A stretch of DNA of 35,305 nt from Schlesneria paludicola DSM 18645 (GTDB taxonomy: Bacteria; Planctomycetota; Planctomycetia; Planctomycetales; Planctomycetaceae). This document shows, in pieces, positions 1-35,305 of the stretch. Location: positions 1-35,305 of the forward strand of contig CAMAYU010000043.1 in NCBI GenBank assembly GCA_945862235.1, written 5' to 3'. Each line of letters begins with the position of its first letter. Positions within the stretch are counted from its first letter, which is position 1. The notes beneath the pieces are model-generated. The model had not been told where the DNA came from. It saw nothing but the letters and a program-made list of their open reading frames with translations, and made no database searches. Both the position numbers and the translations under genes were made by a program.

Positions 1-63
1 ATGCCCCAGCCCATCCAGATCGCCCTCGACCACGGTGTGAGTCCATTCCAAAATCGCGGGTAT
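1..63 (-). CDS. Acyl-CoA thioesterase-like gene, 5' end only (runs off left edge)
   Basis: Read leftwards, the first 63 bases encode IPAILEWTHTVVEGDLDGLG followed by H, the start of a hotdog-fold thioesterase (4-hydroxybenzoyl-CoA thioesterase/YbgC type). The stretch differs at only 5 of 63 positions from the start of the thioesterase copy at 1474-1536. The codon matching that copy's ATG is ATA here, so translation would have to start at the ATT (52-54), at the TTG (49-51), or not at all. The gene follows the nucleotidyltransferase on the same strand with a 76-base gap. Most of it lies outside the window, so I cannot say whether it is intact or only a duplicated fragment. Confidence 0.5.
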   Translation of the reverse strand, partial: MPAILEWTHTVVEGDLDGLGH

Positions 64-139
64 GAGGGAAGTCTTTCTGAAAGCCGGTGTTTGCAGCTGC
101 ATTCAGCGATGCCTTAATGTCCTTGTCGATTCACACCAC

Positions 140-694
140 TCACGATTCGATGGGTGGAATCCTGCTGCGGATGTCGTCGAGCATCTGCCGCGTTCCGTGC
201 TGATCGCACCAGTAGTGAATGTAGTCCCAGTCGAGTTGATTGCCTTGGACTCCAATCACGCTCTCAAGATCATCGACATCCTTGCGACGCAACCAACGGA
301 GTTTGGTCACGATGACATCTTCAGCCGTGGGAAGCTGGATGTCGCGGCCGAATGCTCGGATCTGGACTCGACGCCGAAACCGCTCCTGATCGTGCGCGTC
401 GTCGCTCAGTCGAAAGAGTTCCACTTTGAACACGGTGTCGTCAATCGTGATCACGTTGCGCTTCGTAAACGTGATCGTCTCGAACTCCAGTTGCGGATCG
501 AGATGGAGCGAGTCGGGCAGATGCGGCTTGAGATCCGTCACCGGTCGTCCGGCCAGTTCGATCACCAAGTCGGCATCCTGCGTCGATCGCGGGATGCCGT
601 AGTAGTTGCTCGAAAAGGAACCAACGAGCACGTACGGAATCTGGGCCGCGTTCAAGGCATCGATCACGATCATCGTGATGTCTTCAATCTGCAC
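140..694 (-). CDS. Minimal nucleotidyltransferase-fold protein (AbiEii/DUF6036-like)
   Basis: This 184-residue protein has the nucleotidyltransferase signature near its N-terminus: a GS pair at 25-26, then YGIPRSTQDADL at 32-43, whose D40 and D42 would bind metal. A later acidic residue in FKVELF (about 92) may supply the third carboxylate. The segment TAEDVIVTKLRW (123-134) is typical of the DUF6036/AbiEii-type C-terminal half. I chose the GTG at 694 because AGGAG sits seven bases upstream; the ORF itself stays open further upstream. It overlaps the end of the small upstream ORF by 11 bases, so the two are probably translationally coupled. Such pairs often belong to toxin-antitoxin or AbiE-like modules, but substrate and role are not determined by the sequence. 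Confidence 0.8.
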   Translation of the reverse strand: MQIEDITMIVIDALNAAQIPYVLVGSFSSNYYGIPRSTQDADLVIELAGRPVTDLKPHLPDSLHLDPQLEFETITFTKRNVITIDDTVFKVELFRLSDDAHDQERFRRRVQIRAFGRDIQLPTAEDVIVTKLRWLRRKDVDDLESVIGVQGNQLDWDYIHYWCDQHGTRQMLDDIRSRIPPIES

Positions 695-947
695 GGATCG
701 ACTCCTGAGATTGAGGGGCCTGATCGAGTCGTCTGCGCCATTCGAGGCGTTTCCGCAGCATCTGCCAGGCGTCGGCATCGCTCAGCGATGGGAACTGGCT
801 GTGAATCCCCGCCAGCGCGATTTCACACGCCGACTCCAAGAGTTGCGGACCAGCCGCCAACTTCTGCTCTGCCGTCATCCGCCTCGCCCGCTGTACGCGC
901 TCGCGAAAGATGTCGTCGATCAATTCCTGCGTCGGTTGCATGGTCAA
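684..947 (-). CDS. Small protein paired with nucleotidyltransferase
   Basis: This 87-residue charged soluble protein begins MTMQPTQELIDDIFRERVQR and contains an SLSDADAWQMLRKRLEWRRR stretch. It has no signal peptide or membrane segment and looks largely helical. Its stop overlaps the start of the nucleotidyltransferase by 11 bases, the arrangement of a two-gene operon with the small protein first. I do not recognise a named family. By position it could be the partner or antitoxin-like component of the nucleotidyltransferase; that is inference from context only. Codon use and the overlap favour a real gene over the opposite-strand frames. Confidence 0.65.
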   Translation of the reverse strand: MTMQPTQELIDDIFRERVQRARRMTAEQKLAAGPQLLESACEIALAGIHSQFPSLSDADAWQMLRKRLEWRRRLDQAPQSQESIRAD

Positions 948-1005
948 ACCTTCTACTCAAACCGCACGGACCGGTGGCCTGTATTCAAGCAGGAGGCAAC
1001 ACTTT

Positions 1006-1536
1006 CTACCAGCGGCCGTTATGAGATATGGCCACCTCGTCATCCGCAGCGACCTCGAACGCCCGCGAGACATCGGGCGGGATGCGCTTCGGTGAGCCGG
1101 TGCGGTAATCGACGAACGCCCAGTTCGTCTCGGCCTTGGCGAGGACCGTTTCGCCCACCTCTACCTCGCTTCCACACTCCGCGTGGGAACGCCGCTCAGA
1201 CGCTCCGCGTCGCGATTCATCCTCACCTCGCAAGATGAGAAACCGCCGGTGCGACGTGACCTTGCCCGTGTCGGCCACCCAGGTGCGGATCAGGATCGTG
1301 TCGCCGAGCAGGGCGGGGACGAGATACTCGATGAAATGAGACCGTACGACCCAGCCGCAGCCCAGCGCGGCATACGCCTCGACCGGCCACCCCTGACTCT
1401 CTCAATGAATCGGTGCCGCCGAATGAGCCAGCGCCGCCGAATGCATCCACTTCAGGTACGAAATGTTGTTCGCATGCCCCAGCCCGTCGAGATCGTCCTC
1501 GACCACGGTGTGAGTCCATTCCAAGATCGCGGGCAT
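1006..1536 (-). pseudogene. Acyl-CoA thioesterase (YbgC/hotdog type), interrupted by in-frame TGA
   Basis: Starting at ATG 1536 the frame reads through 177 codons with one TGA at 1402-1404 (codon 45). The first part holds the hotdog signature VEDDLDGLGHANNISYLKWM. After the stop the same frame resumes with QGWPVEAYAALGCGWVVRSH, then IEYLVPALLGDTILIRTWVA and KAETNWAFVDYRTGSPKRIP, all typical of the family. The stop lies in about six extra codons between HSAA and QGWP, next to a short duplicated CATTCGGCGGC. A second insert, about residues 107-123, corresponds to a two-hairpin repeat (1168-1217). Family members hydrolyse acyl-CoA thioesters in the cytoplasm. The copy is probably inactive unless the TGA is read through or is a sequence error. 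The fragment from an internal ATG at 1278 would lack the catalytic half. Confidence 0.75.
1168..1217. repeat. Two-hairpin repeat element inside thioesterase frame
   Basis: Two adjacent short hairpins share the core CTCCGCGT: one around CACTCCGCGTGGGAA and one at GACGCTCCGCGTC. The element maps to extra residues in the thioesterase that I would not expect in the family. It resembles a dispersed repeat I associate with planctomycete genomes; that link is from memory and untested. Confidence 0.5.
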
Positions 1537-1895
1537 GAGGCAGTTGTCTCTGCGCCAAATGTGGTAAGCAATGGTGAACGGTGTGTGGCTCCTGGTTGGC
1601 GTCGAGCCTTCCCCCCGCTCCCGCTACCAGGTCGTGAGCCGGGCCCTGGAACTGATCTATACGCATTCGGCGGGGTCAACTAGCCTTTGAATACTCCCTT
1701 CTTTGTCACTTCGCGAATTTCAAAAGTGGTCCCAGAACGGCGACCTGTAACCGATGCGATTTGATTGAAAGCGATCCGACAGCGAGAGCGAAATTCACTT
1801 CGGTGTCATCACACACGTTTCAAACTTGGACGCCGTGTGGTGTTTCGTGTTTGGGCTCATTGTTACCGGCCACGCAATTCTCTGAAGTGTCCACG
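1537..1895. other. Intergenic region between thioesterase pseudogene and subtilase
   Basis: No convincing full gene is present. A 39-codon plus-strand frame (1571-1690) ends in SRALELIYTHSAGSTSL and could be a remnant of a degraded gene, but I recognise no family. The subtilase frame is open from 1761, yet its signal peptide starts only at 1896, so 1761-1895 is probably leader DNA. Confidence 0.4.
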
Positions 1896-3884
1896 ATGTT
1901 GCGAAGACCGTTCAACTTTGCGGGCGTGGTTCTGGCAGTCCTGCTCTGCCGCAACGAACTGTTCGCCGACACATGGGTTGTCGAACCCAAGCCGAGCCAA
2001 GAACGGCGGCTTAGTCCCGAACTTTATCTCGTGCAGCAGTCAGAAGCAGAGCTGGTTGGAGTCGCCTGTGATGGGAAGGCCGTCTTCCGAGGCAAGTCTC
2101 ATTGCAGTCAACGTGTGCGAAGCATGGCTGCAAGCATGAGCGTCCAAGTGCCGCAATTGCCCAAAAAGGCAACGCGACTTCTACTCCGCTATCAAGCGAA
2201 CGGCGAGCTTCCCGCGGACGAAACGCTTACGGCGGCGGGCCTCAAGAGAATCGAGGACTATCGACAGGGATCGTTCTTGATCGTAGAACCCGAAGCGACG
2301 GTCACAATGACCACTGTCAATGCCCTTATGGCCGATGAGGCCGTGCTCTTTGCGGCCCCCGACTACATCATGTCGGTTCCGACGGGAGAATCGATCGGAG
2401 TTGTTCAGGCGATGGCCGCTGGTTCGACTCCGGCCGACCCGGCTTATCCCGATTTGTGGGGACTGAAGAACATGGGTGCTCCGCAGGCCTGGGCCAGCAT
2501 CCGCGAAGCACCGAAGATCATCGTCGCGGTGATCGACACCGGAGTCGATTACAACCACCCCGACTTGAAGGCCAACATGTGGTCGAAAGAGGGCAAGTAC
2601 GGCTACGACTTTTTCGATGACGACGACGATCCGATGGACGAACAGGACCACGGTACGCACTGCGCAGGGACGATCGCAGGCGTGGGCAACAACGGCATCG
2701 GCGTCGTCGGTGTCAGTTGGAAGGCTCAGATCATGGCGATGCGATTCATGGGACCGGATGGATCGGGCGCGACATCCGATGCCGTGAAGTGCATCGACTG
2801 GGCGGTTGCGAACGGAGCCCACATTCTCAGTAACAGTTGGGCCGGACCGGGTTCTTCTCAAGAACTGGTGGACGCGGTGACTCGCGCGGAACGAAAGGGT
2901 GTTCTGTTCGTCGCTGCCGCGGGAAACACCGCGAATGGCGGCAACAACAACGATGTCTCACCCAATTTTCCAGCATCGCTGTCCAACGCCAACGTCATTT
3001 CCGTTGGGGCGATCGATGTCAACAATGCCCGCGGGTCCTTCAGTCACTTCGGCAAGCGGTCCGTCGATATCGGAGCGCCCGGAGTCAGGATCGTTAGCAC
3101 CGTTCGGAACAATCAGTATGCCGGACTAGACGGCACCTCCATGGCCGCACCGCATGTTGCGGGAGCAGCCGTGTTGATTTGGGCCAAGACCTTTTCAAAC
3201 CCGGTTCAAGACCCGAATCAAATGGTGACGGTTCGTGATCTGATCTATGCCAATGCTCGCTCGGTTCCAGCATTGAGAGATGCCTGGGGCCAGTCCGCTC
3301 CCGCACGAGTCCCGGGCGGTGTACTCGACATTTCATTCCTCGGTAAAGCGGCACCGGGCAACGAAACATTTCCGCCTTCGCAACCGCCGACGCAACCCGC
3401 AGAGCAAGCTCGCGTCCCTGTGGTCGCCAGCGTTCGCTTCGCATCCGGTCAGATCACCGCCACGCAAAGCGGAACGATTGCCAGCGCAAGAATCTCGCTC
3501 AGGGAGCCATCCATTGTGCATATTGTGGCGAACTCCAACGTCAGCAGTGACGGCGGGGCTTCGCGCTTCGCAACCGGGTTCTCGGACAAGCAGCCTGTGG
3601 GCGAGTACTGGCAGGAATCCATCCGCAACCCCCAATTGAGGGCGGACGGTAGTTGGGTCAACCTAGGTTCTAACATGAGTATCCAGTTGCCAGCCGGAGA
3701 CCACACCATTCACTGGAAAGTCTGGTTGGGTTCGGGGGCCACGTTGAAATTCAGCTCTGGCTCGATGCTGATTCAAGCCACTCCAGTCACCGTTGGTTCC
3801 CGCGAAGTTGCTAAGGGAGCGGTGCCCCGCATCAATTCAAGTATCAGGGTGACGCGGGACCAGCTTGCTCAGGAATTCCCGTAG
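1896..3884 (+). CDS. Secreted subtilisin-like serine protease (S8 family)
   Basis: This 662-residue exported protease cleaves peptide bonds outside the cytoplasm. The N-terminus MLRRPFNFAGVVLAVLLCRN is a signal peptide ending near FA-D at residue 24. An I9-like propeptide follows, roughly residues 90-160 (LLLRYQANGELP onward). The catalytic domain has Asp214 in VAVIDTGVDYNHPDL, His252 in DHGTHCAGTIAG, the oxyanion Asn344 in AAAGNTANGG and Ser415 in GTSMAAPHVAGA, so the triad is complete. About 170 residues after the catalytic domain form a beta-rich C-terminal region of unknown function. The frame is open 45 codons further upstream, but those residues have no signal-like character, so I place the start at 1896. 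A secreted repeat protein follows on the same strand. Confidence 0.93.
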   Translation: MLRRPFNFAGVVLAVLLCRNELFADTWVVEPKPSQERRLSPELYLVQQSEAELVGVACDGKAVFRGKSHCSQRVRSMAASMSVQVPQLPKKATRLLLRYQANGELPADETLTAAGLKRIEDYRQGSFLIVEPEATVTMTTVNALMADEAVLFAAPDYIMSVPTGESIGVVQAMAAGSTPADPAYPDLWGLKNMGAPQAWASIREAPKIIVAVIDTGVDYNHPDLKANMWSKEGKYGYDFFDDDDDPMDEQDHGTHCAGTIAGVGNNGIGVVGVSWKAQIMAMRFMGPDGSGATSDAVKCIDWAVANGAHILSNSWAGPGSSQELVDAVTRAERKGVLFVAAAGNTANGGNNNDVSPNFPASLSNANVISVGAIDVNNARGSFSHFGKRSVDIGAPGVRIVSTVRNNQYAGLDGTSMAAPHVAGAAVLIWAKTFSNPVQDPNQMVTVRDLIYANARSVPALRDAWGQSAPARVPGGVLDISFLGKAAPGNETFPPSQPPTQPAEQARVPVVASVRFASGQITATQSGTIASARISLREPSIVHIVANSNVSSDGGASRFATGFSDKQPVGEYWQESIRNPQLRADGSWVNLGSNMSIQLPAGDHTIHWKVWLGSGATLKFSSGSMLIQATPVTVGSREVAKGAVPRINSSIRVTRDQLAQEFP

Positions 3885-3908
3885 TCACGCCGCCCGATCG
3901 AAGGACCA

Positions 3909-4583
3909 ATGAAGCCGAGTTCCCGCGAGTCAATCACACGGTCGAGAAACACGGAATTGGAATTAGACATGTTCCGCCTAGCATCCGGTCTGTTCGGTGT
4001 TCTGATTGTTTCAGCGTTCGTGTTCGCAGTGGAGAGGGCCAAGCCGAACGAGCCCCCGATCTCGGTGGAATGCCACGGTCAACTGCGACATGGAGTCGTG
4101 GCGATTGGCGGTGAATCAACGGGCACCACGATCACGTTTGACGGGACCATCTGGGAGCTTGACCTGAAGGATGATGCAGCTCGGGCGTTCGCAGAATCAC
4201 ACCACAAGAAGTCCGTCACTATCTTGGGATCACTGCGGCGGGTGACGAGTATTGAAGTTCCGGCGCGATGGATCGTCTCTGTCGAGCAACTCTCGGAACG
4301 GGATGTCCGCAGCCACAAAGAGGGCGCCAGCGTGACATGTCTCGGCATGCTGCGAACGACAACCGCCGTCCCGGGAAACGCAGCCACTACGGTCATTGAG
4401 GCGGCCGGGATCACTTGGCAACTTGACCTGACTGCCGACGCAAACCTGCCATCCAAAGCGAAATCCCTGTCTCGGATGCTGGTCATCGTCAAGGGGAGGA
4501 TTGAACGAGTCCCGGGAACAACTTTCCCGCAGAGTACGATCATTCGCGTCAGCAAACTCGACGAACCCTCCACTCAGAAGTAG
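3909..4583 (+). CDS. Exported protein with two tandem internal repeats
   Basis: This protein of 224 residues has a hydrophobic segment (LFGVLIVSAFVFAV, about 28-41) acting as signal or anchor. The rest is an internal duplication. Residues 52-130 (VECHGQLR, GTIWELDL, VTILGSLRRV, WIVSVEQL) align with 141-218 (VTCLGMLR, GITWQLDL, LVIVKGRIERV, IIRVSKL). The pattern of short beta strands suggests two OB-like domains, which is inference. AAGGA lies only three bases before ATG 3909; ATG 3969 would give a 204-residue protein that begins directly at the signal peptide, and is an equally reasonable start. It begins 24 bases after the subtilase stop, so the two are probably cotranscribed. Function unknown. 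Confidence 0.75.
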   Translation: MKPSSRESITRSRNTELELDMFRLASGLFGVLIVSAFVFAVERAKPNEPPISVECHGQLRHGVVAIGGESTGTTITFDGTIWELDLKDDAARAFAESHHKKSVTILGSLRRVTSIEVPARWIVSVEQLSERDVRSHKEGASVTCLGMLRTTTAVPGNAATTVIEAAGITWQLDLTADANLPSKAKSLSRMLVIVKGRIERVPGTTFPQSTIIRVSKLDEPSTQK

Positions 4584-4648
4584 CCCGTCTCATATTCCGG
4601 TTCCGTCGAGCTTGCGATCGCTGCATGGCAAGAGTCGGCCGACCCACC

Positions 4649-6106
4649 CTACGAAAGCACGCCTTCCACCACGTTTCCGAACACGTCCGTCAGGCGTTCG
4701 TTGCGGCCTTGATGAAAGTACGTCAGGCGTTCGTGGTCGAGTCCCAGCAGGTGGAGGATTGTGGCGTGGAGGTCGTGGAGGTGGACTTTGTCCTTCACCG
4801 CCTCGAAGCCGAAGTCGTCGGTTTCGCCGTAGGAGGTGCCGCCCTTTGCGCCGCCTCCGGCCAGCCACATGCTGAAGCCGTAGGGGTTGTGGTTGCGGCC
4901 CGGTTCGCCCTTGCCCTCGCTGAACGGCATGCGGCCGAACTCGCCGCCCCACACGACCAGTGTTTCATCGAGGAGGCCGCGCTGTTCGAGGTCCGTGAGC
5001 AGACCCGCGATCGGTAGATCGACCTCGCCCGCGTGCTGGCCGTGGTTGGTCTCGATGCTCTTGTGAGCGTCCCACGTCTCTTCGAGATGCCCGCCGCCCG
5101 AGTAAAGCTGCACGAAACGCACGCCCCGCTCGACCAGCCGCCGCGCGACGAGGCAGTTGCGGCCGAACTCATCCGTCGGCTGACGGCCCACGCCGTACAT
5201 GCCCTGCGTGGCTTTCGTCTCCTGCGACAGATCGACCGCCTCGGGAGCTTCGGCCTGCATCCGGAAGGCCAGTTCGTAGGAGTTGATTCGTCCGGCGAGA
5301 TCGCTGCCGCCGGGCCGGGCCGCCAGATGCTCATCGTTCAACTTGGCGAGCAGATCGAGTTGCGAGCGTTGGGCCGCGCGGTCGATGTACTCGGGCCCGC
5401 GCAGGTCGAGGATCGGATCGCCGACAGGACGAAAGAGCGTCCCCTGATAAGACGACGGCATGAACCCGTTCGACCAGTTCGGCTGCCCGCTGATCGGTCC
5501 ACCGCGCTTGTCGAGGATGACGACATAGCCGGGCAGGTTCTGGTTCTCGGTCCCCAATCCGTACACGGCCCAACTGCCGAGCGACGGCCGTCCGATGATC
5601 GTCTTCCCCGTGTTCATCGCCACCAGCGCCGAACCGTGAGCATGGCTGTCTGTATGACACGACCGAATCACCACCAGCTTGTCGGCATGCCCACGCACGT
5701 TCTCGAAGAAGTCCGAGATCATCAGCCCGCTGTTGCCACCCGGTCGGAACGGTCGGAACGAGGGAGTGAGAAAGCCCACCTTGCGGCCTCCCGAATTGGT
5801 GAATTTCTTTCCCTCGGGCAACGGCTGGCCGGCGAGCCGTTCGAGTTCGGGCTTGTAGTCAAACGTATCGACCTGACTCGGCGCGCCATTCATCATCAGG
5901 AAGATCACACTCTTCGCCCGCCCAAACGCATGCGCCGCCTTCGCCGCGAGCGGGTTCGTCGCCGCTTGCCGTTCGGCCCCGAACCCAATCCGCTCGAAGA
6001 AGCCCTCGCGAGACAACAACGATGTCAGCGCGAGGCCGGTGAACCCGGCTCCCATTTCCCACACGAACTCACGACGGGTCTGACGGCAGGGGAATTGGTG
6101 GGTCAT
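4649..6106 (-). CDS. DUF1501 protein, Tat-exported (sulfatase-like fold)
   Basis: This protein of 485 residues begins with a twin-arginine signal (TRREFVWEMGAGFTGLALTS, RR at 11-12), so it should be exported folded by the Tat system. The body is typical DUF1501, a family related to the alkaline phosphatase/sulfatase superfamily: VIFLMMNGAPSQVDTFDYKP, CHTDSHAHGSA, GRPSLGSWAVYGLG, VVWGGEFGRMP, GRNHNPYGFSMWLAGGG and LHDLHATILHLLGLDHERLT. Length is usual for the family. I take the ATG at 6106 rather than the TTG four codons upstream. It lies downstream of the PSD1 cytochrome gene on the same strand, the standard planctomycete pairing. Its enzymatic activity is not established. Confidence 0.92.
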   Translation of the reverse strand: MTHQFPCRQTRREFVWEMGAGFTGLALTSLLSREGFFERIGFGAERQAATNPLAAKAAHAFGRAKSVIFLMMNGAPSQVDTFDYKPELERLAGQPLPEGKKFTNSGGRKVGFLTPSFRPFRPGGNSGLMISDFFENVRGHADKLVVIRSCHTDSHAHGSALVAMNTGKTIIGRPSLGSWAVYGLGTENQNLPGYVVILDKRGGPISGQPNWSNGFMPSSYQGTLFRPVGDPILDLRGPEYIDRAAQRSQLDLLAKLNDEHLAARPGGSDLAGRINSYELAFRMQAEAPEAVDLSQETKATQGMYGVGRQPTDEFGRNCLVARRLVERGVRFVQLYSGGGHLEETWDAHKSIETNHGQHAGEVDLPIAGLLTDLEQRGLLDETLVVWGGEFGRMPFSEGKGEPGRNHNPYGFSMWLAGGGAKGGTSYGETDDFGFEAVKDKVHLHDLHATILHLLGLDHERLTYFHQGRNERLTDVFGNVVEGVLS

Positions 6107-6160
6107 GTTGGTTCTCAATTGTCAGAGGCAATTGGTGGTATTGAGTGATTCTTCTGCTTC

Positions 6161-6276
6161 AAAGGAGCCTTCATCGCTCCGCGTGAAGAAAGCCGATCGC
6201 GAGTCGCCCGCATTTTCAACAATCAGCAGCGAACGCGCACACGGCTCACTTCACGCGGAGCGACGAAGGCTACTTT
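6161..6276. repeat. Imperfect 28-bp inverted repeat between PSD1 and DUF1501 genes
   Basis: Arms at 6161-6188 and 6249-6276 match at 26 of 28 positions (core CGCTCCGCGTGAAG) around a 60-base centre. It occupies most of the space between the two co-directional genes and could form a large hairpin in the bicistronic transcript. Confidence 0.75.
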
Positions 6277-6326
6277 GGTTGCGTCCAAATGCCGCACTAT
6301 GAAATCTGTGGTCAAACCTCTTCGCT

Positions 6327-9300
6327 TCAATCGACATACGCGAACTCGTTCGTGTTCAGCAGCACGTGGCAGAGTGAGGCCAATGCCAGGAAGTCGGGAT
6401 CGTGCGACGTGTTGCTGCGGGGGAGGTGGTACTTCTCGGACAGATGCCGCTGGACGGCGAGGCGGTCTCGTTCGGCGAGGTCGCGGTTGTAGACGAGCAG
6501 TTCAAACAGGTCGCCGTGCCAGTATTCGCCGTCGATGTTTCCCTGTTGGCCGATGACGTAGGCCGTGGTCAGATTGCGCGGACTGAGTGGTCCGCCCTTC
6601 GACGCCAGCGCGAGATCGTTCTGGTGGACGGTCGCTCCACTCGGGCCGTTGAAGCCCGACAGCAGAAACGGCTCGGCGCGGCGAGCCACATGCCCCACGC
6701 CCGAGAAGTCGTCGCAGAGCCTGACCGCGTCCTTGCCCGTCATGCCGAGGAACAGGCTCGACCCTGAATTGCCCGCCGCGCCGTTCCAGTTCGAGAAGAC
6801 TTCGCGATGCGCGTTGGTGGTCGCTCGATCGGTGACGACCGCGAAGAGCGCGAACGACTGCGACGTGAGCACCTGCCCATTGAGTTGCAGGAATCGCCGT
6901 TGGCCATCAAACCGCAGGGCAGGGCGGCCGTGAGCGGCGTCCTTCACCAAGATGGGTTTCCGCGCGGGGTCGTTCTGCGACGCCGAGTGATTGTTTCCCG
7001 ATGCATCGGTCCAGGCGAAGACTCGGCCATCGGCATCGGTCTTCACGCCCGAGTCGGCTCGCAAATGCAGGACGAGTCCGTCACGAACGCTGAGCGTGTG
7101 GCTGGGGTCGGTGGTTTCGCTGCCCCCAGCAAGTTGTTCATTCGAGAATCGTCGCCGCTGCGCCGCGCGGTGCTCGCATCCCGCAGCCAACTCGCTCGGT
7201 GAAGGCTCGCGCCCCAAGGCGAATCGCCACGCGAGACGGACTTGTTCGTCGAGTTGATTTGCGTGGGAGGGCAAGGCTCCTGCCGAGCCGTCTGATGAGG
7301 AGGGTCGATCGCTCGCAGCGGCTCGGCGGGAGCCTCGCCCTCCCGGTGCGAGCGTCTCGACGATGCGCGCGGCCAGCGCCGTACTGCGTTCATGCGAGAA
7401 GGCGTTGTTCAGCAGCGCGAGGGCCTGCGGCGCGACGGTTGAGACCGGGCGCTGGCCGCAGGGGAGGGTGGTGTCTCCAAAATCGAAGGTCGTCATCAGG
7501 GGAGGGAGCAGGCTGCGGGCACTGAAGGAGTAGAGCGACCGCCGCAGTTGTTCATGGGCTGGCGACGGCTTCCAAGCGTCTCCCTTGCGAGACAGCCCTT
7601 CGAGAGCCTCCGCCTGAATCGTGACCTTGAAACCCGGTCCGGCGAGTCGCGGATCAAGGCTGTCTCCGACGAACAGCATCCGATCGCGAAGCGACTCGGC
7701 ATCGAGGCGGCGGCGTTCGGCATGCCACCAGAGATGGTTGGCCGCGTCGCGCGATATGTATTCGCCCTGCTGCGGGTGGATCGAGGACTGGCGATAGGTG
7801 GCGCTGGTGATGAGTTGGCGGTGAAGGCGTTTGAGGGAGGGAGTGGGAGAGGGGGAGAGAGGCAGAAGGGGAGTCGAAGAAACGGAGCCTAGAGTATTTC
7901 TCCCCCTCTCCTTGTCTCCCCCTCTCCCACTCTGCATTTCCTCACTCAGCCAATCGAGCAACTCCGGATGCGTCGGCTTATCGCCGGTGAAGCCGAAGTT
8001 GTCGGGAGACCTGACGATGCCGTTGCCGAAGTGGTGCGTCCAAAGACGATTGACGAGGACTCGCGGCGTGAGCGGGTTGTCGGGGTGAGCGATCCAGTAG
8101 GCGAGTTGGCTGCGGCGGTGGGAGGCGAGTAACGAGTGAGAAGAAGCGTTCCTGTCTTCACTCGTTACTTTCCGCTCGTTACTCGTTACTCGAAGAAAAG
8201 ACATCGCCCCCGGTTCGATGACTTCGCCGGGATGCTTGGGTTCGCCTTTCTTGAGGAGATGGATCGGCGGGGCAGGGCGGATGTCGGTCCAGGCGAGGAT
8301 GTCTGGCATCAGCGGCTTGTTAGACGGAGACGCTGCCGACGGGGGAAGCCCGAGCATGCCATCGAGTTCTTCTCGCGATGGGCCGCCGAGCAACTCGCGG
8401 CCTCGCTGTTCGATCGGGCCGGGCCAGAAGGCGGCCGCCATGCGGTAGTAATCGGTCTGCTGGATCGGGTCGAACTTGTGATCGTGACAGCGGGCACACT
8501 TGATCGTGTAACCGAGAAACGCGGTGGAAGTCGCTCCGACCAGGTCTTCCAGCCGGTCGTATTTGTACTCTTCGGCATCGTTCGGCTCGTCGTTCCAGGT
8601 ACCAAGCCGCAGGAAGCCGGTCGCGATCAGAGACTGCTCATTCCGGTCGGGCAACTCGTCTCCGGCCAGCTGCTCGATGATGAACTGCGAGTACGGCAGG
8701 TCCTCGTTGATCGCTCGCACAACCCAGTCGCGGTACTTCCACGCGCCAGGCTTCTCCTGATCGCGTTCGTATCCAGACGAGTCGGCATACCGGACGAGAT
8801 CGAGCCAGTGTCGTGCCCATCGCTCACCGAAGTGAGGCGACGCCAGCAACCGATCAACCAGCCGTTCGTAAGCGTCGGGAGCGGGATCGCTGATGAACGC
8901 CTCAATGTCCTCATGCGTCGGCGGCAACCCAAGCAAATCAAACGACAACCGTTTGATGAGCGTCGCCCGATCCGCCTGCGGGGCCGGTTCCATGTTGTTG
9001 GCTTGGAGACGCGCGACGATAAAGGCGTCGATGGGCGAGCGGACGGGTTGATCCCTTGTCCCCTCGCCCCGGCTTTGCGGGGTGAGGGTGAGGGGGGCTT
9101 TCTCCTTTTGTTCGGCCCGAGGATTAGAGCCGTTTGGCCCATCGAATCCCCTCAACTCCGGCCCCTCTCCCCACAAAGCTGGGGCGAGGGGAGGAAGAGG
9201 CCGCTTCACCGGTTGCAGCGACCACCAGTCGCGACCGGCTCGGACATCGGTGGTCGATTCAAACAGGTCGAGCTTCCGTCCTTCAGGCCATTGGCATTCA

Positions 9301-9659
9301 AAGACGATCCACGATCCGAGAGTTGCGGCTTCATTCTCGGGGAGTTTTTGAGAGTGGCCTCGCTTAGGAGGCGGCATCTCGCCGGAGCGGACTCGCGTGT
9401 AGAGCAGACTCTTATTCGCTTCAAACGGTGTGACGGCGGGGCCACTTTCACCACCCTTCAGCAGCGATTCCCGTGTCGTGAGGTTGAGCTTCCCCGCCGG
9501 ATCGGTCTCGCCGTGACATTCGAGGCACCGCTTGATGAGGATCGGCGCGACAGCTTTCTCAAACGACGGCGGTGTCTGCGCGACAGCTTGCAGTGAGACG
9601 GTGAACGTCGCGATCACTGACGCGAGCCATGCGATGGGGAATCGTTGAATGCAACTCAT
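6327..9659 (-). CDS. PSD1 protein: PSCyt1 + DUF1549 + DUF1553 with LamG insert
   Basis: This exported 1110-residue protein starts at MSCIQRFPIAWLASVIATFT, a signal peptide ending near AVAQ. PSCyt1 has a c-type haem motif CLECH at 45-49. DUF1549/PSCyt2 covers about 207-400 (SPIDAFIVARL, LSFDLLGLPPT, RWARHWLDLVRYADS) and ends with a second motif, CARCHDHKFDP, at 388-398. DUF1553/PSD1 runs from about 515 (RRSQLAYWIAHPDNPLTPRV) to the C-terminal SLCHVLLNTNEFAYVD. A LamG/concanavalin-like domain (about 858-1080) sits near the end, as in many planctomycete members. A redox or carbohydrate-binding role at the cell surface is inferred. Four segments look foreign to the family (about 156-202, 486-516, 576-608 and 772-800), and each coincides with a palindromic DNA element. 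The upstream 66 codons lack signal features. Confidence 0.92.
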   Translation of the reverse strand: MSCIQRFPIAWLASVIATFTVSLQAVAQTPPSFEKAVAPILIKRCLECHGETDPAGKLNLTTRESLLKGGESGPAVTPFEANKSLLYTRVRSGEMPPPKRGHSQKLPENEAATLGSWIVFECQWPEGRKLDLFESTTDVRAGRDWWSLQPVKRPLPPLAPALWGEGPELRGFDGPNGSNPRAEQKEKAPLTLTPQSRGEGTRDQPVRSPIDAFIVARLQANNMEPAPQADRATLIKRLSFDLLGLPPTHEDIEAFISDPAPDAYERLVDRLLASPHFGERWARHWLDLVRYADSSGYERDQEKPGAWKYRDWVVRAINEDLPYSQFIIEQLAGDELPDRNEQSLIATGFLRLGTWNDEPNDAEEYKYDRLEDLVGATSTAFLGYTIKCARCHDHKFDPIQQTDYYRMAAAFWPGPIEQRGRELLGGPSREELDGMLGLPPSAASPSNKPLMPDILAWTDIRPAPPIHLLKKGEPKHPGEVIEPGAMSFLRVTSNERKVTSEDRNASSHSLLASHRRSQLAYWIAHPDNPLTPRVLVNRLWTHHFGNGIVRSPDNFGFTGDKPTHPELLDWLSEEMQSGRGGDKERGRNTLGSVSSTPLLPLSPSPTPSLKRLHRQLITSATYRQSSIHPQQGEYISRDAANHLWWHAERRRLDAESLRDRMLFVGDSLDPRLAGPGFKVTIQAEALEGLSRKGDAWKPSPAHEQLRRSLYSFSARSLLPPLMTTFDFGDTTLPCGQRPVSTVAPQALALLNNAFSHERSTALAARIVETLAPGGRGSRRAAASDRPSSSDGSAGALPSHANQLDEQVRLAWRFALGREPSPSELAAGCEHRAAQRRRFSNEQLAGGSETTDPSHTLSVRDGLVLHLRADSGVKTDADGRVFAWTDASGNNHSASQNDPARKPILVKDAAHGRPALRFDGQRRFLQLNGQVLTSQSFALFAVVTDRATTNAHREVFSNWNGAAGNSGSSLFLGMTGKDAVRLCDDFSGVGHVARRAEPFLLSGFNGPSGATVHQNDLALASKGGPLSPRNLTTAYVIGQQGNIDGEYWHGDLFELLVYNRDLAERDRLAVQRHLSEKYHLPRSNTSHDPDFLALASLCHVLLNTNEFAYVD
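7263..7347. repeat. In-frame palindromic element A within PSD1 gene
   Basis: Arms at about 7263-7290 and 7319-7347 are inverted copies (core CGGCTCGGCGGGAGCC; a few mismatches) separated by about 28 bases. They are translated as residues 772-800 of the PSD1 protein, an Arg/Ala/Ser-rich stretch between conserved family segments. Confidence 0.75.
7838..7935. repeat. In-frame purine/pyrimidine inverted repeat B within PSD1 gene
   Basis: A purine run (GAGTGGGAGAGGGGGAGA) is followed about 50 bases later by its pyrimidine complement ending CTCCCACTC. It is translated as residues 576-608 (KERGRN and STPLLPLSPSPTPSL), which breaks the usual DUF1553 segment between LSEEM and the LHRQLITSATY motif. 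Confidence 0.7.
8125..8203. repeat. In-frame repeat C (CGAGTAACGAGT arms) within PSD1 gene
   Basis: CGAGTAACGAGTGAGAAG is followed by inverted copies of the same unit, ACTCGTTACT repeated several times. It is translated as roughly residues 486-513 (SNERKVTSEDRNASSHSLLA), just before the DUF1553 start. Confidence 0.7.
9059..9192. repeat. In-frame palindromic element D within PSD1 gene
   Basis: Arms at 9059-9095 and 9162-9192 are inverted copies (core TCCCCTCGCCCC) around a 66-base centre. They are translated as residues 156-202, containing APALWGEG and TPQSRGEG, between WWSLQPVKRP and SPIDAFIVARL, which are normally close together. A related single arm occurs at about 14193-14238 upstream of glyA. 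Confidence 0.8.
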
Positions 9660-9844
9660 GCAGGGACTCTCTCGATGAACGGGATATCGCCAACAACAAC
9701 GTAAATTGGCGTGCTCAGAGTACGTGGTTGCAAGTAGTTGAACAACGTGCCGCGTGCTCGTTGTGGGGCTTGAGGCCCATTGTTGTCGTTGGAGACCGGC
9801 AGTACCTTGTCGGGCATGACCGCCACGTTTTCGAGGAGATTTCG

Positions 9845-10864
9845 ATGGAGTACCCATTCCCCCCGTTGCCGCCCGAATATGTCAGGCTGATGGCCGCGCG
9901 TTGGCTTTGTGTGGGCTGGAATCTGCTGGGTCTCATCTGGTTGGTGCGGAGAGTCCGTCGGCGGAAAGACGTTCGCGCGTCGGATGCGTTCTGGTGGTAT
10001 GGAACCGCAGTGGTCGGGTTGATCCTGATTGGTTTCGGATATTCGCAGCGATCCTGGATCGGCAACGAATGGTTAGAGCCACTCGGAGCGGCCACCGTCT
10101 CGTTGGCCATCGCCGGTACGACGCTCAGCCTCATCAAACTCTATGAGGAATACCATTGGGGAGGGATCGTTGGGATTGTGCTGCTGTATGGCTTGAGTCT
10201 CGCGTGGTTACTGACGCCGACTGGGCATTACGGCGGCTCAAGTAGATGGGCGCAGTGCAGGAACAATCTCAAACAGATCGGCCTCGCGCTGCACAATTAT
10301 CATGATGACCATCGAATGTTCCCCGCAGCGGCCTCGGGGCAACCGGCTCACTCGTGGCGAGTGGCCATTCTGCCGTTTCTCGATCAGCAGGAAGCGTTCG
10401 ATAGCTACGACCGTGGTTTGGCTTGGGACGTGGCTCCGAACGCCAAGCTTTCGCGGCAGGAAGTCCCTCCGTTCGTCTGCCCGGCAGCGGCGTACCCGCA
10501 AGACAATCAAGGCCGCTGGTATTCGGCGTACTCAATGCCGACGGGACCGCGCACCTCAACGGGGACGAAGATTCAGTCCATGACAGATGGAACGAGCAAC
10601 ACGTTGCTCGTCGTCGAAGCGTGCGGGGCACAGATCGTCTGGACAGAACCGCGCGATGTGGATGTCGCCGCACAACCGACGGGGATCAACCTGAAAGGGG
10701 CCAAGCCGCGACAGTCTGCCGGGTGGCTCTCGTCGTATCACGCGCACGGGACTCAGGTGTTGATGGGAGATGGTTCGGTGAAGTTCCTCAGCCAGAGGAC
10801 TGATCCGGCCATCCTGAAGAAGCTGGCCACGAAGGATGGCGGGGAAGAGGTTCGTGATTTCTGA
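9845..10864 (+). CDS. DUF1559 protein with N-terminal multi-pass membrane region
   Basis: In this 339-residue protein the C-terminal two thirds are DUF1559: CRNNLKQIGLALHNYHDDHRMFP at about 138-160, WRVAILPFLDQQEAFD, MTDGTSNTLLVVEA and the closing VLMGDGSVKFLSQRTDPAILKKL. Most DUF1559 proteins begin with a type IV pilin-like helix. Here the N-terminus instead has about four hydrophobic segments (roughly 13-34, 48-66, 78-99 and 106-123), so the domain is probably held at a membrane. GAGGAG lies seven bases before ATG 9845; the frame is open further upstream without signal features. It is divergent from the PSD1 gene. Function of the family is unknown, though it is strongly expanded in planctomycetes. 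Confidence 0.88.
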   Translation: MEYPFPPLPPEYVRLMAARWLCVGWNLLGLIWLVRRVRRRKDVRASDAFWWYGTAVVGLILIGFGYSQRSWIGNEWLEPLGAATVSLAIAGTTLSLIKLYEEYHWGGIVGIVLLYGLSLAWLLTPTGHYGGSSRWAQCRNNLKQIGLALHNYHDDHRMFPAAASGQPAHSWRVAILPFLDQQEAFDSYDRGLAWDVAPNAKLSRQEVPPFVCPAAAYPQDNQGRWYSAYSMPTGPRTSTGTKIQSMTDGTSNTLLVVEACGAQIVWTEPRDVDVAAQPTGINLKGAKPRQSAGWLSSYHAHGTQVLMGDGSVKFLSQRTDPAILKKLATKDGGEEVRDF

Positions 10865-10909
10865 ATGAACGCCCCGCCAGCTTGGAATCACCGACAGAGC
10901 CTAGTCCAC

Positions 10910-11044
10910 AAACAAGCGAACCCCACTGGGCTTGTCCCGGTGGATTTCGGTCTTTGCACTACTTTTGTGTTCACCCGAATCTGCGAAGCGAGTAGTGCAG
11001 AAACCCGCGAGCCACCGGGGCAAGCCCAGTGGGGTCGCTTGTTT
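10910..11044. repeat. Long imperfect inverted repeat F downstream of DUF1559 gene
   Basis: Arms at 10910-10943 and 11012-11044 pair almost completely (core CCCCACTGGGCTTG; one indel, one mismatch). A further internal pair, TTTGCACTACT with AGTAGTGCAGA, extends the stem. It fills the gap between two co-directional genes and may act as a terminator-like structure. Confidence 0.75.
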
Positions 11045-11152
11045 GATGACTAGTCATGGTCAATCAACGGTCTTCCGGCGATTCCGGCTCCCTGATAGAA
11101 ACCGAAGCGCGCCAAGCGGTTTTCGCGGGGTGGTTTTCTCAGTGGGGCACGG

Positions 11153-11926
11153 ATGTCGAAATTGGAACGGACTCGTCGGTTGAGATTGTCGCGCAGTCGG
11201 CGGCTGACGATTGATGTGCTGCATTACAACCGGCAGGTGCCGACGTGTGCTCATGACCGGCGGTGCGACCTGTCTCGCGTGGCCGAGATACGGTCGCGGT
11301 TGCCGGTGCGGGTGTCGTGGTCGCTGCTGTTCATCAAGGCGTTTGCGATCGTGGCCTTGCGGCGGAACGTGTTGCGTCAGGCCTTTGTCGCGTGGCCGTG
11401 GCCGCATGTGCTCGAACATCCTCACAGCGTCGGGATGCTCGCCACGCATCGTGATCATCGGGGCGAGCCGTGGGTGCTTTGGTCGCGGTTCTTGCGGCCG
11501 GAGTCTCGCGCGTTGGTCGAGATGCAACTGAGCTTGGACAAGTACCAGACCGAGCCGGTCGAAGCGATCTTTCCGTTTCAGTGGCAGCTCAGCGGACTGC
11601 CGCAGTTGCTGCGTCGGTGCATCTGGTGGTGGACGCTGAACATCGCGGGCGGCAAGCGAGCCAAGCGAGTCGGCACGTTTTTTCTGACGACGCTGGCGTC
11701 GAAAGGGGTCGAGATTCAAGACCCGCCCGCGTTTCTCACCAGCAACCTGACGTTTGGGCCGCTGGACGAAGCAGGCTGCTGCCGCGTGACGCTCTCTTAC
11801 GATCACCGCTTGATGGACGGGTCGTATGCCGCCGACTGCTTGATCGAATTGGAAGCGATGTTAAATGGTGAGATCGCTGACGAGCTGGAGTCGCTCATCG
11901 CAGCCGGACAGGCTAATGCAGCGTGA
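11153..11926 (+). CDS. 2-oxoacid dehydrogenase E2-type acyltransferase domain protein
   Basis: This 257-residue protein shows the C-terminal signature of the CAT/E2 acyltransferase fold, RVTLSYDHRLMDGSYAADCL (residues 211-230). His218 and Asp222 occupy the places of the catalytic His and structural Asp of the HxxxDG motif. LTSNLTFGPLDEAGCCRVTL just before it also fits the fold. There is no lipoyl domain or subunit-binding domain, and no E1 or E3 gene is nearby, so it is not a complete dehydrogenase E2. It could transfer an acyl group to another substrate, as stand-alone members of the superfamily do. No strong ribosome-binding site is visible at ATG 11153. Confidence 0.75.
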   Translation: MSKLERTRRLRLSRSRRLTIDVLHYNRQVPTCAHDRRCDLSRVAEIRSRLPVRVSWSLLFIKAFAIVALRRNVLRQAFVAWPWPHVLEHPHSVGMLATHRDHRGEPWVLWSRFLRPESRALVEMQLSLDKYQTEPVEAIFPFQWQLSGLPQLLRRCIWWWTLNIAGGKRAKRVGTFFLTTLASKGVEIQDPPAFLTSNLTFGPLDEAGCCRVTLSYDHRLMDGSYAADCLIELEAMLNGEIADELESLIAAGQANAA

Positions 11927-12247
11927 TGCGAACGACCAGAGGTGATTGCCCCAAGTAAACGTGTCACTCCGTGACACGAACCGTTCCCGCCACGGAGTAT
12001 CGGGCCTACTTTCACCTGCCGCTCGCCCAATGCAGCCCCGATCTCAACCACACTCACGACAAGGAGCCAGCTGGCATTCCCGAACGTGGCAATCTCGTCG
12101 ATCAGGCTCGACAGAAAGTGGAGTCGCAATCAGAATGTGTCCGCTCGCGCCGGGCTGGCTGTCGCGGGGTAAATCGTTTGGAACGGCCTCTGCACTTCAA
12201 CGTGTCAATGTGCGAAGTGACGGTGGCCGAGTAGAGAGCCTTGACCC
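11927..12247. other. Intergenic region before small membrane protein
   Basis: A short perfect hairpin (GTGTCAC-TCC-GTGACAC, 11961-11977) lies 35 bases after the acyltransferase stop and may be part of a terminator, although no T-run follows. Open frames on both strands reach about 87-108 codons but show no family motif, signal peptide or ribosome-binding site. Confidence 0.4.
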
Positions 12248-12520
12248 ATGACCGCGCACGCCGATACCGCCCATTCCGCTCAAGATCATGCCGCCGCTGT
12301 TCCGGTCGCCGTGTTGGACGGCCTGCGGTTTGAGAAGTCCGAACTGTCCGAGTTCAGTGCTGCGGATCGTACTGCGGGAGAACACGTCGGCATCATGCTG
12401 GCCATCATCTTCTGCGTCTCGCTAGTGCTGTTTGTCGGCGTCGCCACTTGGATGATGTCCAACCAGTCCGAAGGCCACGACCCTCACGCCATCGCCGGAG
12501 CGAACGACGAACATCACTGA
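12248..12520 (+). CDS. Small single-pass membrane protein
   Basis: This protein of 90 residues has a polar, His/Ala-rich N-terminus (MTAHADTAHSAQDHAAAVPV), one membrane helix (VGIMLAIIFCVSLVLFVGVATWMM, about 47-70) and a short His/Glu/Asp-rich tail ending NDEHH. The polar N-terminus of about 46 residues precedes the anchor. I recognise no named family. It might belong to an operon with the preceding acyltransferase gene, but the 321-base gap argues against tight coupling. The histidines at both ends could bind metal, which is speculation. Confidence 0.7.
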   Translation: MTAHADTAHSAQDHAAAVPVAVLDGLRFEKSELSEFSAADRTAGEHVGIMLAIIFCVSLVLFVGVATWMMSNQSEGHDPHAIAGANDEHH

Positions 12521-12545
12521 GAGATCTTGGTGGAGTTGTCCCATG

Positions 12546-12585
12546 GAAGCCTGAAACGCGAGCGTTCGCTCGCGTTTCAGGCTTC
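12546..12585. repeat. Perfect 19-bp inverted repeat (hairpin)
   Basis: Positions 12546-12564 and 12567-12585 pair perfectly over 19 bp with two central T residues (inner part GCGAGCGTTCGCTCGC). It lies 26 bases after the small membrane protein stop and is followed by TTTAG, so it can act as a terminator. It may also be a dispersed palindrome. Confidence 0.75.
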
Positions 12586-12621
12586 TTTAGTTGCTACGCC
12601 CCAGCAAGTTGGGACTGGCCC

Positions 12622-12723
12622 GGTCAGTAATGAGACATCTGAGCGGGGCGGCGTCAGACCTCTTCGGAGGAACCGGGGGCTGACGCCGCCCCGCTCGGAA
12701 ACCTCTCACTTTGTGGTGCGTCC
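12622..12723. repeat. Repeat family E, copy 1
   Basis: A perfect 17-bp inverted repeat (GAGCGGGGCGGCGTCAG at 12641-12657, complement at 12680-12696) is flanked by CATCT and by CGGAAACCTCTCACTTTGTG. A second copy with the same flanks lies at 17748-17866. This copy ends 17 bases from the stop codon of the minus-strand BRCT/MerR/TPR gene. Confidence 0.85.
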
Positions 12724-12740
12724 CGAAGGCTTCACGCACC

Positions 12741-14024
12741 CTACAAAGCCTGCCCCGACTCCAGCCGCTGCCGGGCGATGTCGGCCCACGGGCCGCGTTG
12801 GTCGAACTCGAGATAGCGCCGCCAGTGCGTGGCCGCTTCATCGCGGTGCCCGCTCTGTTCGAGTAGCTCGGCGAGGTGGAAGTGGGCGTCCGGGTAATCG
12901 GGATGCAGGTCGAGGGCGACTCGAAACGCTTCTTGGGCCGACTTGGTCTTGCCTGTCTCGGCGAAGAGGCAGCCGAGTTGAGTCCACGCTTCGAGGAAGT
13001 CGTGATCCAGTTCGACGGCCATGTGATAGCGTTCGATCGCGGCGTCCGGTCGGCCTTCGCGGTAGAGGGCGTCGGCGAGATGAAAGTGATGCGCCGGGTT
13101 AAGCGGTTCCTCAATGAGAGCCAGCCGAAACGCTTCGATGGCCGCGTCGATCTCATGTTCTTCCGCGAGACGGCAGCCTTCGCGAAACCATTCGTCGGCG
13201 GTCCAGTCGCGGCGGTTGATCGCGTCGCTAGATGACGCAGCGGCAACATCGGGCCGCATCGGAATGGTGTCCGCACGGTCATTCGAATCGTGTGCGACAA
13301 GTTCAGCAGGGCAGGGGAGTGGCTCGAAGTCGAAGACTCGCTGGCCGCTGGATGGCTCGACGAGTCCGGTCGCGTCGCGATAGAGGAAGTGCTTCCCGCG
13401 CGAGAGGACTTCCAACTGAGCGAGCGGCCGATCGACGTTCGGCAGGATGGCTCGCAGCCGCTCCAAGCCTGATGCGAGTTCGTCGAGACTCACGCCGGAG
13501 CGGGCGAGTTCATTGAGGCGTCTCGCGCCGGTCACTTCTTGGAAGTCGAAGTAGGGGAGCCGGAAGACTTTCTTGACCGCGCGGATCAGTCCGTCTCGCT
13601 CCCACCGCCGGATCTCGTGGACCGAGATGGCCAGAAGCTGGCTGAGCATCGCGGGGGTGTAGAGCTGCTGTTGCTTTCGCTCGCCCGGCTCAACTCCCAG
13701 CAGATTGAGCCATTCCGATTCGGACAGGATGCGGAGCGGCTCACCATTGTCGTGAAGCTGCTGCGCCTGTTCGAGTTTTACCGAGACTCGTCCATCCGCT
13801 TCGAGCGGCCAGCCTTCCTCACCGACCACGAGCAGCGTGGTCTGATGGCTAACGTGCTGCCCCGATGAACCGCCGTGTTGCTCGGCGAGGTCCATCGCCT
13901 GCCGATGGGTCATCGACGCGAGCGTCCCCGTAAACGCGACTCGCTCACCTTGAAGGACGGGTGAACTTTGGATCGGCTTCGCATCGGGCGGCGACATCGC
14001 ATCAGAATCGGCCGGTTCGGTCAT
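12741..14024 (-). CDS. BRCT + MerR-type HTH + TPR regulatory protein
   Basis: This protein of 427 residues has three recognisable parts. Residues about 25-110 form a BRCT domain (GERVAFTGTLASMTHRQAMDLAEQHGG), like that of NAD-dependent ligase. About 118-185 form a MerR-type helix-turn-helix (YTPAMLSQLLAISVHEIRRW, then DGLIRAVKKVFRLPYFDFQE). About 275-425 hold tandem tetratricopeptide repeats (AIEAFRLALIEEPLNPAHHF, AIERYHMAVELDHDFLEAW, AQEAFRVALDLHPDYPDAHF). No signal peptide or membrane segment is present, so it is cytoplasmic. A DNA-associated regulator or scaffold is a reasonable inference; partners are unknown. I start at MTEPADSD (14024) because the 40 codons upstream look non-coding. It is divergent from glyA. 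Confidence 0.85.
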   Translation of the reverse strand: MTEPADSDAMSPPDAKPIQSSPVLQGERVAFTGTLASMTHRQAMDLAEQHGGSSGQHVSHQTTLLVVGEEGWPLEADGRVSVKLEQAQQLHDNGEPLRILSESEWLNLLGVEPGERKQQQLYTPAMLSQLLAISVHEIRRWERDGLIRAVKKVFRLPYFDFQEVTGARRLNELARSGVSLDELASGLERLRAILPNVDRPLAQLEVLSRGKHFLYRDATGLVEPSSGQRVFDFEPLPCPAELVAHDSNDRADTIPMRPDVAAASSSDAINRRDWTADEWFREGCRLAEEHEIDAAIEAFRLALIEEPLNPAHHFHLADALYREGRPDAAIERYHMAVELDHDFLEAWTQLGCLFAETGKTKSAQEAFRVALDLHPDYPDAHFHLAELLEQSGHRDEAATHWRRYLEFDQRGPWADIARQRLESGQAL

Positions 14025-14192
14025 GACAGCTCGCGTGTTGAGTGGCAGGTGATTTGGCGGGCAGAGTATAAACCTTGCCCGTCGCAGCCGTGAGCGACTC
14101 ACTGTGACGAAAGTTCCATCCGAACCGCGAATTCTGGACGGCATCCGCGCTCAGATTCTGCGGGTATGCCAGAGAACAGAGACGAAGAGAAG

Positions 14193-14238
14193 CCCCTCAC
14201 CCTATAACCCTCTCCCCGCAGAGCCGGGGCGAGGGGAC
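14193..14238. repeat. Single arm of repeat family D upstream of glyA
   Basis: CCCCTCACCCTATAACCC is followed by CCCCGCAGAGCCGGGGCGAG, matching the complement of one arm of the element inside the PSD1 gene (TTGTCCCCTCGCCCCGGCT shared on the opposite strand). It lies 27 bases before the glyA start and can fold into a short hairpin near the ribosome-binding region. Confidence 0.7.
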
Positions 14239-14264
14239 AAGAACAAAACACCAAGAACAGAAAG

Positions 14265-15515
14265 ATGACCCGCATGACCGCACTGCAAACCAACGATCCC
14301 GCGTTGTGGGAAGCCCTTCAGGCCGAGCGAGTCCGTCAGCGTGATGGTCTCGAGTTGATTGCGTCTGAGAATTACACGTCGGCCGCCGTGTTGGAGGCGG
14401 CGGGAACGATCCTTACGAACAAGTATGCCGAGGGCTATCCCGGTCGACGCTACTACGGCGGCTGTGAACATGTGGACACGATCGAAATGCTGGCCATTGA
14501 GCGAGCGAAGAAGCTGTTCGGGGCGGAACATGTGAACGTGCAGCCTCACGCCGGATCTCAGGCCAACATGGCTGTCTATCTGACGCTGATGAAGCCGGGC
14601 GACACGTACCTCGCGATGAATCTGGCTCATGGCGGACACCTCACGCACGGGCATCAGCTCAATTTTTCGGGACAGCTCTACACGCCGATCCCTTACGGCG
14701 TGCGCGAGTCCGATCATCGGATCGACTTCGACGAGGTGGCCCGTCTAGCGCGAGAGCACAAGCCGAAGATGATCGTCGCCGGAGCGAGTGCCTATCCGCG
14801 CGAGATCGATCACGCGAAGTTCGCTGAGATCGCGCAAGAGGTCGGTGCCAAGCTGTGGGTCGATATGGCTCACTACGCGGGACTCGTAGCCGGTGGCGTT
14901 CACAACAGCCCCGTCCCGGTCGCCGACTTCGTGTCGAGCACCTCGCACAAGACACTGCGCGGCCCGCGATCGGGCTTCGTCCTGTGCAAGGCAGAGTACG
15001 CGAAAGACCTCGACAAGTCGGTCTTCCCCGGAATGCAGGGCGGCCCGCTGATGCACGTCATCGCGGCGAAAGCGGTCTGCTTTGACGAGGCGTCTCAGCC
15101 GTCGTTCAAGCTCTACGCACAACAGATCGTCGCCAACGCGAAGACTCTGGCCGAGACCCTGATGAGCGGCGGAATCAAACTCGCCAGCGGCGGGACCGAC
15201 AATCACCTGATGCTCTGCGACGTGACGGCCATCGGCCTGACCGGCAAGATTGCCGAGAAGGCTCTCGACCACGCGGGCATCACCGTCAACAAAAACATGA
15301 TCCCGTTCGACCAGCGCAAGGCACTCGATCCGAGCGGCATCCGCATCGGCACCGCCGCCCTCACCACGCGCGGCATGAAGCAGGAGGAGATGAAAAAAGT
15401 CGGTGCCTGGATTCTGTCCGTCCTGCGAGCACCGGAGGACGCCGCCGTCATCGAACGCGTTCGCGGCGAGATCCAGTCGTTCTGCACCGCCTTCCCGGTT
15501 CCGGGCATCGGCTGA
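14265..15515 (+). CDS. glyA: Serine hydroxymethyltransferase
   Basis: GlyA interconverts serine plus tetrahydrofolate with glycine plus 5,10-methylene-tetrahydrofolate using pyridoxal phosphate, in the cytoplasm. It is the main source of one-carbon units. The 416-residue length is normal. The N-terminal [20 protein letters not shown], the [21 protein letters not shown] segment, [16 protein letters not shown], the [14 protein letters not shown] segment and the PLP lysine K229 in [14 protein letters not shown] are all present. A second ATG three codons in (14274) has better spacing to GAAAG and could be the true start. A rho-independent terminator follows directly. The gene is divergent from the BRCT/MerR/TPR gene, with half of a dispersed repeat in its leader. 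Confidence 0.97.
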
Positions 15516-15540
15516 TCGCGAACTCTCGTCGAAGACAAAC

Positions 15541-15582
15541 GCCCCGACTTGCGTGATGGCACGCTGTCGGGGTGTTTTTTTT
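15541..15582 (+). terminator. Rho-independent terminator of glyA
   Basis: A GC-rich stem (GCCCCGAC paired with GTCGGGGT, extended by GCGTG/CACGC) is followed by eight T residues, 25 bases after the glyA stop. Confidence 0.9.
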
Positions 15583-15947
15583 GAATGTCGGAGCTTGCGC
15601 GTTGCGAACGGTCACGTCGTCTTGATCGCGCGGGCGATGCCGGTTGTACCGATGGTGCGACAGCCCCGGTGTCCGTGAGGCGAGTTCGTCGGTCAGTGGC
15701 ATTGCCGCAACAAAATCGCAGCACTCATTTGCGACTGATGCTAGGTTCGCAACGGACGGGTTGCCGGACGCTCACATCAGTCACGGTGCGGGGCGGAAGG
15801 TGGTTCGTGAGGGGCCAACTCGGATCGAAGTTTCTTGTCGCCAGAGTGCCGGTTGACGGCGCGAAGCGGCAGCGTAGTACGGCGCGACAACAGCGTCGCC
15901 GCGAGCTGAGAGACTTCGATCGAACGAACTAGAACTGAGGGGTTGTC
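15583..15947. other. Intergenic region upstream of membrane kinase
   Basis: It probably holds the kinase promoter and leader. A 115-codon open frame here (15585-15932) is rich in Arg/Ser, lacks a recognisable motif or ribosome-binding site and is not called. I see no repeat element. Confidence 0.4.
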
Positions 15948-17726
15948 ATGTCACTCGCCAGTGCGACACCGCACGAGTGGGAATCGATCGACATCACGCT
16001 GATCGGGCGAGATGGCGAGATCGGCGGTGCTCCGCCCGGACAAATGCCCTCGGAGTCGATGGTCGGTTCGTCGCGGGCCGGGCAGTCTTCCATGATAGGC
16101 CAGTCGCGACTCGGCCAATCACGGGTCTCGCAGAGTATCCCCTCGCTCCCCGATGCGCTAGCGGCGACGCACACGCCGGGTGCCGCAGTGGGCGGTCCCC
16201 ACAAAGTGATCTGTCCCGGTACCGCCAGCGAACTGTTGCAATCGCGTTTACAGGCGGCGTCGATCGTCTGCTTGATTTGCCTCCTCACGTTCTTCCTGCG
16301 GGCACTTTGCATTGATGAGCCGCTGATCGTGTTGATGCGCAGCATCAGTCTGATTATCCCCATCGGTTGCTTGGGGATGCTCGTTTCACCCGAAGTGCTT
16401 TCGCCGCGTCAACTACGACGGATCGAGATGCTGCTGTTCGGGCCACTCTGTGCGTTGGTCGTGTTGTTACAGATCATCTTCCTGATCAAGGCCGTTGAAG
16501 CCGGAGACACTCCGCAGCAGGTGGCCGTGGTCTATTCGGGGACGCTTGGACTGGCGGTGTTGATGCTGGCGTATGGCATGTTGATGCCCAACGGTTGGAA
16601 ACGTACGGCCCTGATGATGGTGCCGCCGGTATTGTCGCCCACGGTTGCGCTGCTGATCGCTCGTGTGCTGCTTCCCACAATGTCTGAAACGATCGACTTG
16701 ATGCGAGGCATTGAGATCGGCGTGGCACTGCTCATCACGGGTGGCATCGCGACCTATGGGACTCACGCGCTCTCGAACTTGCGGCAGGAAGTTCGCAAGG
16801 CCAAGAAGCGACTCGGCCAATACAAGCTGACGGTGGAATTGGGGCAGGGGGGGATGGGCCAGGTCTTTCTGGGCGAACATCAACTGCTGAAGCGACCGTG
16901 CGCGATCAAAGTCATTCAGCCAGAACAGGTCGGCGATCCTTCGGCACTGAAGCGGTTCGAGCGGGAAGTCCGCAGCACCGCGCAGTTGTCTCACTGGAAC
17001 ACGATCGAAATCTTCGACTACGGCCACACCGACGACGGCACGTTCTATTACGTGATGGAGTACATGCGGGGATTGAACTTGTCCGATCTGGTCCAACGCT
17101 ATGGACCGTTGCCGCCCGCACGAGCGATCCACTTCCTCAGCCAGACCTGTTGGGCGTTGCAAGAGGCTCACAACCTCGGGCTGATTCACCGCGATCTCAA
17201 GCCAGCGAACATCTTCGCCGCAAAACGAGGCGGTGTTTTCGACGTGACGAAGCTGTTCGACTTTGGCCTCGTCGTGCAAAGCAGCGAGTACGGCTGCGCG
17301 AAGGGCCGCCACGACCCCAACGCGACGACGCCGTTCGCCGGTTCGCCGCTCTACATGTCGCCCGAACAAGCCGCCGGACTGAAGCTCGATGGAAGAACCG
17401 ACATCTACTCGTTGGGGGCGGTTGGCTACTACCTGCTCACCGGTCGTCCACCATTTGAAGGGAAGTCGGCGTGGCGCGTGATGCAAGCACACGCTCGGGA
17501 TCCCCTCACGCCGCCGTCACGCTGGAACAAGGCGATCCCCAAAGACCTCGAACAAGTCCTCGTTCGCTGCCTCTCGAAAGAGACGGACCAGCGCTACGGT
17601 TCACCCAAAGAAATGGCCGAAGCACTGGCCAAGTGCCACGACGCCGGTCACTGGAACTACGAACACGGCACCGCATGGTGGAAGGAACGGGCGATGGAGA
17701 TCGACCCGACGCTGCTGCACACCTGA
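15948..17726 (+). CDS. Ser/Thr protein kinase with N-terminal membrane domain
   Basis: This 592-residue protein begins with a polar region of about 100 residues containing repeats of the form GQSRLGQSRVSQS. It then has roughly five or six hydrophobic segments between 103 and 275, and finally a kinase domain from about 291. The kinase motifs are complete: glycine loop GQGGMG (299-304), AIK Lys321, HRDLKPAN with Asp416, DFG 438-440, SPE 471-473 and DIYSLGAVGYYLLTGRPPF. It should phosphorylate Ser/Thr residues on cytoplasmic proteins. Most bacterial Hanks-type kinases have the kinase domain first and the membrane helix after it, so this order is reversed. It ends just before repeat E copy 2, convergent with larE. 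Confidence 0.92.
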   Translation: MSLASATPHEWESIDITLIGRDGEIGGAPPGQMPSESMVGSSRAGQSSMIGQSRLGQSRVSQSIPSLPDALAATHTPGAAVGGPHKVICPGTASELLQSRLQAASIVCLICLLTFFLRALCIDEPLIVLMRSISLIIPIGCLGMLVSPEVLSPRQLRRIEMLLFGPLCALVVLLQIIFLIKAVEAGDTPQQVAVVYSGTLGLAVLMLAYGMLMPNGWKRTALMMVPPVLSPTVALLIARVLLPTMSETIDLMRGIEIGVALLITGGIATYGTHALSNLRQEVRKAKKRLGQYKLTVELGQGGMGQVFLGEHQLLKRPCAIKVIQPEQVGDPSALKRFEREVRSTAQLSHWNTIEIFDYGHTDDGTFYYVMEYMRGLNLSDLVQRYGPLPPARAIHFLSQTCWALQEAHNLGLIHRDLKPANIFAAKRGGVFDVTKLFDFGLVVQSSEYGCAKGRHDPNATTPFAGSPLYMSPEQAAGLKLDGRTDIYSLGAVGYYLLTGRPPFEGKSAWRVMQAHARDPLTPPSRWNKAIPKDLEQVLVRCLSKETDQRYGSPKEMAEALAKCHDAGHWNYEHGTAWWKERAMEIDPTLLHT

Positions 17727-17747
17727 GAACTGGTTGACGAACGCGAT

Positions 17748-17866
17748 CAGTGATGGGGCATCTGAGCGGGGCGGCGTAAGCCCCCTGGTTCTTGGGCGTA
17801 AGCCCTCTTCGGAAGAACCGGGGACCTTACGCCGGCCCGCTCGGAAACGTCTCACTTTGTGCTGCG
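17748..17866. repeat. Repeat family E, copy 2
   Basis: The same CATCTGAGCGGGGCGGCGTA start and CTCGGAAACGTCTCACTTTG end as the copy at 12622-12723, with 17-bp arms (17764-17780 and 17826-17842, one mismatch) and a longer centre holding an internal duplication of GGCGTAAGCCC. It directly abuts the larE stop codon and lies 21 bases after the kinase stop, between convergent genes. Confidence 0.85.
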
Positions 17867-18727
17867 TCAGGCATAATCCTGCAAGACCTTCAGCCCGCTG
17901 CCGACAATCGCGTCGTTCATGCTTCCCGAGCGGAAGCCGTCGAGATCGAGCGTGACGTAGCGGAAGCCGAGGCGATGGAGTTCCACCCGGATGGTGTCGA
18001 GCAGGGCAGGGGCCAGCGCGCGGGAGATCGCTTCCACGGGCAGTTCGATCCGTGCGAGATCATTCGCCTCACAACGGACTCGCAGCTCGTCGATGTTCAG
18101 TGCCTGCTTGAGAAACCGCTCGGAGGCGTCGATCCGACGGACGCGTTCGACGGTCACGTCCACCCCGTAAGCGATCCGGCTCGACAAGCATGGCGTGGCA
18201 GGCTTGTCCCACACCGAGAGGTTCCACAACCGAGCCAACTCGCGCACATCGGCCTTTGTGCATTCCGCCTCGATCAACGGTGAGCGAACTTGGAACTCGT
18301 TCGCCGCTTGCAACCCCGGCCGGTAGTCGCCGCGATCGTCGAGATTGGCACCGTTCGCCAATACATCCACACCGAGCGACGGCGCGACTTCGACCAACCG
18401 CGAATATAGTTCGGTCTTGCAGAAGTAGCAGCGGTTGATGGGATTTTTGAGATAGTTCGCGTCGGCAAACTCGCGCGTCTGGATCACCAGATGCCGGATG
18501 CCAATGAACGCCGCCAACTCGTCCGCCTGCTCCCGCTCTCCCGCCGCCAAACTCGCACTGACCGCCGTTACGGCCACCGCCCGTTCGCCACACGCCAACT
18601 GCGCGGCCATCGCGACCACCGTACTGTCAACACCGGCAGAGAATGCCACCGCTACTCGACCGTAACCCGCCACGATTTCCAGCAGCCGGTCCCGTTTCCG
18701 TTCGATATCCGAGAGGTCCGTAGTCAT
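17867..18727 (-). CDS. larE: LarE-type sulfur transferase (PP-loop family)
   Basis: This 286-residue cytoplasmic enzyme belongs to the family that supplies sulfur atoms for the nickel-pincer nucleotide cofactor of lactate racemase and related enzymes. The ATP PP-loop is AFSAGVDST (28-36). The region NRCYFCKTELY carries C100 and C103, and ATPCLSSRIAYG carries C180, the position of the reactive Cys in LarE. Three such cysteines fit the iron-sulfur-cluster form of LarE rather than the sacrificial single-Cys form; that distinction is from family knowledge. I chose the ATG at 18727 because the upstream codons are not LarE-like. No larB or larC is visible in the window. Confidence 0.88.
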   Translation of the reverse strand: MTTDLSDIERKRDRLLEIVAGYGRVAVAFSAGVDSTVVAMAAQLACGERAVAVTAVSASLAAGEREQADELAAFIGIRHLVIQTREFADANYLKNPINRCYFCKTELYSRLVEVAPSLGVDVLANGANLDDRGDYRPGLQAANEFQVRSPLIEAECTKADVRELARLWNLSVWDKPATPCLSSRIAYGVDVTVERVRRIDASERFLKQALNIDELRVRCEANDLARIELPVEAISRALAPALLDTIRVELHRLGFRYVTLDLDGFRSGSMNDAIVGSGLKVLQDYA

Positions 18728-18985
18728 GGTTGTGATTCGAGTATTTCGGGGCAGGGGGAAGCAAAACGAACATTTCGAGTGGGCCGTGGGTTGGACACTA
18801 TCGGTTTGGCGGGCTGGTCTCAATCAGCCGGTCATCGGACGTGTCGCGTGTGGTGAAACGGGGTCGAGTCTGTCGCCGCTGAAAGCGACCGGTTAGACTG
18901 TTTCCGCCTCGTTTGAATTCACTCCGTTGCCGGTGTCTGCGAGACGCCGGTCGTTGATCCTCGCCGTCCTTTTGAGAACTTTGCC
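18728..18985. promoter_or_regulatory. Divergent promoter region between larE and cytochrome gene
   Basis: This 258-base segment separates two divergently transcribed genes and must carry both promoters. I cannot assign -35/-10 boxes with confidence and see no inverted repeat of the families found elsewhere. Confidence 0.4.
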
Positions 18986-20875
18986 ATGACACGATTCAAC
19001 TCGCTAGTTCGCCTGTGCTGCGTCGCGCTGCTGGCTTTTGCTGTCGTCGGAATCTCGCTCGCGGCGGTAACGCCCGAACAGAAGAAGGAACTGAAGGACA
19101 TCGGGGCCGACATTGGCAAAGTCACGTCGTTCACGTCCAAGAAGAAGTTCGACGAGGCCGAAGCGGCACTGAAAGAAGTGGAAGACAAGCTGGAGAAATT
19201 CGTCAAGGAGGCTTCCATTCCCGAAACGGATCCGGCTCTGAAGCCGATCCATGTTCAGTTAGAAAAGGCCAAGGCTCAACTTGGCAAGTCGAGCGGGAAG
19301 GGGACCGTCAGCTTCTCGAAGGACGTGGCTCCGATCATCGCGGCGAAGTGCATCAGTTGTCATGACGACAATGCCCGCGGTGGACTGCGTCTCGACACGT
19401 TCGCCGGTTTTGAAAAGGGTGGCGGGAGCGGCGCGTTGCTCGTGCCGGGCAATGCTCAAAACAGCCGCCTCATGCAAAAGCTCGTCGTGCCGAACCCTCA
19501 GCAACGGATGCCAAAGATGGCGGCCGCGCTGACCGAGAATGAGATCAAAGCGATCGGAACTTGGGTTGTCGAAGGAGCCAAGTTCGACGGAGCCGACAAG
19601 ACGACCGAGTTGGCGGCGCTCAGCAAGAAGCCCGCGAATGGTCCCGCGCCAAAGGCCGAAGTGGTGAAGGCGACCGGCAATGAAACGGTTTCGTTCATCA
19701 AGGACGTGGCTCCCACAATCGTCAACATTTGTGGAGGCTGTCACAGTGATGCCCAAAAGCGTGGCGGTCTGTCGATGGCGACGTTCGAGAAGCTGATGCA
19801 GGGGGGAGACAGTGGCCGCGTCGTGGTCGCGGGGAGTCTCGAAGGAAGTCGTTTGTGGCGACTCGTGAACGCGGATGAAACGCCCGTGATGCCAGCCGGT
19901 CAGGCACGCATTACGAAGAAATGGCACGGCGATCTGAAGAAGTGGATCGAAGAAGGTGCAAAGTTTGACGGCCCCGATGCCAAGCGACCGCTCCGTCAAA
20001 TTGTCCCCACCGAGGAGCAGCTCGAGGCCGAGAAACTCGCGAAACTCAGCCCGGAAGAATTTGCCGCCAAACGTATCAAAGACTCGGAAGCTCAGTGGAA
20101 GCTGACCTTCCCGAATGGCGAACCGCGCCAAATCAGCAGCAAAGAATTTATCGTGATGGGAGATGCGTCTGAGGCGCGGCTGAAGGAAGTCGAAGGCTGG
20201 GCCATCGATCATGCGAAGTCGCTACGCACGTCGTTCAACGTGAAGGACGATCTGCTGTGGAAGGGCAAGCTGACGATCTTCGTCATGAAGGAGCGCTTCG
20301 GGTACGAAGAGTTCAACAACTCCGTTCACAAGCGGGAAGTCCCTCGCGAAGTCCTCGGCCATTCGCAGGTCACGGCGACGATGGACGAGGCGTTCATTGC
20401 GTTGCAAGACATTGGAGATGCCGCCAGTGAAACCTCGCCTGGAATGCAGGTCAGTCTGATCGAACATGTGACCGGCGCGTTCTTGAAGCGCGGCGGTGGA
20501 ACTCTGCCCGACTGGGTGATTCGCGGTGCGGGGCTGTCGCTGGCCGGTCGTGGTTCAGCGGGCAACCCGTATCTCGCAGCCCTGCCCGCTCAAGCCGGTG
20601 CCATTCTGAAAGAGGTCCGCATTGCGAAGCCAGAAGAGGTCTTTTCGAACGGCACGTTCGCGCCCGGCGAAGTCGGGCCGATTGGTTTCACACTGGTGAA
20701 CTTCATGATGTCCCGCGGCGGTCCCAACAACTTCGGTCAGTTCGTGAGGAACTTGCAAACGGGCGACAACCCGGAAGCGGCGCTGAAGAAGGTCTATGGA
20801 ACGGACGGCAAAACACTGGCACTCGCCTACGCCAACTCGCTCCCCGCCGGTGGTGTCAAGAAGGCCAAGAAGTAG
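18986..20875 (+). CDS. Secreted protein with two c-type haem motifs and C-terminal peptidase-like region
   Basis: This 629-residue protein has a signal peptide (LCCVALLAFAVVGISLAA, about 10-27) and a charged, probably coiled-coil segment (30-100). Two PSCyt1-like cytochrome domains follow, with CISCH at 122-126 and CGGCH at 249-253, each followed by a GGLRLDTF or GGLSMATF segment and a MPxMA/MPAG axial-ligand candidate. Residues about 380-620 form a different domain. WAIDHAKSLRTSFNV, SLIEHVTGAFLKR and LPDWVIRGAGLSLAGR recall gluzincin-type putative peptidases, but the HExxH zinc motif is absent, so it is probably non-catalytic or only similar in shape. A periplasmic or surface electron-transfer role is inferred. 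ATG 18986 is preceded by GAGAA. Confidence 0.88.
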   Translation: MTRFNSLVRLCCVALLAFAVVGISLAAVTPEQKKELKDIGADIGKVTSFTSKKKFDEAEAALKEVEDKLEKFVKEASIPETDPALKPIHVQLEKAKAQLGKSSGKGTVSFSKDVAPIIAAKCISCHDDNARGGLRLDTFAGFEKGGGSGALLVPGNAQNSRLMQKLVVPNPQQRMPKMAAALTENEIKAIGTWVVEGAKFDGADKTTELAALSKKPANGPAPKAEVVKATGNETVSFIKDVAPTIVNICGGCHSDAQKRGGLSMATFEKLMQGGDSGRVVVAGSLEGSRLWRLVNADETPVMPAGQARITKKWHGDLKKWIEEGAKFDGPDAKRPLRQIVPTEEQLEAEKLAKLSPEEFAAKRIKDSEAQWKLTFPNGEPRQISSKEFIVMGDASEARLKEVEGWAIDHAKSLRTSFNVKDDLLWKGKLTIFVMKERFGYEEFNNSVHKREVPREVLGHSQVTATMDEAFIALQDIGDAASETSPGMQVSLIEHVTGAFLKRGGGTLPDWVIRGAGLSLAGRGSAGNPYLAALPAQAGAILKEVRIAKPEEVFSNGTFAPGEVGPIGFTLVNFMMSRGGPNNFGQFVRNLQTGDNPEAALKKVYGTDGKTLALAYANSLPAGGVKKAKK

Positions 20876-20889
20876 CGGCGTTCTGCCAT

Positions 20890-20966
20890 TGTCGCAGTGT
20901 AGGCGGCCCGCCTGCCTAGGTTGTTGCGGAGAACGACGGCAGGCGAGCCGCCTGCCCTACGACAGT
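20890..20966. repeat. Inverted repeat G after cytochrome gene
   Basis: GGCGGCCCGCCTGCC and its near-complement GGCAGGCGAGCCGCCTGCC form an imperfect hairpin 15 bases after the gene stop. It may serve as a terminator and belongs to the palindromic type seen through the window. Confidence 0.65.
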
Positions 20967-21036
20967 CAACCGTTTTCAATCACCCGCGCCACTGTTGCCG
21001 ATGGCAGCCGGGGTGCTTTGGTTCCGAGTCACTTTC

Positions 21037-22131
21037 ATGTCCAAGCCCATTCTCGCCAGCACCGCCTCTCCCGATGTGATCGTCATCGGCGGTGGCGTGA
21101 TCGGATTGTCGATCGCGTGGGAATTGGCCGGGCAGGGGGCGTCCGTTCGGTTGCTGGAGCAGGGGCAGTTCGGCCAGGAGGCGAGTTGGGCGGGAGCCGG
21201 GATGCTACCACCGGGCAATCCCGAATTGGCTCGTTCGCCCGAAGCTCGTTTGCGAGCTGAGAGTCACGCTCTCTGGCCCGATTGGACGGAACGACTCCGC
21301 GCCGAAACGGGGATCGACAACGGATACACGCGCTGCGGCGGGATCGAAGTTCGGCTGAACGGTTCCAGCACAGAATTGACTGCTGAGGTCGCTGCTTGGC
21401 GTTCTGAAGGCGTGCTAGTGGAGACGCCGAATCTCGACGAGTTCGGTCAGCGATTCCCGGCTCTCCACCCGCACGTTTCGAGTGGCTACGTGTTGCCAGA
21501 ATTGGGGCAGGTCCGAAACCCGCGTCATTTGAAGGCGCTCGTATCAGCCTGTGCCGCGCGCGGTGTGGACCTGCGCGCAGGATGTCCGGTGGTCGGCTTC
21601 GATCACTCGGCTAATCGCATCGCAGCCGCGCGAACTCCCGCAGAAGAGCATCGCGCGGCCGAGTTCGTCGTCGCAGGCGGAGCTTGGTCGCGAGAACTAC
21701 TCCGCCAAGCAGGGCACGACATCTCCATCGAACCCGTGCGCGGTCAGATCGTGTTGCTCGAAGCCCGACCATTGCCGTTTCGCTGCGTGATTCAATCCGG
21801 ACTCCGCTACCTCGTCCCGCGCGCGGACGGTCGGATTCTGATCGGCTCCACTGAAGAGCATGTGGGCTTCGACAAACGGAACACGGCCGAAGCCGTTTCT
21901 GATCTGATCGACTTCGCGCGAGGAATCGTCCCCGCACTCGGAGCGGCTCGGTTTGAACGGTGCTGGTCCGGCCTGAGGCCTCACGCCACGAACGGCCTTC
22001 CGCACATCGGCCGCTTGCCGGAGACCGCGAATCTGTCCGTCGCCGCCGGGCACTTCCGTGCTGGCTTACAGCTCTCGCCCATCACGGCGGTGAAAGTGGC
22101 CAACGCGATCCTCGGACGCGAGACTCGGTAG
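21037..22131 (+). CDS. thiO: Glycine oxidase ThiO (FAD-dependent)
   Basis: This 364-residue DAO-family flavoenzyme is related to ThiO, which oxidises glycine to the imine (dehydroglycine) used in making the thiazole ring of thiamine. The FAD-binding GGGVIG (18-23) in VIVIGGGVIGLSIAWELAGQ is followed by LLEQG with the ribose-binding Glu near 41. EASWAGAGMLPPG and the C-terminal ERCWSGLRPHATNGLPHIGR and GHFRAGLQLSP segments match ThiO. The frame starts 14 codons earlier at a TTG, but MSKPILAS (21037) fits better. No other thi gene is nearby, so the assignment to thiamine synthesis rests on the protein alone; another amino-acid oxidase of the same family is possible. Confidence 0.85.
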   Translation: MSKPILASTASPDVIVIGGGVIGLSIAWELAGQGASVRLLEQGQFGQEASWAGAGMLPPGNPELARSPEARLRAESHALWPDWTERLRAETGIDNGYTRCGGIEVRLNGSSTELTAEVAAWRSEGVLVETPNLDEFGQRFPALHPHVSSGYVLPELGQVRNPRHLKALVSACAARGVDLRAGCPVVGFDHSANRIAAARTPAEEHRAAEFVVAGGAWSRELLRQAGHDISIEPVRGQIVLLEARPLPFRCVIQSGLRYLVPRADGRILIGSTEEHVGFDKRNTAEAVSDLIDFARGIVPALGAARFERCWSGLRPHATNGLPHIGRLPETANLSVAAGHFRAGLQLSPITAVKVANAILGRETR

Positions 22132-22140
22132 ACGTGAACT

Positions 22141-22216
22141 CCACACCAACCCGCAGCGTAAGCAAGGACGCGAATCGAGCGACATGCGCCCTCGCTCACG
22201 CTGCGAGTTGGTGTGA
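22141..22216. repeat. Repeat family H, copy 1 (between thiO and dtd)
   Basis: Arms at 22143-22170 and 22188-22215 are imperfect inverted copies (cores ACACCAACCCGCAGCGT and ACGCTGCGAGTTGGTGT). The second, perfect copy of the family is at 33356-33433. Confidence 0.85.
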
Positions 22217-22272
22217 ACACGTCTTCCCTCAACGCACCAACTTCAACCAGCCTGCCCTCGGAGATTGATTCG

Positions 22273-22722
22273 ATGCGAGCCGTCGTCCAGCGAGTCTCCC
22301 GCGCGAAGGTGACGATCTCCGGAGAGGTGTCGGGTGAGATCGGCCCCGGCCTGATGGTGCTGCTCGGTGTCGCCGATGACGACGGACAGGAAGACGCCGC
22401 ATACGTCGCTGAGAAACTCGTCGGTCTCCGCATCTTTCCCGACGACGAGGGCAAGATGAACCGTTCGATCGCGGAGACCGACGGTGCGATCTTGATCGTC
22501 AGCCAATTCACACTGTTCGGTGACTGCCGGAAAGGGAAGAGGCCGAGCTTCATCAAGGCCGCGCGTCCCGAGCAGGCCGTCGAGTTGTATCGTGCCCTCG
22601 TTGCCGAAGTGCGCGGCCGTGGCATCACCGTGGCGACCGGCCGCTTTCAAGAACACATGGAAGTCGAACTGGTGAACGACGGCCCGGTCACGCTGCTGAT
22701 CGACAGTCGCAAACTGTTCTGA
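22273..22722 (+). CDS. dtd: D-aminoacyl-tRNA deacylase
   Basis: Dtd hydrolyses D-amino acids (and glycine mischarged on tRNA-Ala) from tRNA, a proofreading step in the cytoplasm. The 149-residue length is normal. MRAVVQRVSRAKV at the start, SQFTLFGDCRKGKRPSF (77-93) and the substrate-pocket NDGPVT (135-140) with its Gly-Pro pair are all in place. The frame remains open for 20 codons upstream, but those are repeat-derived, so I start at 22273. It follows thiO by 141 bases with a family H repeat in the gap. Confidence 0.96.
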   Translation: MRAVVQRVSRAKVTISGEVSGEIGPGLMVLLGVADDDGQEDAAYVAEKLVGLRIFPDDEGKMNRSIAETDGAILIVSQFTLFGDCRKGKRPSFIKAARPEQAVELYRALVAEVRGRGITVATGRFQEHMEVELVNDGPVTLLIDSRKLF

Positions 22723-23361
22723 CTCGGAAGGTGAGCATCTTCATCGCGGACTCAGCCCAACGCGGACTTCACTCGGCGAGTTCGCTGATGCTGTTCGGAT
22801 GATTTCTTCTCCGCCAACCCGATAGCGTGCGGTGGTGAACTTAAAGGCCAATCACGGATGACCCGGCGCGGCCTCACTTCGTTCAGCCGCAAGCCAAATG
22901 AACGGAGTCAGGCGTAAGAATTTGGAACACTGATCTTCACTCATCTGAATCAGCGAAGATCAGTTTGTGCCACATTGGAGATCGGCTGTGATTCCGTGTT
23001 TGCGCGGATGTCTAGCCAATTCCTTGATCTGAAAGCAACATAACGGACATTATCGGACGTTGGTTGTCGGGGAGATTTGGCCGCGAACGAACCGGAACAA
23101 GTACTCAGCGGGCGGACGCTTGCCTGTGAAAATGTCTCGCCCCAGATCGACTGGAACGTAGCACCGCCAAGCGCGACGTATCCGCACACGGCGGAATTTC
23201 GGCTCTGCTCACGCCAACGGTTCGCCGCGTTGAGACCACGCAAAGAGTGTTTGTCATCCACAATCTTGGAGACAGGACTTCGGCTCCGCTGGGAGTGTCA
23301 TCACGTATCACCGCGCTGTTGGATAGCATCTCGCGATGACCACGCATGGCTGACGAGTTTG
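22723..23361. other. Intergenic region between dtd and accA (convergent)
   Basis: No convincing gene. A perfect 10-bp hairpin (ACTGATCTTC at 22929-22938, complement at 22955-22964) is followed by a short T-rich stretch and could be a terminator. Open frames on both strands (23105-23347 minus and others) lack motifs and look like decayed or chance sequence. Confidence 0.45.
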
Positions 23362-24351
23362 TCAGACGAGAGTCGCAGCGGGCTCGGTGGCGACCTGCTC
23401 TTCAAACTCGCCGATGCGGCGAAACTTTTGATAGCGCCGTTCGAGCAATTCATTCGTCGGGATCGCGGCCAGCGATTTGAGGTTCCGGACGATGACCGAC
23501 TTGAGTGTCGAGGCCATCGCGCGGTGATCGCGATGGGCCGCACCGAGCGGTTCGGGAATGACTTCATCCACGACACCAAACTTCAGCAGATCGCGGCCCG
23601 TGAACTTGAGGGCCTGCGCCGCCTTCGGTGCATGGCTGGCTCCCTTCCACAGGATGCCCGCGCAACCTTCGGGACTGATGACCGAATAGTAAGCGAACTG
23701 CAGCATCGCGATGTGGTCGCCGATCCCGAGACCGAGCGCCCCGCCGGACCCCCCTTCTCCGATGACGACGCACACGATCGGAACCGGTAGTCGAGACATC
23801 TCACGCAGGTTGACGGCGATCGTGTACGCCTGACCGCGTTCTTCGGCACCGATTCCCGGATACGCGCCGGGCGTGTCGATCAGGCAGACGATCGGCACCC
23901 CGAACTTGGCCGCGAGCTGCATCTTCAAGAGCGCTTTGCGATAGCCCTCGGGATGCGCGCAGCCGTAGTAGCACTCCGTTCGCTCTTTGAGAGTCCGTCC
24001 TTTGTGCTGACCGATCAGCAGGACTTTGTGATCGTCGAGTTTGGCGAAGCCGGTCAGAATCGCGCGATCATCGCCGAAGGCCCGGTCACCGTGAAGCTCT
24101 ACGAATTCGTCGCAGATCAGCTCGATGTAATCCTTCGCCTGCGGCCGTTCCTGGTGGCGGGAGACCTGCACCGTCTGCCAAGCATCGAGATTCTCGAAAA
24201 CTTCGCGCTTCATCTTCGCAATCTCAACCCGCCGCGTCCGAATCAAGTCGAGTGTCACGGGAGTCGGGCTGGGCTGGGCTTCGAGTTTGGCGAGTTGATC
24301 TTCGAGATCGACAATCGGCTTCTCGAATGGCAGGACAAATTGAGGCTTCAT
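23362..24351 (-). CDS. accA: Acetyl-CoA carboxylase carboxyltransferase subunit alpha
   Basis: AccA, with AccD, transfers the carboxyl group from biotin to acetyl-CoA to make malonyl-CoA for fatty acid synthesis, in the cytoplasm. The 329 residues contain the family segments LPFEKPIVDLEDQLAKLEAQ, DYIELICDEFVELHGDRAFGDD, IDTPGAYPGIGAEERGQAYT, VIGEGGSGGALGLGIGD and SVISPEGCAGILWKGASHAP. I prefer ATG 24351 (MKPQFVLPFEKP) to the GTG seven codons upstream, as the family normally starts close to LPFEKP. It follows the kinase gene on the same strand with a 191-base gap. The accD gene is not in the window. Confidence 0.96.
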   Translation of the reverse strand: MKPQFVLPFEKPIVDLEDQLAKLEAQPSPTPVTLDLIRTRRVEIAKMKREVFENLDAWQTVQVSRHQERPQAKDYIELICDEFVELHGDRAFGDDRAILTGFAKLDDHKVLLIGQHKGRTLKERTECYYGCAHPEGYRKALLKMQLAAKFGVPIVCLIDTPGAYPGIGAEERGQAYTIAVNLREMSRLPVPIVCVVIGEGGSGGALGLGIGDHIAMLQFAYYSVISPEGCAGILWKGASHAPKAAQALKFTGRDLLKFGVVDEVIPEPLGAAHRDHRAMASTLKSVIVRNLKSLAAIPTNELLERRYQKFRRIGEFEEQVATEPAATLV

Positions 24352-24472
24352 CGGCAGAACCACGCTGGCCACCGCGAGGCGATTCGCTCGCGGACAACCG
24401 ATCCCGAAGAGACAGTTGGCGGCGTGCGGTGCATCGCGGCGAATGAGATTTGGAAACGTGAAAGTCAGACTC

Positions 24473-24488
24473 GGCGGTCACGACCGCC
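24473..24488 (-). terminator. Possible hairpin after kinase gene
   Basis: A perfect 6-bp stem with 4-base loop (GGCGGTCACGACCGCC) lies 55 bases after the minus-strand kinase stop. No T-run is obvious, so its role as terminator is tentative. Confidence 0.3.
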
Positions 24489-24542
24489 ATTCATTGTTGA
24501 ACGGCGGATGGTCACGACAGCGAGCGACGCGGCTATATCAGA

Positions 24543-26243
24543 TCACAAGATGTCGGGCAATTCGGTCATGAACTCCAGTTCCTCAACGGGAGCTGGCGCA
24601 GCTGTTGGTTTTGGGGGAGCGACCGCTGCGGGTGGCGTTTTGATGGGAGCGGGTTTGTTTGCTGGTGGGGCGGATGCGACGGGAGCCGCAACGGAACGCG
24701 GCGCGGCAACATTAGTCGTGGCCGTCGCGGTTGTTGGAACCGATACACGTCCGGCGACGGGCAATGTTCCCGCAGTCGCAATCATCGCGGGATTCGGTGA
24801 AGGGGACGCCGCTCCCGAATTCGATGGGATCGCGCCAGTGGGAACTTTTCCCGCCAGCGGATTCGCCGCCGCAACCGGCATCGATGGCATCGGCATTGCC
24901 GGTGCCATCTGCGGCATTCCCAACGGTGGCTGCCCGGAGATCATCGGTGCGCCGGGCAGCGGTTGAAACGGCAACGGCGGCATCGGCTGCTGTGGCATCG
25001 GCTGGTTTGGATAGCCAGGCATCGCACCTTGAGGGCCACCCATGGGAGGCATTCCGGGCATCTGCATTTGAGGGTAGGGCGCGTAGCCAGGGGGATAACC
25101 GGGCGGCATCTGTGGCATCGGCTGAAAAGACATTTGCTGAGGTTGCTGTGGTGGAGCAGCGGGTGCAGCCGTTGGCTTCGCCGATTTAAGAATCTTCGCT
25201 TTGCGTTCGTCTTCAACCGCCTGCTTCTTCTCTTTTTTATCGCGCAAGTCTTGGGCGTACTGCCGGGCCAAGGCCGGATCGGCAGCCAGCATTTCCTTGA
25301 GCTTTGCATCCGCACGACTATCCAACCGGATGTCGGTGAGCTGGCTCATCGCACTCCCCTCTTTATCGGCGGCTAGCTGCGCGAGCGACTCGTCGGTCAC
25401 GTCCTCTTTGAAAATCTTGATTCGTTTGAGTTCGCTCAAAACTTCATCAATGCTGGCGTGCCGCTCGGCGGGCTTCTTCTTGAGCAGCCGCGCAATCAAT
25501 CGGTCCATTTCGGGCGTGACGTTCGGATTGAATTCGGAGGCATTCGGTGGCGGAGTCGAGAGATGCTTTCGGAGTAGCTCTTCGGGGGTCGGCGCTTGAA
25601 AGGGCGTCTTACCGGTGAGGACTTCGTAGAACAGGATGCCCAAGCTGTAGAGGTCCGTTTGAAAAGTGGGGGCTTGCTTACGAATCGTCTCGGGCGCGAT
25701 GTAGGTCCGCGTCCCTTGAATGGTTTTGAGCCTGCCGCCACCGATCATCTTGGAAAAGCCTGTGACCTCTTTGCTGGAGAGCGAAAAATCGACGAGTCGA
25801 ATCTCACCGACCTTGTTCATCAGCACGTTGTCGGGCTTCACATCGCGATGAATCCAGCCCTTCGAGTGGACGTGGGACATCGCTTGGCAAATGCCTTCAA
25901 ACAATCGGCGTGCCCGCACATGGACCGACGAAATGTTGGCTTTGATCTGCAACTTGACGTTCGCCGCGCGGAAGTGCTCCATCGTCAGATACGTGTTATC
26001 GCGGCTCGACGAAAACTTCTCGAACTTGATGATGAGCGGATGGTCGAGCGTCTTGAGAACTTCGGATTCGTACTTCAATGATGCCTTGTTCTCTTTGAAG
26101 TCGGGCGTATCCGTCTTGAGCAGCTTCATGGCGAGATGTCGCCCCGACGCTTGCTCGATCACTTCCCAGACTTGGCTGCTACCGCCGGTGGCGATGCACA
26201 TGACAAGCTTGTACGTGCCGTCAATCAGTTCTTCGTCAGACAC
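24543..26243 (-). CDS. Ser/Thr protein kinase with Pro/Met/Gln-rich tail
   Basis: This 566-residue cytoplasmic protein has an N-terminal Hanks-type kinase domain (about 10-275). Key residues are AMK Lys40, HRDVKPDN with Asp134, and YIAPET (APE 183-185). Two motifs are unusual: the glycine loop is ATGGSSQVW and the DFG motif is DFS (152-154). Asp152 that binds magnesium remains, so activity is possible. A charged helical linker (about 290-355) is followed by a low-complexity tail (358-566) of Pro, Met, Gln and Ala, with repeated PMP, GYP and MPQ units and no membrane helix. The tail may mediate binding or condensation, which is inference. It lies between the HlyD-like and accA genes on the same strand. 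Confidence 0.88.
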   Translation of the reverse strand: MSDEELIDGTYKLVMCIATGGSSQVWEVIEQASGRHLAMKLLKTDTPDFKENKASLKYESEVLKTLDHPLIIKFEKFSSSRDNTYLTMEHFRAANVKLQIKANISSVHVRARRLFEGICQAMSHVHSKGWIHRDVKPDNVLMNKVGEIRLVDFSLSSKEVTGFSKMIGGGRLKTIQGTRTYIAPETIRKQAPTFQTDLYSLGILFYEVLTGKTPFQAPTPEELLRKHLSTPPPNASEFNPNVTPEMDRLIARLLKKKPAERHASIDEVLSELKRIKIFKEDVTDESLAQLAADKEGSAMSQLTDIRLDSRADAKLKEMLAADPALARQYAQDLRDKKEKKQAVEDERKAKILKSAKPTAAPAAPPQQPQQMSFQPMPQMPPGYPPGYAPYPQMQMPGMPPMGGPQGAMPGYPNQPMPQQPMPPLPFQPLPGAPMISGQPPLGMPQMAPAMPMPSMPVAAANPLAGKVPTGAIPSNSGAASPSPNPAMIATAGTLPVAGRVSVPTTATATTNVAAPRSVAAPVASAPPANKPAPIKTPPAAVAPPKPTAAPAPVEELEFMTELPDIL

Positions 26244-26309
26244 TGTTACATCCTCAATGAGTCACGCGACACAACCGCCACCGAACGACCTTTTAATTCA
26301 CTTGCCGGA

Positions 26310-26358
26310 CATTCGATGGCGGCGAAGCCCTCGCTTGCGCGTCGGGCTAGTTTGAAAT
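26310..26358. repeat. Repeat family I, half copy
   Basis: It matches 27838-27886 almost base for base (CATTCGATG, then AGCCCTCGCTTGCGCGTCGG, then GTTTGAAAT) but lacks the left arm of that palindrome. It lies between the HlyD-like gene and the kinase gene. Confidence 0.85.
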
Positions 26359-26378
26359 GTGTTCGAGTTGTCGGACCA

Positions 26379-27506
26379 CTAAAACCCCACCGCAGGCTTC
26401 GGTTTGGCTGGTTCGCCGCCTGGTGTCGTGGCCCCGGCCGTCGTCCCGGCTGCCGCCGCCGCATGTTTGAGCTGGAACGCGTCACCCAATTGATGTGACG
26501 CTTCGTAGATCACTTCATCACCTTCCGCGAACGGCCCGCTGACGAAGAGACGAGTCGATCCCACGGAACCCATCAAGGTCACGGGGACATCTCGCACGAC
26601 GGACTGCCGGATGACCTGAACCTTGCGTTGGCCATCGGACAGGTTGCCAATCGCACTGGTCGGAACTTCGGTCACGGGCTGACGTGGAACGAGCGGAACA
26701 TAAACGGTCTGCCCTGGCCTCAAACGACCGTCACCGTTGTCGATCACGATGACCGCCGAAGCGACCGATTCAAACAACTCGCGCAGCGCATCGAACCTCG
26801 TGTGCAGTGGCAACACCGCATCGATCTTTCCCTCAACATCGTTCGCTTCAATTTTGACCGAGAAGCTCTTCCCCTGCTCTGCGACAGATCGTTCGACGGG
26901 GACTTCCACTTTGACTTTGGAGACATCGACCACGATCGCCACGGGATCGCCCGCTCGGACAAACTGCCCCTCACCGACGAGCAGCCGCTGCAACTCGCCC
27001 GCGAATGGCGAACGGACGCTGCACAAATCCAAGTAGTGCTTGGCCAGATCGACCTCGGCCTTCGCGATATCGACTTTCGCCTGAAGCACTGCCTTCACAT
27101 TTTCGTCTTTGTCACCCGCCTGCTTCTGATCGAAGGTCGCGACTTTCAGCGCCCCTTCCGCCCGAGCCACGTTCAGTTTTGGAACGGTCGTATCGAGTCG
27201 GACGATCTCCCCCTGCGGCTGGATTTTCGAATTCGACTTCCCCTGAGCCTGTTTGACAACGCCATCAAACGGAGCGGACAGGGTGATCGTTTGCAGCGGT
27301 TCAACGGCCAGTGAGACCCGATATTTGTGAGGGTCAAGGATGCGCGAAGCCTGAGCTTTGACAATCACTTGATCGCCCGCCGACGCGACGGGCAACGGTC
27401 CTTTCGGATCGCTTTTTTTGTCCTGACCGAGCGACAGTTCCGCGTGTTGCCCCCATCCGCAAGCCGCGGCCAACAGCCCCGCGAAAACCAATTGTTGACG
27501 AGACAT
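26379..27506 (-). CDS. HlyD/RND-type periplasmic adaptor-like protein
   Basis: This exported protein of 375 residues starts with MSRQQLVFAGLLAAACGWGQ. The AAAC at 13-16 is a weak lipobox, so it may be a lipoprotein or be cleaved later near LGQ. A lipoyl-like hairpin (LSAPFDGVVKQAQGKSNSKI, then SVRSPFAGELQRLLVGEGQF) brackets a coiled-coil section. A beta-barrel region (VEVPVERSVAEQGKSFSVKI) and a membrane-proximal domain follow, which is the adaptor layout. The tail is Ala/Pro-rich. GGAAG precedes ATG 27506. No inner-membrane transporter or outer-membrane channel gene is in the window, so its partner is unknown. It is divergent from the thioredoxin-fold gene. Confidence 0.82.
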   Translation of the reverse strand: MSRQQLVFAGLLAAACGWGQHAELSLGQDKKSDPKGPLPVASAGDQVIVKAQASRILDPHKYRVSLAVEPLQTITLSAPFDGVVKQAQGKSNSKIQPQGEIVRLDTTVPKLNVARAEGALKVATFDQKQAGDKDENVKAVLQAKVDIAKAEVDLAKHYLDLCSVRSPFAGELQRLLVGEGQFVRAGDPVAIVVDVSKVKVEVPVERSVAEQGKSFSVKIEANDVEGKIDAVLPLHTRFDALRELFESVASAVIVIDNGDGRLRPGQTVYVPLVPRQPVTEVPTSAIGNLSDGQRKVQVIRQSVVRDVPVTLMGSVGSTRLFVSGPFAEGDEVIYEASHQLGDAFQLKHAAAAAGTTAGATTPGGEPAKPKPAVGF

Positions 27507-27936
27507 TGTGCTTCCATCCTTCGACGCGAGATGACTTTGATCCCCTCTCCGAATGAAGGGAATCTGATGGCCGGGTAAGCTACGTCTGACCTCCCGGACT
27601 GTCAACGAGCCGCGCGATGCGCACATCCTGTCGATCATGCATCAAAGTCCGACTTTTACGGCACGCCTTGTCGCTCGATGTCTCTTCGATCAAGATGCCC
27701 GCCGCCCAAGACGACCCCACCTGAAAAGATCGTCCCGCCTCGAAGCGCCGCCCACTCAAACCACTGGTCTTGAATGAGCCGCATGACTCCTGTTTGTGCC
27801 TCGAAAAACTAGCCCGACGCGCAAGCGAGGGCTGGGCATTCGATGACGGTGAAGCCCTCGCTTGCGCGTCGGGCTAGTTTTGAAATACCCTCCATGACCT
27901 GCCTCCAGTTTGCCCATCATCAGAAAGGATGTCTCC
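27507..27936. promoter_or_regulatory. Divergent intergenic region between HlyD-like and thioredoxin-fold genes
   Basis: It must contain promoters for both genes; I cannot place the boxes. Its right part holds the perfect 29-bp inverted repeat of family I. The rest shows no open frame worth calling. Confidence 0.45.
27805..27881. repeat. Repeat family I, full palindrome
   Basis: Two perfect 29-bp arms (27805-27833 and 27853-27881; core CTAGCCCGACGCGCAAGCGA) surround a 19-base centre. A half copy lies at 26310-26358. Confidence 0.92.
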
Positions 27937-29286
27937 GTGAGTTCTCTGCTCGTTGGATTGATGCTTGTTGTGACTCAGGTTTCCGCGACGGAAGTTCCGT
28001 TGGGGACCGAGTTGCAATACGCCGGATCGCTCAGTCAGAAGACGAAGGCGGGCTTCACTGAAGCCAAGTCGTTCTCGGTCTATGCCGTGACGATCGCGAA
28101 TGAGGACGGAGCCGCTCAGATCGCGTGGAGTCTCGACGAACGCGGCGGTGGCGGTTGGGCGTGGCCCGAGCGGTTCGGACTGCTCGCGCCGGGATCGACC
28201 GACAAAGCGAAGTCGCTCCCGATTCGATTGCTTCACACGCACGAGGCCACTCAATATCCCCTGCCCCTCCGCTCGCCGGTGTTTGAGTTTCACGGCAAGC
28301 TCGCCGCCGATGCTTCGTGGGCCGACGGTCGTTACGAATATCGAGTGACTCGCAAACGCAAAGTGAAGGACCGCGATTGCTGGCAGATCGAAGTCACGTC
28401 GAACATCGGCCGTGCTCAGACGCTCGTCGTCGAAGCGGGCAGCGGAATCCTGGTCTCGCTCGATGAACGGGTCTTCATGGGCATGGGCGATGAGTTCCAA
28501 CTGAAGTTCGAGCTTCAATCGCAAAAGCCGCTGGCGTCCGCCGAACAGAGCAAGTCGCGAGCAGTATTCGATTCCCTGCGCGACCTGCAACTGTCGCTCA
28601 GTCGCACCGGTGAACAGAAGCTCGTGGAACTGACGGCCTCACAGTTGAAGGCCACTCAAGCCGCGATCGGCAAAATCGAGAAACAGTCCGAAGGGACTGC
28701 GTGGTCGAAACTGTCCGCGGTCGTTTCGAAGGACTTGGTCCAGCAACAGCGACGGCTCGAAGGAGTCGCCGGCCTGGAACAGAAGTTCGTGGGGCAAGCC
28801 GCTCCTCAGTTGAAGCTCAAGCAGGCAAACGGCAAAGCGATTCCCGAGGCCGAACTCAAAGGCAACGTCGTCGTCCTGCACTTCTGGGAATATCGAGGCG
28901 ACCCGCTCACCGAACCGTATGGCCAGGTCGGCTACCTCGATTTTCTCAACAACAAGCGCAAGAAGTTGGGAGCGAAAGTGATCGGCATCAACGTCGATTC
29001 CCGTTTCGCCGAGACGGACAAAGTGGGCGCAGCAAATCGGTCCCTCAAGAAGCTTCAAGAATTCATGAACCTCGGCTACGACGTGGCGATCGACGACGGT
29101 GCCCTGTTGACGAGCTTCGGCGACCCGCGCAGCCTCGGCTCCCCCCTGCCCCTCTGGGTTGTGATCGGTCACGACGGCAAAGTCGCTCACTACCACATCG
29201 GCTTCTACGAAATCCGCCCCGACGAAGGTCTGAAGCAACTCGACGAAGCCGTCGTCGAAGCGTTGCGAAAACAAAAGGCCAAGTAG
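27937..29286 (+). CDS. Exported protein with C-terminal thioredoxin-like fold lacking cysteines
   Basis: This protein of 449 residues starts at GTG 27937, seven bases after AAAGGA. The signal peptide is roughly SSLLVGLMLVVTQVSA. The N-terminal 280 residues are an uncharacterised domain with a predicted helical section near 200-270. From about 283, GQAAPQLKLKQANGKAIPEA, then GNVVVLHFWEYRGDP and GAKVIGINVDSR, form the TlpA/AhpC-like thioredoxin fold. In active redoxins the segment after FW holds CxxC; here it reads FWEYRGDPLTEPYG with no cysteine, so thiol redox chemistry by the usual motif is not possible. A structural or binding role is likely. A 41-bp palindrome array begins 75 bases downstream. 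Confidence 0.85.
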   Translation: MSSLLVGLMLVVTQVSATEVPLGTELQYAGSLSQKTKAGFTEAKSFSVYAVTIANEDGAAQIAWSLDERGGGGWAWPERFGLLAPGSTDKAKSLPIRLLHTHEATQYPLPLRSPVFEFHGKLAADASWADGRYEYRVTRKRKVKDRDCWQIEVTSNIGRAQTLVVEAGSGILVSLDERVFMGMGDEFQLKFELQSQKPLASAEQSKSRAVFDSLRDLQLSLSRTGEQKLVELTASQLKATQAAIGKIEKQSEGTAWSKLSAVVSKDLVQQQRRLEGVAGLEQKFVGQAAPQLKLKQANGKAIPEAELKGNVVVLHFWEYRGDPLTEPYGQVGYLDFLNNKRKKLGAKVIGINVDSRFAETDKVGAANRSLKKLQEFMNLGYDVAIDDGALLTSFGDPRSLGSPLPLWVVIGHDGKVAHYHIGFYEIRPDEGLKQLDEAVVEALRKQKAK

Positions 29287-29292
29287 TCTCAC

Positions 29293-29336
29293 GCGAAAAC
29301 TCCGGCCGGTCGTCTGACGGACGGACGAGTTTTCGG
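29293..29336 (+). terminator. Possible hairpin after thioredoxin-fold gene
   Basis: CGAAAACT (29294-29301) pairs with AGTTTTCG (29328-29335), with further GC pairing inside. It lies just after the stop and could terminate transcription or be a diverged outlier of the adjacent array. Confidence 0.35.
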
Positions 29337-29360
29337 TGCGTGCGACGATTTCTTCGGTCT

Positions 29361-29647
29361 CAAACGAGTGTTGTTTGTCTCGCTCTGGAAGAGTTCTGCA
29401 TCACACGGCTCTCGTTTGTGGCTCAACAGAAGCTTTGTCGTCTAAACGAGAGCCGTTTGTCTCTCTGCGGCGCATCTAAGCTGCAAACGAGAGTCGTTTG
29501 CGGCTCATTGGAGCGTTTGCGTGCCAAACGAACGTCGTTTGTCCGACATTCGCGCCGATTTGTTCCAAACGAGACTCGTTTGGGCCGCCGTGGCGTATTT
29601 GCCCGGCGAACGAGAGCCGTTTGCGGCACGTTTGCGGGCTTCATCGA
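29361..29647. repeat. Seven-unit 41-bp tandem array of 17-bp palindromes
   Basis: Palindromes start at 29361, 29402, 29443, 29484, 29525, 29566 and 29607, exactly 41 bases apart. The consensus is CAAACGAGNNTCGTTTG; the second unit is the most diverged (CACACGGCTCTCGTTTG). The 24-base segments between differ in sequence but share fixed bases: C at position 6, G at 11 and T at 18 in all seven, counting the one after the last palindrome. The unit length is not a multiple of three and every frame is interrupted or arginine-rich, so it is not a coding repeat. Spacing near four DNA turns puts the palindromes on about the same face, which suits a multi-site binding protein. Confidence 0.92.
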
Positions 29648-29820
29648 CGTATCAGCTTCGACAGACACAAGTTGCAACGAGCGGCGTTTTCGGGACCATC
29701 TCGCAACCAGTCCCGCCTATCCGCAATTTTAGGCTTCTGTTATCAACCGGCCGAAATCGCCGGTCGAGAGTCGAGCGGCGGTTCGTTTCGTCGCGCGATG
29801 GATCGCGCAGGAAGGTTGCC
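29648..29820. promoter_or_regulatory. Leader between palindrome array and lipoprotein gene
   Basis: About 170 bases with no open frame of note, ending with AGGAAGG five bases before the lipoprotein start. It is the likely promoter and leader for that gene; boxes cannot be assigned safely. Confidence 0.4.
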
Positions 29821-31356
29821 ATGACACGGACGTTGCTCTCCGGCGCAATCGGTTTGTCGCTGGTTCTGCTGGCGGGATGCACCAGCGGGCCGCTTGGGCC
29901 TCGAACCGCCTACACACCGGTTCCGCCCAGTCGAACCGGACAGCCGGTCAGCCATCCGCCAATTGCCACCCAGCCGGTGATTACTCCGACGGGCTTGATT
30001 GGTTCAGGGTCCGCGTCTTCGGTGCGAGTCATTCCCGGTGCCGCCCTGCCCCGTCACGCGATGGTTCAGGTGCAGCAGGGCCTTCAATTCGGTAGCCAAG
30101 CCGCACTGCAAACAGGCATTCGGCCGCTGGCGATGCTCGCGTCGAACGGCCAAATGATCGACGGCCGACCGATGCCCGTGATCGACAGCGCGGCGCAAAT
30201 GCCTCGGAATGGAGGTGCCCGGCCACGCCGAGAAGCCGTCGGCGCAGCGAGTACCGGCCTCCCTTCGTCCAGCGCCCGCGTGCCCGATCTTCCGGCCACG
30301 CCGCAGGAAGATTTGAAATATCGCGGCGGCAGGATCATCCGCGATCTGAGCTATATCAACCTTTATGTCGGCGGGCAGGACGCTTGGGATCCGACGGACT
30401 GGAAGAGCATCGATAAATACCTCGCCGCCGCGATGGCGGACGCACATTTAAACAACGTCCTCGTGCAGTATTTCGGAAATACACCGATCAGTTCGACCTT
30501 CAAGAAGTCGTTCTTTCTCTCGGGCTGGCGGCCGCAGTTCGTCGCGAAAGGCGACCTCGAACGGCAACTGAAGAGTCTGCATGCGGGCGGAGCTTTCAGC
30601 GGCTACGACCTTCCCAACACCTGCATCAATTTTCTATTGCCACGCGGGACCGTTCTGGGCGATCCGAATGGCGGCGAGCAACTCGCCCTCCAAAGCAAAG
30701 CCATTCCCATGGAAGAGGCCGAAGATTCGACCGGCGGTCTGGGCGGATATCACGGCTCGCTCCATCTCGGTGCGACGACGCTCTATTACTCGACCGCCGC
30801 TTACTCCGAGCGGTTGCCGAACGGTGGATCGAACGGCATCCCCGTCTTCGATCAGAACTGGAAAAATGTCGTCGCCACGATGTATCACGAGTTGCAAGAG
30901 TTCCGCACGGACCCCGATGTCGATGACGCGATCCGCGACGGCACCTCGGCGGGCACCCGCTATCTTGGCTGGACATCCGATAGCGGCCTCGAAGTGGGAG
31001 ACTACCCCATCGCGGCCGCCCGTCAGTTGAAGCAAGTCTTCGTCGAAGTCCCGCTCGCCGACGGCAGCGGCATGGTTCCCGTGCAGCTTCAATACTCGAA
31101 CGCCGTTCATGGACCGGAAGGCCCGATCCCCTACCCTCACGGCATGGAACCACCGCCGGGTACTCAGCCGCTTCCTAATCCGACCCCGCAACCGCCGACT
31201 CCGCAGCCTCAACCCAACAACGGGCCAGGTACAACTCCCACTCAACCCCCCACCCCGATCACAACCGACCCCGAACTGGCCAAAGTGATCGCTCAATGGA
31301 ATCAACTCGAAGACTTCGTCAAGAAGGCGATCGTGCGGCTGGCCGGATCGAGGTGA
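29821..31356 (+). CDS. Lipoprotein with HELQE motif and Pro-rich tail
   Basis: This 511-residue protein starts at ATG 29821, five bases after AGGAAGG. The N-terminus MTRTLLSGAIGLSLVLLAGC has a classic lipobox (LLAGC, Cys20). Residues 21-160 are Pro/Gly/Thr-rich. A folded region from about 165 (GGRIIRDLSYINLYVGGQDA) includes GGYHGSLHLG, then MYHELQEFRTDPDVDDA with HELQE at 356-360. That pattern, a His-Glu helix followed by TDP, resembles surface proteins such as the plant EXORDIUM type and could bind metal; HExxH is not present. The tail (about 440-480) is Pro/Gln/Thr-rich, followed by a short helix. The frame is open 100 codons further upstream into the repeat array, but the lipobox and ribosome-binding site decide the start. 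Confidence 0.85.
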   Translation: MTRTLLSGAIGLSLVLLAGCTSGPLGPRTAYTPVPPSRTGQPVSHPPIATQPVITPTGLIGSGSASSVRVIPGAALPRHAMVQVQQGLQFGSQAALQTGIRPLAMLASNGQMIDGRPMPVIDSAAQMPRNGGARPRREAVGAASTGLPSSSARVPDLPATPQEDLKYRGGRIIRDLSYINLYVGGQDAWDPTDWKSIDKYLAAAMADAHLNNVLVQYFGNTPISSTFKKSFFLSGWRPQFVAKGDLERQLKSLHAGGAFSGYDLPNTCINFLLPRGTVLGDPNGGEQLALQSKAIPMEEAEDSTGGLGGYHGSLHLGATTLYYSTAAYSERLPNGGSNGIPVFDQNWKNVVATMYHELQEFRTDPDVDDAIRDGTSAGTRYLGWTSDSGLEVGDYPIAAARQLKQVFVEVPLADGSGMVPVQLQYSNAVHGPEGPIPYPHGMEPPPGTQPLPNPTPQPPTPQPQPNNGPGTTPTQPPTPITTDPELAKVIAQWNQLEDFVKKAIVRLAGSR

Positions 31357-31445
31357 GCAAATAGACTCACATAGAAAACTGCGCAGGTGAGCCGGGTGGG
31401 GCTTCAAACTGCCCCGAATAATGGATCACACCCAGGATCACACCC

Positions 31446-32306
31446 ATGAAAACTATTCGCGGAAAGAGTGCCCTCATCACGGGAGCGGCAGCGGGGATCG
31501 GACGCGGGATCGCGCTGGCTCTTGCGCGCGAGGGAGCCGATCTCTATCTGCTCGATATCGACGAGGCGGGACTCGCGGCCGTCGCGGTCGAAGTCACCGC
31601 ACTGGGCGTCTTAGTCCATACCGATCGGTGCGACTTGTCACAGCCTTCCGAAATCACGCGCGCGACGAGCGCGATGCTGGAACGCGGCTTCACGCCCGAC
31701 ATCCTCGTCAACAACGCGGGGTTGGCGTACTACGGGCCGACGCATTTAATGACCGCCGCGCAGTGGGACCGCTTGATGAGCGTGAACCTGCTCGCTCCGA
31801 TCCAACTCACGCAGGAGTTGCTCCCCACACTGAAGAGCCGCCCCGAGGCTCACATTCTGAATGTGTGCAGCATCAGCGGTCTCGTCGCCGGAGGTCGCTT
31901 CGCGGCGTATCACACGAGCAAGTTCGGACTCATCGGCTACACCGCCGCGCTACGGGCGGAATACGGCCGACAGGGCCTCGGCGTCTCGGCCCTCTGCCCC
32001 GGCCCGGTCCTCACGAACCTCTATCGCAACGCCGATTCGTCTCGCCCGGACAAGCCGATCCCCGAACCACCGCGCTGGCTGTGCAGCTCGATCGACACCG
32101 TCGCCGCCGGAGCGATCAAAGCCATCCGCCGCAACAAACGCCAACTCCTGATCGGCCCGCTGGCGCACTTGCTGTCGTGGTTGAACTGGCTCGCACCGGG
32201 AGTGATCGACTTCCTCAATCACTTCTCGCGGGGAAAGAAGAAGCGGTCGCCTGTCACTACCGCAACAACCAACAGCGTTCCAGAAGAGTCACGTCGAGCC
32301 GCGTGA
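31446..32306 (+). CDS. Short-chain dehydrogenase/reductase
   Basis: This 286-residue NAD(P)-dependent oxidoreductase has the Rossmann motif TGAAAGIG near residues 12-19, DLYLLDIDEAGL after strand two (Asp favouring NAD), NNAG, and the catalytic YHTSK (Tyr155, Lys159) with an upstream Ser in NVCSISG. The PGPVLTNLY segment is typical of classical SDRs. The C-terminal third has a hydrophobic stretch (LLIGPLAHLLSWLNWLAPGV) and a basic tail, which may attach it to the membrane; members of this size often act on lipids or steroid-like substrates. Substrate unknown. Two direct copies of GGATCACACCCA lie just before the ATG. It faces a second SDR gene across an inverted repeat. Confidence 0.9.
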   Translation: MKTIRGKSALITGAAAGIGRGIALALAREGADLYLLDIDEAGLAAVAVEVTALGVLVHTDRCDLSQPSEITRATSAMLERGFTPDILVNNAGLAYYGPTHLMTAAQWDRLMSVNLLAPIQLTQELLPTLKSRPEAHILNVCSISGLVAGGRFAAYHTSKFGLIGYTAALRAEYGRQGLGVSALCPGPVLTNLYRNADSSRPDKPIPEPPRWLCSSIDTVAAGAIKAIRRNKRQLLIGPLAHLLSWLNWLAPGVIDFLNHFSRGKKKRSPVTTATTNSVPEESRRAA

Positions 32307-32366
32307 CTCCTTCCAGCCCTGCCTGATCACGATCGACTCGTTTCACCGCGTGAGCAAGGGTGAGAT

Positions 32367-32446
32367 GTTTAACCGCGACCCTCTGGGGAGCGCGGCGAGT
32401 TGCGAGTCGCCCGCACAACGCGCTCCCCAGAGGGTCGCGGTTAAAC
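32367..32446. repeat. Perfect 28-bp inverted repeat J between convergent SDR genes
   Basis: Arms at 32367-32394 and 32419-32446 (core AACCGCGACCCTCTGGGGAG) pair perfectly around 24 bases. It lies 60 bases after the first SDR stop and 50 bases from the second, so it may be a bidirectional terminator as well as a dispersed element. Confidence 0.88.
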
Positions 32447-32496
32447 GGACAAACGCCTCATTCTTGGCTGCGTGAGGTATCAATGGCGGACATGCC

Positions 32497-33318
32497 TCAC
32501 TTGTGTGCCGAGGCGACTCGTTCCAGATACTTTCGTGAGGCAGTGCGGAAGATCGTTTCGCCAATGCGTGGGAAGAGTGAGCAGAGCGTGAACAGCCCCC
32601 TCAGTGACGGGACGTTCACGATTAGGTCGGCTCGATCGGACTTGATCGCCTTCACGACGGCGCGGGCCACCGCTTCCGAAGATGTGCTGCCGACATACCA
32701 CGGGACGCTCTTGCCTGTTCGCTCGCGCAGCTCTTCGTAGATGCCGCCGTCGGTCGCGAAGCCGGGGCAGATCGCCGACGCACTGATGCCGGTGCCGTGG
32801 TATTCCGAACGGAGCGACTGCGTGAACGCGATCTGTCCCGCCTTACTCGCCCCGTAGATGGCGGCAAACGCTGGCCCCTGCTTCCCCGCGATCGAGGCCA
32901 TGTTCACGATGTGGCCTCGCCCTGCCGCCTTCATGTGCGGGATCACGTAGCGCGTCAGCAGCAACGTCGCGATGAGATTCACATCGATCGTGCGACGGAT
33001 GTCGGCGGGAGGAAGCTCTTCAAACTTTCGGAACGCTTCGACACCCGCGTTGTTGACGAGGACATCAATCGCACCGAGTTCACTCATCGTCCGCTCGACC
33101 AGATTTTGAAGCTGTCCTTCGTCGGCGACATCGGTCGGAATCGCCACCGCCTTCACACCGAGACCGCGCATCTCTGCCGCGACCTGTTCCAATTCGACCG
33201 GTCGTCGAGCGGCCAGCGCGAGATTCATCCCCTGCTTTGCCAAGGCCCGCGCCACATGCACGCCGATCCCGGCCGAAGCCCCCGTAATCAAAGCCACTCG
33301 TCCCTTGAGGTCTCTCAT
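32497..33318 (-). CDS. Short-chain dehydrogenase/reductase
   Basis: This 273-residue protein is a second NAD(P)-dependent SDR. TGASAGIG occupies 12-19, AARRPVELE after strand two (two Arg residues favour NADPH), NNAG at 89-92, Ser142 in MASIAG and YGASK with Tyr155 and Lys159. The CPGFATDGG segment is typical of the family, and PSLRGLFTLCSLFPRIGETI forms a hydrophobic C-terminal helix, as in membrane-associated members. It resembles the other SDR in outline but is a different subtype by cofactor motif. GGAGAG precedes the ATG at 33318 by about nine bases. Substrate unknown. Confidence 0.92.
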   Translation of the reverse strand: MRDLKGRVALITGASAGIGVHVARALAKQGMNLALAARRPVELEQVAAEMRGLGVKAVAIPTDVADEGQLQNLVERTMSELGAIDVLVNNAGVEAFRKFEELPPADIRRTIDVNLIATLLLTRYVIPHMKAAGRGHIVNMASIAGKQGPAFAAIYGASKAGQIAFTQSLRSEYHGTGISASAICPGFATDGGIYEELRERTGKSVPWYVGSTSSEAVARAVVKAIKSDRADLIVNVPSLRGLFTLCSLFPRIGETIFRTASRKYLERVASAHK

Positions 33319-33355
33319 CGTCGTGTACTCTCCGGTTGATTTCGCGGTGTTATGA

Positions 33356-33433
33356 ACAACACCAACCCGCAGCGTGAGCGAGGACGAATGTCGCTCGACT
33401 CTCGTCCTCGCTCACGCTGCGGGTTGGTGTTGT
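33356..33433. repeat. Repeat family H, copy 2, perfect 32-bp inverted repeat
   Basis: Arms at 33356-33387 and 33402-33433 (core ACCAACCCGCAGCGTGAGCG) pair without mismatch around 14 bases. It sits between the SDR start and the DUF4198 stop, both on the minus strand. The related copy is at 22141-22216. Confidence 0.93.
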
Positions 33434-33468
33434 GCTTGGACTAGTTCTTCATCATCGATCGGCCTTGG

Positions 33469-34266
33469 TCACTCGCCGCAGCACGGGCAGACATCCGGCA
33501 CGAAGACCGTCAGTGTCGCCGAATACTTGGTCGAGTCGTACCCCTCGCCCTTCTCGTCCGTCGCGTGATGAACCACGACAAGATAGTAGTTGCCCTCCTT
33601 GGGCGTGAAGAAACAGCGGCCGTTTTCGTTGGTCTTCCGTTCGTAGGTCGAGTCAAAGCCCTCGGCCAGCGTCTCGCCGCGTGGGATGAAACTGACACGA
33701 GCCTCCTTCAGCGGCTGCCCCTTAAACAGCACCTTCACGCGAATCGGCGCATCCGGTCCCATCGGCGTGACGGTGTTCGCGTCGGCCACGATTTCCAACT
33801 GATGTCCCAGCACCTTGTCGTAGCCGGGGTGCTCGTGCGGAATCTTGTCCATCGACTTCGTGACGACGAAGAAAGTCTTCCCGCTCTTCACGCTGCGCGT
33901 CGGAGTGCCGTGATTCACGATGGCATCGACCGTGTGATCGACCAAGTACAGGCCGGGTTCTGTCGCGGCAAACTTCGTCGTCCAGAAACCCTCCTTCGGC
34001 GTGTAGCCGACATCCACCAGCCGATCCCTCACATCGAACGTCTTCTTGTCGGGACCATGAATCTTCAGCGAGGCGTTCGTCAACGAAGTCTTGCTCGCCA
34101 GCTTGAAGTCCCGGTGATCGTTGCCGTGATTCCCCAACATCAGATCGACGTGGACAGAATCCCCCGCCCGAATCACGTTCGTGTTCGTTTGCACCCACGT
34201 ATCGTGAGCCTTCACAGCGGAAGCCTGCCCCAGCAGCAGCACTAGGCACAGCAGTCGTCGTCGCAT
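33469..34266 (-). CDS. DUF4198 exported protein
   Basis: This 265-residue protein has a signal peptide (MRRRLLCLVLLLGQASAVKA) cleaved before HDTWV, the usual first residues of mature DUF4198 proteins. The domain contains HGNDHRDFKL, YTPKEGFWTTKFAATEPGLY, GKTFFVVTK and, near the end, a repeat-like carboxypeptidase-regulatory (Ig-like) segment VLFKGQPLKEARVSF with NGRCFFTPKEGNYYLVVVHH. It closes with CPCCGE, a possible metal-binding tail. DUF4198 proteins are often linked to metal uptake, but no transporter gene is next to it. GAGGAG stands eight bases before the ATG; a GTG one codon earlier is also possible. Confidence 0.9.
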   Translation of the reverse strand: MRRRLLCLVLLLGQASAVKAHDTWVQTNTNVIRAGDSVHVDLMLGNHGNDHRDFKLASKTSLTNASLKIHGPDKKTFDVRDRLVDVGYTPKEGFWTTKFAATEPGLYLVDHTVDAIVNHGTPTRSVKSGKTFFVVTKSMDKIPHEHPGYDKVLGHQLEIVADANTVTPMGPDAPIRVKVLFKGQPLKEARVSFIPRGETLAEGFDSTYERKTNENGRCFFTPKEGNYYLVVVHHATDEKGEGYDSTKYSATLTVFVPDVCPCCGE

Positions 34267-34406
34267 CACATGATCTCCTCAATTGGAAGCGGTTTGGGCA
34301 GCCGTCGCCGTTTCAGCGCCGTTGGTTGCCGTTACATTGTTGATTCGAGGGCGGGGATTTACGATCACCAGCCCTGATTTTCGAGACAATTCGCAGAGGT
34401 ATGGCC

Positions 34407-35288
34407 ATGCGTCGTCGAGCCGCGTTCACGTTGATCGAGTTGTTGGTGGTGATCGCCATCATCGCCGTTCTGATTGCGCTGCTGCTGCCCGCCGTGCAAC
34501 AGGCTCGTGAGGCCGCGAGGCGTGCCCAGTGCAAGAACAATCTGCATCAGATCGGCGTCGCGCTGCACAACTACGCCGATGCCCACCGAGTGTTGCCTCC
34601 CGGTTACCTCTACAAACCGAGTCCGCCGGGAAACGCCTCCGGATTTGGATGGCAGGCGATGATTCTGCCGTATGTCGATCAGGCACCGCTCTACGGCGAA
34701 TTCAATTGGAACGAGCCGCTCTGGAGTGGCTCGAACACCACACCGCGCATGCGACGCTTGCAGATGTTCCTCTGTCCGTCGGATCCGGTCTCGGGAAGCA
34801 AGTTCGTCGAGATGGGAGTGCCGACCGAGCAGTACGCGATGGCCTGCTACGTCGCCAGCTTCGGTCCGCCCGACCTCGACGACACGCAGGAGGCGCGCTG
34901 GGGGATGTTCAGCCGGAACAGCGCGACGAAATTCGGCGATGTCTCAGATGGCTTGTCCAACACGCTGATGGCGGGTGAGCGGCAGAACGGTCCCTTCCGG
35001 CTGGCCGGTGCGCACGGAGTCCACTTCAGTTACGAGACCACTTGGGCTGGTGCGGTCCGAGAATGGACCGACCCGACCGACGATCACGGCCACATGGTCC
35101 TCTTCCAGACGGGACACTCTCCGAATCACTTTCAAAGTGACGACCGCGATGTCTCCACGGCACACACCGGCAGCGCCAATTTCCTGATGGGCGACGGTTC
35201 CGTCCGTGCCATCAGCGACAATGTGGACTTCGTGGTCTATCAAGCCACGAGCACCATCGCCGGTGGCGAGCCAGTTAGCGATTTCTGA
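34407..35288 (+). CDS. DUF1559 protein with type IV pilin-like N-terminus
   Basis: This 293-residue protein begins with a prepilin peptidase signal, RRRAAFTLIELLVVIAIIAVLI, in which the FTLIEL segment and following helix would be processed and anchor it in the membrane as a pseudopilin. DUF1559 follows: CKNNLHQIGVALHNYADAHRVLPPGY, WQAMILPYVDQAPLY, CPSDP, VSDGLSNTLMAGE and the closing SANFLMGDGSVRAISDNVDF. Length is normal. AGAGG lies seven bases before ATG 34407; ATG 34401 is too close to it. The family is strongly expanded in planctomycetes and its role is unknown. The gene is complete, stopping 17 bases before the window end. Confidence 0.95.
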   Translation: MRRRAAFTLIELLVVIAIIAVLIALLLPAVQQAREAARRAQCKNNLHQIGVALHNYADAHRVLPPGYLYKPSPPGNASGFGWQAMILPYVDQAPLYGEFNWNEPLWSGSNTTPRMRRLQMFLCPSDPVSGSKFVEMGVPTEQYAMACYVASFGPPDLDDTQEARWGMFSRNSATKFGDVSDGLSNTLMAGERQNGPFRLAGAHGVHFSYETTWAGAVREWTDPTDDHGHMVLFQTGHSPNHFQSDDRDVSTAHTGSANFLMGDGSVRAISDNVDFVVYQATSTIAGGEPVSDF

Positions 35289-35305
35289 AGCACTCATTAT
35301 GGGCC

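Follow-up and report, generated by a model that had tools for sequence, protein, structure and literature searches.

A planctomycete BRCT-MerR-TPR protein with relatives in Ku/LigD loci, a candidate DNA-break accessory scaffold

Bacterial non-homologous end joining (NHEJ) is usually presented as Ku plus LigD (PMC5124664). Rfc1, prokaryotic ligases and PARP1 carry single BRCT domains that are described as one subclass; the Rfc1 domain binds 5'-phosphorylated recessed DNA through a site for the 5' phosphate formed by T166, G167, R174 and K209, a site that resembles the phosphopeptide site of BRCA1 (PMC9359705). The role of the BRCT domain of the NAD-dependent ligase LigA is not fully explained (PMC5052709). 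Here we describe a gene of Schlesneria paludicola DSM 18645, located in a contig stretch of 35,305 nucleotides (hereafter the window), whose product joins a BRCT domain that by sequence is of this kind to a MerR-type helix-turn-helix (HTH) and a tetratricopeptide (TPR) array, and whose relatives outside the class of the window recurrently adjoin Ku. The open-access full texts searched, judged by title and the start of the abstract, describe no MerR/TPR/BRCT protein with Ku or in Planctomycetes; Ku, LigD and tetratricopeptide do occur in one text (PMC10345425) and LigD and MerR in another (PMC10804225). The domains and NHEJ are known, and a Ku-linked MerR-TPR or BRCT-MerR-TPR protein was not found described in that literature.

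The features of the gene are collected in Table 1. The first-pass annotation of this DNA, made from the letters alone, had proposed BRCT, MerR-type HTH and TPR domains in one protein, and each of the three indeed scores above its Pfam cut-off: BRCT (PF00533) at residues 21-89 with 23.8 bits (cut-off 21.3), MerR_1 (PF13411) at residues 122-184 with 25.2 bits (cut-off 21.6) and TPR_2 with 64 bits (cut-off 27) over four stretches between residues ~275 and 410. The open frame extends to 14144, so that an upstream start is possible; a methionine stands at M1 in 61 of 109 aligned sequences, the starts of the homologues in that alignment having been picked by script. A structure alignment that took in 72 of 80 sequences holds 29 invariant columns, and L204, Q228 and F233 of the connector are invariant in it. 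The AlphaFold2 model built on this alignment (mean pLDDT 86.5) gives high confidence to the BRCT domain, the winged HTH and nine helices of the TPR region, and low confidence to the N-terminus and residues 111-120 and 211-270. Because a fold search with the whole model returned matches almost entirely to the TPR part, a separate model of the N-terminal part was made and used for a fold search of its own. The genome holds one full-length copy, five further matches being to TPR only. NCBIfam has no specific family for four relatives of the protein, and PADLOC returned only two weak partial matches, PrimPol (to the TPR part) and PDC-S48.

Table 1. Coordinates in the window of the BRCT-MerR-TPR gene, its parts and its immediate context
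Feature	Position	Strand	Remarks
BRCT-MerR-TPR gene	12741..14024	-	Open frame, 427 aa; Pfam and homologues
Single BRCT domain, RFC1/LigA class by sequence	13695..13964	-	Residues 21-110; Pfam, profile and fold
T32-G33, aligned with yeast Rfc1 T166-G167 (first half of the phosphate site)	13926..13931	-	Ungapped profile alignment
H40, at the place of Rfc1 R174	13905..13907	-	H, R or K in 103/109 sequences
K83, opening helix alpha-2, probably equivalent to Rfc1 K209	13776..13778	-	K in 53/109 sequences
MerR-type winged HTH	13470..13664	-	Residues 121-185; Pfam; GlnR and TnrA are the nearest solved relatives
Conserved connector	13320..13469	-	Residues 186-235; helices and a short strand pair; model confidence low after ~210
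TPR array	12765..13202	-	Residues 275-420; Pfam and model
-10-like TATACT	14065..14070	-	Conserved among 8 close relatives; context only
glyA (SHMT), divergent neighbour	14265..15515	+	Context only

The BRCT domain belongs to the superfamily by both profile match above cut-off and fold, and one such stretch only is seen in Pfam and in the AlphaFold2 model, tandem repeats of the BRCA1 type being absent. All nine PDB matches of the BRCT profile (A4, built from 22 sequences, profiles A2 and A3 being built from 49) with E values up to 0.01 are to RFC1 or LigA, human and yeast RFC1 ranking first (best 2k6g, 8.7e-8) and LigA next. The fold search places LigA at the top (Z 10.9 over 78 residues, 1.7 A) and Rfc1 close behind (Z 10.7 over 79 residues, 2.2 A). 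Like the RFC1 domain (2k6g, 2ebu, 7u1a, 7tfh), it is a single BRCT, for which RFC1 is the best sequence match and a near-best fold match; unlike it, it is fused to an HTH and TPRs and is not part of a clamp loader. It shares with LigA (9a6z, an integrative model, and 2owo) the top fold match and the second sequence family, and the protein differs from LigA in having no ligase domains. The strongest NCBIfam match to the region (PRK06195, residues 22-108, 4.4e-15) is far under that model's own cut-off and points to DNA polymerase III epsilon-like exonucleases; plasmid matches often bear the name 'exonuclease domain-containing protein', whereas the protein of the window lacks an exonuclease domain and the match covers only the end of the model. 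The first-pass annotation had mentioned the reading of DNA ends as a usual activity of BRCT domains, and this part of its proposal may be said to have gained support from the exclusive RFC1 and LigA sequence matches and from the Ku/LigD loci of relatives described below.

The phosphate site is partly retained. In the protein of the window T32, G33 and K83 match Rfc1, K83 being equated with K209 from a K-L motif and its helix position across an insertion, and the Rfc1 arginine is replaced by histidine. T32 is found in 66 and G33 in 108 of the 109 sequences (one is truncated there), and T32 occurs together with K83 in 52, that of the window included. Both are missing in 42, largely Pirellulales-type by record title, which sets these members apart from the RFC1 domain and indicates that the site is not always needed. 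The ten sequences from outside the class all have T, G and R or H at position 40, with K at position 83 in two and H in three. As for other BRCT proteins, the assembly itself has one Pfam BRCT match and, at 97.3% completeness, no match to an NAD-dependent (LigA) or ATP-dependent ligase; this absence is probably an assembly gap, since 14 of 14 genomes of the same genus have LigA, and on the same count we rejected the idea that the BRCT is the sole one of its genome owing to loss of LigA.

A scan of genome contigs returned 165 relatives, the best 79 of which (36-74% identity in the best segment) comprise 78 with planctomycete titles and one titled 'bacterium'. A profile of the MerR-containing middle part matched 64 of 392 genomes of the phylum: 27 of 28 in the same family (its own included), 11 of 12 in the rest of the class and 26 of 352 outside the class. 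Ku is present in 43 of these 352 genomes. Of these 43, 18 are among the 26 genomes that match the profile, and 25, which carry Ku without the family, are among the remaining 326 (Fisher p = 8e-13, a value that ignores kinship). The 18 genomes with both span 12 family labels. Genomes positive for the family without Ku are G050, G054, G249, G264 and four of family f75 (G138, G182, G206, G228); the f75 matches are 207-216 aa long, show no TPR part in the two read and are counted in the 18/26, which becomes 18/22 without them.

One line of argument for a role of the family at DNA breaks is the proximity of the two genes. Ku and the gene, with or without a BRCT-coding part, lie within 5 kb in 17 of the 18 genomes holding both; in the remaining one (G186) each has a contig of its own. 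An ATP ligase or LigD is often next to the gene in out-of-class genomes, and Pfam confirmed Ku, ATP ligase or LigD in ten of ten neighbours and Ku in two more. Eleven of the 13 BRCT-bearing out-of-class loci have Ku or ATP ligase within 5 kb (L174, L175, L176, L177, L179, L180, L181, L183, L184, L185 and L190), among them L174, which adjoins Ku and is above all three Pfam cut-offs. The other two, L178 and L182, have neither within that distance, and L182 follows a RadC gene. Some out-of-class members have no BRCT (families f16, f27, f46 and f60).

The association extends beyond the phylum. With a BRCT-less relative as query, a homologue search beyond Planctomycetota that covered plasmid records found homologues in Paraburkholderia and Burkholderia. 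A second plasmid search gave 55 records, of which the 33 with at least 80% coverage are all from Burkholderiales and the remaining 22 match mostly the TPR part. Among the best 60 of 684 records of a Ku search, a Ku match lies just upstream on the same strand in 32 of the 33 Burkholderiales records, one match spanning the record origin, several being partial and several records being near-identical. LigD is annotated in 5 of 9 annotated plasmid stretches, and BRCT is absent from the eight plasmid loci checked. The records name these proteins 'tetratricopeptide repeat protein', 'TPR repeat-containing protein', 'helix-turn-helix domain-containing protein' or 'MerR family transcriptional regulator'. 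In the last of the 33, a Paraburkholderia replicon, two short Ku-like pieces lie beside the MerR-TPR gene (L215, 4874-5040).

In a tree built from 63 MerR-TPR regions, with five Burkholderiales rows assumed as the root, the class of the window forms one clade (support 100/96). Its sister clade (89/91) has 17 rows, 13 of them Ku-linked; four BRCT-less Ku-linked rows fall outside both. Ten of the 37 rows taken as the class were labelled in the genome search or are the window, and 27 were assigned from record titles. L169, which profile A4 missed, was scored as BRCT-bearing through alignment of L113 from the same genome. The trees omit L167, L170, L207, L208 and L209 as duplicates or odd sequences, and this one also omits L193 and L168 for their long branches; two plasmid loci, L214 and L215, were without a profile match. 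The tree requires four changes for the BRCT domain, which one gain and three losses would explain, and five for Ku linkage. From this topology and these counts, Ku linkage looks ancestral and the lineage of the window derived.

The situation in the class itself is different. The gene is present in 38 of 40 sampled genomes, Ku in 4 and ATP ligase in 11, so that most class orthologues cannot work with Ku, and any link of the window's protein to break repair is by descent, most of the class being without Ku and ATP ligase. Neither Ku nor ligase was found among twenty other frames scanned in the window; the Ku of this genome is on another contig (C19, the window being on C43), and the gene thus adjoins neither Ku nor ligase. 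That Ku is diverged and directly precedes TnsA-like and TnsB-like genes (L194, 4953-8705 of G000:C19); the same order is seen at L199 (4561-9246 of G369:C5), where TnsA-like and TnsB-like genes, with TniB/TnsC in addition, come immediately after the gene of a diverged Ku-domain protein. Both Ku genes seem to travel with the core part of a transposon of the Tn7-like kind. G216, one of the four Ku-bearing class genomes, has a diverged extra copy of the family just downstream of Ku (L195, 4713-5735 of G216:C26), in which a weak BRCT-like part, a half-lost HTH and TPR parts can be made out.

We propose, with slightly less than even confidence, that the family is a DNA-break accessory scaffold that was ancestrally part of Ku/LigD end-joining loci. 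The winged HTH, probably as a dimer, would grip duplex DNA; the single RFC1-type BRCT, at a nick or at a recessed end, would bind a phosphate, either the 5' phosphate or one of the backbone; and the TPR array would hold a protein partner, which may be Ku or an ATP-dependent ligase in the Ku-linked lineages and another repair protein, perhaps LigA, in the class of the window. DNA-end binding, dimerisation and the TPR partner are inferred for the family, as is a continuing role of the window's own copy in break repair. The relatives sit in NHEJ loci (Ku, LigD, ATP-dependent ligase) of two phyla; the family differs from the known systems in not being a named component, and the window's own gene in not being beside Ku or ligase. 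More tentatively, and with greater doubt than the scaffold role itself, MerR-TPR proteins might be an overlooked third component of bacterial NHEJ in Planctomycetota and on Burkholderiales plasmids, to which planctomycetes added a 5'-phosphate-reading RFC1-type BRCT and which in one class outlived Ku to become a near-universal, Ku-independent break-recognition protein. A recurrent Ku neighbour with modules for duplex DNA, possibly a 5' phosphate, and protein scaffolding would add a component to NHEJ, one whose likeness to BRCT scaffolds in eukaryotic repair is a matter of layout only. A class that keeps the family mostly without Ku makes the family's own function directly testable.

The first-pass annotation had proposed a regulator linking DNA state to gene control, and this stands as the main rival reading: a MerR-type transcription factor whose BRCT senses damage and whose TPRs bind a co-regulator, and which would control the Ku/LigD operon as well as, in the class of the window, its own gene or others. 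We consider it rather unlikely. The HTH is nearest in sequence to GlnR (2.9e-5) and then TnrA among solved proteins, HiNmlR and GlnR are weakly matched by Foldseek (E 0.02-0.03). In the alignment, R139 (107 of 109 sequences) and W141 (108 of 109) fall at the R and the second Y of the GlnR IRYYE motif. In many relatives the gene comes immediately after Ku, a position that a regulator of an operon can take, and in the window it is solitary and divergent. However, the likeness to GlnR and TnrA is confined to the winged HTH sequence. The protein has a BRCT before the HTH and TPRs after it, with no known sensor domain and no effector-binding domain by Pfam; where a long dimer helix was looked for after the HTH, the monomer model has helices at 180-191 and 198-210. 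Eight aligned upstream regions share the -10-like box and, close to the start, a GCCAC stretch, and no palindromic operator was seen in them by eye, a weak test. A transcription factor would also give an RFC1-class BRCT no clear reason, and the Ku-side copy of G216 has lost half of its HTH while keeping its weak BRCT-like and TPR parts. Read from sequence and gene order, the modules and the linkage would speak more for a scaffold at DNA breaks than for a regulator alone.

That the BRCT reads phosphopeptides produced by Hanks-type kinases and relays them to gene control, as had also been suggested, we regard as improbable. The two kinases noted in the window are real (15948-17726, + strand, and 24543-26243, - strand), the phosphate site is like the one in BRCTs that bind phosphopeptides (PMC9359705), and in the fold search Rad4 BRCTs with bound phosphopeptide score level with RFC1 and LigA (Z 10.1 against 10.1-10.9), so that fold ranks alone cannot separate these classes. 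Yet there is one BRCT and no tandem pair, its sequence matches are RFC1 and LigA, T32 and K83 are both missing in 42 of the 109 sequences, and the kinase genes are not conserved neighbours: just 9 of 80 neighbourhoods, that of the window among them, have a gene that clusters with the kinase at 15948. What recurs instead is the linkage to Ku and ligase. The analysis brought this idea no positive support. Of the phosphate pocket, T32, G33 and K83 are present and the arginine is replaced by histidine; the pocket is lost in the members lacking both T32 and K83, while other members have both residues. Neither of the two outcomes that the first-pass annotation named as refuting its proposal, an absence of profile matches or a loss of the pocket from all homologues, was found.

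Neighbours in the class vary, with none common to all loci, and the commonest ones (glyA, a MOFRL glycerate-kinase-like gene, YTV-repeat and lipoate-ligase genes, the last two common in Pirellulales-type loci) are not repair genes. A regulator of glycine and one-carbon metabolism, read from the divergent position to glyA, is the least probable role, since the pattern (a divergent upstream glyA no more than ~1.3 kb away in 32 of the 56 relatives that belong to the lineage of the window, counting those at contig ends, and the MOFRL gene upstream in seven others) fits vertical inheritance within one family, and as a general role it was rejected, glyA being beside none of the 42 T32-less and none of the ten out-of-class sequences in the flanks examined, some of only 1.5 kb. 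A RecQ-like DEAD helicase, a neighbour in keeping with the break-repair reading, lies two genes upstream in four of the seven MOFRL loci. Elsewhere in the window, the frame at 11153-11926 (+ strand) encodes a protein of 257 aa whose sole match is a short one, to the final part of the 2-oxoacid dehydrogenase acyltransferase catalytic domain; it may be a remnant, or else a stand-alone form that has diverged.
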